From assembly GCA_019509785.1 (NCBI GenBank), contig JAEKLQ010000030.1:1-64000 (forward strand): a stretch of DNA of 64,000 nucleotides, in the 5' to 3' direction. The stretch is from Fibrobacterota bacterium. GTDB taxonomy: Bacteria > Fibrobacterota > Fibrobacteria > UBA11236. The notes below the pieces were generated by a model. The model did no database searches. It worked only from the letters and a program-made list of their open reading frames with translations, and had not been told where the DNA came from. Of this stretch, positions 1-64,000 are shown one piece after another; position 1 is the stretch's first letter, and every line of letters begins with the position of its first letter. The translations under genes and the position numbers were made by a program.

Positions 1-522
1 CCCGGCCTGCAAATCGTCCCGGGCGTGCTGCTTTCCTATGCCTTGCAGGCCTGGGTGGTCCACTTCACCCTGGGACTGTACCTGGCCAAGCAGACCAAGC
101 AGTTGATGTGGATCAACGGCGCCGGGGCGGTGGTGACCCTGGTCGGCAACTGGTTCCTAATCCCCATCCTGGGCCTTTGGGGAGCCACCCTCTCGGCGGT
201 GGCCTGCTATCTCGTGATCGCCGTGATGATTACCTTGAGAAGCCAGGCCCTCTTCCCGATCGCCATCCGCTGGCAGCGCATGTTGCCGTTGCTGGCCTGG
301 TTGGCCGCCGGGTGGATCTTCGGGACCGTGGTGCAGGCCTCTCCGGGCTCCATCGGTTGGGGCCCGCGCCTGGGAACGCTCCTGGTCTTCTGGTCTTTGC
401 CCTTCGCCTTAGGGCTGTTGCGTCCGGCGGAGTTCCGGGCCTTGCTGCCGGCCTTCCGGGGACGGCGCGCCGCGCCCGCGGCCCTGGGAAGCGATGGAGG
501 TTCTCCGGGGCCCCGCCCATGA
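1..522 (+). CDS. Polysaccharide flippase (Wzx/MATE-like), C-terminal part
   Basis: The frame is open from base 1, so the gene starts outside the window. The visible 173 residues are mostly hydrophobic, with about five membrane segments followed by a basic, proline-rich tail. The segment around NGAGAVVTLVGNWFLIPILG, with a GLWGATLSAV motif after it, is typical of the C-terminal half of oligosaccharide flippases, which move lipid-linked glycans across the inner membrane. The GT4 gene at 4983 and the glycan island at 25817-32174 fit such a role. Substrate unknown; the family call rests on the C-terminal part only. Confidence 0.7.
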   Translation, partial: PGLQIVPGVLLSYALQAWVVHFTLGLYLAKQTKQLMWINGAGAVVTLVGNWFLIPILGLWGATLSAVACYLVIAVMITLRSQALFPIAIRWQRMLPLLAWLAAGWIFGTVVQASPGSIGWGPRLGTLLVFWSLPFALGLLRPAEFRALLPAFRGRRAAPAALGSDGGSPGPRP

Positions 523-667
523 CGGCCGCATCAACTCCGGCTTCATGGGGCTGAAGCAGCAAATCGGTGCCGGACCCGCCCCGGCGCATGTATAATTTCC
601 GGCACATCCGGATGATCGGCATCCCTCGCGGGGGCGGCCGGCTTCCTTGAACAGTGGAGACATGCGC

Positions 668-1888
668 ATGAAAATGTTCTTCAAGATCCTGGGCGGCCTC
701 GTCTTGTTGTTGGTGGTCGGCGTGGGCGGATTCCTCGCATTCATCGCCATCGACGGCATCCCCCATTATAAAACCGAGCCGCCCGACTTGAAGGTGGAGG
801 TGACGCCCGAGCGCGTGGCCCGCGGCAAGCTCATCTCCCACATCCTCTGCAGCGAATGCCATCTGGACACCAAGACCGGCCACCTGACCGGCCACCGACT
901 TCCCGATCTACCGCCCCAGTTCGGCGTCGCCTATTCCAAGAACCTCACCCATGACAAGAACGTGGGCATCGGCGGCTGGACGGACGGGGAGATCGCTTTC
1001 TTACTGCGCACCGGCATCCGTCGGGACGGGAAATATACGCCGCCGTGGATGCCCAAGCTCAACCGCATCGCCGACGAGGACATCTACTCCATCATCGCCT
1101 TCCTGCGCTCGGACGATTCGCTGGTGCAGTCCGATCCTTCCCCGGACAAGGAGTCCGAACCCTCCTTCCTGGTCAAGTTCCTCACCCACGTCGCTTTCAA
1201 ACCGTTCCGTTATCCGGATCACAAGATCGTCCCGCCCGACTCCAACGATAAGGTGGCTTTCGGCAAGTACCTGGCCCTGGACGCCTTCGATTGCTTCGCC
1301 TGCCACTCCGGCGATTTCAAGAAGCTGAACGATCGCGAGCCCGAGAAGTCCTTCCAATTCTTCGGGGGCGGGAATGAAATGCCGGATTTGGGCGGCAGGG
1401 TCATCGTCACCGCCAACCTCACGCCGGACGGCGAGAACGGGATCGGGGATTGGACCGAAGCGGAGTTCGTCAAAGCCGTGCGCGAAGGCATCCGGCCGGA
1501 CGGCAGGATGCTGCGCTATCCGATGACCAAGGTGAGCGAATTGACCGAGAAAGAGGTGGGCGCGATTTACGCCTATCTGCGGACCGTGCCCCCCTTGAAC
1601 CATCATATCGTGCGCAATTTCGACGATTACGGCGGCGCGCCGCTGACCGAGGGCAAGGCGATCTACAACAAGTACGGTTGTATAGCTTGTCACGGCGAGA
1701 CGGGAGTGGGCGTGGGCGATCTCACCTTGGCCAAGCGAGACTTCCCGGCCGATTCATCTTTGCGGAGCTGGATCCGGAATCCGCCGTCCTTCAAGCCTTT
1801 GACGAAGATGCCGTCCTTTCAGGGCCTGATCAAGGATGAAGAATTCGCCCCGCTCATCGCTTACGTACGCGAACTCGGAAATCGCTAA
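668..1888 (+). CDS. Membrane-anchored triheme cytochrome c
   Basis: A 406-residue protein with one N-terminal membrane anchor (FKILGGLVLLLVVGVGGF) and three CxxCH haem-binding motifs: CSECH near residue 61, CFACH near 215 and CIACH near 342. Three spaced cytochrome domains resemble the cytochrome subunit of membrane alcohol or aldehyde dehydrogenases, which pass electrons to the respiratory chain. No dehydrogenase subunit is adjacent, so the electron donor is unknown. Two upstream starts exist (TTG 647, ATG 662); ATG 668 is preferred because GGAGA at 656-660 lies 7 bases ahead of it. Confidence 0.85.
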   Translation: MKMFFKILGGLVLLLVVGVGGFLAFIAIDGIPHYKTEPPDLKVEVTPERVARGKLISHILCSECHLDTKTGHLTGHRLPDLPPQFGVAYSKNLTHDKNVGIGGWTDGEIAFLLRTGIRRDGKYTPPWMPKLNRIADEDIYSIIAFLRSDDSLVQSDPSPDKESEPSFLVKFLTHVAFKPFRYPDHKIVPPDSNDKVAFGKYLALDAFDCFACHSGDFKKLNDREPEKSFQFFGGGNEMPDLGGRVIVTANLTPDGENGIGDWTEAEFVKAVREGIRPDGRMLRYPMTKVSELTEKEVGAIYAYLRTVPPLNHHIVRNFDDYGGAPLTEGKAIYNKYGCIACHGETGVGVGDLTLAKRDFPADSSLRSWIRNPPSFKPLTKMPSFQGLIKDEEFAPLIAYVRELGNR

Positions 1889-1959
1889 GAAGCGCGACGT
1901 ATTCGACGGAATAAAAACGTCTTGCGGAAAGGGGGTGGAAAAAACTTATTTCCTTCCCC

Positions 1960-4341
1960 ATGAATCCAGAGCGAGACCTGCCGTCCCCCGATGCGCATTC
2001 CTCCGAAAGCCTGGAGGAGTTGCGCGCCAAGAGCCACATGCTCGATCTTCTGCTCGAGAACCTGCCCGTCATCGCATGCCGCATGGACCTCCATGGGCGC
2101 GTGGTGGAAGCCCGCGGGGCCGAGGCGCGCGAACGGCCGCGGGGGCAAACCTGCGATTGGCCGGACGGGAGCCTGTTCCTGGAGCGGGTCCGGCGCGGCG
2201 AAACGGTGCATATCGAATTCGAATCGGGAGCGGAAACGGGCAAACGCATCCGGGAGATATGGCTGACTCCCAATCCCGCCGACGGCGGCATCATCGCCCT
2301 GGGTGTGGACGTAACCGATCGCAAGCGCGCCGAGGAGGAGTTGTCGAAAAGCGAGGCCCTCAGCCGCCGCATCATCGAGAGCAGCCGCGACAGCATCATG
2401 GTGCTGGACGCGCAAGGGTTGCTGCAATCCATCAGCAATAGCGGCCGCCGCCTGCTGGAAATCGAAGAGCCGGAGTCGTATGTGGGGCGCTCTTGGCTGG
2501 AGTTCTGGCGCGGGGAAGATCGCGAAGCGGCGGAAGAGGCTTTCCGCGCGGCCGCGCATTCCGGGCACGGGAAGTTCCAGGGATATTGCCCCACCTTTTC
2601 GGGCCGGCCCAAATGGTGGGACGTGGTGCTTACCCCTATCCTGAACACAGCCTGGGAGCCCGAGCGCTTCGTCGCCATTTGCCGGGACATCACCGAGCAA
2701 AAACGTTTCGAGGAATCGTTACGGAGATCGAAAGATCAGATCGAGGCCGTTTTGCGCACCGTCACCGACGCGCTGGTGGTGGCCGACGCCTCGGGACGGG
2801 TGGTCTATGCCACCGACGCGGCCGCGCGGATCTTCGGCTTCGCTACCGCCGAGGACCTTCTGCATGCCGCCCTGGATGAATTGTCCCAATCCTTGCACGC
2901 GCAGGACGAATCCGGGCATGAGTCGCCGTGGCCGCGGCCCCTGCCGGGCCACCATGGCCAAGGCCATGTCCTATGCCTGCGTCCCAAGGGGGCTCGGCGT
3001 TCCAGCGCGCTCGGGACCCATGAGCAGGAGCGTTGGGTGGTGGCCAATACCGCCAAACTGACGGACGGCGAAGGCCGCATGCACCTGATGATCGCGTCGG
3101 CATACGATTTTACCGAGCGCAAGCGCGCCGAGATGGCCCTCAAGCAAAGCGAATTGCACCTGCGGCAGTCGCAGAAGATGGAAGCGGTGGGCCGGCTCGC
3201 GGGCGGCGTGGCCCACGACTTCAACAACCTGCTCACCGCCATCAACGGCTATTCCGAGTTATTGTCGAAGTCGTTGGACGAAACGGATCCCATGCAGGAA
3301 ACGGTGTTCGAGATCCGGCGCGCCGGCGAGCGGGCCGCCTCGTTGACGCGGCAACTGCTCACCTTCAGCCGGCGGCAATTGCCCGCCAATCGCATGCTCG
3401 ATCTGAACGAGGTGGTGGCGGAAATCCGCCAAATGCTGGGACGGCTCATCGGCGAAGACATCCTATTGCGCACGGGGCTGGAAGCCGTCGGGCGCATCCA
3501 TGCGGACCCCGGGCAGATGGAGCAGTTGCTCCTGAACCTGGCCCTGAACGCCCGCGACGCCATGCCCACGGGCGGCATCATGACCATCTGCACCGCCACC
3601 GTTTTCCTGGAACAAGAGTCGGAGGGCGCGCTCTTTCCGGTCGTCCCCGGGCGCTACCTCAAGCTTTCCGTTTCGGACACCGGCATCGGGATGGACGAGG
3701 AGGTCAAGGCGCACCTGTTCGAGCCCTTCTTCACGACCAAGCCGGCGGGCCAAGGCACGGGCCTGGGGCTATCCACCGTTTACGGGATCGTGAAGGCCGC
3801 GGGGGGCAACCTTTCGGTGACCAGCAATCCCGGCCAGGGGTCTTCCTTCTCCATCTACCTGCCGGTGGCGGATCAGCCGCGCGCCCTCGCCGAGGAGGAT
3901 GGCGTGGAGACGGCCGGCGGCCATTTCCATTCCGAGCCGGGACGGGAGACCATTTTGCTGGTGGAGGACGAAGACATGGTCCGGCGGCTGGTCGGCCAGG
4001 TGCTTACGTCGCAAGGCTACCACGTGGTCCAGGCGGCCTCCGGATCGGAGGCCTTGGATGCGGCCGCGCGCCATCAAGGCCGCATCGATTTGCTCCTCAC
4101 CGACGTGGTGATGGGGGGCATGAGCGGGCGCGAGCTGGCGGAAAAGCTGATGGCCTTGCTGCCCGATCTCAAGGTGGTTTACATGTCCGGCTACACCGAC
4201 GATGCCATCCTGCGCCACGGCGTGTCCCACAAGGGCGAGGCCTTCCTGGGCAAGCCCTTCAGCCCCGGCGCGCTGGTGCGTAAGTTGCGCGACGTATTGC
4301 GTCCCGCCGCCGGCCCGGCCTTGAGCGCGGCCGCCGTCTAG
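1960..4341 (+). CDS. Hybrid PAS sensor histidine kinase with receiver domain
   Basis: A soluble 793-residue hybrid kinase without membrane segments. PAS-like regions cover about residues 25-125, 130-255 and 260-395. The HisKA domain has the phospho-acceptor in [10 protein letters not shown] (His 419). The ATPase domain shows an N box ([10 protein letters not shown]) and G boxes ([18 protein letters not shown]). A C-terminal receiver follows ([10 protein letters not shown]), with phospho-acceptor Asp near 715 (LLTDVVMGG) and Lys near 765 (GKPFSP). This NtrB-like class often feeds an orphan regulator; no dedicated output partner is adjacent. Signal unknown. The ribosome site before ATG 1960 is weak. 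Confidence 0.93.
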
Positions 4342-4366
4342 GCGCCGTTGCTATATTCCGCGTCGC

Positions 4367-4972
4367 ATGGGGAAGACCGGGGAATCGTCCGGGACCGCGC
4401 CTGCCGTCGCCGTCGCGGCGGCCTGGGCCTGGCTCTCCTTGCCGTCCGAGTCCCTCCTCAAGCAATGCCTCCAGGCGAGATTCCAGGGCTCGGGCCCCGG
4501 CGGGCAAAAGCGGAACCGCGTCTATAGCGGCGTGCGCCTGACCCACCCGGCTTCGGGCCTATCGGCGGAAAGCGTGGATTCGCGCGCTTCGGCCCGCAAC
4601 CTCGGCGAGGCCTTGTCCCGCCTGCGCCTGGCCATCGCCCTGGCCGCCGCGCCGGCCGACCCGGCGGAGGCGGGAAACGATCCGGAAAAGGATCCGGGTA
4701 ACGCCGCGGTTACGAAAGCCCCCGGCCACCCGGCCGATCCGGCCCCGGCGACGCCCTTCCGGGCCGGAGCCAATCCGTCCCATCCCGACTACGCGCGCGG
4801 CGCCCTGCGCGCCCTATCCTTGCTGCGATTCCATGCGGGCCAACTGGCGCCGGCCGCCGCCGCCTTGGGCTGCACGCCGTCGGCCTTGACCCGTTACCTC
4901 AAGGAGGAAAAAGCGGTATGGGCGCGGGCGCGGGAAATCCGGATCGGAAAGGGCCTGCATCCTTTGAAATAG
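4367..4972 (+). CDS. Release-factor-like GGQ-domain protein
   Basis: A 201-residue protein with the class I release-factor motif SGPGGQKRNRV near residues 43-53. The glycine-glycine-glutamine loop enters the ribosomal peptidyl-transferase centre and triggers release of peptidyl-tRNA. It lacks the stop-codon recognition domains of PrfA/PrfB, as in ArfB/YaeJ and related rescue factors. The middle is a proline/alanine-rich linker. The last 70 residues look helical (HAGQLAPAAAALGCTPSALTRYL), possibly a nucleic-acid-binding helix-turn-helix, unlike the basic tail of ArfB. A role in ribosome rescue is inferred. It starts 25 bases after the kinase gene. Confidence 0.8.
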   Translation: MGKTGESSGTAPAVAVAAAWAWLSLPSESLLKQCLQARFQGSGPGGQKRNRVYSGVRLTHPASGLSAESVDSRASARNLGEALSRLRLAIALAAAPADPAEAGNDPEKDPGNAAVTKAPGHPADPAPATPFRAGANPSHPDYARGALRALSLLRFHAGQLAPAAAALGCTPSALTRYLKEEKAVWARAREIRIGKGLHPLK

Positions 4973-4982
4973 CGGGAGGGCC

Positions 4983-6188
4983 CTATCGCGCGGCGGTCTC
5001 GGCGTAGAAGGCGTCCCATTGCGCGAGCACGTGTTCCCAGGAGAATTCCCGTTCCACCAATTCCCGCCCCTGCCGACCCAGCTTTTCCGCGCGTTCCGGA
5101 TCCTTCAGGAGTTCCAGGATCACGCGCGCCAAGGCTTCCGGATCCTTCTGGGGGCAAAGCAGCCCGGTTTGGCCATGCCGGATGATGTCGGGAATGCCGC
5201 CCACGTCGGAGGCGGCCACGGGGCGCGCATAGGTCAGGGCTTCCAGCAGCACCACTCCCAGCCCTTCCGTCTCTCCCTGCGAATCGACGATGGCGGGCAG
5301 GCAGAATACGTCGCAGTCGCGGTACCAACGGATCAATTCGTCTTCTGGAACCTTGCCGGCGAAAACGACCCGCTCCCCCAGGCGTAACTCCTCGGTTACC
5401 CTCCGCAGGTCCGCTTCCACCTTGGGATCCCCTTTGCCCACGATGGCGATCTTGGCGTCCACTTCGGCGGCGATGAGGGGAAGGGCGCGCAGCAGATAGA
5501 CGATGCCTTTGCGTTCCACCACGCGGCCCACGGTGAGGATGAGCTTTACGGGGTGCCGCGGCGCAGGCAGGGGATCTCCCTTGAGCGGCGATCCGAAAGC
5601 GATCACGCGCTGAGGGAAGGGCAGGGGCATGAGCTTTTCGACCAGGCCCGCGGTGAAACTCGAATTGGAAACCACGCCTTGGGCCCGCCGGAGGCAAAAG
5701 CGGATCAGCGGGGCGATGGGCTTGAACTTGGCGGCCAGCAGCAGGCATGCCCCGTGGAAGTGAAGCACCAGGGCGGGACGATTGCGCGCGGCCCGGCAGG
5801 CGGCCCAGCCCATCAGGCCGTGCGGAAAGGGCCAATGGCAATGGATGAAATCGTACTCGCGTTTGCGCGCCAGGCGCATGGCCGCCAGGGCGCCGAAGAA
5901 GAGGTAAGGGAAGAAGAGCAGCTTGAAAAGCACGCTGCCGCGGATCTTGTTGGGGGCGCCCTGATCATGGGTCAAGGTCTCGCGGGAGGCGAAGAAGTAG
6001 CGGAAGCGGAAGACCGTGACCCCGCCGACGACATGGCTGCGCAGGCCCTTGTAAGAAGGGGCCAAGACCTCCACCTCGTAGCCTGCCGCCTGCAAGTGGC
6101 GGATGGTGTCGATCATCCAGGGATTCTGGTTATCGCGCTCGTCCCGGCTGTAAGTGGAAGAGATATACAGGACGCGGGGCTTTTTCAC
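4983..6188 (-). CDS. Glycosyltransferase family 4 protein
   Basis: A 401-residue GT-B fold enzyme. The N-terminal half has the acceptor-side Rossmann fold (PRVLYISSTYSRDE; HCHWPFPHGLMG). The C-terminal half has the sugar-nucleotide site, with LTVGRVVERKG and the E-x7-E element in EGLGVVLLEAL followed by GGIPDIIRHGQTGLL. GT4 enzymes are retaining transferases acting at the cytoplasmic membrane on lipid-linked or surface glycans. It starts at GTG 6188 behind an AGGGGGG ribosome site. Donor and acceptor cannot be told. It is convergent with the release-factor-like gene, 10 bases apart. Confidence 0.9.
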   Translation of the reverse strand: MKKPRVLYISSTYSRDERDNQNPWMIDTIRHLQAAGYEVEVLAPSYKGLRSHVVGGVTVFRFRYFFASRETLTHDQGAPNKIRGSVLFKLLFFPYLFFGALAAMRLARKREYDFIHCHWPFPHGLMGWAACRAARNRPALVLHFHGACLLLAAKFKPIAPLIRFCLRRAQGVVSNSSFTAGLVEKLMPLPFPQRVIAFGSPLKGDPLPAPRHPVKLILTVGRVVERKGIVYLLRALPLIAAEVDAKIAIVGKGDPKVEADLRRVTEELRLGERVVFAGKVPEDELIRWYRDCDVFCLPAIVDSQGETEGLGVVLLEALTYARPVAASDVGGIPDIIRHGQTGLLCPQKDPEALARVILELLKDPERAEKLGRQGRELVEREFSWEHVLAQWDAFYAETAAR

Positions 6189-6296
6189 CGAGCCCCCCCT
6201 GCTCTAGGGGTCAAAGAGAGCAAAAACATGCAGAAAAGCTACTAATAGCGGGAAACAGGGTATGCGGGCCGGGGGAATTCAGATAAATTGTAGTGA

Positions 6297-6318
6297 CCCG
6301 GGATGACTGCCATCCGGG
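6297..6318 (+). other. Hairpin just upstream of the ribosome site of the 6332 gene
   Basis: CCCGGGATG and CATCCGGG can pair into eight base pairs with one bulged G and a five-base loop. The ribosome site AAGGGG (6321-6326) follows two bases later. It has no U run, so it is not a convincing terminator. A translational control role is possible but unproven. Confidence 0.3.
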
Positions 6319-6331
6319 CAAAGGGGTTTGC

Positions 6332-7288
6332 ATGCGCTTTCGCGATTTCGGTCTCTCAATGGCGGCGTTGGTTATCGCACCGGCCATCGTCATGGCGGCG
6401 CTTTGCGATGACACTTACAACCTGCAATCGGTGGCGCAGACCTCCCTCGAAGGGACCGATGCCGGCGCGCTCGCGCGCACAGGGACGAAGAGCGTTTCGG
6501 CGAGCCTCTCGGACTTGAAGGTGTTGGACAACCTGATGGAGTACGGTATCATTACCCGCTTCGAAGGGTCCTGCGCCAAAGCGGCAAAGCCGGTTACGAT
6601 GAAGGTGAAGCCGCGTAACGCTAGCGTCTTCGCCGATACCGTGGACATTGGATATTCTATCCAGATGTTCGATAGCAACAGCATAATTGGATCCAAGAAG
6701 TTCGACTATTGGTTCGGCTTCTTCAAACCGGCGGATACGCTGCGCATCTATCTCGGCCGCACCAACGCGGCAGGGAGCGCATTCGTGAATTGGTATGCCG
6801 GGGTTTTCTATACCGATTCCACCAGGGACACGAGCGGCCTTTGGACCGTCCGCAGCCACTTTTACGACTTGAGCGGGCCGGACGATTCGATCACCTTGGA
6901 ACGGCAGTTTTTGGATCAAACCATCCGCAAGCAGCCGGCGAATGGGCCCACCTACAAAGCGCATTATAGCGTGCAATTCCTGAAAGTCAGTTATGAGAAC
7001 AAGCCGGCCCCCAACCGCATCGCCGCGCCCATGCGCAGCCTCTTGCCCAGCGGATTCTTAGCCAGCCAAACGGGCAATCTCGTGCTGATCCAGCCCGGGG
7101 ATAAATCAATCAATGGCCAGGCCCTGTCCTTGTATGGAATGCTTGGGAACCGGATTACCACCCTCTATCCCACCGGATTCCTGTACCAGTGGAACGGGAA
7201 GACCGCTGTCGGCGCCGATGCCCCTACCGGGGTCTATTTCGTCCAAGCGGGGAGCCGGGTCTTGGGCAAGTTCTTCTATTCCCGCTAG
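6332..7288 (+). CDS. Secreted protein with C-terminal sorting-like tail, function unknown
   Basis: ATG 6332 follows AAGGGG at a proper distance and gives a 318-residue protein with a signal peptide (basic start, then MAALVIAPAIVMAALC). I do not recognise the middle. It contains aromatic- and Asp-rich stretches (FDYWFGFFKPADTLRIYLG) suggesting a beta-sandwich. The last 60 residues end in PTGVYFVQAGSR then KFFYSR, the same build as the tails of DUF1501 at 46667 and other secreted proteins here, and like T9SS type A or FlgD-Ig sorting domains. Export to the cell surface is inferred. Confidence 0.7.
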   Translation: MRFRDFGLSMAALVIAPAIVMAALCDDTYNLQSVAQTSLEGTDAGALARTGTKSVSASLSDLKVLDNLMEYGIITRFEGSCAKAAKPVTMKVKPRNASVFADTVDIGYSIQMFDSNSIIGSKKFDYWFGFFKPADTLRIYLGRTNAAGSAFVNWYAGVFYTDSTRDTSGLWTVRSHFYDLSGPDDSITLERQFLDQTIRKQPANGPTYKAHYSVQFLKVSYENKPAPNRIAAPMRSLLPSGFLASQTGNLVLIQPGDKSINGQALSLYGMLGNRITTLYPTGFLYQWNGKTAVGADAPTGVYFVQAGSRVLGKFFYSR

Positions 7289-7564
7289 CGATCCGCCGCG
7301 GCGCGTGCACGGCAACCCGTAACTCGGCCGTTACCCTCTCTATCAGGGCGGATCTACGGCCCTTGGGAGCATATTCGTCACTTCGGGCCCAAAGCGTTTT
7401 TCTCCCGAATTCCGAAGCGGACGAACTCCCCCTTGTCTCGCTACCCTTAGTCGCCCGAAACGCGGATCATGTTGCAAGACTGGCGTACGCAAATGGCTGG
7501 TTCCCTTCCGGGCTAATATTTAACTTCCCCGATGTTGTCCGGCCCCGGCCGGAAGGGGGCCTCC

Positions 7565-8851
7565 ATGACCGTCGAATGCCTTATCGGGGATTTCCGCATC
7601 CTGCGTCCTAAGCATCTCGGAGGGCATGCGGAAGCGGTCCGCTGGCTGGCCTCCGCGCATGCGCGCGCCGAAGCGTCGCGAACGACGGGCGAATTCGATG
7701 AGAGCGGATTCCGGACCCGCATGGAGCGCTTGGTCTCCCGTTACGGATGCAATCCCGAAAGCCTGGCCAACCGCGGCTTCGATATGGACGACTTCATCAG
7801 CTCGGATTGGCCCGGCATGCGCGTGTTCAACGTGGAGCGCGATCCCAATGGCGCGGGCATGGAGGTGCGGATGGAGGCCTACCAGGAGGTGGCGCAACGC
7901 GCCTTCGCCGCATTCTATCCCGAACCGGACGCCCGGCCCTCGGTACGCGCCCAGACCGCGGACGGGACACCGGCGGCCTGGGGCCCGCAAGAGCCGCCCG
8001 CGGAACTGATCCATGTCTCATGCACCGGATACGTCGCTCCCAGCGCACCACAATTACTGGTCGCAAGGCGGGGGTGGCGCGGCCGCACCGGCGTCATCCA
8101 TGCCTACCATATGGGGTGCTATGCCTCTATGCCCGCGCTGCGCATGGCTTCCGCCTTCCTGGCTTCGCCGCGCGCGCGCGCGGACGGCGAAGGCAATGGG
8201 CCCGGATGGGCGCGACGCGATTCGGGACGCGGCGAAGCCGGGGCCTCGGCCTTGCGCGAAGGCGGCCGGGTCGATATCGTCCACACCGAATTCTGCTCCT
8301 TGCATCTGAATCCCAGCGAGCATATGCCCGAGCAATTGGTGGCCCAGAGCCTGTTCGCCGACGGGCATATCCGCTATAGCGTGCGTCCGGCGGATGGGGA
8401 AGCGGGTTTCCGGTTCCTGGGCGTGCATGAAGAGATCGTGCCGGATACGGAGGCTTCCATCGGCTGGCGCTTGGGCGATCACGGCATGCGCATCGGCCTG
8501 TCCCGGGACGTGCCCGATCTGATCGCCGGGGCCCTGGGGGATTTCCTCGATAGCCTGTTCGCCCGGTCCGGGACGGACCCGCGCGAGGCCATGGAGCGCG
8601 GCCTTTTCGCCGTGCATCCCGGCGGCCCGCGCATCATCGACAAGGTCGCAAGCCTGCTGGGGCTGCGCCCGGAGCAAGTAGGCCATAGCCGCGCGGTGCT
8701 GAAGGCCTGCGGCAACATGTCCTCCGCGACCTTGCCCCACGTCTGGGCCGGCATGCTGGCCGATGCCCAGGTGCCATCGGGCACGCTGGTAACCAGCCTC
8801 GCCTTCGGTCCCGGCTTGACCCTCTACGGCACCATGCTGCGCAAGGCCTGA
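7565..8851 (+). CDS. Type III polyketide synthase (chalcone synthase family)
   Basis: A 428-residue ketosynthase-like enzyme. The catalytic triad is visible: Cys 185 (HMGCYASMPALR), His 351 (AVHPGGPRI) and Asn 384 (CGNMSSATL). The 33-residue His-Asn spacing matches plant chalcone synthase. Such enzymes extend a CoA- or ACP-bound acyl starter with malonyl units and cyclise it; bacterial members make alkylresorcinols, alkylpyrones or phloroglucinols. The start is ATG 7565 behind GGAAGGGGG. The next gene, a methyltransferase, begins three bases after the stop, so the product is probably methylated. Starter and ring type cannot be read from sequence. Confidence 0.9.
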   Translation: MTVECLIGDFRILRPKHLGGHAEAVRWLASAHARAEASRTTGEFDESGFRTRMERLVSRYGCNPESLANRGFDMDDFISSDWPGMRVFNVERDPNGAGMEVRMEAYQEVAQRAFAAFYPEPDARPSVRAQTADGTPAAWGPQEPPAELIHVSCTGYVAPSAPQLLVARRGWRGRTGVIHAYHMGCYASMPALRMASAFLASPRARADGEGNGPGWARRDSGRGEAGASALREGGRVDIVHTEFCSLHLNPSEHMPEQLVAQSLFADGHIRYSVRPADGEAGFRFLGVHEEIVPDTEASIGWRLGDHGMRIGLSRDVPDLIAGALGDFLDSLFARSGTDPREAMERGLFAVHPGGPRIIDKVASLLGLRPEQVGHSRAVLKACGNMSSATLPHVWAGMLADAQVPSGTLVTSLAFGPGLTLYGTMLRKA

Positions 8852-8854
8852 GCG

Positions 8855-10219
8855 ATGTGGCTCCTGGCCGCCCTTCCCTTCCTGCTCCAGGGAGGGCTCA
8901 TGATCGTCGATGAGGGCTTCCATTTGCGCCGCGGCCTTCCCGCTTGGGAACGCTGGGGACATCCCCTGGATACCTTGGTGGTGGTGGCCTGTTTCGCGTT
9001 GGCTTTGCGCGCGCCGGCCGCGCCCGCCGGCGTGGTCCTCTATGTCTTAGCCGCGGTGCTCGCTTGCCTCGTCGTGACCAAGGACGAATGGGTGCATGCG
9101 CGCCATTGCGGGGGCACGGAAGCCTGGCTGCATGCCTGCCTTTTCCTGTTGCATCCCGTGATCTTGGGCATCGCGGGGGCCTGGGCGTTCGGCGGCCTTG
9201 TGGGCGGCGCTTCCGCCTGGGGGCACGGTTCCGGGCATGAGGAATTCGGCGTCTTCCTGGCCGTCCAAACCGCCCTCACGGCCCTGTTCGGCGTTTGGCA
9301 GGCGACCTATTGGAATGGTCCTTGGGGCCGGATGCGGCCGGTCCTGGCCCGCGTGGGCGGCACCTTCGGAATGACCCGGACGCAGCCGGCAAAGCCGAGG
9401 ACAGACGTCGCGGGGGAAAGCCCGGAACGGGCGTCGGCGCGTGGCGATCGCGCCATCATCGATAACGGGTTTTACGATGGCTTGGGGGACGGATGGCATG
9501 ACGCTTGGGATCATCCCGTGGCCCTGCTGCGCGCCGAAGGGGCGCTCAAGAATCCTTGGGTGGCGGAACGGATTCGCTCCTTGTCGCCCACGCGGCCGGC
9601 CCGGGTCCTCGACCTCGGATGCGGGGCCGGCTTCTTGATATCCGCCTTGGCCGCCGAAGGCCATCGCGCGATAGGATTAGATGCGTCCTTGGGCAGCCTG
9701 AAAGCGGCGCGGAAGAATAGGGGTTCCTCGGGCGGCCCGGCGGCCGACCCAAGGGCCGTCCCCGCGGCCTACCTCTGCGGCGACGCCTATCGCCTGCCTT
9801 TTCCCGACGCCGCCTTCGACGCGGTTTGCGCCATGGATTTCCTGGAGCATGTGAGCGCGCCCGCGCAGGTGATCGCCGAGATGGCGCGGGTGCTGCGGCC
9901 GGGCGGGCTATTCTTCTTCCATACCTTCAACCGCAACCTGCTCACCTGGCTCATCGTCATCAAGGGAGTGGAGTTGTTCGTTCGCGGTACGCCCCGCGGC
10001 ATGCATGTACTGCCTCTCTTCATCAAGCCCGCGGAGCTCGCGTCCATGTGCGCCCGCGCCGGACTGAACGTGCAGGCGATGCAAGGGATGGGCCCGGCCC
10101 TGGGGGCGCCTTTCTGGAGGCTCTTGGCGACCCGGCGCGTTCCGCGCGACTTCCGTTTCCGCTTTACGCGGTCGCTGGCGCTCGGCTATATAGGGAGCGC
10201 GATCAAGTCCGCGACTTAA
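8855..10219 (+). CDS. Membrane domain fused to UbiG/UbiE-like methyltransferase
   Basis: A 454-residue fusion. Residues 1-155 hold about four membrane helices with charged and His residues at helix ends (IVDEGFHLRRG, ERWGHPLDTL, TKDEWVHARHCG). Residues 200-454 are a class I SAM methyltransferase with motif I VLDLGCGAGFLISAL, an acidic strand end IGLDASLGS, and the later motif AVCAMDFLEH; the entry GFYDGLGDGWHD resembles UbiG. It likely O- or C-methylates the ring made by the polyketide synthase just upstream, at the membrane. The N-terminal domain could bind the lipid substrate or metal; its function is not established. Confidence 0.82.
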   Translation: MWLLAALPFLLQGGLMIVDEGFHLRRGLPAWERWGHPLDTLVVVACFALALRAPAAPAGVVLYVLAAVLACLVVTKDEWVHARHCGGTEAWLHACLFLLHPVILGIAGAWAFGGLVGGASAWGHGSGHEEFGVFLAVQTALTALFGVWQATYWNGPWGRMRPVLARVGGTFGMTRTQPAKPRTDVAGESPERASARGDRAIIDNGFYDGLGDGWHDAWDHPVALLRAEGALKNPWVAERIRSLSPTRPARVLDLGCGAGFLISALAAEGHRAIGLDASLGSLKAARKNRGSSGGPAADPRAVPAAYLCGDAYRLPFPDAAFDAVCAMDFLEHVSAPAQVIAEMARVLRPGGLFFFHTFNRNLLTWLIVIKGVELFVRGTPRGMHVLPLFIKPAELASMCARAGLNVQAMQGMGPALGAPFWRLLATRRVPRDFRFRFTRSLALGYIGSAIKSAT

Positions 10220-10222
10220 GGA

Positions 10223-11521
10223 TTAAAAGCTGATCCGCCACATCACGTCCAGGGAATGGATGATGCGGTCCTGGGACGAATCCTTGGTGATCGGTTGCAG
10301 CAGCCCGTAATCGGCCAAGACGCTGATGGACGGCGTGAAGAAATAATTGCAGCCCGCGGTGTAACGGAACTTGCCGTCATTGGGTTTGCCGGAACCGGTC
10401 TTCCAGCCGAAATCGGGATCCAGTCCTTCCATCTTCAACACCAGCTCGCTGGCGCTCCCGCCGCGGTAGTCCTCGTGCCATGCGCCCGTGGCGTAGAAGG
10501 CGAAGAATTCGGATGAGCCCGAGATGATGAGCGAATCCTTGCCCTGGTGGTTGTCCCCCGTTGAGACCTCCCCCAACAGGCGCAAATGCCCCAGCGTTAG
10601 ATCGGCGCCGATTTCATAAGCGGTGTTGACCGCGTAGATGAAGTTCCTTTTGTCGGATTTATCCTCGGCGGCCTTGGTGGATACGGCCGCTTCCAGCTTT
10701 AGAGCCCGGATCGGCGAGACCGTAAGCCGCGCGGCCAGGTCCTTGGCGAAAAAGCCCGCGTCGGTCTTCACGTCCTGCTGGACTGCGTATCCGTTCTCGC
10801 TTTGCTTGCCGTTGAACACGCCGACTTCGTAGCCCACCTTTACGCCATCATCCGCGAAGCCGCCGTAGGCCAAGAGACCCAGATCGTAATAGGCATACCC
10901 CGTGGTGTTGGCGAGGAAATTATGGTACAGCTCCCCGCGCTCCACCGTATATAGCGAGCTGGAGGATTGCAGGGCCTCTTGGGAGAAGGGGCGTTTCAGC
11001 TTTCCGCCCTTGACTCCGACGATATCGTTCGCGCGCCACCACAGGTAGGCGTCGTCGGTGCCGAAGGCTTGGTTGGCCCCGTCCATCAGGAATTCGCCCC
11101 GGAAGCCGACATGCTCGGTCACCGCGCCTTCGAGGCCCAATTTGAAGCGGCGCAATTGCAGGGACAAGCGCTTGTCGGAATCCTGGTCGGATGCGAAGTC
11201 GTGGTAGAACGCCTTCAGTTGCACGGTGCCGAAAAGGGCCAGCCTTTCCAGGATCGGATTGCGAAGCTCGACCACGCCGGCCGAAGGGGCGGCGGATGAC
11301 TCGGTCGCGACCGCGGCGACGGAAGGGGCTGCGGCCGCGCTGGCCGTGTCCGGCTTCGCCGTCGGGGCATTCACGGCAGCCGGCACAGGAGCGGCAGGCG
11401 TACCCGACGAATCGGCGGCGATGGAGGGCGCAGGGACCGGCGCGGATGCGGGCGCAGGGGCGGGATCGGCGGCGCGGGAAAGCCCCGCGCATATTAACAA
11501 CGTGGATAGGATGAACCGCAT
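10223..11521 (-). CDS. OprO/OprP-type outer-membrane porin
   Basis: ATG 11521 lies seven bases after GAGGAGG and starts a signal peptide (MRFILSTLLICAGLSRA), followed by an Ala/Pro-rich linker of about 80 residues. The rest alternates polar and hydrophobic residues as in a beta barrel, with porin O/P features: RLSLQLRRFKLGLEGAV, GFRGEFLMDGANQ and KGGKLKRPFSQE near the N-terminus, and a last strand SLDVMWRISF ending in Phe, the outer-membrane insertion signal. It probably passes phosphate or other small anions. It converges with the methyltransferase gene, only three bases apart. Confidence 0.85.
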   Translation of the reverse strand: MRFILSTLLICAGLSRAADPAPAPASAPVPAPSIAADSSGTPAAPVPAAVNAPTAKPDTASAAAAPSVAAVATESSAAPSAGVVELRNPILERLALFGTVQLKAFYHDFASDQDSDKRLSLQLRRFKLGLEGAVTEHVGFRGEFLMDGANQAFGTDDAYLWWRANDIVGVKGGKLKRPFSQEALQSSSSLYTVERGELYHNFLANTTGYAYYDLGLLAYGGFADDGVKVGYEVGVFNGKQSENGYAVQQDVKTDAGFFAKDLAARLTVSPIRALKLEAAVSTKAAEDKSDKRNFIYAVNTAYEIGADLTLGHLRLLGEVSTGDNHQGKDSLIISGSSEFFAFYATGAWHEDYRGGSASELVLKMEGLDPDFGWKTGSGKPNDGKFRYTAGCNYFFTPSISVLADYGLLQPITKDSSQDRIIHSLDVMWRISF

Positions 11522-11541
11522 GGGAAAACCTCCTCGCAGGA

Positions 11542-12234
11542 TCATGTTCGGGAACGGCCGGGAAAGGTAGGTAATTCCCCCGACGCTTCGTCGCCCGACG
11601 CTTCGTCGCCCGACGCTTCGTCGCCCGATACGCCCGCCATCGCCTGGTCCGGGGACATCTCCTTCCACCGCCCGGGTTCCAGCCCGTCGAGGGTGAAGGG
11701 GCCGATGGCGTAGCGGATCAGCCGCAAGGTGGGATGGCCCACCGCCGCCGTCATCTTCCGCACTTGGCGGTTACGGCCTTCGGTCAGGGTGATCCGCAAC
11801 CACGAGGCGGGTATGCTTTTGCGTTCGCGGATGGGGACGCTGCGCGGCGGCAACGCCTCGCCTTGGGGAAAGCGCTCGGCGCCCGCGGGGCGGGTGCGTA
11901 CGCCCTCGATGACTACGCCCTTGCGTAGCGACGCGAGGGCGGCCTCGGAAGGGATGCCCTCCACTTGCGCCCAATACACCTTCGGTAGTTTGGCGCGCGG
12001 CGCCGCGATGCGTTCGATGAAAGGGCCGTCGTCGGTGAGCAAGAGCAAGCCTTCGCTGTCCCAATCCAGGCGGCCCGCGGGATACACTCCGGGCACCTCT
12101 ATGAAGTCCTTGAGGCAGGCCTTGCCGCCCTCGGAAGTGAACTGGGAGAGGACGCCGTAGGGCTTGTGGAAGAGCAGGTAGCGCGCGGGGCGCCCTTCGC
12201 TTTCCCGCTTCGATATGCCGGAAGGCTTTTTCAC
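11542..12234 (-). CDS. RluE/RsuA-family pseudouridine synthase
   Basis: A 230-residue enzyme without an S4 domain. It has the family's catalytic loop GRLDWDSEGLLLLTDDG, where the Asp after RL attacks uridine, plus LLFHKPYGVLSQF at the start and EGRNRQVRKMTAAVGHPTLRLIR later. Length and motifs fit RluE, which modifies 23S rRNA at position 2457 in E. coli. It starts at GTG 12234, whose last two bases form part of the upstream dehydrogenase's TGA (GTGA), so translation is probably coupled. The C-terminus carries three GDEAS repeats encoded by tandem DNA repeats. Confidence 0.88.
   Translation of the reverse strand: MKKPSGISKRESEGRPARYLLFHKPYGVLSQFTSEGGKACLKDFIEVPGVYPAGRLDWDSEGLLLLTDDGPFIERIAAPRAKLPKVYWAQVEGIPSEAALASLRKGVVIEGVRTRPAGAERFPQGEALPPRSVPIRERKSIPASWLRITLTEGRNRQVRKMTAAVGHPTLRLIRYAIGPFTLDGLEPGRWKEMSPDQAMAGVSGDEASGDEASGDEASGELPTFPGRSRT
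11581..11625. repeat. Three tandem 15-bp repeats in the pseudouridine synthase tail
   Basis: The unit CGACGCTTCGTCGCC occurs three times without a mismatch (11581-11595, 11596-11610, 11611-11625). It encodes the acidic GDEAS repeats near the end of the pseudouridine synthase. The length is a multiple of three, so copy-number change would keep the frame. Confidence 0.95.
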
Positions 12235-13415
12235 AGGCGCCGGGCGAGCAGGCCGCGGATGGCTTCGGGAGACAGCTTCACCGGGTTCTGCCGGTTGCCC
12301 GTCTTCGCCACGATGCGATCGAGATCGCCCTCGCCGATCCCGTAGGCCGAGAGGCGGGGCAGACGCAAGGCTTCCGTGAGCGCATGCAAGCGTTCGACCA
12401 GGAAGTCGCAATTCCAGGCTTCGCCCTTGCCGGCATCACCGCCGAACAATACCCCGACCTTGGCGTACTTGGATAAGCCCGCTCCCGGGTTCCCGCCTTG
12501 CCTGCGCAAGGCTGCGATGTTGGCCGCCGTGGTTTCCGCCACCAAGGTCCCGCAGACGACCCCGTGCGGGATCTCGAAAAATCCCCCGATGGGCGAAGCC
12601 AGACCATGCACCAGGCCGAGCCCGGCATTGGCCAGGGCCGCTCCGGAAAGCATCGAGGCGTAGGCCATGCCCGCCCGGACTTCCAGATCGCCGCCGCGGC
12701 CGGTGGCCGCCGCCACCATGTTCTCGCGCGCCTTTTCCAGGCCGCTCCAAGCCAAGGCGTCGCTGAGCGGCGATGCCAAGGGCGATAGGTAGGGTTCCAG
12801 CAATTGGGTGAAGGCGTCCATGCCGCAAGCGGCGGTGACATGCGGAGGGCAACTGAGCATCAATTCGGGATCCACGATCACCGCATCGGGGATCAGGTTG
12901 TCGTGGCGGAGGGATTTCTTGTAGCCTTCCGGCCCCACCATGCTGAGGACGGCGTTCTTGGTCATCTCCCCGCCGGTTCCCGATGTCGTGGGCACCGCCA
13001 CGTAGGGCACCTTCACTCCGCTATGCGGAAGGTTCGCCCCCACGTCCTCCAAGTGATCGAGCACGGAATTACGGTGGGGCAGCATGGCCGAAAGCGCCTT
13101 GGCCCCGTCGATGACGCTCCCTCCGCCGATGCCGATCACCACGTCGATGGGCGCGCCGGCCGATCGCAGTTCGGCGCAGGTCCGATCAATGAATGCGGTC
13201 GAGGGTTCGGCGGCGATGATGACGCGCCTGACTCCGAGGCCGGCCGCTTTGAGGCCGTCCAATACCTGTTCCAAGCGGCCGCCGGATTCCAACGAGGCTT
13301 TGCCGGTGACGAGCAGGGCTTCGCTTCCGAAGGCGCGGGCCAGGCCCGGCAGGACGGAAAGCTTGCCCGGTCCGAAATGGACCGGAGGCATGCGGGCGAA
13401 GGTGAAGTTTACCAT
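12231..13415 (-). CDS. Iron-containing alcohol dehydrogenase
   Basis: A 394-residue group III alcohol dehydrogenase. The NAD-binding half has the glycine-rich GIGGGSVIDGAKA and VPTTSGTGGEMTKNAV; the metal-binding half supplies Asp and His ligands (CGMDAFTQLLEP; LVHGLASPIGGFFEIPHG). It oxidises an alcohol or reduces an aldehyde with NAD(P); the substrate is unknown. ATG 13415 overlaps the end of the LsrG-like gene by seven bases, and its own stop overlaps the pseudouridine synthase start, so all three genes form one coupled operon. Confidence 0.93.
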   Translation of the reverse strand: MVNFTFARMPPVHFGPGKLSVLPGLARAFGSEALLVTGKASLESGGRLEQVLDGLKAAGLGVRRVIIAAEPSTAFIDRTCAELRSAGAPIDVVIGIGGGSVIDGAKALSAMLPHRNSVLDHLEDVGANLPHSGVKVPYVAVPTTSGTGGEMTKNAVLSMVGPEGYKKSLRHDNLIPDAVIVDPELMLSCPPHVTAACGMDAFTQLLEPYLSPLASPLSDALAWSGLEKARENMVAAATGRGGDLEVRAGMAYASMLSGAALANAGLGLVHGLASPIGGFFEIPHGVVCGTLVAETTAANIAALRRQGGNPGAGLSKYAKVGVLFGGDAGKGEAWNCDFLVERLHALTEALRLPRLSAYGIGEGDLDRIVAKTGNRQNPVKLSPEAIRGLLARRL

Positions 13416-13717
13416 TCGAGAAGATCGAGCGGGTCGACCACCAGATGGGCGCGGCCCTCACGGGGCTTGGCCATCCAGTTTTCCGCCTGCGCTCGCCAAG
13501 CCAGGTAATGCGGGGTTCGGCGATGGTCTTCCAGGGCCTCCTGCGAAACGAATACCTCGTAGAAGAGGAAGCGGGATGGGTCGTCCGCGGCCCTAAGGAT
13601 GTCGAAGCGGAGGTTGCCGGGTTCCGTACGGGAACCAGCCCGATTGGCGCGGGTCGCCGCGAGGAATTCCTGCAGATGTTCCGGCTTGACGTATACGGTT
13701 ACGACGTTGGCGATCAT
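13409..13717 (-). CDS. Antibiotic-biosynthesis-monooxygenase fold protein, LsrG/YgiN-like
   Basis: A 102-residue single-domain protein of the dimeric alpha/beta ABM fold. The pattern VTVYVKPEHLQEFL, then SRTEPGNLRFDILR, DDPSRFLFYEVF and HRRTPHYLAW is close to LsrG (isomerase acting on phosphorylated AI-2) and YgiN (quinol monooxygenase). Neither activity can be assigned from sequence. Overlap with the downstream iron alcohol dehydrogenase suggests both act on one small carbonyl or aldehyde compound. No other lsr genes are present, so an AI-2 role is doubtful. Confidence 0.85.
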   Translation of the reverse strand: MIANVVTVYVKPEHLQEFLAATRANRAGSRTEPGNLRFDILRAADDPSRFLFYEVFVSQEALEDHRRTPHYLAWRAQAENWMAKPREGRAHLVVDPLDLLEW

Positions 13718-13914
13718 GGAGATAGGTTAATCGAAAACCGGCGAAAATCCAATGGAAAGGGGGAGTCCGGCGCCCAGGCACCACTCCGCATGGTGTTTCC
13801 GGCCGCCCGAGCCACAGCTAATTTAAGGACTCGGAAGGGGAAAGGCGCTTGGACGGACCTTTCGGCCCCCCAAAGGACGGCCAACAAATCCCTCGTTGGG
13901 CCGCATTACCCGCG

Positions 13915-14574
13915 TTAGGCCCGCTCTGACCCGAGTACCTTTCCGAATCTCGTAAGCAAGGTTTTCACCGTGGGCTCGCCCGCCTTTTCCAGCATGTTCT
14001 GGATGTGCCGGCGCACCGTGAAGAAGGAAATGCCCAGCTTATCGGCGATGGCCTCGCGTTTCATGCTGGCGTTCAACAGGCGCAAAATCTCCTTTTCCCG
14101 ATCTGAGAACCGATCCAGCTCCGCCGACTTCTTCCAAAGCTCGGCGGCGGCGGCGACTTGCTTAACGTAGAGCTCGCCCACCTCGGAAGGGATGATGAGA
14201 TGTCCCTGAGCCACCTGCAGGAGAGTGTCGCAGAGGATCTCCAGATGGGTCTTGAGGACGTAACCGCGCGCGCCTGATTGGTACGCCTCCAGCACATCCC
14301 CTTGGTTGACCGTCATGATCACGGGCTTTACCACCGGATAATGCATGCGCAGCCAGACCAGCAATTCCAAACCCGCCCGCGGGGTATCCAGGTGGATGTC
14401 GATAAGGGCCAGCTCGGGCAAATGGGCCGCCGTCTTTTCGCGGAAACCCTGGCTGTCGTGGGCGATGCCGGCCAGTTTCAGGCGCGGTTCCGCCTGGAGG
14501 AAGTCCTCCACGGTTTGGGCCAAGTCGAGATTGTCCTCGACCATGACGAGGGAAATTGGATTACCGGTGCTCAT
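13915..14574 (-). CDS. NarL/LuxR-type response regulator
   Basis: A 219-residue regulator. The receiver shows acidic residues at MVEDN, phospho-acceptor Asp 59 (LALIDIHLD), the Thr position at VIMTVNQ, and Lys 108 (GYVLKTH). After a linker the LuxR helix-turn-helix follows (FSDREKEILRLLNASMKREAIADKLGISFFTVRRHIQNML). It is divergent from the kinase gene at 14737, its most likely partner. It should bind DNA as a dimer on phosphorylation; targets are unknown, although the 162-base gap between the two genes is a natural first site. Confidence 0.92.
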   Translation of the reverse strand: MSTGNPISLVMVEDNLDLAQTVEDFLQAEPRLKLAGIAHDSQGFREKTAAHLPELALIDIHLDTPRAGLELLVWLRMHYPVVKPVIMTVNQGDVLEAYQSGARGYVLKTHLEILCDTLLQVAQGHLIIPSEVGELYVKQVAAAAELWKKSAELDRFSDREKEILRLLNASMKREAIADKLGISFFTVRRHIQNMLEKAGEPTVKTLLTRFGKVLGSERA

Positions 14575-14736
14575 AATGATTGGACCTTGCCGGATGATTT
14601 CATCGGCCTCGGCGTGCTACTCGGATGTCAGACGGCTCAACGTCCGGGAAAGGTAAAAAAATACTACTATCCAAGTCCCCCTCCGGGCCCCGAGCGAAGC
14701 CGGCCGGATGTCCGGAAAGGAGGGATCCGAAACATC

Positions 14737-16041
14737 ATGCCCGCCTGGCTTGCACAGCTCGCCCTCGGTTCATCGCTAGCCTTGGGCGTCCATTTTTTGT
14801 TCGTCGGCGTTCGCGTCAAACCCTTGCGGGGCCAGGCCTGGCTGGGTCTGGTTCTGGCCGGCCTCGCCTTGGCCTTCCTGTTCACCGGGACCCGCTCCGT
14901 TACCCTTCCGGTTTGGCTCGGGCTGACCCTGGGAGGCGCAGCGGGCGTCATCTACCTCACCCATCGCTTCCTGGCCTTGTACATGGCCGACCGCAAAGCC
15001 ATGCAGGCGCTTTCCCGGGCCTATGCCGATCTGCAGGCATCCGCCCATATGCGGGAGCTGGGGATGTCGGCCGCTTCCATCAGCCATGAGATCCGCAACT
15101 ATGCCGCGTCCCTGAAAGGCAATGCCGTCCTTTTGAATCGCGAATTGGATCGCGAAACGGATCGCGAATCGGACCCGGCGGGCCAGAAGGGGGAATTGGA
15201 ACGGATCCGGACGGCGGCGGATCGGATGGAAGCGATCTCCCGCGACATTTCCGTTTTCGCCGGCGCGGCGCGCTCTCCGCGCCTGGAACCCTTGGATTTG
15301 GAGCGGGTGATCGGCGATTGCCTGGAGAACCGTTTTCCCGGGAAGCGCGCGAGCGTCCGATGCCGCGGAGGCGCCAGGATGCAAGGCGATGCCGCGCGCC
15401 TGGAACAGGCTTTCATGAATTTGTTCCGCAATGCTTGGGAAGCGGGCGCCTCGGGAGTGGAGGTCCGTCTCACTGCCTGGCACGGTAAGCTGGTGGTGGC
15501 CGTCGAAGACGATGGCCGCGGATGTTCTCCCGGGGATTTGGAGCGCATCGCCATGCCGTTCTTTTCGCGTAAAGGCGACCGGGGCACGGGCCTCGGATGC
15601 TCCATCGCGGAATCCATCCTGCGCGCCCATGGCGCCACGCTCCGCGCCTACAGCAAGAACGTCCTGGGCAAGGGACGCAGCGGCTTGCTGCTGAACCTGG
15701 TGTTCCCCTCGGACCGGGCCCGAACCGGGGATCCCGGCGGGGAACTGACGGTGGCGGCGGGCCTTGGCCCGGCGCGGGAGAACCTCGTGCGTCCCATGCT
15801 GCATCTGGGCTTACGGCCGCGTTTCCTGGATCTCGGCACGGGTCCGCTCCATCCCTCGCGATCCGGCGGCGGTCCGCTTTTCCTGGATAGCGAAGCCGCG
15901 GATCGATTGGTCGGCCCGTCCGGGAACCTGGCCATAGTCGTAGGGTCGAACCGGGAAGCCGTACGGCGGCCGGGCGGGGGCGCCTTCCTGTTCTCGGAAG
16001 AGGAATTGATCGGCGTCTTGCGAACGGCCGAACGGCCATGA
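14737..16041 (+). CDS. Membrane sensor histidine kinase (HK1) with C-terminal extension
   Basis: ATG 14737 lies 12 bases after AAAGGAGGG, giving 434 residues. Three membrane helices (residues 1-85) lead into a helix and the HisKA motif SAASISHEIRNY with phospho-acceptor His 117. The ATPase domain has the N box FRNAWEAGASGVEV and G boxes EDDGRGCSPGD and GTGLGCSIAESIL. About 100 residues follow the catalytic core (from VAAGLGPARENLVR on), similar in position to extensions of the kinases at 16038 and 20086. The partner is presumably the divergent regulator at 13915. The longer frame reaching to 14278 only reads the antisense of that regulator. Confidence 0.88.
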   Translation: MPAWLAQLALGSSLALGVHFLFVGVRVKPLRGQAWLGLVLAGLALAFLFTGTRSVTLPVWLGLTLGGAAGVIYLTHRFLALYMADRKAMQALSRAYADLQASAHMRELGMSAASISHEIRNYAASLKGNAVLLNRELDRETDRESDPAGQKGELERIRTAADRMEAISRDISVFAGAARSPRLEPLDLERVIGDCLENRFPGKRASVRCRGGARMQGDAARLEQAFMNLFRNAWEAGASGVEVRLTAWHGKLVVAVEDDGRGCSPGDLERIAMPFFSRKGDRGTGLGCSIAESILRAHGATLRAYSKNVLGKGRSGLLLNLVFPSDRARTGDPGGELTVAAGLGPARENLVRPMLHLGLRPRFLDLGTGPLHPSRSGGGPLFLDSEAADRLVGPSGNLAIVVGSNREAVRRPGGGAFLFSEEELIGVLRTAERP

Positions 16042-17765
16042 TACTGGACCTGGAACACTTGGTCTGGTCGGGCTTGGCGGCCCTCGCCGTGCTTTTCGTT
16101 TCCATCGCCGTGAGACTAAGAGAGGATCGCGAATTCGCCTTGTTGGGAAGCGGGCTGGCGCTGCTGTGCCTGGTGGTCGCCACCGACGTGTGGATCTTCT
16201 GCGATCCGGCGCCCAAGGCGGCCTTGGGATCCGCTTGGCTAGCGGCATTGCAGAATGCCCAGCAAATCGCCGCCTGCGCTTACGTGTGGGTGGCGCTGCG
16301 TTTTACCAACTCCCTTACCGGCCGCCCGGGCCTACCGGCTTTGCGCGCGCATGCGGCGATCCTGACGGCGCTGTGCCTGGGATTCTACGTCGATATACTG
16401 AGCCCGGCGGACCTCTTCGTGGCCGAGTCCCCCGCGGGATTCTTCACGGTGACGTGGGCCTTCGATTTCATCTATTCGCCCTACCTGATCTCGTTGTTCG
16501 CCTGGAACGTCGTCCTTACCCTACGCGGGTGGCGCGCTGCCAACGGCGAGGCGCGCCGCACCTTGGGGGCCCTCGCCATCGCCTATACCTTGCTGCTCTT
16601 AGGGGGTTGCCTCGATTTCATGGGCGCTTGGCGGCCGTACCTCCGCGTTCTCCCCAGCTCGACCATGCTGGCCGCCCTTTCCATGGGCGGCATCGGAACC
16701 TACCTCTTCACCGCCCGGCTCATCCGCCTCTACCAGAACCAGCGCGAGGCCATCCTGAAGATAGCCGCCATCCATGGCGACCTCGAGACCCATCGATCGC
16801 TGGGGGACTTGGGGCAATCGGCCGCCCACATCAGCGAGTCCATCCGGGACTTCGTGTCCGAAATGAAAACCGATGCCGAATCGCTGCGCCGCGATCCGGC
16901 GACGGCGGCCCGGGCCGAACCCGCGCGTATCGAGAACGCCAGGAGCCGGCTGGAGTCCTTCACCGGCGCCATCTTGGAATTTTCCCGCAGCGCGCGGATA
17001 GGGGAGCGTAGGCTCCTCTCGCCTTCCGCTTGGGTGGCCGAGTGCCTGGCCGCCATGCCGCCGGAAGAGCGAGACCTGGTCCGCGTGCTCGGCACGGTTT
17101 CCCGTCCCATCTCCGGGGATCCCGCCATGCTCCGTAAGGCCATGCGGGAGTTGATCCGCAATGCCTTGCAAGCGGGCGCCAGCCACGTCGAAGTCCGTCT
17201 CGCCGAGGGACTGGGCCGCTTATCGGTGGCCGTCCAGGACGATGGCTCCGGTTTCCCCTTCGATCAACTCGGCCGCATCGCGAGCCCCTTCTTCACCACG
17301 CGCAAGGCGGAAGGCGCCTGCGGATTGGGCGCATCCATCGCCCAGGGGATTTTCCGATCCCACGGCGGAAGCCTCTCGTATTATCCGGCCCTCACGCCAT
17401 CATTCCCGGGCCTGCTTGCCAATGCGACCCTCCCCCAACACTTCGGCTCCCAGGCCGGATGGCGCGGGGCATCCGGCTGGATCCTGATCTGCGACGTCGC
17501 CGCGCGCATCGACAGGTTCCTGGAGACCTGCGCCAACGTCGGGATCACGCCCACGGTGCGCGGGTCCGCCGAACCGGATACGGGGTCCGGGACCTCGTTT
17601 GCCATCGTGGACGCGGCCGCCGGAACGGTCGCTAGCCTGCCTTCGCGTTGGAAGCGGTTCCGGCTCGCGGGCGATATCGTGGACGGCGATCCCTATGGCG
17701 GAGGGAATTGGCTTCGCGAAGAAACCTTGATCGCCTGGGCGGCATCCGCGCCCCTGGCCGGCTAA
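16038..17765 (+). CDS. 7TM histidine-kinase-like protein (HK2) lacking the phospho-acceptor His
   Basis: A 575-residue protein whose ATG overlaps the HK1 stop (ATGA), so the two are coupled. About seven membrane helices span residues 5-235. The dimerisation motif reads LGQSAAHISESIRDF; against LGMSAASISHEIRNY of HK1 and LGESTAIINHEIKNY of HK3, the phospho-acceptor His is Glu at residue 267. The ATPase domain looks intact: N box ELIRNALQAGASHVEV, G boxes QDDGSGFPFD and ACGLGASIAQGI. A C-terminal extension of about 105 residues follows. It may modulate HK1 or act as a phosphatase rather than autophosphorylate; this is inference. Confidence 0.85.
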   Translation: MILDLEHLVWSGLAALAVLFVSIAVRLREDREFALLGSGLALLCLVVATDVWIFCDPAPKAALGSAWLAALQNAQQIAACAYVWVALRFTNSLTGRPGLPALRAHAAILTALCLGFYVDILSPADLFVAESPAGFFTVTWAFDFIYSPYLISLFAWNVVLTLRGWRAANGEARRTLGALAIAYTLLLLGGCLDFMGAWRPYLRVLPSSTMLAALSMGGIGTYLFTARLIRLYQNQREAILKIAAIHGDLETHRSLGDLGQSAAHISESIRDFVSEMKTDAESLRRDPATAARAEPARIENARSRLESFTGAILEFSRSARIGERRLLSPSAWVAECLAAMPPEERDLVRVLGTVSRPISGDPAMLRKAMRELIRNALQAGASHVEVRLAEGLGRLSVAVQDDGSGFPFDQLGRIASPFFTTRKAEGACGLGASIAQGIFRSHGGSLSYYPALTPSFPGLLANATLPQHFGSQAGWRGASGWILICDVAARIDRFLETCANVGITPTVRGSAEPDTGSGTSFAIVDAAAGTVASLPSRWKRFRLAGDIVDGDPYGGGNWLREETLIAWAASAPLAG

Positions 17766-17769
17766 TCAG

Positions 17770-17800
17770 GAATTATTTTTCGGGGCGAATTATTTTTCGG
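17770..17800. repeat. 14-bp direct repeat at convergent gene ends
   Basis: GAATTATTTTTCGG occurs at 17770-17783 and 17787-17800, between HK2 and the CPBP gene. The second copy contains the CPBP stop codon and last codons; the first duplicates it outside the gene. It looks like a small local duplication. Confidence 0.85.
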
Positions 17801-18518
17801 CGCTCCGGCGGGCGAAGGCGGAGGCGGCGACCCATGCCAGATTCGTCGCGAGATGCATCGCCATGACCGGATAGAGGGATCGGGATATGCGGAAAGCCAA
17901 AGCCAATAGGATCCCCGAGAGGACGCTGGTCCCGGCGAAAGCGAGGCCGGCGGCCCGGCCGGTCCCGCCGGTTCTTCCGCCAAGGTAAAGCCAATGATGA
18001 ATCCCGAACAGAACCGATGCCGCGCAAGCGGCCGGCCAGAATCCCCATCCGCCGGCGAGCGAGGGGAGCAGGTACCCCCAGAAAAACAAATCCTCGCCCA
18101 GAGGAGCCCAGAGCACGGCGTAGGCCGCGAACAATCCGGATACGGCGCGAACGGAAAGGCCCAACCGTCGGGAGGCGGTAAGCAAGGCGGCCTCCAGCGC
18201 CGCCGCCGGCGAAACCCGGGGGTCGCCCGCATATCCCCGCCGGCGCAGCCAAGACTCGTAGGCCAGCCCCGCCAAGCCGAGCTCCCAGATAGGCAAGGCG
18301 AATGCGCAGAGCATCCAAGCCATCGGAGCGGCGGTGAGGGCGGCCAACGGATTTCCCTTAGGCCAGCTTCCCGCGTATAGCGGCAAGGCGATCGCGAGGA
18401 CGGCATGGAACAGGAAGAAGGGCGCCCAACGGGATCGACGGGTTTCCCACCCCAACCCCAAGGTAAGCGCGAGGGCGATGAGAAGGGCGGCAGCGGGGGA
18501 GCGCAAGACCTCGCTCAT
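17790..18518 (-). CDS. CPBP/Abi-family membrane protein, degenerate glutamate motif
   Basis: A 242-residue protein with about seven membrane helices. The CPBP (Rce1-like) domain covers residues 130-240: motif 1 region APLGEDLFFWGYLLPSL, motif 2 ASVLFGIHHWLYL, motif 3 MAMHLATNLAW. Family proteases carry EExxxR in motif 1; here it reads EDLFFW, so the second Glu is Asp and the Arg is Trp. The His residues of motifs 2 and 3 remain. It may have lost protease activity or act differently. ATG 18518 was chosen because the upstream extension only mirrors the divergent gene. Confidence 0.8.
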   Translation of the reverse strand: MSEVLRSPAAALLIALALTLGLGWETRRSRWAPFFLFHAVLAIALPLYAGSWPKGNPLAALTAAPMAWMLCAFALPIWELGLAGLAYESWLRRRGYAGDPRVSPAAALEAALLTASRRLGLSVRAVSGLFAAYAVLWAPLGEDLFFWGYLLPSLAGGWGFWPAACAASVLFGIHHWLYLGGRTGGTGRAAGLAFAGTSVLSGILLALAFRISRSLYPVMAMHLATNLAWVAASAFARRSAEK

Positions 18519-18575
18519 TCGCCATCCCCTTCCGATCCGGCTGGGCGCGATCCCGGCGCTGCCGCCGCGGAGGCA

Positions 18576-19895
18576 TTGGTCGAGCGCTTCGCGCGGCAAG
18601 GCACCTTCGGGAATTGGACCTCCCTGGTTCCCGGGCGCGACTCCCGCTTCGCCTTCCCCGATTTCCTGAGGATGTTCATTTCGGTGCCGCGCCTCCGCAA
18701 GGATCTCGCTTTGGGCCTCATCTACAATTGGACCGCGGGCCGGGCGCGGCGTCCTGAGGGCTACAGCCAACGGCTCATCCCGGACCGCGCCGCGTCGGGC
18801 GGCAAATATACGTTTTTCCACTCCTCCTTCTGCGACCTGGTGGTTTGGGAAGCGCTGTTGGCGCATGCCCGGGCGCAGGGGGACATCCCCGCGCGCTACC
18901 GGCAAGGGGCCCTCGCGGCGGTCGACTTCGCCTTGGAAAACGGCCGCGCCATCCCTTTCGAAGAATCCTCCCTGACGGTGTTCTCCTACTATCCCAGCCG
19001 CGGCCATCTGGTGCCTCCTGAGCATCCTGCCTATAAGCATTTCCTTTCCTGGGATGCCGGCGTTCCCGACAATGATTCGACATGCATCGTATTGGGATCG
19101 CTACTGCGCCTCCTGATCGATTTGGGGGAACCGATGGAACGGCTGATGCGGCCGGCAGGCGTCATGCGGCAGCACTTGCGCTTGCTAAAAGCCCATGTCC
19201 ATCGGGAGGGCCGATACGGCGATGGATTCCTCAGCTATGCCAGCGGGGTGGCGCCGGGCGACCGCGGGATTCTCACCTGGATATTCGATCGCCATAACGA
19301 ATTGGATCCCACCAGCAATATCAACGTGCTGAACTTCCTGTCGCTTTTGCTCGCGGCCGGATTCCGCGATCTCGGCGCGGAGATAGCCGAGCTTGCGGGA
19401 GGCATCCTCGGGTTCCTGCGCCATCATGCCAGGGCGGGAAACCTATTCCATCCCCGGCTGCAGCAATACTATCCGCCGGCGTCCAGCCTGCTCTTCTGGT
19501 ACCGCTTCCTGCGAAACCTCGATTTGCTGGACGCGGAGTCGAGAAAACTATTCGATCCCGGCGATGCCATCGGGGAAATCGATGCGGCCATCCGAAGCCA
19601 TTCCGTTTTCCTGTTTTCCGGATCGGGGAATGTCCCTAATCCATCCGATGCCGCGCTGGCCTCGCCCTACCTGCAGCGCGCGGGGATCGGAATCGGCGAT
19701 TTCTCCGCTCCCTGGAATGCGCCACAAACAACCCTGGAACACTTCGGGACAAATTTTTACGAAGTCTTTCATCTACTCTATCCGGTGCAAGTCATTTGCG
19801 TAACCGAAGCTCTGCCCATCGCCGCTTACTTGCTTTTCGAAACCGAAAGAAAACGACAATCCGATAAGAAACGTGCGGCTCAAATTCAGTGTTAG
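18576..19895 (+). CDS. Alpha/alpha-toroid protein resembling terpene cyclases, function unknown
   Basis: About 440 residues, mostly helical, soluble. Helical pairs, the PDNDSTCIVLGSLLRLL segment (compare the DxDD region of squalene-hopene cyclases) and TSNINVLNFLSLLLAAG suggest the alpha/alpha barrel of terpene cyclases and protein prenyltransferases. It has DNDS rather than DxDD, so classic class II cyclisation is doubtful. The start is uncertain: ATG 18405 would overlap the divergent CPBP gene by 114 bases with a low-complexity N-terminus; TTG 18576 has GGAGG very close; ATG 18672 is later. A UbiA prenyltransferase lies two genes downstream. Confidence 0.6.
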   Translation: MVERFARQGTFGNWTSLVPGRDSRFAFPDFLRMFISVPRLRKDLALGLIYNWTAGRARRPEGYSQRLIPDRAASGGKYTFFHSSFCDLVVWEALLAHARAQGDIPARYRQGALAAVDFALENGRAIPFEESSLTVFSYYPSRGHLVPPEHPAYKHFLSWDAGVPDNDSTCIVLGSLLRLLIDLGEPMERLMRPAGVMRQHLRLLKAHVHREGRYGDGFLSYASGVAPGDRGILTWIFDRHNELDPTSNINVLNFLSLLLAAGFRDLGAEIAELAGGILGFLRHHARAGNLFHPRLQQYYPPASSLLFWYRFLRNLDLLDAESRKLFDPGDAIGEIDAAIRSHSVFLFSGSGNVPNPSDAALASPYLQRAGIGIGDFSAPWNAPQTTLEHFGTNFYEVFHLLYPVQVICVTEALPIAAYLLFETERKRQSDKKRAAQIQC

Positions 19896-20002
19896 TGCAA
19901 CTTTCCCGATTCTTGAGATTATTAGGGTTGGATTAATTGTGGATAGGTTGTTCGGCTACTGTGGATTCGTTGTTAAATTCTTGTTGGCTTTATGTTAACA
20001 GC

Positions 20003-20032
20003 TTGAATGGCTTGGTTTTTTGTTGATATACT
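20003..20032 (+). promoter_or_regulatory. Sigma-70-type promoter ahead of HK3
   Basis: TTGAAT (20003-20008) and TATACT (20027-20032) are separated by 18 bases, inside an AT-rich stretch (19896-20060) that stands out in this GC-rich window. Transcription would start near 20039, leaving a leader of about 47 bases before ATG 20086. Confidence 0.5.
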
Positions 20033-20085
20033 CGGCCTTGTATTGTTGAAAACCTAAATGCAAAGACCATAGGCCCCATCGGAAC

Positions 20086-21870
20086 ATGATCATCCTCCTC
20101 CAGGTTATCTGCTCCTTCCTTTTCGCAACCGGCTGCTTGTTTTCCCTCATCGATATGCGGACGAAATGGGATCGTAGCTTCAAGTATTTCGGTATATCGC
20201 TCATCCTTCTCTCCTTGATGGCGGCCATCGATTTGTGGGTCCGTCCCAGCCACGCCAGCCTGGCCGACAAATTGTTTTGGGAACGAATGCTGCACGTGCT
20301 CGCGTGTTTCTTCTTCCCCTTCTCATTGGGCTACCACCTGATGATCACGCGCTGGCCGACGATCACCCCGCTGAAAATCCTGATAGGCATGGGCGCCCTC
20401 TGCCTGCCGCTGGTCTTCACCGATCCCATGATCAACTCCCGGAATGGCTCCGTCATGGGAGGGCCGCTTTACTACGCCTTGTTCTTCCCCTTCGCGCTTT
20501 TCTACATCGGCTGCGCCAATTACGTCGTCATCCGCCGTCTGAAGACGGCAGTCGGGCATGAACGGAAAATCCTCTGGTTCCACCTGGCCGGTTTCATCCT
20601 GCTCGCCGGGTTCGGCTTGATCGATATGACGGGGGTCGCCAATCCGGCCACGAGAATCATCCCCAGCTTCAAGATCATCGGCATACTCGTCTACGGCGTC
20701 ATGGCGTCGCTCATCTTCGCGGAACGGTTCCTCATGATCTTGCGGGACAACCAGGCCACCTTCGCCAAGCTGGAAACCGCTTACCGGGATTTGGAACAGG
20801 TGAACGCGCTCAAGCAATTGGGGGAGTCGACCGCCATCATCAACCACGAGATCAAGAATTACATGTTCATGATCGGCGGCAACGCCCAGCTGCTCCGGGA
20901 AGCGGTCCCGCTTTCGGAGAAGGGCAGCCAGATCGTCGACAACATCATTACCTCGGTGGAGCGCCTGACCGAGTTCAGCGATGATATCCTGAAACTTTCC
21001 CGCACGGAAGTGGTGCGCGAGAAGCATCCCGTCAATCTCTCCCAGGTAATCCACGGCACCATCGAAAAGCATTTCCCCGGCCGCAAAGCCTGCTTCCAAC
21101 TTTCCGGCCTCGAACGGGAACGCTTCATGTTCGGCGATTGGAGCAAGCTCGAACAGGTCTTCGTGAACATCTTCAACAACAGTTTCGAAGCCAGCGGCGG
21201 GCAGCCGGTGGAGATCAAGGTCAAGGCGAACGCCACGGACACCACCCTGGTCGTGAGCGTGGAAGACGACGGCGTGGGTTGCGATGAAATGCAAATCGAC
21301 TGCCTCTTCAAGGCATTCTATACGACCAAAAAGCGGCAGGGCGGGACCGGGTTGGGCATGTCCATCACGCGTACCATCGTGGAAAGCCACGGGGGCCGCA
21401 TCAGCGCCTATTCGAAAAACCTCGCGCGCAAAGGCGAGCACGGCCTCAAGCTGGTCATGACCTTCCCCTTCTACGCGAGCAAGCTGGCCGAGGAGGCGGG
21501 CCGCAAGCACCCGATCGCCTTGGTGAAAGAAGGCATGGACAACTTCGGCGATATCATCCGCGTTTTCGGGAACCTCAAGGTGAATCCCTACGTCGTCGCG
21601 GACGTGGGCGATCTGTCCGGACTGGATGTCCCTCCCGAGTCCCTAACCGTGATCGTGAGCGCCAAGGCCATGGCGGATAATTTCACCCGCCTCGCCGATT
21701 ATCCGCAATTGTGCCTGGTTTCCCGCCATAAGCACAATCTCTACATCCTCGATCAGGGCCGTGGCAGCCGGCCCGAGATCTTCAGCGAGGAATACGTCGC
21801 TTCCAGCATGCTCCGCAGCCCGCGATCGCGCACCCGCTTCCGGGAACGGCAGCACCAGTTGGTGCCGTAA
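20086..21870 (+). CDS. 7TM sensor histidine kinase (HK3) with C-terminal extension
   Basis: A 594-residue kinase. Seven membrane helices span residues 1-222 and a short coiled coil follows (KLETAYRDLEQVNALKQLG). The HisKA motif STAIINHEIKNY carries phospho-acceptor His 254. The ATPase domain has the N box VNIFNNSFEASGG and G boxes EDDGVGCDEMQ and GTGLGMSITRTIV. About 120 residues follow the core (from VKEGMDNFGDIIRVFG on), with alternating strands and helices like a receiver fold but no phospho-acceptor Asp. N-terminal topology resembles HK2. It has its own promoter; its regulator may be the one at 13915. Confidence 0.9.
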   Translation: MIILLQVICSFLFATGCLFSLIDMRTKWDRSFKYFGISLILLSLMAAIDLWVRPSHASLADKLFWERMLHVLACFFFPFSLGYHLMITRWPTITPLKILIGMGALCLPLVFTDPMINSRNGSVMGGPLYYALFFPFALFYIGCANYVVIRRLKTAVGHERKILWFHLAGFILLAGFGLIDMTGVANPATRIIPSFKIIGILVYGVMASLIFAERFLMILRDNQATFAKLETAYRDLEQVNALKQLGESTAIINHEIKNYMFMIGGNAQLLREAVPLSEKGSQIVDNIITSVERLTEFSDDILKLSRTEVVREKHPVNLSQVIHGTIEKHFPGRKACFQLSGLERERFMFGDWSKLEQVFVNIFNNSFEASGGQPVEIKVKANATDTTLVVSVEDDGVGCDEMQIDCLFKAFYTTKKRQGGTGLGMSITRTIVESHGGRISAYSKNLARKGEHGLKLVMTFPFYASKLAEEAGRKHPIALVKEGMDNFGDIIRVFGNLKVNPYVVADVGDLSGLDVPPESLTVIVSAKAMADNFTRLADYPQLCLVSRHKHNLYILDQGRGSRPEIFSEEYVASSMLRSPRSRTRFRERQHQLVP

Positions 21871-21894
21871 GCCCTCACCGCTGCCCTCACCGCT
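21871..21894. repeat. Two tandem 12-bp repeats between HK3 and UbiA
   Basis: GCCCTCACCGCT is repeated head to tail at 21871-21882 and 21883-21894. The second copy contains the stop codon of the UbiA gene. It may simply mark a slippage site. Confidence 0.85.
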
Positions 21895-22771
21895 GCGCAA
21901 GCCAGCACATCCCGAGCGCGAAAAAAACCAGGTCCGCTTCCGCGAGCCACCCCGCCGCCCTTTTCCGGATTCCGCCCCCCAGATTCAGGCATAGGTAAAG
22001 GAAGGGGTAGAGGCCCAGGAACGCCAGGAAGGCCCCATGCATCCCATCCAATCGGCGCTGCGCAGTCAGTACGGCGATCAAGGCGATCCAGACGGCATCG
22101 AGGATCATCAATAGGAATTGGGATCGGCGGGCCCCCCAAGTAGTCGGCAAGGTCCTGATCCCCGCGGCCCGGTCCCCGGGTTCGTCCAGGATATCGTCGA
22201 AGAGGGTGTTGTTGAGGGTGCTGATGAAAAAGCCGGCCGCGAGCATCCAAACCGGAAATGCGCCCGCGAGTTCGCGTCCCGCCCCGAGAATGGGGACCAC
22301 GAACACCGAAGCGCCCCATAGGAACGATACGCATAGGTTTTTCATGAAGATCATTTCCTTGATGCGGACCAGATGGAAACCTCTGCCCGGGGCGAACCAA
22401 GGGATGACGCGGTAGGAATAGCCGGACCCCATGGTCAGGAGCAGCATGTGCATCCAATTCAGTTTTCTTTCCGCGACCAGGGTCCCTACGCTGCCCATCA
22501 AGGCGAGGATCCCGAGATAGAAGAAGATGCGCTTACCTTGGAAGAAAAGGAAGCGGCCCAAATCGTTGGCGAAATCCTCGACCGAATCGGTAAAACGGTT
22601 CAAGGTGTAGACGCCGAAGATAATCCCCATGAAGCTCAGGGAACTGGCCGCGTCGAACGGAAAGCCAAGGTAGCGTTGAACGGAATAGACGCAGAGCAAT
22701 CCCGCGGAGGAGAGGTACACCAGCGAGAAGGCGGGTTTCATTTCGGCGAATTTGATTTTTAACGCATGCAT
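21887..22771 (-). CDS. UbiA-family prenyltransferase
   Basis: A 294-residue integral membrane enzyme with about eight helices. Both Asp-rich UbiA motifs are present: NRFTDSVEDFANDLGR near residues 58-73 and DDILDEPGDRAAGIRTLP near 195-212. These bind Mg-polyprenyl diphosphate. UbiA enzymes attach isoprenoid chains to aromatic rings (quinones, haem, chlorophyll) or to sugars. No quinone pathway gene is adjacent; the acceptor could be the aromatic polyketide made by the genes at 7565-10219, but they are 12 kb away. It converges with HK3. Confidence 0.9.
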   Translation of the reverse strand: MHALKIKFAEMKPAFSLVYLSSAGLLCVYSVQRYLGFPFDAASSLSFMGIIFGVYTLNRFTDSVEDFANDLGRFLFFQGKRIFFYLGILALMGSVGTLVAERKLNWMHMLLLTMGSGYSYRVIPWFAPGRGFHLVRIKEMIFMKNLCVSFLWGASVFVVPILGAGRELAGAFPVWMLAAGFFISTLNNTLFDDILDEPGDRAAGIRTLPTTWGARRSQFLLMILDAVWIALIAVLTAQRRLDGMHGAFLAFLGLYPFLYLCLNLGGGIRKRAAGWLAEADLVFFALGMCWLAQR

Positions 22772-22925
22772 ACAATACCTTTGAATTCATCCGCGGCGAC
22801 GGCCATCGCCTCCGCGATTATGAACGCAAATATGTTTAATCATGCGGTCGCGACAAGGGCTAGCGTGATTTAAGTCATATCGTTACGAAGTTGAAAACGG
22901 AGAATTGATCGCCCATAGTTGGGGC

Positions 22926-22960
22926 AAAAAAAAGTAAACCCGGTACCGACGGGTTTTTTT
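22926..22960 (-). terminator. Bidirectional rho-independent terminator
   Basis: AAACCCG (22936-22942) pairs with CGGGTTT (22950-22956) around a seven-base loop. Eight A lie on the left and seven T on the right, so it can work in both directions. On the minus strand it ends the HTH gene (23657 to 23073). The rest of 22772-23072 shows no gene; it should hold the UbiA promoter. Confidence 0.75.
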
Positions 22961-23072
22961 ACAGTGAGATAAAGGCGAAGGAGATCATTACACGGAAGTT
23001 AACAGGGAAGAAGCGGAAACAAAATACAGACTCCGCCCATCCCCCTTCTTGTCAGCAATTGGAAAGCACTAA

Positions 23073-23657
23073 CTATGATGGATCGACCACGGTGATCCGG
23101 GCTTGATCCGGAATCGGCATTCCGGATTCGGTCGGAATGCCGGGCACGGGCGAAATACCGTCGTGGTCCGTCTCGGCGACGCCGTTCGCCGTCTTATGGA
23201 CGGGGTCCATCGCCCCATGCGAAGCGGGCCCGCGACGGCGCTCATGCCTTTGCATCAAGCGGTACACGTAGGCGACCGAAACGTTCTGGCCCACCGCCTC
23301 CAGCACCTCGGGCAACAATTCCTTGGCCTTCTTGGCCTGGCCCCGGGAGACTTGCGATTGCAGGCGCTCCACCAAGGCGCGCTCCTGATCGAGGGAAAGG
23401 TACGCGCGACGGCGTCCGCCGCGTCCCTTGCGGTCGAGGCTGTCGGGCCCGCCTTGGTTGTATTGCTTGATCCAAAGCCACACCGCCTGCTTGGAAACTT
23501 GCAGGAGATCGGAGACCCGGTGGGCATGGAACGGCCCGCGTCGGGTCAGCCAGATCGCGAGGCGCTTCTTGTAGGCGTCCTGGCTGGGGGCTTCCCGCAC
23601 CCATTTCGCCAGATCGTCATCGCTTAACCACGGATGGATTTGGGCTGGCATCTTCAT
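23073..23657 (-). CDS. IS630-like helix-turn-helix protein without DDE domain
   Basis: ATG 23657 follows AGGAGA by about eight bases, giving 194 residues. Residues 40-90 form a helix-turn-helix (VSDLLQVSKQAVWLWIKQY) then NQGGPDSLDRKGRGGRRR, as at the N-terminus of IS630-type transposases. Residues 95-150 resemble the second winged helix of those proteins. The DDE catalytic domain is missing and replaced by a 45-residue proline-rich tail. No terminal inverted repeats were seen. It may be a domesticated transposase fragment used as a DNA-binding protein. It has its own terminator and is divergent from mgtC. Confidence 0.7.
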   Translation of the reverse strand: MKMPAQIHPWLSDDDLAKWVREAPSQDAYKKRLAIWLTRRGPFHAHRVSDLLQVSKQAVWLWIKQYNQGGPDSLDRKGRGGRRRAYLSLDQERALVERLQSQVSRGQAKKAKELLPEVLEAVGQNVSVAYVYRLMQRHERRRGPASHGAMDPVHKTANGVAETDHDGISPVPGIPTESGMPIPDQARITVVDPS

Positions 23658-23811
23658 GGGGGAATCTCCTCCGGCCCATTGTACCATAACCCTATTTTTG
23701 CTTCGCAAGCCCAAAGCCGGATTTTTTCGGAAATTTTTTATCGGCGCCCGGTCCGATTCGCTTGTTTTCGGATCCGGGGAGGCATAAAATCGAGGTTACC
23801 ATGAGGGCAGA

Positions 23812-24519
23812 ATGTCGATTTTGAATCCGGACCCGGCCTTGGACCTTAAAACGGTGCTCATCCGTATTGCTTTCGCCATGGCGGCAGGCCTGATCCTGGG
23901 GCTGGAACGGGAAAGCCATGGCCGCGCGGCGGGGCTCAAGACCACCACCCTGGCATGCGTGGCTTCGTGCCTGGCCATGATCCTTTCCGAGGACTTCTAC
24001 CGGGAGTCAGTCCTGGGCGCGACCTCCGCCTTCCGGCCCGACCGCGCGCGCTTGGCGGCGGGCATCCTGACCGGCATCGGCTTCCTCGGGGCGGGGGCAA
24101 TCATCCGGCAAGGGACGCTCGTGCGCGGGGTAACTACTGCGGCGGTGCTTTGGTTCATCACCATACTTGGGCTCGCTTTCGGCAGCGGCCATATCACCGT
24201 CGGCATGCTCGGCACGGGAATCGCCTTCTTCGCCCTTTATGCGTTGCCGCACATGGAGACGCGCATCAAGAAGGATTTCTATTGCAGCGTTTCCGTGGTG
24301 CTCGGCCTCGACGGGATGACGGATGACGAGATCCGCGATCGCCTGGAGGTAACGGGCGTGAAGGTGCAACGCGTTTCCTACGACTACGACCTGGCCGGGC
24401 AAAAGCGCACCCTCCAATGCGAAATCAAGCTGCGGCGGAACGACGTCACCGCGCTCTCGCGCAAGGTGGTGGCGGGCCTGACCGCCTGCCCCGGCGTCGT
24501 CCGCGTGACATGGGGTTGA
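23812..24519 (+). CDS. MgtC/SapB-family membrane protein
   Basis: A 235-residue protein with about five membrane helices in residues 15-145. The family motifs GLILGLERESHGRAAGLKTTTL and GIGFLGAGAIIRQG are present, and a soluble ACT-like C-terminal domain covers residues 155-235. MgtC proteins aid growth at low magnesium and inhibit ATP synthase in Salmonella; family members elsewhere are less well known. The start ATG 23812 follows GAGGG by five bases. No magnesium transporter is adjacent. Confidence 0.9.
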   Translation: MSILNPDPALDLKTVLIRIAFAMAAGLILGLERESHGRAAGLKTTTLACVASCLAMILSEDFYRESVLGATSAFRPDRARLAAGILTGIGFLGAGAIIRQGTLVRGVTTAAVLWFITILGLAFGSGHITVGMLGTGIAFFALYALPHMETRIKKDFYCSVSVVLGLDGMTDDEIRDRLEVTGVKVQRVSYDYDLAGQKRTLQCEIKLRRNDVTALSRKVVAGLTACPGVVRVTWG

Positions 24520-24559
24520 CGCTAGCGTGGCTTGGGGCTGACTTAGCTATGTTTGCGTC

Positions 24560-25024
24560 GTGGACGATAACGTCATCATTTACGCCGACGGCGCTTGCCT
24601 GGGCAATCCCGGCCCCGGGGGGTACGGAACCGTTCTCCTCTTCCAGGACAAGCGCAAGGAATTGAGCGGTGGCTACCGCCGCACCACCAACAATCGCATG
24701 GAATTGATGGCCGCCATCGTAGGCCTGGAGGCATTGAAAGCCCCCAGCAAGGTCGTGCTGTACTCGGACTCGAAGTACGTGGTAGACGCGGTGGAGAAGG
24801 GCTGGGCCCGCGGCTGGCGCCGCAACGGCTGGCGCAAGGCCGATAAGCAGCTGGCCATGAACCCGGACCTGTGGGAGCGGCTGCTTACCCTCTGCGCGCG
24901 CCACAGCGTGCGTTTCGAATGGGTGAAGGGCCATGCCGGCAACGTGGAGAACGAGCGTTGCGACGCCCTGGCCAATGCGGCGGCCTTGCTGGAGGAACTC
25001 CAGCCCGATCCGGGGTACGGTTGA
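24560..25024 (+). CDS. rnhA: Ribonuclease HI
   Basis: A 154-residue enzyme that cuts the RNA strand of RNA-DNA hybrids, removing R-loops and primers. All four metal-binding acids are visible: Asp in [14 protein letters not shown], Glu in [10 protein letters not shown], Asp in YSDSKYV and Asp in NERCDALAN. The basic handle [16 protein letters not shown] is the one that grips the hybrid in E. coli RNase HI. Translation starts at GTG 24560. It lies 40 bases after mgtC. Confidence 0.96.
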
Positions 25025-25072
25025 TCGCGAGCTCGCGTGCTGTTTGTGCCGTCCTCAACCGAGCAAGGAAAC

Positions 25073-25777
25073 ATGGAAAAGAAAACCTATAAGTACTACG
25101 ACCTGGTGATGGCGGCCTTCGTGACCGTGCTCTTGTGTTCGAACTTCATCGGCGCAGCCAAACAGGCCGTGTTGACCTTGCCGATCCTGGGTAAGGTCAC
25201 CTTCGGGGCGGGGGTGTTGTTCTTCCCCATCTCCTATATCTTCGGCGACGTGCTGACCGAGGTGTACGGTTACGCGCGGGACCGCCGGGTGGTCTGGGCC
25301 GGGTTCGGCGCGCTGGCCTTCGCCTCCTTGATGGCCTGGGTGGTGGTCCATTTGCCCGCGGCCGATAGCGAATGGATGAAGACCTATCAGGGCCAGTTGG
25401 AAGGCGTTTTCGGCAATGCCTGGCGCATCGCGGCGGGATCGATGATCGCCTTCTGGTCGGGCAGCTTCGCGAATAGCTTCGTCTTGGCTAAAATGAAAAT
25501 CGTGACGGAAGGCAAATGGCTTTGGATGCGCACCATCGGTTCGACCTTGGTAGGGGAATTGGTGGACTCCTCCCTATTCTATTTCATCGCCTTCGGCGGG
25601 CTATGGGCCACGGGCGACGTGCTCAAGGTGGCGCTGACCCAGTACGTGTTGAAGACGGGTTGGGAAGTGGTGATGACGCCGGTGACCTACCGCGTGGTGG
25701 GGTTCTTGAAGCGGACGGAGCATGAGGATTATTACGATCGGCATACCCGCTTCACGCCGTTTACCTTGGATACTTAA
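25073..25777 (+). CDS. YhhQ-type queuosine precursor transporter
   Basis: A 234-residue protein with six membrane helices of the VUT/YhhQ family. Signature stretches are VLFFPISYIFGDVLTEVYG and WRIAAGSMIAFWSGSFANS, then GSTLVGELVDSSLFY. E. coli YhhQ imports preQ0/preQ1 for queuosine in tRNA. ATG 25073 follows AAGGA. I looked for a preQ1 riboswitch in the 49-base leader and saw none. Substrate is inferred from the family. Confidence 0.88.
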   Translation: MEKKTYKYYDLVMAAFVTVLLCSNFIGAAKQAVLTLPILGKVTFGAGVLFFPISYIFGDVLTEVYGYARDRRVVWAGFGALAFASLMAWVVVHLPAADSEWMKTYQGQLEGVFGNAWRIAAGSMIAFWSGSFANSFVLAKMKIVTEGKWLWMRTIGSTLVGELVDSSLFYFIAFGGLWATGDVLKVALTQYVLKTGWEVVMTPVTYRVVGFLKRTEHEDYYDRHTRFTPFTLDT

Positions 25778-25816
25778 GGGTGAGGCGGGTGCTGTCCGCG
25801 CGCGGCAGGGAATAAG

Positions 25817-26764
25817 ATGAATCGTAAATTCTGGATCTCGTGCCTGAAGTGGGCGCTCACCTTATTCGCCGTATTCATGATCGCGAGGAAGATCGACTTC
25901 CATGCGATCGGGCCTCTCCTGAAGCAATGCCGATGGGGATATCTGGTCCTTTCCGCGATGGCCCTGGTGGCGGGAAGCCTGCTCGTGACTTACCGCTGGA
26001 AAATATTGTGGAATCGCCCGGAGTTGGCGTTCCGCAAGTATTTGTTTTTCGTCTACATGGGGTATTTTTTCAACTCCTTCCTGCCTTCGGCCGCGGTATC
26101 GGATGCGATCCGCGTGCTCGCTTTCGGCCAAAAATACGGAAGCCTGCAACAGAACATCGGCGTGAACCTATTCGCCCGGGGAATCGGGTTCGCGATCCAA
26201 ATGGGCCTATCCGTGTTAAGCCTTATTTATTTCCGCCGGGATCTGGAGAAGTTGGATTTCTTCCGCAAAGTGAAAGTGAACTCCCTGGGCATCGTCTTGG
26301 CCGTGGCTTTCCTGATCGCCGCACTCGGGATCGTTTATTTTTTCCGCGCCCGGCTTTTCCGGCAAGCATGGGTCGTGGAAATCGTGAGGCTGCTGAAAAA
26401 CCGCCGCTTGCTTTTCCTGACGACCGTCCTCAGCGCCTTGCTCCAGTTTTCCGGCATCCTCAGTACCTGGCTGGTTTTCCTGAGCGTTTACCCGGACACG
26501 AAGCTTTGGCAGATAACCTTCTTCCTCGCCATCATCCAGATTATCCTCATCCTTCCGATCAGCTTCGGGGGCTTGGGCGCCCGCGAGTACTTGTGCATCC
26601 TGTTCTTCTCCGACATCGGGGGCATGCCGAAAGACGCCACCTTCGCCGCCAGCATATTGGGCTACCTGCCGGTTTTGACCCTGGCGCTGGCGGGCGGACT
26701 ATGGATGGCGTTCCGGAAGCAGAAGCTCGCCGGCGAGCTTCGCGCCGCCGGTAGGGCCGGGTAA
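25817..26764 (+). CDS. LPG-synthase-TM/YbhN-like flippase-domain protein
   Basis: A 315-residue protein with about eight membrane helices, related to the flippase half of MprF and to YbhN/AglD. The conserved stretch GYFFNSFLPSAAVSDAIRV corresponds to the usual NxxLPxxxGDxxR element, and LPISFGGLGARE lies near the C-terminus. Members move or help use lipid-linked substrates. It opens the glycan island and precedes the GT2 gene by about 100 bases, so lipid-linked glycan handling is a fair guess. Confidence 0.82.
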   Translation: MNRKFWISCLKWALTLFAVFMIARKIDFHAIGPLLKQCRWGYLVLSAMALVAGSLLVTYRWKILWNRPELAFRKYLFFVYMGYFFNSFLPSAAVSDAIRVLAFGQKYGSLQQNIGVNLFARGIGFAIQMGLSVLSLIYFRRDLEKLDFFRKVKVNSLGIVLAVAFLIAALGIVYFFRARLFRQAWVVEIVRLLKNRRLLFLTTVLSALLQFSGILSTWLVFLSVYPDTKLWQITFFLAIIQIILILPISFGGLGAREYLCILFFSDIGGMPKDATFAASILGYLPVLTLALAGGLWMAFRKQKLAGELRAAGRAG

Positions 26765-26861
26765 CCGCGGCCGAAAGGGCGCTTTCTTTACAGTCCCTGC
26801 ATCATCTGCTATTATCCGTCGTATCAATCAACCCCGGACATCGTTCGGCTTAGGCGAAAAA

Positions 26862-27869
26862 ATGCAGACCCTTACCTTGGCCATTCCCGCGTACAATCGG
26901 AATCGGGAAACGCGCGAGCTTTTGCAGTCCATCCTCGATGCCGGCTCCCTGCCAGATGAAGTCATCATCAGCGAAAACTGTTCGCCGGAGAGAAAGCAGC
27001 TCGCGGAAACGGCGGAGATCTACGGGAAGAAGTTCAACGAAGCCGGAGTGAAATTCTCCTACTTCGAAAACGAGAAAAACCTGGGGTACGACGGGAACGC
27101 CCGCAGCCTGTTCCGGCGCGCCACCTCGGATTGGGTCTTGCTCTTCGGGAACGATGATAAGATGCGGAAGCCCGGCGTAACGCCCGTGCGCGAATTCATA
27201 GCCGCGAACCCATCGGTACGCTTTTTCACCTGCGCCCTGGATCAATTCTACGCGGATACGGGTAAGACTTTCCACATCACCAAGCTCTTCAAGCAAGACT
27301 CCGTCGAGAAAACGGATTCCTCTTACGTATTCAGACTGGCGAGCTTCATCAGCGGCATTACCATCAACCGGAAATGGGCGCTGTCGATGGAAACGGACAT
27401 CTTCGACGGCGGCCTCTTTTATCAGGTGTACCTGAGCGCCGTCGCCTTCATCGACGGGGGCTTAGGGTACGTGGCTACCCCGATCGTCGGAGGCAGAAGC
27501 GGCAATAGCCCCGACTTCGGGGCGGCGGAATCGGAAAAGAAATTCCATACGCCGGGCCGGTTCCCCGCGGCTTCGCGGGCCAGGATGTACGCATCGGTCT
27601 TGGAGATCACCCGTTACGTGGATTCGAAATACGGTTCCCAGGTGACGCCGGGCGTCATGGTGGAATTGGACTCCAGGCAGCTTTTCCACGTTTATGAAGA
27701 ACTGCACCGTTTGCCCAGGGCGGAAATAAAGACGTTCTTTTCGGAAATGCGCAAACTGGGCATGGGGAAAACCCGGATCCACAAGGTGTTCTATTGCGCG
27801 GCGTATTATTTGCATCCCATCGCGCCCGTCCTCTTCCGCTTGGCGCGGGAAATGCGCAACCGCACGTAA
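26862..27869 (+). CDS. Glycosyltransferase family 2 protein
   Basis: A 335-residue GT-A enzyme. The nucleotide-sugar site appears at the start (LTLAIPAYNRNRETRELLQS, then EVIISENCSP) and the metal-binding acidic motif is DWVLLFGNDDKM near residues 92-103. GT2 enzymes are inverting transferases that use UDP-, GDP- or CDP-sugars. It lies next to the CDP-6-deoxyhexose operon, so it may transfer that sugar. Acceptor unknown. Confidence 0.9.
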   Translation: MQTLTLAIPAYNRNRETRELLQSILDAGSLPDEVIISENCSPERKQLAETAEIYGKKFNEAGVKFSYFENEKNLGYDGNARSLFRRATSDWVLLFGNDDKMRKPGVTPVREFIAANPSVRFFTCALDQFYADTGKTFHITKLFKQDSVEKTDSSYVFRLASFISGITINRKWALSMETDIFDGGLFYQVYLSAVAFIDGGLGYVATPIVGGRSGNSPDFGAAESEKKFHTPGRFPAASRARMYASVLEITRYVDSKYGSQVTPGVMVELDSRQLFHVYEELHRLPRAEIKTFFSEMRKLGMGKTRIHKVFYCAAYYLHPIAPVLFRLAREMRNRT

Positions 27870-27995
27870 TCGCGGACGCACCGCGCCGGCATCGTAACGC
27901 GGCCGGTGGAATGGGAAAAGGAATTCGATTTACCTACTTTCCCGGGCCTGGTTGCCATTCTCACGGAACCTCAGTTTCAAAACCGGGATGGTTAA

Positions 27996-28763
27996 GTGTT
28001 CGACAGCCTCAGGAAAACGGTAAGGCCGCTGACCAATATCGCGCGGGCGCTCATAGACATGGTCTACGCTCCCGGTCTCTATCATCTGGCGGGCCTTAAG
28101 GCGAATGGGATAATCGGCGATCCGAAAGCGGCCTCCGGCCGCGCCCTCCCGCCAAACCCCCTCGAGACCTTTTTCGATTCCCATCGTTCGGGCCCGGGCG
28201 TCTGGAAATGGCGCCACTACTTCGAGGCTTACCACACCCACTTTTCCAAATTCCGCGGAGCGCGCCCCAAGATCCTGGAGATCGGCGTCTACAGCGGAGG
28301 AAGCCTGGAAATGTGGAAGGAATATTTCGGGGCCGACTGCGAACTGTTCGGCGTAGACATCAATCCCGACTGCCGCCGATTCGAAAAGAACAATGTCAAA
28401 ATCAAGATCGCGAACCAGTCCAACCGATCTTTCTGGCGCAAGTTCCAGGAAGAGGTCGGCGGAGTGGACATCGTGATCGATGACGGCGGCCACCGGCCTC
28501 GCCAACAAAGGCCCACTTTCGAGGAGATCATCCGTTTCATCAAACCGGGCGGGATCTACCTATGCGAGGATATCCACGGGTTGCGGAATCCTTTCGCGGC
28601 TTATCTGCGGGGCATCGCCAATACCTTGAACGATAACAGTTTCAATTCCGTGCAAGCCCGGGTGAAATCCGTCACCTTTTATCCTTTCATCGCGGTGGTG
28701 GAAATCCTGGACGCGCCCCGCAAAGGATTGGTCTCGGAGAAATCCGGCGACCAGTGGATATAA
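27996..28763 (+). CDS. Class I SAM-dependent methyltransferase, MycE/cephalosporin-hydroxylase-like
   Basis: A 255-residue protein. The SAM motif is KILEIGVYSGGSLEMWKEYF, followed by the acidic strand end LFGVDINPDC and the metal-type motif DIVIDDGGHRPRQQ, as in MycE-type macrolide-sugar O-methyltransferases and cephalosporin-hydroxylase-like proteins. It likely methylates a sugar hydroxyl on the surface glycan. It starts at GTG 27996; the ribosome site is weak. It sits 126 bases after the GT2 gene and converges with the CDP-sugar operon. Confidence 0.85.
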   Translation: MFDSLRKTVRPLTNIARALIDMVYAPGLYHLAGLKANGIIGDPKAASGRALPPNPLETFFDSHRSGPGVWKWRHYFEAYHTHFSKFRGARPKILEIGVYSGGSLEMWKEYFGADCELFGVDINPDCRRFEKNNVKIKIANQSNRSFWRKFQEEVGGVDIVIDDGGHRPRQQRPTFEEIIRFIKPGGIYLCEDIHGLRNPFAAYLRGIANTLNDNSFNSVQARVKSVTFYPFIAVVEILDAPRKGLVSEKSGDQWI

Positions 28764-28791
28764 CGGCGGCGTCTTTTCGTCTTCGGTGAGG

Positions 28792-29718
28792 TCAGGGGCT
28801 CTTAGGGCTTTTACCCTGGCTCTTCCACCATTCGATGGTTTCGGCCAGGCCGGCGTCCACCGTCATCGGCGGTTTCCAACCGACTTCCCGGGTCAAGCGC
28901 CGCAGCGAGGGCAAGATTTTCGCGGGACCCGTATCCTGAAATGTCCCGAAGCGGACGTCGCCTTGGCGGCCGATGGCTTGGGCGATTTTTTCCGATAGCC
29001 CCCGGATCGAGACCGGTTCTCCGGAGCCGATGTTTATCGCGCCTTGGATCCCGCTGTCGCAAATATGCGCGAAGGCATCCGCGATGACGGCGGCCGGGAG
29101 GAAATCCCGTAGTTGGATGCCTTCGCCGCAATCCAGGCGTTCCCCCCACAGATGGGCCCGGATCAAGGCGGGAACGATGCGGACCGGCGCTTCATGGGGG
29201 CCGAACAGGTTGAATATCCGGCCCCAGGCGAATTCGATTCCCGCCGTTTTCGCGTAAGCGGCTCCGGTCAGGTAAGCGGATGACTTGGCCGCCCCGTACA
29301 AGGTGCCCGGCAGGAGGGGATCGGATTCCTCGAACGCATCCTTTCCGTTCCAATCATACTCCGCGCAACTCCCCGCGCCCACGAAGCGCTTTCCACCCGC
29401 CTCCGCGAACGCTTTCAACAGCGACAGCGTGGCGGTCAGGCAGTCCAAATTGATCGGGCTGTTCCAGAACCGGCCGGGCTCGGCGTACCAGGCGAAGTGC
29501 AGCAAATGCGTAGGACGGACGGATTCCACTACGGCTTGCGTTTGTCGGACTTCGAAGAGGTTCGCCTGATGCCAGCGGACCTGCCCCGACACGGCATCGG
29601 CCGCCGGCTTGCTGGAAAGGGCATGTACCTCGAAACCGAGGCGCTGCAACGGAACGAGGCTGTTCCTGCCCAGGAATCCGGATGCGCCCGTCACCAGTAT
29701 GCGGTTGCCGGAAGACAT
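28792..29718 (-). CDS. NAD-dependent sugar epimerase/reductase (extended SDR)
   Basis: A 308-residue extended short-chain dehydrogenase. The cofactor motif is RILVTGASGFLGRNSL, with catalytic YGAAKSS (YxxxK) near residue 146 and a Ser in VGAGSCAEYDW. It is the last gene of a four-gene CDP-sugar operon, three bases after the 3,5-epimerase-like gene. It most likely reduces the 4-keto group to give the final CDP-6-deoxyhexose. Epimerase activity is the alternative. Confidence 0.87.
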   Translation of the reverse strand: MSSGNRILVTGASGFLGRNSLVPLQRLGFEVHALSSKPAADAVSGQVRWHQANLFEVRQTQAVVESVRPTHLLHFAWYAEPGRFWNSPINLDCLTATLSLLKAFAEAGGKRFVGAGSCAEYDWNGKDAFEESDPLLPGTLYGAAKSSAYLTGAAYAKTAGIEFAWGRIFNLFGPHEAPVRIVPALIRAHLWGERLDCGEGIQLRDFLPAAVIADAFAHICDSGIQGAINIGSGEPVSIRGLSEKIAQAIGRQGDVRFGTFQDTGPAKILPSLRRLTREVGWKPPMTVDAGLAETIEWWKSQGKSPKSP

Positions 29719-29721
29719 GTT

Positions 29722-30267
29722 TTAACCGGGCGGGTCCGGAGAGAAAGCGGGGAAGGCCAGATCGCGATCCGAAACGACGGGATGGGAGATGGCGGGCCAT
29801 TCGATTCCGAAAGCCGGATCATCGAAACGCGCGCCGCGGGCGGAGGCCGGATCATAAAAAGTGGTCATTTGGTAGGCCAATTCCGTGTTGTCGCGCAGGG
29901 TGACGAACCCGTGGGCGAACCCTTCCGGGATGTAAAGCATAACGCCGTTGTCTTCATCCAGCGTTTCCCCGTGCCATTTAAGGAAGGTGGGGGACTGCGG
30001 GCGCAAATCGATCATCACGTCCCATAACGAGCCGCGCGTGGCGCGAACCAACTTGGTTTCGGCATGCGGAGCGGCTTGCCAATGCAGCCCGCGCAAAGTG
30101 CCTCGCGCGCGATTGAAGGAAGTATTGCACTGCAGGCAGGAGGGATTAAGCCCTCTCTCGGAAAACTCCCGCGCGCAAAAGGTCCGGGCGAAATGGCCGC
30201 GCGCATCGGCTTTCTTTTCCAGCTTTATCCGGAACGCGCCGGGCAGAGGCAATTCCTCGAAGATCAT
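29722..30267 (-). CDS. dTDP/CDP-4-keto-6-deoxyhexose 3,5-epimerase family (RfbC-like)
   Basis: A 181-residue cupin epimerase. The catalytic His is in GTLRGLHWQ and the family pattern VRATRGSLWDVMIDLR, then YIPEGFAHGFVTL, is intact. Family members epimerise C3 and/or C5 of nucleotide 4-keto-6-deoxy sugars. Because the upstream genes make CDP- rather than dTDP-4-keto-6-deoxyglucose, the substrate is probably the CDP form. The rfbC name is avoided for that reason. Confidence 0.9.
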   Translation of the reverse strand: MIFEELPLPGAFRIKLEKKADARGHFARTFCAREFSERGLNPSCLQCNTSFNRARGTLRGLHWQAAPHAETKLVRATRGSLWDVMIDLRPQSPTFLKWHGETLDEDNGVMLYIPEGFAHGFVTLRDNTELAYQMTTFYDPASARGARFDDPAFGIEWPAISHPVVSDRDLAFPAFSPDPPG

Positions 30268-30330
30268 TTTCCGGCGCCGCGGAAGTTCGGCAAGGGGAAT
30301 CGGCGTACGGGCATGCGGCTCATGGGCTCC

Positions 30331-31422
30331 CTATTCCGGATTCCCGAGGGATGGGAGCGTTTGATAGCGCCCGATTTGATCCAAGGTAAGGGCCCGGAGA
30401 TCGGCTCCGCGCTGCCAGCCCTGATACCAGTCGCAAGTCCATTGCAACATTTCCCCGAACCTGAGCCGGGGGCCCCAGGACAAGGCCTTTTTCGCCAGGC
30501 CGCTGTCAAGACGCAACACGCCGGCCTCGTGAGGCTGAAGGGCGTTTTCCAATTCCCAGGAAGCGCCGATCGACTTGCAAATGGCATCGGCGACGTCGCC
30601 CACCGGCCGCACATCGCTTTCCAGCGGGCCGAAATTGAAGGCCCGGGAAAAATCGGCGGCATTCCCGTGCAAACGTTCCGCCAATAGCAGGTAGCCCGAC
30701 AGGGATTCCAGGACATGCTGCCAGGGCCGCACGGCCTGGGGATAACGAAGCTTGGCCTTCCTGTCGGAAATCCGCGCGCGCACCAAATCCGGAATCAGGC
30801 GATCCGCGGAAAAGTCCCCTCCGCCGATCACGTTTCCGGCGCGCGCGGTCGCTAGGCCGGTTTTGGATCCGGAGTCCGCGCTGAAAAAGCTGCGCCGCCA
30901 CGAAGCGCACAAGATCTCGCAGGCCGCCTTGCTGCTCGAATAGGGATCGTAACCGCCCAACGGATCCCCTTCCGGGAAGGGCATTCCGCGCTCGGCATTT
31001 TCATAAACCTTGTCGGTGGTTACGACTACGATAGCCCGTACCGAATCGCAGGCCCGGCAGGCTTGGAGCAGTTCCAAGGTGCCCATGATATTGACGCGCC
31101 ACGTCTCTTGCGGAATCCGATAGGACTCGCGCACCAATGGCTGGGCGGCCAAATGGAAAACGATTTCGGGACGCGAGCCCTCCATGGTCTGGCGGAGCCG
31201 TTCGGGATCCGCGATGTCGCCGCGCATGTCGCGGCAGTCCGCGGCGACCCCGGCGAGGGTGAAGAGGTTGGGATCGGTGGAGAGCCGGGGGGCCGAGTAG
31301 CCGGTGACCTCGGCGCCCAGGGAGCGGAGCCACAGGGTAAGCCATGAACCCTTGAAGCCGGTATGGCCCGTGAGCAAGACGCGACGTCCGCCCCAGAAGG
31401 CAGGGTTCACCAGGTCTTCCAC
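30331..31422 (-). CDS. rfbG: CDP-glucose 4,6-dehydratase
   Basis: A 363-residue extended SDR. The NAD site reads [19 protein letters not shown], a form typical of RfbG rather than Rml[12 protein letters not shown] and the catalytic [12 protein letters not shown] follow. It converts CDP-glucose to CDP-4-keto-6-deoxyglucose. Its start overlaps the end of rfbF by 16 bases, and together they supply the committed steps of CDP-6-deoxysugar synthesis. Confidence 0.93.
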
Positions 31423-32174
31423 GGAGCTTTGCCGCGGGCCCAGAGCTCTTCCAATAAATGCTTATCGCGCAAGGTATCCATCGGTTGCCAAAAGCCCCCG
31501 TGCCGGAAAGCCTGGAGCTGGCCTTCCAAGGCGAGTTTCTCCAAGGGCTGCTTTTCGAAAATGGTATCGTCACCCGGAATGACGTCGATCACGGAGGGCT
31601 CGAGGACGAAGAAGCCTCCGTTGATATACGCGCCTTCGCCGGTGGGCTTCTCGTGGAAACGGGTTACCGTGTCGGCCGCGAGATCGATGGCGCCGAAACG
31701 CCCCGGCGGCTGCACGGCCGTCAAGGTGGCCTTGCGCCCGTGGGCCTTGTGGAAGGCGACCAGCGCCTTCAGGTTCACGTCGCAAACGCCGTCCCCGTAA
31801 GTAAAGCAGAACGTCTCGTTATCCAGATGTTCGCGAACGCGCTTGAGGCGGCCGCCGGTCATGGTGCTCTCGCCCGTATCCACCACGGTCACCTTCCAGG
31901 ATTCCGCGTTGCTCTGATGGACCTTCATGGAGCCCGTAGCGAGATCGAAAGTGACGTCGCAACGGTGCATGAAATAATTGGCGAAATATTCCTTGATGAC
32001 GTAACCCTTGTAGCCGCAGCAAATGATGAAATCGGTATGCCCCGCTTCGGCGTAACCTTTCATGATGTGCCATAGGATGGGGCGGCCGCCCACCTCGACC
32101 ATCGGTTTCGGCTTGAGATGCGTTTCCTCGCTGATACGGGTGCCGAAACCTCCGGCCAGGATTACAACCTTCAT
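31407..32174 (-). CDS. rfbF: Glucose-1-phosphate cytidylyltransferase
   Basis: A 255-residue nucleotidyltransferase. It begins with the signature [20 protein letters not shown] then [19 protein letters not shown], which in RfbF binds CTP and glucose-1-phosphate. Later motifs [22 protein letters not shown] and [18 protein letters not shown] match the family. It makes CDP-glucose. The start ATG 32174 was chosen because the signature begins exactly there. First gene of the CDP-sugar operon, divergent from rlmN. Confidence 0.95.
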
Positions 32175-32264
32175 GGAAAGAGCATAGGTATTTTGAGGCG
32201 ACTTTTCCATACCGCCGCGCCTGTCGATCCGGACGCCCGGGGGGAAATTAGGTAGATCCATTCC

Positions 32265-33353
32265 ATGCCTCTCACCGGCCCGGACGATATCCTGCTTTAC
32301 GACTACGACGGCCTGGTGGCCGATTTCGCGCGCCGGTTCGGCAAAGGCGAATACCATTCCGGCGCATTGTTCCGCGCCCTCTACCGCCGCGCCGAAGATG
32401 ATCCGGCTGCGTTACCCGAATTCTCCGCCAATCCGTCCCTGGCCTCCGCCGTCTCCAAGGCGTTCGGCTACCGCCTCCCGGAAATCTCTGGTCGCAGCGG
32501 CGACGGGGATACCTACAAGTTCCTCCTCAAGCTGCGGGACGGCTACGAGAGCGAATCCGTCGTCATCCCCATGAAGCAATACAAGTCCTTGTGCGTTTCG
32601 TCGCAAGTGGGATGCAAAATGGGTTGCACCTTCTGCGAGACCGCGCAGATGGGCTACCTGCGCAGCCTGGACGCGGGCGAGATCGTGGCCCAGGTAATGG
32701 TCGCGCGCCACGTGCTCAAGGAGCCCATCGAGAACGTCGTCTTCATGGGCATGGGCGAACCCATGGATAACCTGGACAACGTGCTCCAGGCCGTGCGCAT
32801 CCTTTCCGATCAGCGCGGGCTGAACATCGGGCAATCCTCCATCACCATTTCCACCGTCGGCCACGTGGACGGCATCCGCCGCCTGGCGGAGCTGGCCCGC
32901 AAGCCGCCCCCCGAGGGCTTTTCCCGCCTGCGCCTGGCGGTGAGCCTCAACGCACCCAACGACGCGGTGCGCTCGCGCATCATGCCCATCAACCGCCAAT
33001 GGCCTCTGTCCGAATTGAAAGCCGCCCTGGCGGATTTCCCCTTGCATCGCCGCGGGGATTTCCTCTTCATGGAATACGTTCTCATCGCCGGGGTTAACGA
33101 TACCCGGGAGCATGCCCGGGAGGTGGCGGAATACCTGCGAGGGCTCAAGGCCTGCGTGAATCTCATTCCCTACAATCCCCGGCGGGACTCGCCTTTCGCG
33201 CGGCCGGAGCGCGAAGCGACCGCGAACTTCTTCCATTGGCTGATGGAGGCGGGCCAGTACTGCCGGGTGCGCGGCACCAAGGGCAAGGACGCGATGGCGG
33301 CCTGCGGGCAGTTGGGGAACCGGGAGCTGAAGCGCTCCCGCAAGACCGCTTGA
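32265..33353 (+). CDS. rlmN: RlmN-type 23S rRNA/tRNA adenine-C2 methyltransferase
   Basis: A 362-residue radical-SAM enzyme. The cluster motif CKMGCTFC (CxxxCxxC) is near residue 118. The second catalytic Cys is in [10 protein letters not shown] near the C-terminus, and [16 protein letters not shown] binds SAM. RlmN methylates A2503 in 23S rRNA and A37 in some tRNAs. Cfr shares the fold but is a resistance enzyme; motifs alone do not fully separate them, though a single housekeeping-context copy favours RlmN. Confidence 0.88.
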
Positions 33354-33361
33354 CCTCCGCC

Positions 33362-33904
33362 ATGGGCGCTTTCCATGATCTTGCGCGGTTGGCCTATTCC
33401 GCCGAACGCGCGGCCGCCTACGCCTACCAAGGCCACGCGGCCAGCGTACGCGACGCCTTCGAGAAAAGCGATCTCCTGCGCATCGAAAAGGAGGAGTGGC
33501 TGCACCGGGAACAGCTCGGCCGCATACTAGGCAAGCTCGGCGCGCGTCCGTCCCCGTGGTTGGAGATCAAGTACGCTTTTATCGGTAAGGCCATCGGTTT
33601 GTCCTGCCATATGATCGGAAGGTTCATGCCGATGTATTTCGCGGGCCGCCTGGAAAGCGGAAACGTGATGGAATACGTGGAGATGGAAATCCTGGCGCGC
33701 GAACACGGCATGGAGGATGAGCTGGAGTGCATCCGTGAAATGGCGCGGGTGGAGAAGACCCATGAGGTTTTCTTCCTGGAGAAGGCCCAGGAGCACTGGG
33801 CCATGGGCCTTTTCGAAAAGCTGTTCGGCTGGGGCCGCGACCGCAGCTATAACGTGCTCAGCTATGAACCGTTCGTAACCTCGAAGGAAAAGATCAGGAC
33901 CTGA
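33362..33904 (+). CDS. Ferritin-like di-iron protein, COQ7-like
   Basis: A 180-residue helical protein starting at ATG 33362, eight bases after rlmN. The ligand pattern of di-iron carboxylate proteins is visible: Glu 15 (AERAAAY), E45xxH48 (EEWLH), Glu 105 to 109 (EYVEMEIL) and E131xxH134 (VEKTH). This spacing matches COQ7/demethoxyubiquinone hydroxylase. A hydrophobic helix at 66-95 may touch the membrane. Quinone hydroxylation is possible, but no ubiquinone genes are adjacent, so the substrate is open. Confidence 0.72.
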   Translation: MGAFHDLARLAYSAERAAAYAYQGHAASVRDAFEKSDLLRIEKEEWLHREQLGRILGKLGARPSPWLEIKYAFIGKAIGLSCHMIGRFMPMYFAGRLESGNVMEYVEMEILAREHGMEDELECIREMARVEKTHEVFFLEKAQEHWAMGLFEKLFGWGRDRSYNVLSYEPFVTSKEKIRT

Positions 33905-33942
33905 GGATCGGCTTGGTCCCTGGCTTATCGGCGGATAGGCGC

Positions 33943-34824
33943 CTAGCCCGCTTCGGGAACCGGCTTACGCGCTTTCAGCCATACGAACAGGCCGATGGCG
34001 AATACCATCATGGCCGCGCAAAGCTCCTGGCCGCGGGAGAACCGCCCCAAGAGGACGAAGCCGAGCTGGCGATCCGGTTCGCGGAAGAATTCGATGAAGA
34101 AGCGCACGAAGCCGTAGAGGAAGATGTATGCGGGGAACATTGATCCCTTAGGCGATTTCAGGCGGCGTAGGAAGAGCAAAACCAGGAAGATGAAGAAGCC
34201 CTCGAAGAAGGCCTCGTACAATTGGGACGGATGCCGCAGCAGATCGGGATCGGGGGAGAGCGGGAAGTACATGCCGATGGGCCGGTCGGTCACCCGGCCC
34301 CAGAGTTCGCCGTTGATGAAATTCCCTAAGCGACCGAAGACGTATCCGAGGGGGGCGATCGGGAAGAACAGATCGCAAAGGTTCCAGAAGTCGGCGGGCC
34401 GCCCGTCGGCCGTCTTATGCTTGCGGCAGAACAGGTATCCGCCCACGATGGCGCCGGTCACGCCGCCATGATAGGACATGCCGGAGATGCCCGTGAAATG
34501 AAACCCGCCATGGAAGCTGAAGGGGATGATGACTTCGAAGGGATGGGCCGCGTAATACTTGAGGTTATAGAAGAGGACATAGCCCAGCCGCCCGCCCGCC
34601 AGCACGCCGATGAAAGAATAGGTCAGCAGGTTCTTGAGGAACTCCACGTCGTAGCGATGGAAGCGTTCTTCGTTACGGCAGCGGGAACGGGCGAGGAAGT
34701 AGGTTACGGTGAAGGCCACCAGGTACATGAGGCCGTACCATTGGATGCGCAAAGGCCCGAGGTGGAGGAGAACGGGGTCCAGGTGGGAAGGGAGATGCTG
34801 CCACCAATAGAGGAATCCGCCCAT
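33943..34824 (-). CDS. lgt: Prolipoprotein diacylglyceryl transferase
   Basis: A 293-residue integral membrane enzyme with seven helices. It transfers diacylglycerol from phosphatidylglycerol to the lipobox Cys of prolipoproteins, the first lipoprotein maturation step. The signature GRLGNFINGELWGR is intact, SGMSYHGG holds the conserved His, and HPSQLYEAFFEG follows. Two stretches (YYAAHPFEVI, FSFHGGFHFT) lie in the family's periplasmic loop. Converges with the di-iron gene. Confidence 0.97.
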   Translation of the reverse strand: MGGFLYWWQHLPSHLDPVLLHLGPLRIQWYGLMYLVAFTVTYFLARSRCRNEERFHRYDVEFLKNLLTYSFIGVLAGGRLGYVLFYNLKYYAAHPFEVIIPFSFHGGFHFTGISGMSYHGGVTGAIVGGYLFCRKHKTADGRPADFWNLCDLFFPIAPLGYVFGRLGNFINGELWGRVTDRPIGMYFPLSPDPDLLRHPSQLYEAFFEGFFIFLVLLFLRRLKSPKGSMFPAYIFLYGFVRFFIEFFREPDRQLGFVLLGRFSRGQELCAAMMVFAIGLFVWLKARKPVPEAG

Positions 34825-34908
34825 GCTTGCCTTCCAAGCCCCTTATGCGATGGGGCTCCTTCGTTTTCGATCCGACCGAAAGTAGAAAAATTCCTAGCTT
34901 AGCCTCCC

Positions 34909-35796
34909 ATGCCGGGCCCCCATAAGGACGCCATCACCGCCGCCGTCCGCGGCGTGCAGGAACGGATCTCCGCCTTCCTTTCCGGCGAAGACAAATCCTT
35001 CCGCGAGGACGCGTGGACCTACGCGTCGGGCCTTGGGGGCGGAGTCACGCGCACCTGGGAAGACGGGCCTTTGCTGGAGAAGGGAGGCGTGGGCTTCTCC
35101 GCCATCACCGGTTCCTCCTTGCCGCCCGCGGCGGCCACCCAATTCAGGATCGCGCCCGGCACGCCTTTCTACGCCACCGGCGTCAGCCTGGTCATGCACC
35201 CCCGTAACCCGCATGTTCCCACCATCCACATGAACGTCCGCTACTTCGAGGCGGGCGACGTGTGGTGGTTCGGCGGCGGGGTGGACGTGACCCCGTATTA
35301 TCCGGTGGAGGCGCAGGTGATCGGTTTCCATCGCGCCCTCCGGGACCTGTGCCTGCGCCATGGCCGGGATTACCTGGCTTGGAAGGATGCCTGCGACGCG
35401 TACTTCTTCCTCAAGCATCGCGGCGAGCCGCGCGGCGTGGGCGGCCTGTTCTTCGATCATCTGCGCGAGGACAAGGAGAAGGATTTCGCCTGGGCCGAAG
35501 CGCTCGGGCTGGCCTTCCCTGATCTTTATCGGCCCTTTCTGACCGGAAGGGACATGGCCGTCAGCGAGCGGGAGCGGGACTTCCAATTGTACCGCCGCGG
35601 GCGTTACGTGGAATTCAACCTGCTCTGGGACCGCGGCACCCTGTTCGGATTGCAATCCGGCGGGCGCACCGAATCCATCCTCCTGTCCATGCCCCCCTTG
35701 GCCAAATGGACCTACGGCTGGACGCCCGAGCCCGGCAGCCCGGAAGCGCGCCTGACCGAGCATTTCCTGAAGCCCCAGCCTTGGGCGGACCTGTAG
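34909..35796 (+). CDS. hemF: Oxygen-dependent coproporphyrinogen III oxidase
   Basis: A 295-residue enzyme of haem synthesis that oxidatively decarboxylates two propionates of coproporphyrinogen III using O2. Family motifs: GGVTRTWEDG, NPHVPTIHMNVRYFEA with the catalytic-site His residues, WWFGGGVDVTPYYP, RGVGGLFFDHL and YVEFNLLWDRGT. It indicates an aerobic or facultative lifestyle. It is divergent from lgt with 84 bases between. Confidence 0.96.
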   Translation: MPGPHKDAITAAVRGVQERISAFLSGEDKSFREDAWTYASGLGGGVTRTWEDGPLLEKGGVGFSAITGSSLPPAAATQFRIAPGTPFYATGVSLVMHPRNPHVPTIHMNVRYFEAGDVWWFGGGVDVTPYYPVEAQVIGFHRALRDLCLRHGRDYLAWKDACDAYFFLKHRGEPRGVGGLFFDHLREDKEKDFAWAEALGLAFPDLYRPFLTGRDMAVSERERDFQLYRRGRYVEFNLLWDRGTLFGLQSGGRTESILLSMPPLAKWTYGWTPEPGSPEARLTEHFLKPQPWADL

Positions 35797-35925
35797 CGGG
35801 TGGTCTTGCGGGCCGCGGCGGTTCGCGGTAAGCGCCGATTTCCCGGACCGGATCCCGGTTGCCCATCCGGCCCCAAGTCGATATATTCAGGGCCTCAGTG
35901 CCCCGGACCCTAAGAGGAGAAAAGC

Positions 35926-36420
35926 ATGACCTGTTCCCGTGGTATGGCCTTCGCCGCCCTTTTGTGCCTCGCCCCCGTCCTCGCGTCCGCCGCTCCCAAA
36001 TGGGACGTAGGGCTACGGGCGGACATCTTCGATGACAACTACAAGCTCGGCGTGGGCGGGGAGTTGGGGGTTATCGGCTCCGCCAACGACGATTGGGACT
36101 TCGGCTTGCACCTGAACTACAACCATTTCGCCCCCCAAACCGACGGCTGGAAAGCCGCCGAGGAGTTCGGGGGCTACGTAGCCGCCTACTGGAAGCCGAA
36201 AATAGACCAGGCTTTCTGGTTACGCCTGGGGCCGCACGCGGGTTACTCCCACGTCGTGAACCATTACGTGGATCTGGGCGGGGATGCCATGGCCGTTTTC
36301 AAGGCGACCCCAACCCTCGATTTCTACGCCGTGGTGGTGCCTTCGTTCTTCATAGGCAAGAACGCCCAAGCCATGACGCGCATCGGGCTGGGGCTCGAAT
36401 TCCACGCCGTGGGGCCTTAA
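35926..36420 (+). CDS. Small outer-membrane beta-barrel-like protein
   Basis: A 164-residue protein starting behind GAGGAG, with a signal peptide (FAALLCLAPVLASAA). The mature part alternates as eight short amphipathic strands (KWDVGLRADIF, DWDFGLHLNYN, AFWLRLGPHAGY, MTRIGLGLEFHAV), like small OmpA/OmpX-type barrels. The last strand ends HAVGP rather than in an aromatic residue. Function unknown. It precedes the Nudix gene by 10 bases, so the two may be cotranscribed. Confidence 0.7.
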   Translation: MTCSRGMAFAALLCLAPVLASAAPKWDVGLRADIFDDNYKLGVGGELGVIGSANDDWDFGLHLNYNHFAPQTDGWKAAEEFGGYVAAYWKPKIDQAFWLRLGPHAGYSHVVNHYVDLGGDAMAVFKATPTLDFYAVVVPSFFIGKNAQAMTRIGLGLEFHAVGP

Positions 36421-36430
36421 TCATCCGATC

Positions 36431-37096
36431 ATGCAGGAACCGGAGAGACTGCTCGCGGCCCCGAAATACCGGGCTTGGAAGCGCACCGTGGAAGCCAACG
36501 GTTGCGTCTTCCGTAAAGTGGAGCTGCTGGCCGATTGTTGCAAGCAGGATGGCTCCCTGCTCTTCGCGCTCCTGAAGACCCGCATCGAAGATCCCGCCGG
36601 CCGGCCCTTGCCGGCCTATGCGCTCTTGCGCGGGCATGCGGTGGTGGTCGTCACGGAGGTCGCCGACTTGGAGACGGGCGAGAGGAAATTCCTCATGCTG
36701 CGCCAACGGCGCGTGGGGAGCGGAGCCGAAACCCTGGAGTTCCCGGCCGGCATGGTGGACGAGAACGTGGACGACCCCGCCGCGGTGGCCATCCGGGAGT
36801 TGCACGAGGAGACGGGACTGGAAGTAAGGCGCGATCAATTGATCCGGCTGAATGAGCGGCCCTTGTATACCTCTTCGGGCCTGGATGACGAGGCCATCCA
36901 CTTCTTCGGCTGCTCGCTGGACCTCCCCTCTAAGGAGTACCAGGCCCTGCAAGGCGGCGCCCGCGGCAAGGCGGAGGAAGGCGAGTTCATCCGCCTGGAA
37001 CTGTGGGATCACGATCAGGCCTTGCCGCATATCGATTCGGTGCAGGTGAGGCTGGGCTTCTGCCTTTGGCGCGGGCGGCCGCGAGGGGCCTTCTGA
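36431..37096 (+). CDS. Nudix hydrolase with altered Nudix box
   Basis: A 221-residue protein. The Nudix region reads EFPAGMVDENVDDPAAVAIR followed by ELHEETGL. The REx2EExG core, which binds metal, is intact. Compared with the usual GX5EX7REUXEE pattern there is one extra residue and the first Glu is Asp. The N-terminal strand-rich half resembles ADP-ribose and nucleotide-sugar pyrophosphatases (NudF, NUDT14). A nucleoside-diphosphate sugar is the likely substrate. Confidence 0.85.
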   Translation: MQEPERLLAAPKYRAWKRTVEANGCVFRKVELLADCCKQDGSLLFALLKTRIEDPAGRPLPAYALLRGHAVVVVTEVADLETGERKFLMLRQRRVGSGAETLEFPAGMVDENVDDPAAVAIRELHEETGLEVRRDQLIRLNERPLYTSSGLDDEAIHFFGCSLDLPSKEYQALQGGARGKAEEGEFIRLELWDHDQALPHIDSVQVRLGFCLWRGRPRGAF

Positions 37097-37941
37097 AGAA
37101 AATCCTTCTCCGCCTCTATCATACCCTGGTCCGATGCGCGCGGCTGAGGCCCGTCCAGGTACGCAAAGCGTTCCAAGTCTTCGCCGAGCCCATCTCCGCC
37201 TTGTTGTACTACGTGGCGCTGAAAGGGATCCGTTCCCCGATCCGCATCGGCCTTAAGGGCGGCGGTTCCTACCGGTTGGAGTTCGGGGACGATTTCCTGG
37301 TCCTATGGAGCGCCTGGGTGGATGAGGAATACCCGCTCGCGGGCGGGGAGGCGGTCATCTTCGATGCCGGCGCCAACCTCGGCGCGTTCGCGCTCTACGC
37401 CGCCCATACCTGCCCCCGGGCCCAGGTGTATGCCTTGGAGCCGGTGGCGACCACCTTCCGGAAGCTGGAGGGGAATCTGGCGTCCGCGCCCGACGCATCC
37501 AAGGGCCGCCGCATTACGGCGCTCCAGGCGGGCGTCGCGGGAACCAGCGGGGTCCGGGAAATCTACGCCGCCGAACGGAGTCCTTATAGCAGCTTCTACG
37601 CGGGTGGGGCCGGCGCTGCTGGCGCGGCGGGCGTCGCTAGTGCGGCGGGTGTCGAACAGGTAAAGGTACTGAGCTTGGCGGACTGGATCGAGGCGGCCGG
37701 GGTTTCCGGTCAGGTCGATTTCCTCAAGATGGATTGCGAAGGGGCCGAGATGGAAACCCTTCTGGGAGCGGGCCCGGAAACGCTGCGGCGCTTCAACCGC
37801 ATCATCTTCGAATTCCACGAGATCTCGGGCATCCCGTATGCGCGCGTGGCGGATCATTTGTCCGCCGCGGGGTTCGTTTGCCGGAGCAGCCGCCGCGATC
37901 CGCGCTCCCGCACCGGCATCGCGCGTTTCGACCGCGCCTGA
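37003..37941 (+). CDS. FkbM-family methyltransferase
   Basis: Up to 312 residues. SAM motif VIFDAGANLGAFALYAAHT, the acidic YALEPVATTF, and the FkbM element QVDFLKMDCEGAEMETLLG are clear. FkbM enzymes O-methylate sugars and polyketides. The start is uncertain: GTG 37003 overlaps the Nudix gene by 94 bases and TTG 37066 by 31 bases. The conserved domain begins near residue 110, so either start is possible. A Gly/Ala-rich run (AGGAGAAGAAGVASAAG) interrupts the domain near residues 200-216 and looks like a low-complexity insertion. Confidence 0.82.
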   Translation: MGSRSGLAAYRFGAGEAGLLPLARAAARGLLKKILLRLYHTLVRCARLRPVQVRKAFQVFAEPISALLYYVALKGIRSPIRIGLKGGGSYRLEFGDDFLVLWSAWVDEEYPLAGGEAVIFDAGANLGAFALYAAHTCPRAQVYALEPVATTFRKLEGNLASAPDASKGRRITALQAGVAGTSGVREIYAAERSPYSSFYAGGAGAAGAAGVASAAGVEQVKVLSLADWIEAAGVSGQVDFLKMDCEGAEMETLLGAGPETLRRFNRIIFEFHEISGIPYARVADHLSAAGFVCRSSRRDPRSRTGIARFDRA

Positions 37942-37970
37942 ATCGCGGTTTTTCTGGCTAGATTTCGCGC

Positions 37971-39182
37971 ATGCCGAAGTCACGAACCATAGCCGCTCCC
38001 GCCCTGCGCCTCCGCGATTTCACCGAGTCGGTCATCCGCGAGCAGACGCGCATGGCGCATCTGCATGGGGCGGTTAACCTGGCCCAGGGTTTTCCGGATT
38101 TCCCCTGCGACCCGGCTCTCAAGGAATTCGCCCGCGCCTCCGTCGACGGCGATTTCAACCAGTATTCCATCACCTGGGGCATGGCCTCCCTGCGCCAGGC
38201 CATCGCCAAGAAGGTCGGGGCCTATAACGGGATCCAGGCCGATCCGGACCGTAACGTTACGGTTACCTGCGGGGCGACCGAGGCCATGATCTGCGCCTTC
38301 CTCTCCACCTTGGATCCGGGCAAGGAGGTCATCCTCTTCCAGCCCTTCTACGAGAACTACCATCCGGACGCCTACCTCTGCGGGGCCAAGCCGGTGTACG
38401 TGACCTTACGGGAACCGGACTGGTCCATCGATGAGAGGGAACTGGCGCGCGCCTTCAACAACCGCACCGCGGCCATCGTCATCAATACGCCGCACAACCC
38501 CACCGGCAAGGTCTTCACCCGGAAAGAGCTGACCCTCATCGCCAAGCATTGCCAACGCTGGGGAGTGAAAGTGTTCTCGGACGAAATCTATGAGCATATC
38601 CTGTACGATGGGTCCGTGCACGTGAGCCCGGCTTCGCTGCCGGGCCTGGAAGATCTCACGGTTACCATCGGCAGCGCTTCCAAGACCTACGGCATCACGG
38701 GTTGGCGGGTAGGCTGGGCCGTGGCGGATGCGCGCCTCACCGACGGCTTGCGGCAGGTGCACGACTTCATGACCGTCTGCGCGGCGACGCCTTTGCAGGA
38801 AGCGGTGCGCGGGGCCTTAGGGCTAGGTCCCGGCTTCTACCAGGAGTTGGCCGAGCATTACCGGGCGCGGCGGGATTTCCTGGTCGCCGGCCTGGAGGCA
38901 GCCGGTTTCCATTGCCATGTTCCCAAGGGCGCCTATTACGTCATGGCGGACGTCGCCGATTTGATCAAAGGACGCTTCCGGAACGATGCCGAGTTGGCCC
39001 GCCACCTGGTGGAGAAAACCAAGGTGGCCGCCGTTCCCGGCAGCTCATTCTATAAATCCAAGGCGCTCTCGGGCCGCGCCGCCGCGACGGTCGCCCACAA
39101 GCTGCGCTTCTGCTTCTGCAAAAAGGAAGAGACCTTGGCGCTGGCGGTGGAACGGCTGGGGGAATTCCGCCGCTCCCTGTGA
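37971..39182 (+). CDS. Class I PLP-dependent aminotransferase
   Basis: A 403-residue fold-type I aminotransferase. The PLP Lys is in GSASKTYGITGWRVGW; other marks are NLAQGFPDFPCD, VTCGATEAMI, INTPHNPTGKVFT with the cofactor Asn, VFSDEIYEHI and C-terminal RFCFCKKEETL. It is closest in pattern to methionine/kynurenine/aspartate-type enzymes (YbdL-like). The exact amino acid is not decided by sequence. It stands alone between the FkbM gene and a convergent methyltransferase. Confidence 0.9.
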   Translation: MPKSRTIAAPALRLRDFTESVIREQTRMAHLHGAVNLAQGFPDFPCDPALKEFARASVDGDFNQYSITWGMASLRQAIAKKVGAYNGIQADPDRNVTVTCGATEAMICAFLSTLDPGKEVILFQPFYENYHPDAYLCGAKPVYVTLREPDWSIDERELARAFNNRTAAIVINTPHNPTGKVFTRKELTLIAKHCQRWGVKVFSDEIYEHILYDGSVHVSPASLPGLEDLTVTIGSASKTYGITGWRVGWAVADARLTDGLRQVHDFMTVCAATPLQEAVRGALGLGPGFYQELAEHYRARRDFLVAGLEAAGFHCHVPKGAYYVMADVADLIKGRFRNDAELARHLVEKTKVAAVPGSSFYKSKALSGRAAATVAHKLRFCFCKKEETLALAVERLGEFRRSL

Positions 39183-39218
39183 TTTTTCCCGCTAACGGCC
39201 GCGTTTTGGGAGAGGGTC

Positions 39219-40682
39219 TTACGGCCTCTGCGCGGCATCCAGGCGCGACATCACTTGTTCCATCCGTCGTTCCGCCTGCGTTGCTCCCGGTTCCATGCGG
39301 CCTTCCGTCCCGGTTGGCCTTCCTTCCTCCCGCCCCTTCGGGACGGCCCTGCCGCGCAATAAACCTTCGACCCTATCGCGCAGGCCCCGGTTTCCCCGTA
39401 TCTCCAATGCGGCCGGGAATTCCGGCGGCTCCATGGAGGCTTCCAGCGGGCTCCGCAGCAAGGCCTTGAGTTCCGCGCTCGCGCATTCATCCGGCCAAAT
39501 CGCGCCCAGGCGGCCCAGTCGCTGCAAGGCGCGCGGGGGCATGCGGGCGGCCCAGGCATCGGCCCGGGAGGGGCGGCCGCGCAGGTTGGCCAGGAAATGC
39601 ATCCAGATCGAACGGCGCCGGTACCAGGGTAACTTGCGCGTTTCCCGGTAGCCCCACCAGGATGCGGGCGGGTTCCGCAACGCCAGCGCCGAAGGAAGAT
39701 GGACGGGGAAAGGGCGACGGGAATTTTCCGCGCCGCCGCCCGGACCTGCGTTTCCGATGGCTTCGCCCGCCGGGCCTATCTTGGCCAAGTACAACTCCAG
39801 ATTATTCTCGAAACGGCGATCGGCAATGCGCGCCCCCAAGGCCGCCGCCGTGGGGACTTCCAGCAAGGGATTGGGCAAATCGTCCAACTCCCCGTAGCGA
39901 TCATAAAGCCCGATAGGAGCAAGGCCCGCGTCCGCGAGGGCCCGCAACCAATAGGCCGCCCCTAGGCGCGCCTCGCGCGCATGGAAAAAGGTATCGACCA
40001 AGCGCGCCGGATGGGAGAGGACGTCATGCATGGGGGCGAGGCGGGCGCGTAGGGCGGGGGAGACTTCGGCCAGGGCCTGAAGCAGGGACCGGGCCGGCTC
40101 GCGATCGCCGGGTTCCGTCCCTTCCAGGCCGAGAAGTGCGAAGGCCCTTTGCAGGTGGCGGATCCAGGTTCGCGCTTCGCTATTGTAAACCATGATGCGA
40201 GCCGTTCCACCGGGAGCGAGCAGGCGGGCGATGCGCCCCAAGGCCGCCGCGGGCCGGGCCATATGATGCAGCACGCCATAGCAATCGACATGCGCCAATC
40301 CTTCCGGAAGCGGGATATCTTCGTCCCCGAGATCGGCCCGCAGCCATTCCATCGCGCGCATGCGCGGGAGACAGCGAAGCCGCGCGCGCCTAAGGCTGCG
40401 CGCCGACAGATCCATCGCTATAAGACCGTGGCGGCGCGGCTCCCAGAAGGTGGATAGATAAGGGAAGACGTCTCCGCACCCGGCCAAGAGCACGGCGGGC
40501 GCCGGGGCGCGCCGCAGGGACGGTTCCAAGCCGCGCTGCTCCAGCACGCGCGCCGCGAAGAGGGAATTGGAAGCGTAGGCTTCTTGGCCGCGCAAGGGAA
40601 GGAACAATCCGTACGCGGGATAAGGAAACGCTTCGTACTGAGCGCGCACGTGCGCGGCCACATCCGATCCCTTGGCATTCAT
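39219..40682 (-). CDS. Large class I SAM methyltransferase, substrate unknown
   Basis: A 487-residue protein from ATG 40682. It opens with HVRAQYEAFPYPAYG, typical of a methyltransferase group with a QYExxPYP entry. The SAM site follows (AVLLAGCGDVFPYLSTF; LIAMDLSARSLRRAR) and then HVDCYGVLHHMARPAAAL. The C-terminal 250 residues are an uncharacterised, Arg-rich helical region. The last 40 residues (KGREEGRPTGTEGR and on) look disordered. Longer upstream reading to 41054 is rejected because it mirrors the divergent cobalamin gene. Confidence 0.8.
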   Translation of the reverse strand: MNAKGSDVAAHVRAQYEAFPYPAYGLFLPLRGQEAYASNSLFAARVLEQRGLEPSLRRAPAPAVLLAGCGDVFPYLSTFWEPRRHGLIAMDLSARSLRRARLRCLPRMRAMEWLRADLGDEDIPLPEGLAHVDCYGVLHHMARPAAALGRIARLLAPGGTARIMVYNSEARTWIRHLQRAFALLGLEGTEPGDREPARSLLQALAEVSPALRARLAPMHDVLSHPARLVDTFFHAREARLGAAYWLRALADAGLAPIGLYDRYGELDDLPNPLLEVPTAAALGARIADRRFENNLELYLAKIGPAGEAIGNAGPGGGAENSRRPFPVHLPSALALRNPPASWWGYRETRKLPWYRRRSIWMHFLANLRGRPSRADAWAARMPPRALQRLGRLGAIWPDECASAELKALLRSPLEASMEPPEFPAALEIRGNRGLRDRVEGLLRGRAVPKGREEGRPTGTEGRMEPGATQAERRMEQVMSRLDAAQRP

Positions 40683-40721
40683 ACGCTTCCATTGTAACGC
40701 TTTTGGATTACATTCTCCCCC

Positions 40722-41462
40722 ATGGCTATTCGCATTTCCCGCGTTTATACTCGCGGCGGAGACAAAGGCAAGACATCCTTGGTAGGCGGCGTCCGCGTGG
40801 ACAAGGATTGCCGGAAATTGGAAAGCTACGGCACCGTGGACGAGCTGCTTTGCCTGGTGGGCACGGCGCGCACCGTCCTTTCGACCATCCCAGGCCGCGT
40901 CTCCGGCGCCAAGAAGGCGTCCTCCGCCAAGTCCCCGGTGGGACAAAAGGCTCCCGCCTCTCCCGCCTCTCCGGCCGATCTCGAAGCCCAATTGCGCCGC
41001 GTCCAGAATCGCCTGTTCGATGTCGGCAGCCTGCTCGCCACCCCGGCCGGCCAAACTTATCCCGGCATGCCCACGCTCTCCGAAACCGATGTCTCGACGC
41101 TGGAAAAGGAAATGGACTTGTTGCAGACCGTGCTACCGGTCTTGGATTCCTTCGTCCTGCCCGGCGGGTCCCCGGCCAATGCGGCTTTGCATCAATGCCG
41201 CGCGGTGTGCCGGCGGGCCGAACGCGAGGCCCTGCGGCTGGCGCGCGAAGAAGCCGTCGATCCGCTCCTGCTGAAATTCCTGAATCGCCTGTCGGACTGG
41301 TTCTTCGTGCTGTCGCGCTATGCGGCTTGGCTGGAGGGCGCTCCGGAATACCTGTGGGAATACGGCGCGAAGAAAGGGAAAGCGAACCGTGCGACCATGA
41401 CCGAAGCGGCCGCAGCCGAAGGGTCAAGGGGCCGGGCCGTCAGGAAACCGCGTTCTCCCTGA
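40722..41462 (+). CDS. Cob(I)alamin adenosyltransferase, PduO type
   Basis: A 246-residue enzyme that transfers adenosyl from ATP to cob(I)alamin. ATP-binding TRGGDKGKTSLVGG is near the N-terminus, ESYGTVDELLCLVG and the C-terminal RAVCRRAEREA and LNRLSDWFFVLSRYAAW are typical. An insertion of about 25 residues (KKASSAKSPVGQKAPASP) sits after the second motif. Its presence implies use of adenosylcobalamin, for example by a mutase elsewhere in the genome. It overlaps the regulator at 41440 tail to tail by 23 bases. Confidence 0.93.
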   Translation: MAIRISRVYTRGGDKGKTSLVGGVRVDKDCRKLESYGTVDELLCLVGTARTVLSTIPGRVSGAKKASSAKSPVGQKAPASPASPADLEAQLRRVQNRLFDVGSLLATPAGQTYPGMPTLSETDVSTLEKEMDLLQTVLPVLDSFVLPGGSPANAALHQCRAVCRRAEREALRLAREEAVDPLLLKFLNRLSDWFFVLSRYAAWLEGAPEYLWEYGAKKGKANRATMTEAAAAEGSRGRAVRKPRSP

Positions 41463-41838
41463 CGGTGCTCAGCATCGCCCGTACGGCATCGGTGAACGAG
41501 CGCGGCGTGAAGGGCTTGAGCAGGAAACGTTCGTTGGCGTCGGCGCGGTCCGCGAGCCGGTCCGCCTCTTCCTTCCCCGACATGTAAAGCACCTTGAGCG
41601 TCGGCAGACGGGACCGTAGGGCCTGGGCCGCCTCGAAACCGTCCATCCCCGTCCCCAGGTTCACGTCCGTGATCAGAAGCTGGATCGATCCGCCCCTGGC
41701 CTCCATGAGATCCAGGGCTTCCTCGCCGTCCTGGCAGGAGAGCACTTCGTAACCTGCCAACCGCAACAGGGTGCGCAGCAGGCTTCTCACCGCATCCTCG
41801 TCCTCGATTACCAGGATGGTCCGTACCTTATCTTGCAT
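41440..41838 (-). CDS. Stand-alone receiver-domain response regulator
   Basis: A 132-residue CheY-like protein with only a receiver. Acidic pocket IEDEDA, phospho-acceptor Asp 58 (QLLITDVNLG), Ser/Thr position LYMSGKEE and Lys 108 (LLKPF). Sequence style (TDVN, LKVLYMSG) is close to the receiver of the hybrid kinase at 1960, so it could belong to a phosphorelay with such kinases. No kinase is adjacent. Confidence 0.92.
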   Translation of the reverse strand: MQDKVRTILVIEDEDAVRSLLRTLLRLAGYEVLSCQDGEEALDLMEARGGSIQLLITDVNLGTGMDGFEAAQALRSRLPTLKVLYMSGKEEADRLADRADANERFLLKPFTPRSFTDAVRAMLSTVRENAVS

Positions 41839-41862
41839 GCCTACCCCATGATGCCGGTGACG

Positions 41863-42309
41863 CTAGCCGCCGGATTCGCCTTCGCCGAGCCGGTGTTTCA
41901 GATCATCGTTGAGCTTGTCCAGGGACAGGCGCACGTAATGCTCCACGTCGCGGCGGCGGAATCGCAATCCCAGGCCGGTGTGGTACACTTCCTGGAAAAA
42001 AATCACGCGACCATCGTCCTTTTCCTTCAGGCGAAGGACGTGCTCGGAGGCCAGGAACCAGGCGCCGAGCTTATGGGCGTAGGTCCAGCTCAAATACTTG
42101 GGAGCCATGAAACCGGTGATGGTGCCCGCCACGGTCTGCACGGGCTTTCCCCAGTACTGCAGATCCACTTCCAGCGGCGCATCGGCCGCGGCCTGGCCGC
42201 GCACCGCTTTCATCAGGCGATTCCACTCGGGATAGGCGGCGAAATCGGTGAGGATGCTCCAGACCCGCTCCGACGGGCCTTGCAAGGCGATCTCGGTGGC
42301 GATCTTCAT
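41863..42309 (-). CDS. SRPBCC-family protein
   Basis: A 148-residue START/Bet v1-like fold. The start (EIALQGPSERVWSILTDFAAYPEWN) and the last helix (HYVRLSLDKLNDDLKHRL) are typical of SRPBCC domains that bind hydrophobic ligands. It is close to polyketide-cyclase-like and CoxG-like members, but no ligand can be named. Same direction as the nitrilase upstream, 30 bases apart. Confidence 0.85.
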   Translation of the reverse strand: MKIATEIALQGPSERVWSILTDFAAYPEWNRLMKAVRGQAAADAPLEVDLQYWGKPVQTVAGTITGFMAPKYLSWTYAHKLGAWFLASEHVLRLKEKDDGRVIFFQEVYHTGLGLRFRRRDVEHYVRLSLDKLNDDLKHRLGEGESGG

Positions 42310-42339
42310 GCTTCGTGAAAGGTAGTATTTCGCCGGCGA

Positions 42340-43254
42340 TTATATCGCAAAGAAGTCCCAGGGCTGCCGATCGCGCAAGGCGGGGAAGTGCTTGCGCCAT
42401 TGCTTGCAAGCGTCCAGATCCAACTTGGCCCGAAGCAAACCTTCTTCCGCGCCCGCCTGCGCGACCGGCTCGCCCTTAGGCGAGTACACGGCCGATCCGC
42501 CCGCATAGCGGAGGGCGTCCTGTTCCCCGCAGCAATTGACCCCGGCCACGAAAGCCTGGTTCTCGATGGCCCGCGCCTGGAGCAAGGCGCGCCAATGGCT
42601 TTGCCGGGCCTCGGGCCAATTGGCTTGCACCAGGATCAAGTGCGTGCCGCGGCCGGAGCCCGCGCGGTAAAGTTCCGGGAAGCGCAGGTCGTAGCAAATC
42701 GTAGGCTGCACCACCCACCCCTCCACGTCGACGGTGACGATTTCGCGTCCGGCCTCGAAGAGCTTATCCTCGCCGCCGTAGCTGAAGGGATGGATTTTAC
42801 GGTAGGAGGTCCGCTCCGAGCCATCGGGGCCGAAGAGCAGGCTGAGATTGCGGTAAAGTCCCGCAGCCGTAAGCGGGCTCTGGGCTTCGTCCCCTTGGCC
42901 GGCGGTCCCGCCATGAAGTTCCCGGGCCCCCGGCTGGGATGCTTCCACCGTGGTCCCGGCCACCCAGCAGCGGGTCCTGCGGGCCAGGTCGGCGAGGAAG
43001 GCGCGGTCCGCCGCGGCCACGCCGGCCAGGGCTTCCGGGCCGAGGCTTCCCGCGGGAGTACGTCCGGAAGCGGGATTCGCTCCTCCCGATAACGTCGCGG
43101 CATCCAGGTAACCCGTGCTGAATAGTTCCGGAAGCACGATCATCGCCGGAACCGAGGGCTTGATGGGCGCGGTCAATGCCTGCACCTTGGCCCGATTCAA
43201 TTCGGGCTTCCCTCGCGCGATAGCCATTTGCACCAGGTGCAGTTCCATTTCCAT
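42340..43254 (-). CDS. Carbon-nitrogen hydrolase, omega-amidase-like
   Basis: A 304-residue nitrilase-superfamily enzyme. The catalytic triad is visible: Glu in IVLPELFSTGY, Lys in YRKIHPF and Cys in QPTICYDLRFPELYR. The FSYGGEDKLFEAG stretch and the C-terminal KHFPALRDRQPWDF resemble YafV-like omega-amidases that hydrolyse alpha-keto-glutaramate type amides. An insertion of about 25 residues (SGGANPASGRTPAGSLG) follows the Glu region. Substrate assignment is tentative. Confidence 0.88.
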   Translation of the reverse strand: MEMELHLVQMAIARGKPELNRAKVQALTAPIKPSVPAMIVLPELFSTGYLDAATLSGGANPASGRTPAGSLGPEALAGVAAADRAFLADLARRTRCWVAGTTVEASQPGARELHGGTAGQGDEAQSPLTAAGLYRNLSLLFGPDGSERTSYRKIHPFSYGGEDKLFEAGREIVTVDVEGWVVQPTICYDLRFPELYRAGSGRGTHLILVQANWPEARQSHWRALLQARAIENQAFVAGVNCCGEQDALRYAGGSAVYSPKGEPVAQAGAEEGLLRAKLDLDACKQWRKHFPALRDRQPWDFFAI

Positions 43255-43288
43255 AGCCTTCTAATGTTAATTTAACCCCGAGGCACGT

Positions 43289-45781
43289 TTGCGCATCCCC
43301 ATTGTCGGCCCTTATTTTCGCTGGCTGCAAAAAGGCAACCCCACCGGGACGGTGGAGCGCTATCCCGAAATCGATTCCGATTACCGTTCCTCGATCCCCG
43401 GTTTATACATCGTCGGCGATTTGACCGGGGTGCCCCTGCTCAAGCTCGCTTCGGAAAGCGGCGCCCGCGCGGCCCGGCACATCCTGGCGGACCCGGACTT
43501 CGTCGCGCGACAGGGCCGGGGAGAGGACGCCCATAGCGATGGCGGGGAAGGCGGCAACAAGGCCGGCGAAACGACCGGCGAAACGACCGGTGAAGGCCGA
43601 CACGACGTGTTGATCATCGGCGCGGGACCCGCCGGGCTGGCCTGCGCCTTGGCCTTCGCGCGCGCCGGAGCGGACTACCTGGTTTTGGAATCGTCCCGGC
43701 CTTTCAGCACCATCGAGAATTTTCCGGCTGGAAAACCGATCCTGGCCAAGCCGGACGGCTATGCGGCCGTTTCGCCGCTGGCCATCCGGGATGGATCCAA
43801 GGAAAGCCTGCTTGCCGACCTGCATGGGCAAATCGATGGCCAAGGATTGAAACTACGCGCCGGCGTCCGCGTGGATCGGATACGACGGGACGGGAACCGG
43901 CTGCGGGTCGAAACTTCCCGAGGCGGGTTTTCCGCCCTGCGCGTGGTCCTCGCCATCGGCAAAACGGGGGATGCGCGGCGGCTGGGAATTCCGGGCGAAG
44001 ATCTTCCCCACGTCTCCAACCGCCTGATCGATCCCGGGGATTTCCACGGGAAAAGCATCCTGGTGGCGGGCGGGGGAGATACGGCGGTGGAAGCCGCCTG
44101 CGCCTTGGCCGAAGCCGGCAATCAAGTGACCCTCGCCTATCGGGGTGGCGCGCTTTCGCGCCCCAAACCGGAAAACCGGGAAAGGCTGGAGTTCCTAAGG
44201 GAAGGCGGACGCATCGAAACCGCTTTCGGGAGCGTCCCCAAGGCCATCCGCCCGGGAGAGGCCGTCCTTTCGGAGACGCGGGGTGAGGGGCCGCCAGGCG
44301 AACGAACCCTCGCGGCGGACCAGGTGTTCGTCCTGATCGGGCGCGAATTGCCGATCGCCTTCCTGAAACGGTCGGGCATCCGGTTGGCGGGCGGAAAGGA
44401 CGCGGCGGGGTTCGTCTTCCTGGCGGCCATGCTGGCCTTCTTCTGCATGGTCTATTTCGGCAAGGCGGGCGCCGCCCACGACGTTTTCCGAGGCGTCCAC
44501 GGGTTAACCGGGACCGCCTGGGCGTATCTCACCGTCCCCTTCCGGCCCGACCTCGCCCGCGACCTGCCCTGGTCATTACACCATTATTCCTGGTATCCAT
44601 CCCTTTGCTTTCTGCTGGGCTGGGCGGGCTCGCTCGCCTTCTTGATCGCCGGCCCCGTGGCCCTGATCGCCGCCCTGCGGCGCCGGCGGCGGTATTTCGG
44701 AACGCCCTGGGCCCGCTTCAAGTCCGCCTACTTCATCGCCGTCGCCGTTTTCTTCGCCGGGATCTATTTCCGATTCCTGCTGGGCCAAACCGCAGGCTGG
44801 TCCGAAGCCCCGACCTATTGGTACAGCCTTTTGTACAGCCTCACCGTCATCGTCTTCGGTCTTCGCCGCATGGCCGTCAAGAAGACGCGCTACATCCGCC
44901 GTCAAATGCTCGTGCTGATGGCGGTGCAGGTTTTCTTCCTGTTCCTGCTGCCCTTCCATTTGTTCGATCCGCTCATCAAGTCCCATTTCGCCGCCGATTC
45001 CTGGCTCATGCGGGAAGTCTTCCCGGCGGGCAAATATTCCTGCTTCGGCCTGGTGCTCTTCTGGCCCTTGGACATGAACGATTTCGGCCGCAGCGCCTTC
45101 TGGACCTGGTTCCCTTTCGTCCAGACTTTCGGGATCCTCTTCTTCATCGTTTGGCGCTGGGGGAAAGGCGCGTATTGCGGCTGGATCTGCAGCTGCGGCG
45201 GCATGGCCGAGGCATTGGGCGATGAATCCCGCGAGCAGGCTCCCCACGGTAAAGGGCCTAAGCGCATGGATAACATCGGCCAAGTCGTATTGGCCGCCGC
45301 CCTGGCGCTCACCGCCGCCGGCTACGCGTCCCGGCATCTTGGCGCCGGGCCTTTGTGGCTGGATACCTTCCGCGGGGTTTACAAATTGGGCATCGACGTG
45401 TTTTTCGCGGGCGTGCTCGGCCTGGGCCTGTATTTCTTCCTGTCCGGCCGCGTCTGGTGCCGGTTCGGCTGCCCCCTGGCCGCCCTGATGCACGTCTACG
45501 CGCGGTTCTCGCGCTTCCGTATCTTCGCTGAAAAGAAGAAATGCATCTCTTGTAACATCTGCACCAAAAGCTGCCACATGGGCATCGACGTCATGAATTA
45601 CGCCAACCAAGGCATCCCCATGAACGACGTCCAATGCGTTCGCTGTTCGGCTTGCGTGCAGGCCTGTCCTACGGAAACCTTGGCGTTCGGCTCCATCCGG
45701 GCGCAGGCGGACCCGGAAAATCGCGGGCGCCAAGAGGCCCCCGATTTCCCGAAACAGGATTGGAAAGCGGGAATCCGGTAG
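43289..45781 (+). CDS. Flavoprotein (permuted TrxR-like) fused to membrane polyferredoxin
   Basis: An 830-residue fusion. Residues 30-72 look like the C-terminal end of a TrxR-like FAD domain (IPGLYIVGDLTGVPLL) yet stand before the FAD site HDVLIIGAGPAGLACALA (about 105); the NAD site SILVAGGGDTAVEAACAL is near 255. No redox CxxC is seen. Residues 375-720 have about nine membrane helices with CGWICSCGG and CRFGCPLAAL, as in NapH/RdxA. Two 4Fe-4S motifs follow (CISCNICTKSC, CVRCSACVQACP). It probably moves electrons between NAD(P)H and a membrane or periplasmic partner. Start TTG 43289 behind GAGG. Confidence 0.82.
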   Translation: MRIPIVGPYFRWLQKGNPTGTVERYPEIDSDYRSSIPGLYIVGDLTGVPLLKLASESGARAARHILADPDFVARQGRGEDAHSDGGEGGNKAGETTGETTGEGRHDVLIIGAGPAGLACALAFARAGADYLVLESSRPFSTIENFPAGKPILAKPDGYAAVSPLAIRDGSKESLLADLHGQIDGQGLKLRAGVRVDRIRRDGNRLRVETSRGGFSALRVVLAIGKTGDARRLGIPGEDLPHVSNRLIDPGDFHGKSILVAGGGDTAVEAACALAEAGNQVTLAYRGGALSRPKPENRERLEFLREGGRIETAFGSVPKAIRPGEAVLSETRGEGPPGERTLAADQVFVLIGRELPIAFLKRSGIRLAGGKDAAGFVFLAAMLAFFCMVYFGKAGAAHDVFRGVHGLTGTAWAYLTVPFRPDLARDLPWSLHHYSWYPSLCFLLGWAGSLAFLIAGPVALIAALRRRRRYFGTPWARFKSAYFIAVAVFFAGIYFRFLLGQTAGWSEAPTYWYSLLYSLTVIVFGLRRMAVKKTRYIRRQMLVLMAVQVFFLFLLPFHLFDPLIKSHFAADSWLMREVFPAGKYSCFGLVLFWPLDMNDFGRSAFWTWFPFVQTFGILFFIVWRWGKGAYCGWICSCGGMAEALGDESREQAPHGKGPKRMDNIGQVVLAAALALTAAGYASRHLGAGPLWLDTFRGVYKLGIDVFFAGVLGLGLYFFLSGRVWCRFGCPLAALMHVYARFSRFRIFAEKKKCISCNICTKSCHMGIDVMNYANQGIPMNDVQCVRCSACVQACPTETLAFGSIRAQADPENRGRQEAPDFPKQDWKAGIR

Positions 45782-45880
45782 GGCGGATCCGCTAGGGGCT
45801 TTTGGGGGGTGGAATCCGTCTTTATTAGATTGGACAATCCCCGGAGGCCTTCCGTAGGGGTCTGGACCTAATACGCAGTC

Positions 45881-46582
45881 ATGAAATCCAAGATTTTGCT
45901 CATCGTTCTGTTGATCGCCGGCGTGGTCATCTTCAATTTCTTTTATCCCCTCAAAGATCATCTCAGCGATGCCTTGGATTGGTTCCGGGATCTGGGTCCC
46001 TTGGCGGTCATTCCTTATATCGCCGTATTCGTGCTGGCTTCGGTTTTCTTCATTCCCATCTCCGGCCTCATCATCATGGCGGGGACGCTCTACGGGCCCT
46101 GGCTGGGGTTCCTTTTGGCGGCGTTCTCGGCAACGCTATCGGTGGCGGTGTGCTACGCGGTAGGCAAAAAGCTTTGGCGGCAGCGGGTCGAACAATTGCG
46201 GCACGATCATCCGCGCCTGCAAACCGTTTTGGAGGCGGTTTCCAAGCACGGGAACATCCTGGTGTTCCTCATCCGCCTCAACCCGTTCCTGCCCTTTACG
46301 GTGCTGAACTACCTCTTCACCATCCCCAAGCTGGATCCGAAGCTGTATCTCTTCAGTTCCTTCCTGGCCCTAACCCCCGACATCTTCTTCTACCTGTACG
46401 TGGGCCACATAGGCAACGTATTGTTGGAAGACCCGTCCGAGTTGAAGCCGCTGACCTGGGTCATCTTAGGCATGGCCCTGGCGACTACGGTGGCGGCGGG
46501 TTTTATCCTGAACCACATGATCCGCAAGGCGGTTCCGCACAAGCCGGTGGATTTGGCCGATCGCACGGCGCGGGTAGGCTAG
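45881..46582 (+). CDS. TVP38/TMEM64 (VTT/DedA-like) membrane protein
   Basis: A 233-residue protein with about five membrane segments. The VTT domain shows FFIPISGLIIMAGTLYGPW, then a re-entrant region and FLIRLNPFLPFTVLNYLF, family hallmarks. Related proteins scramble or flip phospholipids or polyprenyl phosphates. The 99-base gap upstream holds no gene. Convergent with the DUF1501 gene. Confidence 0.88.
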   Translation: MKSKILLIVLLIAGVVIFNFFYPLKDHLSDALDWFRDLGPLAVIPYIAVFVLASVFFIPISGLIIMAGTLYGPWLGFLLAAFSATLSVAVCYAVGKKLWRQRVEQLRHDHPRLQTVLEAVSKHGNILVFLIRLNPFLPFTVLNYLFTIPKLDPKLYLFSSFLALTPDIFFYLYVGHIGNVLLEDPSELKPLTWVILGMALATTVAAGFILNHMIRKAVPHKPVDLADRTARVG

Positions 46583-46666
46583 CCCCGGTAGGGCGTTTTC
46601 GGGCCGGCTCTGTCCGGCGAGATATCGCCCGGGCCTGTCATGTCGGGCCGGTTACCTCCGATTGAG

Positions 46667-48232
46667 CTACCGTTCCACGTCCAAAGCGCGTTGGAAACTG
46701 CGCTCTCCCACTTCCAGTCGGCACAGGTAAGCGCCCGGGGCCATGCCCGTCGCCTCGAAAGTGCGCGCATAGCTTCCGGAAGCCTGGAATTCGTCCACGA
46801 CCGTCCTTACCAGTTGCCCGCGCATGTCGAACACGCGCAAGCGCACGCGCTCGGACGACGCCACCCGCCAGCGCAAAGTGGTCGCGCCCCGGAATGGATT
46901 CGGGAAATTGGGCTGAAGGCCGTCGCCGCGCTCGACGGGACCGCGCGGGAGGATGGGGGAGGACACGATGGGCAAGGCGGGGAAATCCTTCAGCATCACC
47001 TTGGAGAGATCGGCCGCGCCCACTCCCAGCCAATCCTTCAGGATGCTGGCGTAGATGGAGCGGTAGTCGTATTGCATGGGGATGTTATCCTTCACCGTCA
47101 CGGTGGCGGGGATGACGGGATTGGTTCCCAACAAGCCCCCTTGCACTCCCGCGCCCCAGACGAAGAGCGGCGCCGAAGTCCCGTGATCGGTTCCGAGCGA
47201 CGCATTGGATAGGATCCGCCGTCCGAACTCGGAGATGGTCATGCCCATCACGCGATTCTCAAGGCCCAGCAATTTCAGATCGTCCTGGAAGGCCACCAGC
47301 GCGTCGTTCACCTTGGCCAAAAGGTTGGCGTGGTTTCCCGTGGTCAAATCGGCGGCGGCCACCTGGTTGGCGTGGGTATCGAAGCCGCGCAAGGTCACCA
47401 CGAAAATCCTGGTCTTGATGCCTCCCGCGATCAGGCGGGCTACGCCTTTCAGGGCGTCGGAAAGCGTATTGCCCGAAGCCGGATACAAGGTTGATTTATT
47501 GGTCGCCGCCGCCACCGCCTTCTTCAGGGAGTCCCCGTATTTCTGGGTTTCCGTCACCATCTGGCGGATGAAGGAAAGTTCGTGGCCGGCCGGGGTCGCG
47601 GGCGCGGTATCGACGCCGGCAGGGGTCAGGGTATAGATGGAAGTGGCGCTGGCTACGGCCATGCCCATTGGTACGGTGGGCCCCTGCAAGAGGGTGTACA
47701 GCGAGGATCCGATCTGCACCGCCGGCGGATCGGGGAAATCGGCGCTGGGGTAGCCGTCCGGATAACCAGGAAAAATGGTGTCTAGGTAGCGGCCCAGCCA
47801 TCCGGTCGAAAGCACCTGGTTGTAGTCCGATCCGGAGAACCAGATGTCCGTGGAGCGGAAATGGCTCTGGTTATGGTTGGGGTAACCCACCGCCTGCACG
47901 ATGCGCAGCTTCCCGTCCTTGTAGAGATTGCCCAAGCCGGCCAGCGCGGGATGCAGCCCGGTCTTGTCGTCCAGTTTTACGGCCTTATCGGCGGGAATGA
48001 GGATGTTGGCCCGCGCCTTGGCGAGATTATCGTACTGGTCCAGGGGCAGCACGGTGTTGAGGCCGTCGTTGCCACCGTCGAACCGTAGCACCACCAGCAC
48101 CCGGTCCGAGGGGACCTGGGCCGCCAGGGCGGCCAAAGGCGAGGCGAAGGCGCGCGCCGCCGGACCGGCCCCCCCCGCCAAGGGGATCGCCGTCGCCGCC
48201 GCGCTCAGTTTCAGGAATTCCCTGCGTTCCAT
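46667..48232 (-). CDS. DUF1501 secreted protein with C-terminal sorting domain
   Basis: A 521-residue protein from ATG 48232, behind AAGGGAG. A twin-arginine-like start (MERREFLKLSAAATAIP) suggests Tat export. The DUF1501 domain is related to the alkaline-phosphatase/sulfatase fold: VLVVLRFDGGNDGLNTVLP at the start, TLRGFDTHANQ, and EFGRRILSN plus GTDHGTSAP near the end. Activity is unknown. The last 85 residues (QPNFPNPFRGATTLRW, VFDMRGQLVRTV, APGAYLCRLEVG) match FlgD-Ig/T9SS type A sorting domains. Follows DUF1800 by 11 bases. Confidence 0.92.
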   Translation of the reverse strand: MERREFLKLSAAATAIPLAGGAGPAARAFASPLAALAAQVPSDRVLVVLRFDGGNDGLNTVLPLDQYDNLAKARANILIPADKAVKLDDKTGLHPALAGLGNLYKDGKLRIVQAVGYPNHNQSHFRSTDIWFSGSDYNQVLSTGWLGRYLDTIFPGYPDGYPSADFPDPPAVQIGSSLYTLLQGPTVPMGMAVASATSIYTLTPAGVDTAPATPAGHELSFIRQMVTETQKYGDSLKKAVAAATNKSTLYPASGNTLSDALKGVARLIAGGIKTRIFVVTLRGFDTHANQVAAADLTTGNHANLLAKVNDALVAFQDDLKLLGLENRVMGMTISEFGRRILSNASLGTDHGTSAPLFVWGAGVQGGLLGTNPVIPATVTVKDNIPMQYDYRSIYASILKDWLGVGAADLSKVMLKDFPALPIVSSPILPRGPVERGDGLQPNFPNPFRGATTLRWRVASSERVRLRVFDMRGQLVRTVVDEFQASGSYARTFEATGMAPGAYLCRLEVGERSFQRALDVER

Positions 48233-48243
48233 GCCGGCTCCCT

Positions 48244-49941
48244 TCAGCATAATTGGTACTCCGCCATTTCCATCATGGCCGTCAATAAGGCCCGTAGTCG
48301 CGTATCCACCGGCTTGATCAAGGTCGCGTCCGAAGGCGACGCCACGTAGGCGTCCCATTCCACGCCCCACTCGTAATCGGGCAGGCCGTTCAGCAAGGTG
48401 TCCTTCAGGTACTTCAGTTGGTTATCGGTGAGGTCGATGGGGAAGAGCAGGGCAGCCCATTCCGCCGCGATGACATCGGCCTTGCTGGGATCGGAGGTGG
48501 CCTTCGCCATGCTAAGGACGTCGGCTGAGAGGAAGGACTTGTCGGTGTAATACCCGTATCCCTTGGCCGCGGCCAGCTTGTCGGTATACTGCTCGCGGCG
48601 CGGCAGGGTATCCGAATTGATCCAGGCCTCGTAGAACACCGGGATCTGGTAGAATTCCGGCCAGCCCGCCACGTTGGGCGGATTCCCGATTTCCAGGCCC
48701 ATGCGCGCGGCTTCGCCCACCAGCGCCTGCATCAGCGCGTATTGCTTGACCGGATCGGTGCCGTCGGGCAAGGGGATTTCCAACTGGCGCAGGCTCCCCG
48801 CCACGATGTCGACGGGGGTTTTGATGAAGCAACCCTGGTTGGCGGCGTCGTGGAAATGCGCGCTCTTGAGCAGGGTCGCCAGCACGGGCTTCACCTCGAA
48901 ATCGCCCTTGATGAATTGATCCGCCAAGGGCGTGATGACATTGGCCTCCACGTCCGTCCCGATATCGTAGTACACGAACCAGCGGTACAGCTTGCGGCAG
49001 AAATACCTGGCCGTCTCGGTCTGGGCGAAAATCATGTCGACCAGATCCTTCAACTCCTGGGTCCCCGCATCGGCCCCGCTGCGGCCGGTAATGACCGTGC
49101 TGCCATAGGCGGCGGAAAAAGCCTTGTCCTTCGTGTCATGCTTTGTGGCCACGAATTCGGAGGCGTCCGCCCCGCGCACGTCCCGCCACCCGGTCAGCGC
49201 GCGGGCCGCGGCCTTCACGTCATCCTCGGTATAATTGGTGTAATTGCCCGCTGAAATCTCCGGCCCCTTGCCGATGGTGAACAGCTCTTGCACTTCGCGC
49301 CCGAAGTTCTCGTTGGGATTGGTGTTGGTATTGCTGTCCCCATTCAGGTATTTCAGCATGGCCGGGTCTATGGTGATCTGCTTGATCAGATCGCGGAAAT
49401 TCCCCAGGGCGCTTTTACGCAACAGGGTATGATGCATCCACGCATAACGCGGATCGCCCACGGCATCCAGTTCGGTGGCCAGATGGTTATGCCAGAACAA
49501 GGTCATCTTCTCGCGCAGCGAGAATCCTTGCCCCAAAAGGATCGCCATCCACCAATTCTGCAAAGAACGTTGCCGGGTCGAATTGTAATTGCCGTCGTAA
49601 TCGGAAACAGTCCAGGAGGTGCCCACCGGCGTGGGATCATTGGAGTCGGTGGAAAGCGGCAGGCCGGGCTCGGCATCCGTCGCATTCAGAAGCGCATCGA
49701 CGCAGGTCGAGGCGGTAAGCCCCAGCGCATTGGCCAGATCGGCGCGAGTGTAGCCGAACAAGGTCCGGCGCAAAAGGTGGGTGGCATGGCGTTGATCCCA
49801 TTTGCCCGCGTAAGGCTCCAGGCCCGTCGTCAGCGCAGCGCGTTTAGGCAACGCGGCGTTGGCGTATTTGGCGAAGGCGGCGTCGCCCGCCAAGGCGGTG
49901 GCGGCCTGCTTGCGAGCCGCCGCTAAGGTCCGTTCCTTCAT
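48244..49941 (-). CDS. DUF1800 family protein
   Basis: A 565-residue protein from ATG 49941 behind GGGAGGA. The DUF1800 pattern is plain: HLLRRTLFGYTRADLANA, LREKMTLFWHNHLAT, NENFGREVQELFTIG, ARALTGWRD, RKLYRWFVYYD and NPPNVAGWPEF. No clear signal peptide is seen, which is odd beside its exported partner, although the domain is usually found in exported proteins. The function of DUF1800 is not known; it almost always travels with DUF1501, as here, so the two probably form one complex. Confidence 0.92.
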   Translation of the reverse strand: MKERTLAAARKQAATALAGDAAFAKYANAALPKRAALTTGLEPYAGKWDQRHATHLLRRTLFGYTRADLANALGLTASTCVDALLNATDAEPGLPLSTDSNDPTPVGTSWTVSDYDGNYNSTRQRSLQNWWMAILLGQGFSLREKMTLFWHNHLATELDAVGDPRYAWMHHTLLRKSALGNFRDLIKQITIDPAMLKYLNGDSNTNTNPNENFGREVQELFTIGKGPEISAGNYTNYTEDDVKAAARALTGWRDVRGADASEFVATKHDTKDKAFSAAYGSTVITGRSGADAGTQELKDLVDMIFAQTETARYFCRKLYRWFVYYDIGTDVEANVITPLADQFIKGDFEVKPVLATLLKSAHFHDAANQGCFIKTPVDIVAGSLRQLEIPLPDGTDPVKQYALMQALVGEAARMGLEIGNPPNVAGWPEFYQIPVFYEAWINSDTLPRREQYTDKLAAAKGYGYYTDKSFLSADVLSMAKATSDPSKADVIAAEWAALLFPIDLTDNQLKYLKDTLLNGLPDYEWGVEWDAYVASPSDATLIKPVDTRLRALLTAMMEMAEYQLC

Positions 49942-50257
49942 GGGGTTCCTCCCGGGATGGTTTCCATCCGGGTATTTTAATCGCTCCGAGGGCCCTACAC
50001 CAGAAAAAGATCCGATCCGATAACGGCCGGCCCTTTCCCGGTCGCTTCGGGAAGGCGGTGATTTCAGGTGGGAATCCGCTAATCCGATAACGGTGGCCCG
50101 TCCGAGCCTCGCTTGGAACCCGCCGCCAACTCCGCGGGTCCAATTGGGGTACCAGGGCAAGGGAAGGGGCCGTAGGCGCCCCCCCCTGGATTCGGAGAGT
50201 GTAGTTTAGGCCAGGAATGCCGCGAAAAGCACAACGCGCCGGCCCGGTCGGAGGCCC
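49942..50257. other. Divergent intergenic region with a 12-bp direct repeat
   Basis: No gene is seen in these 316 bases between the DUF1800 operon and the ECF sigma gene. ATCCGATAACGG occurs twice, at 50015-50026 and 50082-50093, 67 bases apart, on the DUF1800 promoter side. The inner CCGATAACGG has CCG/CGG symmetry. It could be a regulator site; I could not identify promoters with confidence. Confidence 0.4.
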
Positions 50258-50812
50258 ATGAAGCCCTGGATCGGCGCCGAAATGAAAAGCCTGGAAGAGC
50301 TCCGCGCAGGACGCTTGGAGGGATTGCATTGGATTTACGAGACTTTCGCCGGGCGGTTGCTGAACCAATGCTATCGCATCCTGCTCTCCCGGGAACAAGC
50401 CGAGGACGTGGTGCAGGATCTCTTCGTGCGGCTGCCCGATATCATCGGGGAGTTCCGCGGGGAAAGCGCGCTCGGCACCTGGTTGTATCGGGTGGCCCAC
50501 AATATGTGCCTCAACCGGCTTCAGCAGGCGAAGAACCGCGCCAAGCTGGAATGGGAGAACGCGGAAGAGCTGGCGCCGCGCGCCCGGGGCGGTTCGGTGG
50601 AGCTGACCGATTTGCTGGCCAAGGCCCTGGCGGGCCTGGATGCGGAGACGCGGTCCTTGCTGTGGTTGAAGGAGGGCGAGGGCGTTCCCCTGAAGGAATT
50701 GTCCGTCATCCTCAAGCTGCCCGAGGGCACGCTCAAGTCGCGGCTCTCGCGGGCGCGCGACAAGGTGAAGGAATATCTCGAACAGGAGGCGAAGGTTGAA
50801 AAACGATCTTGA
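50258..50812 (+). CDS. ECF RNA polymerase sigma factor
   Basis: A 184-residue sigma-70 family protein with only regions 2 and 4. Region 2: LNQCYRILLSREQAEDVVQD then LFVRL; GESALGTWLYRVAHNMCLNRL. Region 4: LPEGTLKSRLSRARDKVKEYL. It directs RNA polymerase to stress or envelope promoters. ATG 50258 or 50282 could be the start. The anti-sigma candidate overlaps its 3' end by 17 bases. Confidence 0.93.
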   Translation: MKPWIGAEMKSLEELRAGRLEGLHWIYETFAGRLLNQCYRILLSREQAEDVVQDLFVRLPDIIGEFRGESALGTWLYRVAHNMCLNRLQQAKNRAKLEWENAEELAPRARGGSVELTDLLAKALAGLDAETRSLLWLKEGEGVPLKELSVILKLPEGTLKSRLSRARDKVKEYLEQEAKVEKRS

Positions 50813-51176
50813 CGGTCTCTTCCGCGAGGCCGAACGGTTGCGTCCGCGCCCGGAACTCTGGCGTCGCATCGCGGAGCGCTCCGCGCTGAGCCCGCGCGCC
50901 GGGCGGCGCCCCGACGCCGGGGGACGTTGGGAGTGGGCGGGCGTCCGCTACTTGCGCGCGGCGGCCGTCGTCCTCGCCGCGGGACTATTGGCTCTGGGCG
51001 CTTTCGGGCTATTTCGGGGGCCGGCGAACGAACCCGTTCGCGAAGCATCCGCCGCGGCGCCGTTATCGGCGCAGGCCGGGGCCGATACCGAATTAATCGA
51101 TCCGGAGCTGCTGGGCTGGCAGGCGGATCTAGGGAACATCGATTTGGTGGCCGATGAGGCCGAGGAGGCATTATGA
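50796..51176 (+). CDS. Putative anti-sigma factor, single membrane helix
   Basis: A 126-residue protein starting at TTG 50796, behind GGCGAAGG and inside the end of the sigma gene. A short cytoplasmic part (residues 1-50, LFREAERLRPRPELWRRIAER) precedes one membrane helix (LRAAAVVLAAGLLALGAFGL) and an acidic periplasmic tail. This layout fits an anti-sigma factor, though it lacks a zinc-binding HxxxCxxC motif. The call rests mainly on position and topology. Confidence 0.6.
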   Translation: MKNDLDGLFREAERLRPRPELWRRIAERSALSPRAGRRPDAGGRWEWAGVRYLRAAAVVLAAGLLALGAFGLFRGPANEPVREASAAAPLSAQAGADTELIDPELLGWQADLGNIDLVADEAEEAL

Positions 51177-51742
51177 GGAATGGTATGACGGGAAAGGCGT
51201 TTTGGCGGCGCGCGGGCGCCGGGATGGGATTGGCGTTGGCCCTGGCCTTGTCGGCGGCGGCCCAGCCGGGGCCGGGCGGTATGGGCCATGGACCGATGGG
51301 GCACGACCACGAAGACGGAGGCATGGGGATGTTCCTGTCCCCCCGCATGTTCCACGAACTCGGGCTTTCCCCGGATCAGGAGAAGAAGCTGCGGGAGATC
51401 CATCTCGCGGCCGAGAAGAAGAAGATCCAGCTGCACGCCCAGAAGGCCACGCTCGAGCTCGATCTCAAGAATTCGCTTTCCATCTATCCCGTCAACAAAT
51501 CCGAGGCCATGGCCTTGGCCGAAAAGATCGCGGACCTGGATAAGCAGATCACGCTTTTCCGGGTGGAGACCTTGACCCAAGTGCTCGGCAACCTCACCGC
51601 TGATCAGCACGCCAAGCTCCAGACCTTGCAGGAAGAGTGGATGGAAAAGCGGCGCGCCTGGCGCGACGAATGGGAGAAGGACCATCCCGGTCGCCGCGGC
51701 GGCAAAGATCAACGCCAAGGCCCGCCGGATCAGGGTCAATAA
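51173..51742 (+). CDS. Spy/CpxP-like periplasmic sensor or chaperone
   Basis: A 189-residue protein whose ATG overlaps the previous stop (ATGA). A signal peptide (GMGLALALALSAAAQ) is followed by a His/Met/Gly-rich segment (MGHGPMGHDHEDGGMGM) that could bind metal. Then comes a helical domain with two LTxxQ-like motifs (LSPDQEKKLREIH, LTADQHAKLQTLQ), the mark of Spy, CpxP, ZraP and CnrX. CnrX-type proteins sense metals and control an ECF sigma through an anti-sigma, matching the order here. Confidence 0.82.
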   Translation: MRNGMTGKAFWRRAGAGMGLALALALSAAAQPGPGGMGHGPMGHDHEDGGMGMFLSPRMFHELGLSPDQEKKLREIHLAAEKKKIQLHAQKATLELDLKNSLSIYPVNKSEAMALAEKIADLDKQITLFRVETLTQVLGNLTADQHAKLQTLQEEWMEKRRAWRDEWEKDHPGRRGGKDQRQGPPDQGQ

Positions 51743-51829
51743 GATGCCTCGGCCGGGGAAGCCCTTCCGTATGAAAGGGCTCCCTCCCGGTCCGGGATCC
51801 TCCGCCACCAGGAAGTTATCTTTGGGGGC

Positions 51830-52735
51830 ATGCGCGCCACGAAGTTGATCCCGTATCTGGCCCTTCTCGCGGCCACCGTTTCCCTTCCCGCCTTCGCAGC
51901 CGCCGCTGCGCAATCCTCCCTGCCCGCTGACCCTCCGGCAACGGCCTCCAAGGCGGCCGTCCCGGCCGCCCGAATCCAAGCGCCTCCGGCCTTGCACTTG
52001 CGTCTCGGGCTCGACAGCGTCGCCTGCGGCATCAGCCTACCGGCGGGCGGCCCCCCCAAGCGCGGGAAGGCGGGCCTCATCATCTGGCTGCACGGCGGCA
52101 TGCGCAGCCAGAACCGCGAGAAGGGCTTTGAGGCCCATCGCGGTTGGTTGGACTACATCCCTCCGCGCCGCTATTACGTTTGCAGCCCTTCGGCCTATGC
52201 CGGGGCGGAATGGCCCACGCCCCAGGGCCTGGCGCACATCGAATTCCTCATCGGCTACATGCTGAAGAATTACCCGATCGATCCCGGCGACGTGAACATG
52301 GTCGGGGTCTCGGACGGCTGCCTGGGCGTGGTCAGCTATAGCCTGCAAGGCTCCCGACCGTTGCGCCATCGCGTCCTCATCTCGAGCGCGCCCCAACTCG
52401 TTCTTCCCATGGAAAGCCTTCCCGGGCAAGCCCGCTTCTCCCAGGGAACCTGGGACTTCGTCCAAGGCGGCAAGGATCGCTTGTTCCCTGCCGACCAGGT
52501 TTTCCCTTACTTGAGCCAATTCCGGGCGCTCTATCCCAACGCGCAGGTACATGCTTTTCCGGAAGGCGAGCACGACTTTTCCTGGTACGCCGAACATGCG
52601 CCCGACCTTTTGCGCACCTTCTTCGAGGAATCCCGGTCCCCGGGAAAAGGTCCCGCGACGGAAAAAAACGCAGCCGCGGCTAAGCCGGCACCTCCCCCGG
52701 GCCTGGATCAAAAACCCGCCCAAACCCGGAAATAA
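51830..52735 (+). CDS. Secreted alpha/beta-hydrolase (esterase-like)
   Basis: A 301-residue protein with a signal peptide (LALLAATVSLPAFAAAAA) and an Ala/Pro linker. The hydrolase fold shows oxyanion region LIIWLHGGMRSQ, nucleophile Ser in GVSDGCLG (GxSxG), Asp in QGGKDRLFPA and His in EGEHDFSWY. It resembles feruloyl-esterase or polyhydroxybutyrate-depolymerase-like proteins. The substrate is unknown. The C-terminal 45 residues are a low-complexity tail. Confidence 0.82.
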   Translation: MRATKLIPYLALLAATVSLPAFAAAAAQSSLPADPPATASKAAVPAARIQAPPALHLRLGLDSVACGISLPAGGPPKRGKAGLIIWLHGGMRSQNREKGFEAHRGWLDYIPPRRYYVCSPSAYAGAEWPTPQGLAHIEFLIGYMLKNYPIDPGDVNMVGVSDGCLGVVSYSLQGSRPLRHRVLISSAPQLVLPMESLPGQARFSQGTWDFVQGGKDRLFPADQVFPYLSQFRALYPNAQVHAFPEGEHDFSWYAEHAPDLLRTFFEESRSPGKGPATEKNAAAAKPAPPPGLDQKPAQTRK

Positions 52736-52815
52736 CCCGCTCAAAATCCTAAATCCACCTACCCTGAATCGAATGGCCGCTAGCACGTCCGCGGGGAAAT
52801 AGGCATAATTAGGGC

Positions 52816-53190
52816 ATGGCGAACGCAAATCCCTTTACTCGATGGGCCGCTTTGCCGCTTCTTGCGGCGGCATTGGCCTGCGCCGACACGGGCTCGCCCG
52901 CTCCGGCCAAACCTTCTCCGGCAGCCGCGCCAGGTAACACCCAGGTTACCTCGGAAGCCAAGTCCCCCTTGACGGATGCCTTCATCGCGCAGGGCTCGCT
53001 GCACGTTTTCCTGGAGCGCCCGGCTTCGGTCACGGTCTACAACGCCCGCGGCCAGCAGATCTTCCGTCGCGATTCCCACGCCGCGCTCGAAATCGTACCC
53101 TTGCAGGGCGCGACCACCGGCTTCGTCTACCTCACGGTGCGTGCCGAAAAGGCGGAAGCGACGCGCAAGCTGGTTTATACCGGCAAGTAA
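52816..53190 (+). CDS. Small secreted protein consisting mostly of a sorting-like tail
   Basis: A 124-residue protein with a hydrophobic signal segment (RWAALPLLAAALACADTG), a Pro/Ala linker, and a 65-residue beta-rich domain (VTVYNARGQQIFRRD; GFVYLTVRAEK; RKLVYTGK). That domain is the same type as the C-terminal tails of larger secreted proteins here, but no catalytic part is attached. The Cys after the signal is not in a good lipobox (ALAC). A strong terminator follows. Confidence 0.65.
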   Translation: MANANPFTRWAALPLLAAALACADTGSPAPAKPSPAAAPGNTQVTSEAKSPLTDAFIAQGSLHVFLERPASVTVYNARGQQIFRRDSHAALEIVPLQGATTGFVYLTVRAEKAEATRKLVYTGK

Positions 53191-53212
53191 ACGTTCAATC
53201 GATTCATAACGG

Positions 53213-53242
53213 AAAAGGCGGATGGAAACATCCGCCTTTTTT
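53213..53242 (+). terminator. Rho-independent terminator
   Basis: AAAAGGCGGATG pairs fully with CATCCGCCTTTT around a GAAA tetraloop (53225-53228), followed by a T run. It lies 23 bases after the small secreted gene and ends its transcript. Confidence 0.93.
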
Positions 53243-53319
53243 CTTGGGTTTATTTTCCGGGAAGTCCCGGTCCTGCCATTGGCCCGCGGCGATAAACCGG
53301 TGGCCGATAACCCGCCCGC

Positions 53320-54864
53320 TTAGCGGCTGATAGGTAAGGTTCCCAGGTTCTGGGTTTCGCCGTCACGCGTCGCACGCATCAGATAGGACCCCGCTGGCAT
53401 CGGGCCCAGGTGCAGGGGGAGGGTTTCCCCGGCCTTGCGGTTGCCCAGGGGGAAGGAGTGTTCTTTGCCCGCAGCGTCGAAAAGCGACAGGGTATTGTCG
53501 AAGCCGGGCTGCAAGAAGCGCAGCAGTAGGACCTGCCCGGAAGCGGAGCCTTCGCTGCGCAGGATGGACAGGCCCTTATGGGCTTGCGGCGACGATGGGC
53601 CGGGCAGGAGAGCGGTGGCGGGATATTTATTCAGGAAGACGTAGGTTCCGCGCCGACCGCCCACGACGATATCCGGTTTCCCGTCCCCGTTCACGTCGCC
53701 CACCTTGATCTGGCAGCCCGCCCCGATGTTCCCTTCGACTTTGTGCGGGGTAAAGGTGGCGCCCCCCGCTCCGCGTTTCAATTCCCACCAGTAGATCATG
53801 CTGGGGTTGCCGGGCACGACGGGGCCATGCGTACCCCAGCGGTTGCCTGCGACGAGATCGAGAAGCCCGTCGCCATTGATGTCGGCGAGGTTGAGATTAT
53901 GGACCTGGCCGAAGGCCACGCCCCCGTACAGGCTTGCGCTGTCGGGGGTGCTCATGATCATGTGCTCCTTCCACTCGCCTCCTTTGCCATCGACGTTCTC
54001 TAGCCAATGCAGGCCCCAGGCATGCGCTTGGATGCCCGACACCACGTCGTTATCGCCGTCCCCGTCGATGTCGTAGGCGTACATATGGGCGCCGCCCTGG
54101 TTCTCCCCGGCAAAACGCTGCGAGCTGAAGGGCGCCGCGTGAAAGGTCCACTGGGCCGTACCCAAAGTCGCCGGCTGCTCGTACCATCCATGCATGGAAA
54201 ACACATCGATGTGCCCATCCATGTTCACGTCGCCGGCCCCGATGCCATGGGAATTGATGCCGTAGGCGGTGGCCCCGTTTCCCGAACGCACTTCGCTGAC
54301 GGCGCGAAAGGTCCATGGTCCCGTGAGGTTCGCCGCATTCTGCTCCCCTACGCCCACTTGGTTGTTTTGCATGACGATATATTCGGGCTTGCCGTCGCCG
54401 GTCACGTTCCCCAAATGGGGGCTTTCGGCGCCCAAGTTGGTGAGCATGGTGTGGGAGGTCCAATTGGCGGTGGCCGTGCGGGCGGTCGCGCCGGGATTCT
54501 GGTACCACTCCACCGAGCCGCAGCAGGGACCCATATTGGTCAGGATATCAGGGAAGCCGTCGTTGTTGAAGTCGTAAGTCTCGCATTGCCAGGGAGCGTC
54601 CGATCCGCCGCCGTACACGCCCGAATCGCCCTTAAGGGCTTTGCCGGCGCGGAAACGGTGCGAGACCTTCCAATCCGGGCCCTCGTACCAGAACGGGGGC
54701 GAGACGATATCCATATGCCCGTCCTTGTCGATGTCGGCGAAGTCGGCGCCTTCGTTGAAGAACTCAGTGCTCACGTCTACCCGGGTCCAATTCGCGGTAT
54801 CGCCGCTCTGGGTCCGTCCCAGACAGATCAGTCCCAGTACGAGGTACGAGATTTTACGTAACAT
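53320..54864 (-). CDS. FG-GAP/VCBS-repeat secreted protein with C-terminal tail
   Basis: A 514-residue protein behind AGGGGGGAA, with a signal peptide (ISYLVLGLICLGRTQS). Several repeats hold Ca-binding loops of the form DxDxDGxxD: ADIDKDGHMDIV, DFNNDGFPDIL, GDVNMDGHIDVF, YDIDGDGDNDVV, ADINGDGLLDLV and GDVNGDGKPDIV. They probably form a beta-propeller, as in integrin and lectin-like domains. The end (NTLSLFDAAGKEHSF; PAGSYLMRATRDG) is sorting-tail-like. It is the last gene of a three-gene operon with DUF1080 and SMP-30. A carbohydrate-binding role is inferred. Confidence 0.88.
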   Translation of the reverse strand: MLRKISYLVLGLICLGRTQSGDTANWTRVDVSTEFFNEGADFADIDKDGHMDIVSPPFWYEGPDWKVSHRFRAGKALKGDSGVYGGGSDAPWQCETYDFNNDGFPDILTNMGPCCGSVEWYQNPGATARTATANWTSHTMLTNLGAESPHLGNVTGDGKPEYIVMQNNQVGVGEQNAANLTGPWTFRAVSEVRSGNGATAYGINSHGIGAGDVNMDGHIDVFSMHGWYEQPATLGTAQWTFHAAPFSSQRFAGENQGGAHMYAYDIDGDGDNDVVSGIQAHAWGLHWLENVDGKGGEWKEHMIMSTPDSASLYGGVAFGQVHNLNLADINGDGLLDLVAGNRWGTHGPVVPGNPSMIYWWELKRGAGGATFTPHKVEGNIGAGCQIKVGDVNGDGKPDIVVGGRRGTYVFLNKYPATALLPGPSSPQAHKGLSILRSEGSASGQVLLLRFLQPGFDNTLSLFDAAGKEHSFPLGNRKAGETLPLHLGPMPAGSYLMRATRDGETQNLGTLPISR

Positions 54865-54876
54865 GGATGTTCCCCC

Positions 54877-55812
54877 CTAACGGATCACGGCTTGCAGGCG
54901 CCGGGCGCCCGCCTCTTTCACAACGAACAGTCCGCAACCGGATGCGGCTCCCCCGGCGGGAATCGCGGTCCTGCGCCCGTCCAGGGAATAGGTTTCGGCC
55001 GGCGAAGCCGGTCCCATCGGCCCTAGCCCCCGATCCGATGGCCGTAGCGGCTGGCGGACGGCGACGGTGGCCAAGTCCGCGATTTTGATGTCCTTGAAAT
55101 AGATCGTCACCTTCTGATCGCTATGCGCCTGCAAAGCGATATAACCCGTGCTTCCGACGGTCTTGGATTTATGCAGCGCGTCGTTCAGAACGCCTTCGCC
55201 GTTCCAGTTCGCGTACGGGATCCCGTTGACGATTGTGCTGACGGTCATTCCCTTGACCCGGATCTCGAGGTCGTTCCAATCCGGGAAGTAATTGAATTTC
55301 CATCCCGCGGGAGTCGTGACATTGGACTTGGCGATGGTCCAGTCGGGCAGGTTCGGCCAAAACCAGCGTTCATCCCCCTTGGTCATATCCAGGACCAGGC
55401 CCGTGCGCCAGTTGTTGTTCGTATAGATGTCCACTTGCGGACCGTTGAGATAGCCTCCAGCGTCGTTGGGATCCCAGAAGCTTCGGAAATTGACGCCGCT
55501 ATTGCCCTGTTCGCCCGTCGGGGCCGAGAATTTCAGCTTCAGGTCGAAGTCGGTATACTGCTTGTCGGAATACAGCCATTGCCACCCGGCCCCGCCGGCC
55601 GATTCAAGATCGATATAGCCGGCCTTGATGGTGGCGAATTCCTTGATGGTAGTCCCGGCGGTCTTGACCGACCAACCGGTCAGGTCGGTGCCGTTGAAAA
55701 GGGAAACGAAGGGCGTATCGGTTTGGGAAAAACCGAGCGAGGGCGATAGGCAGGGCAACAGGCAAACCAATCCGGGAAAGGAAAGGGCGCTCAGGATTCT
55801 CCGGAAGTCCAT
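54877..55812 (-). CDS. DUF1080 (3-keto-disaccharide hydrolase family) secreted protein
   Basis: A 311-residue protein from ATG 55812 behind AGGGG. After a signal peptide comes a concanavalin-like DUF1080 domain: FVSLFNGTDLTGWSV, DFDLKLKFSAPTGEQGNSGV then NFRS, DWNDLEIRVKGMTVST, GYIALQAHSDQKVTIYFKDI. Such proteins cleave 3-keto-glycosides made by glucoside 3-dehydrogenases. No such dehydrogenase is next door, so the supply of keto-sugar is open. The short C-terminal tail (YSLDGRRTAI; GLFVVKEAG) is sorting-like but degenerate. Confidence 0.88.
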   Translation of the reverse strand: MDFRRILSALSFPGLVCLLPCLSPSLGFSQTDTPFVSLFNGTDLTGWSVKTAGTTIKEFATIKAGYIDLESAGGAGWQWLYSDKQYTDFDLKLKFSAPTGEQGNSGVNFRSFWDPNDAGGYLNGPQVDIYTNNNWRTGLVLDMTKGDERWFWPNLPDWTIAKSNVTTPAGWKFNYFPDWNDLEIRVKGMTVSTIVNGIPYANWNGEGVLNDALHKSKTVGSTGYIALQAHSDQKVTIYFKDIKIADLATVAVRQPLRPSDRGLGPMGPASPAETYSLDGRRTAIPAGGAASGCGLFVVKEAGARRLQAVIR

Positions 55813-55829
55813 CGATTTTCCCCTGTCCC

Positions 55830-56933
55830 TTATCGCTTTTCCGGGACGGCCGACAAGACCGCCCGCCGTCCATCCGCGCCCACCGCGATGCCTTTTCCGG
55901 CTTCGAGCAGGAACCGCGCCGGGTCTGCCAGGCGGTCGCCCGTACGCAAGCCGGCCGCGCGAACGGTGGGAATCAAGATGCGGCTCGAAGACGTGGGCCA
56001 ACCCGGGCGGTTCCTGCCCGCAACCAGAAGATCGATCTTATACAATCCGCCATCTCCCGTGATGAAGAGCGTTTTGTTGTCGGGCCCGCCGAAATGGCAG
56101 TTGTCGGTATTGCCCATGGCGCCGCTGGTGGACCGTTTGGGGGCCGCCACCGGAGCCGCGTCGATGCTGATGCTCCCCAGCTCCTTGCCCGTCGAATCGC
56201 TTACGAAGACTTTTCCCTGGCCCCAGTTGGCGTGCCATACGTTCCCCAGCACGTCCACGGTCAGGCCGTCGGTGTCCCCGTTGGGGCTCGCGACGAAGAC
56301 GGCGCAATTCGAAAGCACGCCGGTGGCATTGTCCACCTTGCACTTCTGGAGCCCGCCGGAAGCCACATACACGATGGACTTCTCTTCGATCCATTCCACG
56401 CCGTTGACGCCTTGGAAGGTGCGCGTGGTGATCGTCCCGGCGGTATTCCGGAAGAACAGGGTATTGCCGTTCAGGTTGGTGAAGAAAACGGCGCCCGCGG
56501 AATTGATGGAAAGATCGTTGACGCGGCCGATGGACGCGCTCGGCGTGGAGGCGTGCAGCACCGTAACCTTGCCGTCCTTTTCCACCCGCAGCAAACTGTC
56601 GTGCATGCAGATGTGCAATCGGCCTTCATTGTCGAATTCCAGCCCGTTCGATCCGCGGCTGGGATCCTTGTATACCGATTTCACTCCCTGGGGGGTGATC
56701 TTCCAGATGCGGCCGTTGTCCACGTCCGGATCCTCGGAGAAGAAAACGTTCCCGTCGGGATCCACGTTCACGCCTTCGGAATAGGAAAGGCCGACATGGA
56801 CATCGACGACCTGGGCGCCCGGCGCCGCCAGGGAGGCGGGAAGATTGACCTGATGGGCTGAATGTACGCTCGGGGCGGCCCATAACAATCCCGCCCACAA
56901 CATCGGTTTCCGAATCCCCATTCCCATCCGCAT
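55830..56933 (-). CDS. SMP-30/gluconolactonase-like secreted protein (1)
   Basis: A 367-residue six-bladed beta-propeller with a signal peptide, starting behind AGAGG. Characteristic blade ends are SEGVNVDPDGNVFFSEDP (with the metal-binding Glu), NGLEFDNEGRLHI, VNDLSINSAGAVFFTN, NGVEWIEEKSIVYVA and DGLTVDVLGNVWHANW. Family members hydrolyse sugar lactones using a divalent metal. It is the first gene of the operon with DUF1080 and the FG-GAP protein, and is divergent from the sugar dehydrogenase whose lactone product it could open. Confidence 0.88.
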   Translation of the reverse strand: MRMGMGIRKPMLWAGLLWAAPSVHSAHQVNLPASLAAPGAQVVDVHVGLSYSEGVNVDPDGNVFFSEDPDVDNGRIWKITPQGVKSVYKDPSRGSNGLEFDNEGRLHICMHDSLLRVEKDGKVTVLHASTPSASIGRVNDLSINSAGAVFFTNLNGNTLFFRNTAGTITTRTFQGVNGVEWIEEKSIVYVASGGLQKCKVDNATGVLSNCAVFVASPNGDTDGLTVDVLGNVWHANWGQGKVFVSDSTGKELGSISIDAAPVAAPKRSTSGAMGNTDNCHFGGPDNKTLFITGDGGLYKIDLLVAGRNRPGWPTSSSRILIPTVRAAGLRTGDRLADPARFLLEAGKGIAVGADGRRAVLSAVPEKR

Positions 56934-57000
56934 GTACCTCTTTGCTGGAGTCCCCGGCCGGGAAGATTCCGGCCCCCGTTCGGATTCTTAAAATACCGTG

Positions 57001-57134
57001 AGTGCCGGTTTCGTGCGTTCGACTTCCGGACATTCCGGCACTGTTCCTATTCCCGTATATTCCGGACGCAAGCCGGGAATCTCGTCATGAGCCGGTATTT
57101 ATTGGCCGGGGTCCGCGATGAAAATCCGGAATAT
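57001..57134. promoter_or_regulatory. Paired inverted repeats in the divergent SMP-30 / sugar dehydrogenase promoter region
   Basis: AGTGCCGG (57001-57008) is inverted as CCGGCACT (57035-57042). ATATTCCGGA (57057-57066) is inverted as TCCGGAATAT (57125-57134). Both are perfect and lie in the 248-base gap between divergent genes 56933 and 57182. They could be operators for a shared regulator. No promoter boxes were clear. Confidence 0.45.
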
Positions 57135-57181
57135 GCCGATAGGGACACGCCCCCTCCTTAGCGCGGCGGTTTCTTCCCAGG

Positions 57182-58858
57182 ATGGAAGCAAAACGATCCC
57201 TACTTCGTGGCGCCGCCCTGGCTGTGGCCCTTCTCGCTAGAAACGGTACGGGCCAAACCCTTTCGTATCCCGGTTGCGCGGATCTGAAAGCGGGCGATTT
57301 CCGTAAGACCTCGATAATGGATTTCACCGGCAGCGGTCGTACCAAATTCGCCATCGCCCAGGACGGACGAATCGTCGCCGCGGGGACAAGCGCCCAGGTC
57401 AGCGTATACGATCCCAAGACCGGCACGCAAATAGATGCCGGCAAGCCCGACAGCATCGGGGGCTACATCTGGGGCGTGGCCGGGATGGCGCTGGACCCCG
57501 GCTTCGTGACCAACGGCCGCATCTACCTCTACTCCTACAAGCCGCTCGCGGGTGACAGCCAGGAAGCCCAGATCCGCCGCTATACCCTCAAGAACAATGT
57601 TATGGATCCGGCCTCGGAGCGGCTCATGCTGGAGTGGGGCACGCAGAGGAACAACATGGACCATAGCGGCGGCGGCATGGGTTTCGATGCGGCCGGGAAC
57701 CTATATGTGGGCATTGGCGAGAACGCCTATTTCTCGGGCATGTACGCGAACATCAATGAAACCGATCCTACGTTCAACGCCTTGCGATCTTCCGCCAATA
57801 CCAACGACCTGCGCGGGAAGATCCTCCGGATCAAACCGAGGCCTTTTTCCGAGGACGATCCCGCCCCCGCCCCGGCGCCGGGAGGGACTTACGATATTCC
57901 CGCCGGCAATCTCTTCCCGCCGGGCACGGCCGGGACGCGGCCGGAAATCTACGTCATGGGTTGCCGCAATCCCTTCAGCCTGAACATCGATCCCGTTACG
58001 GGTTGGCTGTTCTGGGGGGAGGTGGGCCCCAATGCCACCACCGCGTCCGCCGATAAGGGCCCCGCGGGCAGGGAGGAATTCAACCTGTTCACCCAAGCCG
58101 GGAATGCCGGCTGGCCCATGTTCACGGGGCCTAACCTGCCTTACCCGAAATACGACTATGTCGCCAAAAAGACGGGTCCTCTCTTCGACTCGCTGGCCCC
58201 GGTCAACGATTCCAAATACAACACCGGTCTGCAAAACCTTCCGCCTACCCGCGGTTCCCTGGTCCAATACAGCCGGGAGGCTGGGTATAACCCCTGGCCG
58301 GGATTCACCGTGGGATCGGAAATCGTCCCCGTTGCCGGCCCTATCTACCGGTACAACGGCAGCCTTCCCGCCACCTACAAGCTGCCGCCCCACTTCGATG
58401 GCCACGCGATCATCACCGATTATTACATGAAATGGATAAAAGCCGTCGCCTTCGACGCGAAAGGGGAGAAGGCCGTAGACGTGCAGCCGGTATTCGCCGA
58501 CCTGAGCTACAGTTCCGTCTCGGACATGAAAATCGGCCCCGATGGGGGTTTGTACATGTTCGAATACACGAGCCAATTGCTAAGCCGGGTGGAATACACG
58601 GGAACCTGCCTCCCCAGCGTAGCCATCAGGGCGCCTAACGGACTGGTTCGGGAGGGATCCTTGCCCGCCGTAATGACTGGCCGCAGCCGATTGGAGGTGC
58701 CCGCGGGATACTCCGGCTTCACCCTTTTCGACCTGGAAGGGAAGAAAATGTGGTCCTATCGGCGCGGCCTGAGCGAGGGTCCCGACGTCGCCGAGCTACC
58801 CGCCGGAACGGCGGATAAGGTTCTGTTGGTCCATTGGGAAGCGGCCAAGCCCCGATAA
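57182..58858 (+). CDS. PQQ-type sugar dehydrogenase (glucose/sorbosone dehydrogenase fold), secreted
   Basis: A 558-residue protein with a signal peptide. The propeller fold of soluble PQQ aldose dehydrogenases is seen: GVAGMALDPGFVTNGRIYLY, HSGGGMGFDAAGNLYVGIGE with the conserved His, NDLRGKILRIKP, EIYVMGCRNPFSLNIDPVTG, LFWGEVGPN and VSDMKIGPDGGLYMFEY. Such enzymes oxidise sugars or polyols to lactones or ketones. The C-terminal 75 residues (FTLFDLEGKKMWSYR, then PAGTADKVLLVHWE) are sorting-like. Its 3' end overlaps the next gene by 63 bases. Confidence 0.87.
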   Translation: MEAKRSLLRGAALAVALLARNGTGQTLSYPGCADLKAGDFRKTSIMDFTGSGRTKFAIAQDGRIVAAGTSAQVSVYDPKTGTQIDAGKPDSIGGYIWGVAGMALDPGFVTNGRIYLYSYKPLAGDSQEAQIRRYTLKNNVMDPASERLMLEWGTQRNNMDHSGGGMGFDAAGNLYVGIGENAYFSGMYANINETDPTFNALRSSANTNDLRGKILRIKPRPFSEDDPAPAPAPGGTYDIPAGNLFPPGTAGTRPEIYVMGCRNPFSLNIDPVTGWLFWGEVGPNATTASADKGPAGREEFNLFTQAGNAGWPMFTGPNLPYPKYDYVAKKTGPLFDSLAPVNDSKYNTGLQNLPPTRGSLVQYSREAGYNPWPGFTVGSEIVPVAGPIYRYNGSLPATYKLPPHFDGHAIITDYYMKWIKAVAFDAKGEKAVDVQPVFADLSYSSVSDMKIGPDGGLYMFEYTSQLLSRVEYTGTCLPSVAIRAPNGLVREGSLPAVMTGRSRLEVPAGYSGFTLFDLEGKKMWSYRRGLSEGPDVAELPAGTADKVLLVHWEAAKPR

Positions 58859-59851
58859 CGGCGCGATCCGGCGGCCATCCAGCCGGAAAATCCGCATGGC
58901 AGCCTCGTTCATCTCGTCCCGGTAACGAACCGGATTCGCGATGGAAATCACCGGCTGCCCGCTCTTATACCCCTTCACCTTCATCGGCAATTTGTACAGC
59001 CCCCGGATCGTGACCATGTACAAGGTCTTGAAATCGGCGCCCCCGAAACCGATGTTGGTCATTTGCTGGCCCAGGATGGAGATTTCCCCCAGTGCTTTCC
59101 CGTCCGGATCGAATGCGTGCACCACGCCGGTCGAATAGGAAACCGAAAAGACGTCGCCCCTCTCATCCAGGGTGATCCCGTCGCAGGCCGCGACGGCGGA
59201 GAAGAACTTCCGGTTGGAAAGGGAATAGTCGGCGCCTACGTCGTAGGTGGTCACGGTATCGATCCCGAATTCGTGCAGGTAGAGCCGCTTCCGCTCCTCG
59301 TCCCACTCGATTCCGTTCGGCCTGCTGATGTTGGTGAACACCGTCTTCGTCTCGCCCGTGGCGGCATTGCGGAAAAAGACCGTGCTACCCATATAGTTGG
59401 TGAAGAACAGGTTGCCCTTGGAATCGCCCGTGACGTCGTTGAAGTCCTGCCCGGTCGCCTTGTACAGGGTGTCGGTCTGGTTGTCGAACGCGGCGCCCGC
59501 CTTGACGCGCACGATGGCGTGCTGCTGGCAGATGACGATCCGGTTCTGGGGGTCCAGCCACATCCCGCTGGGATTATCGGCGGCCTGCCGCCAGAATTTG
59601 GCGGTGTCCTGGCCCGCTTTCAACTGCATGGTTTTATTGCTCTGGGTTTGCTCGCCGAAGTAGACATTGCCTTGCCAATCGGCGACCACGCCTTCGCCGA
59701 ACACGTTAGAGCCGCCGCCACCGGTGCGCGGGATCAGGACCGGCGTGCCCGGATCGGCGAGGTCGGGGCTGAGGGTGTGGGGCGATTGGGCGCCGGCGAT
59801 GGCGGCCAAGGACAGGGCGGCGGCGAAGGCTTTAAGCGTGGATATGCGCAT
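58796..59851 (-). CDS. SMP-30/gluconolactonase-like secreted protein (2)
   Basis: A 351-residue propeller protein from ATG 59851, behind AAGGGA. It has a signal peptide (FAAALSLAAIAGAQ), FGEGVVADWQGNVYFGEQ at the metal Glu, PSGMWLDPQNRIVICQQH, FNDVTGDSKGNLFFTN, PNGIEWDEERKRLYLHE and DGITLDERGDVFSVSY. It is about as close to lactonases as copy 1 but has its own promoter region. The tail (MRIFRLDGRRIAPL) is short and overlaps the end of the convergent dehydrogenase by 63 bases. Confidence 0.87.
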   Translation of the reverse strand: MRISTLKAFAAALSLAAIAGAQSPHTLSPDLADPGTPVLIPRTGGGGSNVFGEGVVADWQGNVYFGEQTQSNKTMQLKAGQDTAKFWRQAADNPSGMWLDPQNRIVICQQHAIVRVKAGAAFDNQTDTLYKATGQDFNDVTGDSKGNLFFTNYMGSTVFFRNAATGETKTVFTNISRPNGIEWDEERKRLYLHEFGIDTVTTYDVGADYSLSNRKFFSAVAACDGITLDERGDVFSVSYSTGVVHAFDPDGKALGEISILGQQMTNIGFGGADFKTLYMVTIRGLYKLPMKVKGYKSGQPVISIANPVRYRDEMNEAAMRIFRLDGRRIAPLSGLGRFPMDQQNLIRRSGG

Positions 59852-59991
59852 TGGATTTCCCTTGGTCATTGCCAGGGAAAGGTAATACGTTCGCCGGTTA
59901 TGGGGTTCCCAAATGCTGCACGACCGCGAATGCGGGAGCGACCGCGGAGCGCAACGTAGACCGTACCGGACGGTACAGCCGGATTAGCCGA

Positions 59992-60231
59992 TCATTTTTT
60001 CTTGAACAAATCCGAAAGCGCCCCGAGGTCGGCCGCGCCGCCATCCTTGCCGGTGGCCGCCTTCTGGTTCTCTTCCTTGATGCGCCGGAACACCTCTTCC
60101 CGGTGGATGGAGATCTCCTTCGGCGCCTCGATGCCCAGCTTGATGTTCTTCCCGTCCACTTCCATCACGGTGATGCAGACGTTCTCGTTGATGCGGATGG
60201 ACTCTCCCACCTTGCGGGTCAGGATCAGCAT
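59992..60231 (-). CDS. csrA: Carbon storage regulator, RNA-binding
   Basis: A 79-residue CsrA. The core [20 protein letters not shown] and [24 protein letters not shown] (read as two strands) matches the dimeric RNA-binding protein; the conserved Arg is in HREEV. The tail of about 20 residues ([18 protein letters not shown]) is longer than in E. coli. It represses translation by binding GGA motifs. Its start overlaps the fliW stop by one base (TAATG), so the two are coupled. Confidence 0.96.
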
Positions 60232-60689
60232 TACGGTATGATCCGTTCCCGCAGCGAGTAGGCGTCGTTCTCGATGATGATCTGCTTGCCCACCCGATCG
60301 CGGATGTTGACGAAGAGCGGGCCCATCAGGTTGGCGGTGGATTCCACCAACGGCGTGCGCAGGGTGACGATGACGTAGAGCAGAAGATCCTTCGGATCCT
60401 TGATGTCCAGGGCCGCCAGGTCTTCCTTCTTGATCTTGGGCTGGTAATCGGGCCGGAAGGCGAGGGGATTGATGACGGCGAAGCGGATGTTGTTGCCTTC
60501 GTCCACGCATTCCATCCAATGGAAGGGCTGGTGCTCGGGCACGGACATGATGATGAACTTGCGCGCGTGTTCGAATCCGGGGAGGCCCGCCGAGAAGCGG
60601 ATTACCTGGTCTTCGGTCCAGGGAACGCCGCTGGACGTGATTTTCTGTGTACTTGCCATCCTGATCCGGGTCCCTTCCGCGCTTTCCAT
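60231..60689 (-). CDS. fliW: Flagellar assembly factor FliW
   Basis: A 152-residue protein (or 142 if ATG 60659 is used; the ribosome site is unclear for both). The FliW signature [19 protein letters not shown] is present, then [13 protein letters not shown] and [20 protein letters not shown]. FliW binds CsrA and flagellin, and releases CsrA's block on flagellin translation once flagellin is exported. It sits 18 bases after the flagellin gene, in one operon. Confidence 0.95.
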
Positions 60690-60707
60690 TATCCTTCGGC
60701 CCGTCCT

Positions 60708-61577
60708 TTATTTCAAGAGTTCGAGAATGTGTTGCGGCGCCTGGTTGGCTTGCGCCAGCATGGAGGTGGCGCTCTGGGTGAGGATCTGGTTGCGGGTGAA
60801 CTCCGTCATCTCCTTCGCGAAGTCCACGTCGCGGATGGCGGACTCGGCCGAAGTCATGTTGGTGTCTTGAACCTGCAGGTTCTTGACCGCATGATCGAGT
60901 CGGTTGATGACCGCGCCCAGGCTGGAGCGCACCATGCTCACCGAACGGATGGCCGCATCCACCGCGCCGATGGCGGCGAAGGCGCCATTGCGGTTGGTGA
61001 TGGCGGTGAGGTTCGGGGGGATGCCGAGGGCCCCCAGGGTGATGGGCTGGATGGTCACGGGCAAGGTATCGATGGTGCCCAGGACGTTTCCGCCGTTGAA
61101 GTTTGCCCCGATTTGCAGGATGGAGCTGGTCCCGCCCATGGCCCCGAAGGATCCCGGTTCCCCGTCGAGCAAGGTCATGCCGTTGTATTGGGTGCTTTGG
61201 GAGATGCGTTGGATTTCCTGCATCAAGGACTGGAACTCCTGATCCATATAGCCGCGCTCGACGGTGGAAAAGGTGTCGTTGTCCGACTGGACCGCCAATT
61301 CGCGCATGCGCTGGAGCATGTCCGAAACCTCGCCGCAAGCGCCTTCGGCGATATTCAGCAAGGCGGTCCCGTCATTGGCATTGCGGATGGCCTGGGCGGT
61401 GCCGCGGATCTGGGTGCGGATCTTTTCGGAGACGGAAAGTCCCGCCACGTCGTCGGCGGCGCGGTTGATGCGCAGGCCCGTCGACAGCTTTTGCAGCGAT
61501 GCGTCCAAGCCGTCGGTGTTCTGGGCCAACGAGTTCGATGTGATCATCGCCGTGATGTTATGGTTGATGCGGGTCAT
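60708..61577 (-). CDS. Flagellin
   Basis: A 289-residue flagellin from ATG 61577 behind AAGGAGGG. The N-terminal D0/D1 part is [30 protein letters not shown], and [15 protein letters not shown]; the C-terminal part is [40 protein letters not shown]. The central variable region (about 140-200) is very small, so the filament surface is simple. It forms an operon with fliW and csrA. A sigma-54-type promoter lies upstream. Confidence 0.96.
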
Positions 61578-61640
61578 GCGTCCCTCCTTGGTCGGTCGGA
61601 TGGGCCCAATTCCCTGGCCCCATCGCTGCAAAGAGGACAA
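61578..61640 (-). promoter_or_regulatory. Flagellin 5' leader with possible CsrA sites
   Basis: On the minus strand the leader holds GATGGG and CCCATC able to pair around a loop containing GGGAATT, followed by the ribosome site AAGGAGGGA. Both contain GGA, the CsrA recognition core. A CsrA block released by FliW is the expected control; the exact RNA structure is a guess. Confidence 0.45.
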
Positions 61641-61656
61641 AGCAAAGACAAAGCCA
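61641..61656 (-). promoter_or_regulatory. Sigma-54 promoter of the flagellin operon
   Basis: On the minus strand TGGC (61656-61653) and TTGCT (61645-61641) are seven bases apart, matching TGGC-N7-TTGCT with GG and GC ten bases apart. The start of transcription would be near 61630. The rest of 61657-61984 contains no convincing gene. Confidence 0.7.
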
Positions 61657-61984
61657 AATTTCTAATCACGCTAGGATGACCCTGGTCGCTTTGAATCGAC
61701 CGGCGTTCCCCGGCGCGGCCAGGGGCCGAAAGGGCATTTTCTGCCGGGCCAGGCATGCCCGCTCTCCCTGGGGCTTCCGACCCTACGCAGGCGCAGATGC
61801 TGGCGGCACTGCGTGGGGAAAAACGCATAACCTTACGCTTGACGGAAAGCCGAGGCGGGGACGAGGGCGGAAAAGCCGGCCGCGCGGGAATTTTTTCGGA
61901 GATAAATTGGGGCATCGGCGCATATCGGCCGGTCCGGAGCGGGGGACGATCCGCTATCGTAAGCATCGATCGGAAGGGCAGGGC

Positions 61985-63109
61985 ATGGAAATCAGGAAGG
62001 CTTTCGGCGTGATCATCGGGGTGGCTTTGGCGGCGCTTTCGCGGGGCGTCTGCGGGCCGAACGACACCGATTGGGTCCAGATGTTCAACCGGGTGGACTT
62101 GAAGGATTGGGACATCAAGTTCACCGGGCATCAGCTGAACGACAATTACAAGAACACCTTCTACGTGAAGGACAGCCTGCTGATGGTGGACTATAGCGGC
62201 TATACCGGCTTCAACAACGAGTGGGGGCATGCCATCAACAAGACGAAGGCGTATTCCTATTACCTGCTGCGGGCGGAATACTCGCCGGGCGCCAACCAGG
62301 TTTCCGGGGGCCCGAGCTGGGCGGTCCAGAACAACGGTCTGATGTTGCATTCCCAATCCATGGCCACCATGACCCTGAACCAGGACTATCCCATCAGCCT
62401 GGAGTGCCAGCTCAAGGGATCCAAGAACGGAGCGACCTTGAACCTCTGTACGCCGGGCACTGCCTATTACGCCACGGCTACCGGGGGTTCCGTAAACACC
62501 ACCCACTGCACGGACATTTCGGCAAGCAGTAGCCCTTCACCGGCTGCCGATACTTGGGCTTGGGCATCGGCTTTGGTGATGAGCGATTCCATCATACGCC
62601 ATTATAACGGAAAAGGCGCCGGGGGTACCCCCGTTCTCACCTATTACCGTCCCGTGTACTATACCGGGAACGTGAACAATCCACCCGCCAACACCCCTGC
62701 CAACGGGACAGCGCTCAAGAGCGGGTACATCGCCATCCAGGCGGAAACCGCGCCCTACCGCTTCCGCAGGATCGAGATCGTGAACCTGGAAGGCTGCATG
62801 ACCGCGGGGAATCCCAACTACAAGAGCTATTTCGTTCACAACGATCCGGCGGCCTGCAACACCGTTAACGTCGGGCAGCCAGCGGGAGAAGACGCGCGTT
62901 TCGCGATCAGCCCGGCCTTCGCCACCTTCGCCCCCGCCCGCGAATCGCGCCGGATGGAAATCTTCGGAGGCGATGGCCGCAGGGTTTCCTCGCGGGAGGT
63001 CCCCTCGGGAGCGCGGGAAGCCGCCATGCCGGGACTGCCCGGAGGCGTCTATTACGTCAAGCTTTCGGCGGCGAATGGGTCCCTGACCCGGCGTTTGGCC
63101 GTCCCATGA
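61985..63109 (+). CDS. DUF1080-like secreted protein (2) with C-terminal tail
   Basis: A 374-residue protein from ATG 61985 with a signal peptide (VIIGVALAALSRGVCG). The start WVQMFNRVDLKDWDIKFTGH, then YSYYLLRAEYSP, SWAVQNNGLMLHSQS, and the end SGYIAIQAETAPYRFRRIEI match the DUF1080 fold. The middle is longer than in copy 1. The last 75 residues (MEIFGGDGRRVSSREV, GGVYYVKLSAAN) form a good sorting-like tail. It lies apart from the SMP-30 operon, divergent from the flagellin operon. Confidence 0.85.
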   Translation: MEIRKAFGVIIGVALAALSRGVCGPNDTDWVQMFNRVDLKDWDIKFTGHQLNDNYKNTFYVKDSLLMVDYSGYTGFNNEWGHAINKTKAYSYYLLRAEYSPGANQVSGGPSWAVQNNGLMLHSQSMATMTLNQDYPISLECQLKGSKNGATLNLCTPGTAYYATATGGSVNTTHCTDISASSSPSPAADTWAWASALVMSDSIIRHYNGKGAGGTPVLTYYRPVYYTGNVNNPPANTPANGTALKSGYIAIQAETAPYRFRRIEIVNLEGCMTAGNPNYKSYFVHNDPAACNTVNVGQPAGEDARFAISPAFATFAPARESRRMEIFGGDGRRVSSREVPSGAREAAMPGLPGGVYYVKLSAANGSLTRRLAVP

Positions 63110-63140
63110 AGCGCGTCCCAGGGTAACGTGGGGCCACGGT

Positions 63141-64000
<860 letters not shown>

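Follow-up and report, generated by a model that had tools for sequence, protein, structure and literature searches.

Three genes for histidine kinase-like proteins, here called HK1, HK2, and HK3, lie on the forward strand of the 64,000-nucleotide stretch of Fibrobacterota DNA that we analyzed (the window), and a gene for a response regulator lies beside them on the opposite strand (Table 1). HK1 carries its acceptor histidine, H117 (CAT, 15085-15087), in the motif AASISHEIRNY. A Shine-Dalgarno-like stretch, aaaggaggga, precedes HK1, and none is found upstream of HK2, a pattern that fits coupled translation of the two genes. The initial annotation had described HK2 as translationally coupled to HK1; the ATGA overlap between them is there in the sequence, and the coupling itself is what we infer.

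Table 1. Features of the HK1-HK2-HK3 locus, with window coordinates, strand, and remarks
Response regulator, receiver plus LuxR-type HTH	13915..14574	-	Conserved with HK3 in five congeners
HK1, sister kinase	14737..16041	+	Intact H, N, G1, and G2 boxes; ~3 predicted TM helices; no HK3-type membrane domain
ATGA overlap, HK2 start/HK1 stop	16038..16041	+	HK2 start 16038; HK1 stop 16039-16041
HK2, His-less histidine kinase paralogue, 575 aa	16038..17765	+	Intact ORF; sequence and alignment
HK2 multi-pass membrane domain, residues 1-225	16038..16712	+	Homologous to HK3-family membrane domain; profile match
HK2 H box AAHISESIRDF, residues 262-272	16821..16853	+	E267/S268/D271 in place of H/E/N
HK2 N box RELIRNALQAG, residues 370-380	17145..17177	+	E371 (17148-17150) for first Asn; N375 kept
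HK2 G1 DDGSGF (residue 401), F PFFTTR (residue 417), G2 ACGLG (residue 427)	17238..17330	+	
HK2 C-terminal region, ~105 aa	17448..17762	+	Relation to HK3-family C-terminal domain not significant
HK3, canonical kinase, TAIINHEIKNY	20086..21870	+	Conserved at locus in five congeners

At the position of the acceptor histidine, HK2 has Glu (residue 267, codon GAG, 16836-16838). The initial annotation had noticed this by setting AAHISESIRDF beside AASISHEIRNY of HK1 and TAIINHEIKNY of HK3, and its reading of the codon and of all three motifs is borne out by the sequence. We aligned the H box in 27 sequences, comprising HK1, HK2, HK3, the HK3 orthologues of five congeners, 10 HK3-type proteins belonging to other families in the phylum, and 9 related kinases of the genus; the acceptor column is His in all 26 relatives and Glu in HK2 only. 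In HK2, E-S-I-R-D stands in place of the motif H-E-x-[KRN]-N (HExxN to ESxxD), and the columns concerned (H to E, E to S, and N to D, along with N to E and E to Q in the N box) are otherwise invariant or nearly so. With at least five functional positions altered, a view of HK2 as a kinase with a single substitution was rejected, as was sequencing error as the source of E267, since His to Glu and Asn to Glu take two base changes each and Glu to Ser takes three. The Pfam HisKA model matches HK1 at 23.5 bits and HK3 at 32.6 bits and has no match to HK2 at an E value of ≤1. Both the acceptor His and the HExxN/T motif of functional HisKA domains are missing from HK2, and the combination that it does present, histidine kinase ancestry with the acceptor gone and the gene intact, is that of a pseudo-histidine kinase. 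The earlier proposal of a pseudokinase is thus well supported by the loss of the His, the adjacent Glu, the H-box Asn, the first N-box Asn, and the HisKA match. Judged by these residues, HK2 most likely lacks the chemistry for histidine phosphorylation as well as HExxN-type phosphatase activity.

Pfam HATPase_c matches all three kinases, HK2 with a score of 56 bits. The N and G boxes of HK2 had been called normal, a description that holds for N375, DDGSG (DxGxG), and GLG, the retention of which makes ATP binding by HK2 plausible. It does not hold for the first Asn of the NxxxN motif, which is Asn in 26 of 26 relatives and Glu371 in HK2, for the N-box Glu replaced by Q378, or for the G2 box, where GTGLG has become ACGLG and the first Gly is Ala. 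In CpxA, the general base is Glu249, which adjoins the acceptor His and is kept in place by a hydrogen bond from Asn356, and the N356Y substitution makes the enzyme strongly kinase deficient (PMC3904827). HK2 E371 aligns with the position of Asn356, so given the roles assigned in CpxA, every member of this His-Glu-Asn group is altered in HK2 (E267, S268, and E371).

An AlphaFold2 model of the cytoplasmic part of HK2, made with three sequences, has a mean pLDDT of 51.5, with better values of 68 to 86 around the beginning of the ATP domain, a region that contains the N-box helix. For this low-confidence model, Foldseek ranks CpxA and ZraS structures first, which suggests, with the same low confidence, that the modeled core resembles histidine kinase structures best. 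The top phmmer match of HK2 in the PDB, 4biz, is a CpxA entry that has Glu for the acceptor His (ISEELR), unlike other CpxA entries, so a substitution of the HK2 type is compatible with the histidine kinase fold.

A 15-member profile for the membrane domain of the HK3 family matches HK2 residues 4 to 225 at 57 bits (E = 2e-17), where the best of 200 shuffles reached 7.2 bits; the N terminus of HK1 does not match it (0.2 bits). By this N-terminal membrane domain, common to both, HK2 groups with the HK3-type sensor kinases of the phylum. HK2 would therefore carry a sensor-type domain without the chemistry and HK1 the chemistry without that domain; taken with the ATGA overlap, this division is the main argument for HK2 acting on HK1, and a circumstantial one. 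At the other end of the protein, HK3 (21502-21822) and its orthologues have a conserved C-terminal domain of ~100 aa with an SEEY-like motif, for which no Pfam family was matched and for which a single-sequence model gave an alpha/beta pattern at low confidence. A degenerate receiver was considered for this domain and rejected, as the alpha/beta pattern was all that spoke for it and there was neither a Pfam match nor a PDB fold match at an E value of ≤0.001. The C terminus of HK2 has no significant match to the profile of this domain (E = 2) and retains REE at the site of the SEEY-like motif.

In the tree, HK1 and HK2 are sisters with support of 98/94, and HK2, on a branch of 1.47 compared to 0.69 for HK1, has a placement that is subject to long-branch caution. 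A recent duplication of HK1 and HK2 from HK3 finds no support, as the two fall together outside the HK3 clade, with some uncertainty left by the long branches. Five congeners have the same flanking locus, in which HK3 is 58 to 62% identical and the response regulator 59 to 74%, and the HK1-HK2 pair is absent from all five. The syntenic genes, named partly from their translations, encode a porin, a pseudouridine synthase-like protein, an alcohol dehydrogenase-like protein, an ABM-domain-like protein, the regulator, HK3, a UbiA-type protein, and an MgtC-like protein; some of them were not seen in congener G001, where the contig ends. A search of 168 genomes of the phylum found no HK2 orthologue, with either His or Glu, at an E value of ≤1e-22 in the 167 other genomes, where the matches were HK3-type kinases, and a scan of genome contigs for an orthologue returned distant kinases only. 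The stretch between the regulator and HK3 (14574-20086, and the same stretch in L062-L066) is a variable slot that holds different genes in most congeners. One of its occupants in the window, an ORF at 18519-19895 with no Pfam or NCBIfam match, adjoins a CAAX-protease-like ORF; of the congeners, G001 alone has a homologue of it at this position.

We consider it probable, judging from the sequence, that HK2 is a lineage-specific pseudo-histidine kinase that serves as a sensing, allosteric partner of HK1, with expression, the pairing, the binding of ATP, the direction of control, and the target as presumed parts of that reading. According to this model, a sensor kinase of the HK3 type was duplicated, and one copy, HK1, would have kept the catalytic core and lost the membrane sensor domain, while the other, HK2, would have kept the membrane and ATP-binding domains and lost histidine phosphorylation and HExxN-type phosphatase chemistry. 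The two proteins would be made together and would probably pair via their dimerization helices, their membrane parts, or both. HK2 would sense the signal and set the balance of kinase and phosphatase activities in HK1, whose H117 would carry the phosphoryl group, most likely on to the adjacent LuxR-type regulator. That HK2 controls HK1, which the initial annotation had raised, we infer from their sister relation, the ATGA overlap, and the way in which ancestral parts are split between them. The assignment of HK2 to HK1 and to the LuxR-type regulator is by position only, and the conserved neighbor of that regulator is HK3.

Of the alternatives, the one that fares best, unlikely as it appears, is that HK2 is a decaying duplicate that lost catalysis under relaxed selection, is unbroken so far, and has no function. 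A singleton in a variable slot, on a branch twice as long as that of its sister, is what such decay could leave behind, and HK2 keeps just 20 of 34 near-invariant family positions in the ATP domain, along with 10 of 21 in the DHp domain and 6 of 13 in the membrane domain, counts by which it appears to drift fast in general. However, the split between HK2 and HK1 is deep and old, yet the 575-aa frame contains no frameshift, and GC3 stays at 0.78 to 0.87 across the entire gene, as in neighboring genes. The losses in the active site are also uneven, with six of seven ATP contacts kept and none of four phosphotransfer residues (Fisher p = 0.015, for categories chosen post hoc), which argues against decay.

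It is improbable, on our reading, that HK2 is a hydrolyzing ATPase with an ExxxN motif of the GyrB/Hsp90/MutL type that acts on HK1 as a nucleotide-driven switch. The GHKL ATPases, such as GyrB, Hsp90, and MutL, resemble HK2 in that their ATP domain is of the Bergerat type and its N box begins with Glu, and their catalytic general-base Glu lies exactly at the position of CpxA Asn356 (PMC3904827), where HK2 has E371. We surveyed this position in 64 distinct ATPase domains recovered from loci of the genome of HK2, and 60 of them have Asn there, with HK2 and MutL the only two that have Glu; read separately, the GyrB/ParE-, HtpG-, and SpoIIAB-like proteins of this genome also have Glu, and no other HisKA-type kinase recovered does. 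MutL chains are matched by HK2 (E ~1e-3) in a PDB search and are not among the matches of HK1. The ExxxN N box of HK2 (RELIRN) is not diagnostic, however, as this genome also encodes a HisKA_3 kinase that has such a motif (KEALNN) together with an intact His. A second His-less kinase in this genome, at locus L102, retains the Asn, and because of these two cases Glu in the N box is no proof of ATP hydrolysis. Unlike the GHKL ATPases, HK2 is also a clear relative of histidine kinases by sequence and fold. There is a slim chance of a concerted change, in which loss of the His, Glu, and Asn on the acceptor side coincided with the N-box change from Asn to Glu, restoring the base of GyrB, Hsp90, and MutL, so that a membrane sensor would drive its tandem-encoded kinase by ATP binding and hydrolysis, not by phosphotransfer. 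E371 is a simple residue through which the question of kinase, dead kinase, or ATPase becomes testable.

Very doubtful is a scheme in which the two proteins form a heterodimer and HK1 is phosphorylated on H117 by the ATP domain of HK2. Its precedent is FasB, proposed to act in this way on FasC in Streptococcus pyogenes, where these kinase-like proteins are encoded at one locus and are proposed to form a heterodimer with split roles (PMC12675982), and HK1 and HK2 are likewise overlapping paralogues, with the ATP site of HK2 mostly kept. FasC, the partner with the His, is proposed to be the one that needs no kinase domain, whereas HK1 has both its His and its own ATP domain intact. We take FasB and FasC to belong to a kinase family different from that of HK1 and HK2. 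E371 also stands in place of the Asn that holds the Glu, so that, extrapolating from CpxA, two acids would meet at HK1 E118 (PMC3904827). That HK2 still works as a kinase and takes its phosphate on H264, which is present one helical turn before E267, is scarcely credible, as this column is mostly hydrophobic in relatives (I, L, M, F, C, or S) and has the look of a packing position, not of a phospho-acceptor, no acidic residue follows H264, and the partner Asn of the N box is gone.

Pseudo-histidine kinase partners of other kinases are known from a few bacteria, and the sequence comparisons made here place HK2 among the pseudo-histidine kinases in its present state and among the HK3-type kinases of the phylum in its ancestry. 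RocA of Streptococcus pyogenes has seven N-terminal membrane helices and, in its cytoplasmic part, a putative ATPase motif, and like HK2 it joins a membrane part to a kinase-like cytoplasmic part; it acts on a separate sensor kinase, CovS/CsrS (PMC6635533). RocA binds its partner via the membrane part and is not described as an overlapping or sister gene, whereas HK2 is the sister of its presumed partner. In DivL of Caulobacter, which regulates the kinase CckA, the acceptor His is Tyr550 and neither kinase nor phosphatase activity is present (PMC4211667). DivL resembles HK2 in having a HisKA/HATPase core with the acceptor His replaced; it differs in that it has PAS sensors, is described as retaining all of its other boxes, and is conserved across alphaproteobacteria, while HK2, a singleton with a membrane sensor domain, is also missing the Glu and Asn of the H box and the first Asn of the N box. 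Control of one sensor kinase by another through hetero-pairing occurs between RetS and GacS of Pseudomonas aeruginosa (PMC12189002), where RetS, unlike HK2, is a hybrid kinase and in addition dephosphorylates GacS. The ChrS pseudokinase, which pairs with HrrS, evolved in the laboratory (PMC9491836). As far as compared, HK2 does not belong with RocA, DivL, FasB/FasC, or ChrS at the level of homologues. Few pseudo-histidine kinases have been studied, and the published cases that we found are from alphaproteobacteria, streptococci, and pseudomonads; HK2 comes from another phylum, and sensor and catalysis appear to be split between it and HK1, which are encoded by overlapping sister genes.

A second tandem pair, conserved in the genus, makes it more credible that HK2 is a pseudo-partner. 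In the 64-domain survey, HK2 and the L102 kinase were the only proteins with a HisKA-type core and no His, if proteins of the CheA, MutL, and LytS types are set aside along with a domain (L112) that was cut by the edge of its locus and could not be judged; the regular-expression survey of H boxes had missed one intact kinase, L148 (THELKLP). The L102 kinase (G000:C33:60764-62692; also L171) is a hybrid of 644 aa with SGAIRAP at its H box and an intact-looking receiver, and an intact paralogue (HEIRTP) lies immediately upstream of it. The His is missing in all five aligned members of this group from the genus (SGAIRAP, SDEIRSP, SGEIRAP in two, and NGEIAVP; the orthologues are at L172, L173, L174, and L175), and each of the five lies directly behind a long ORF on the same strand. 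An intact kinase followed by a His-less sister suggests a recurrent design in the genus, and the L102 pair is better material than HK2 for showing selection.

HK3-type kinases adjoin a UbiA-type prenyltransferase gene throughout the genus (20086-22771 in the window, and L062-L066). The same neighbor is present in most of the HK3-type loci examined from other families of the phylum (L088-L095), and this arrangement suggests a functional link between HK3-type kinases and the UbiA-type prenyltransferase.
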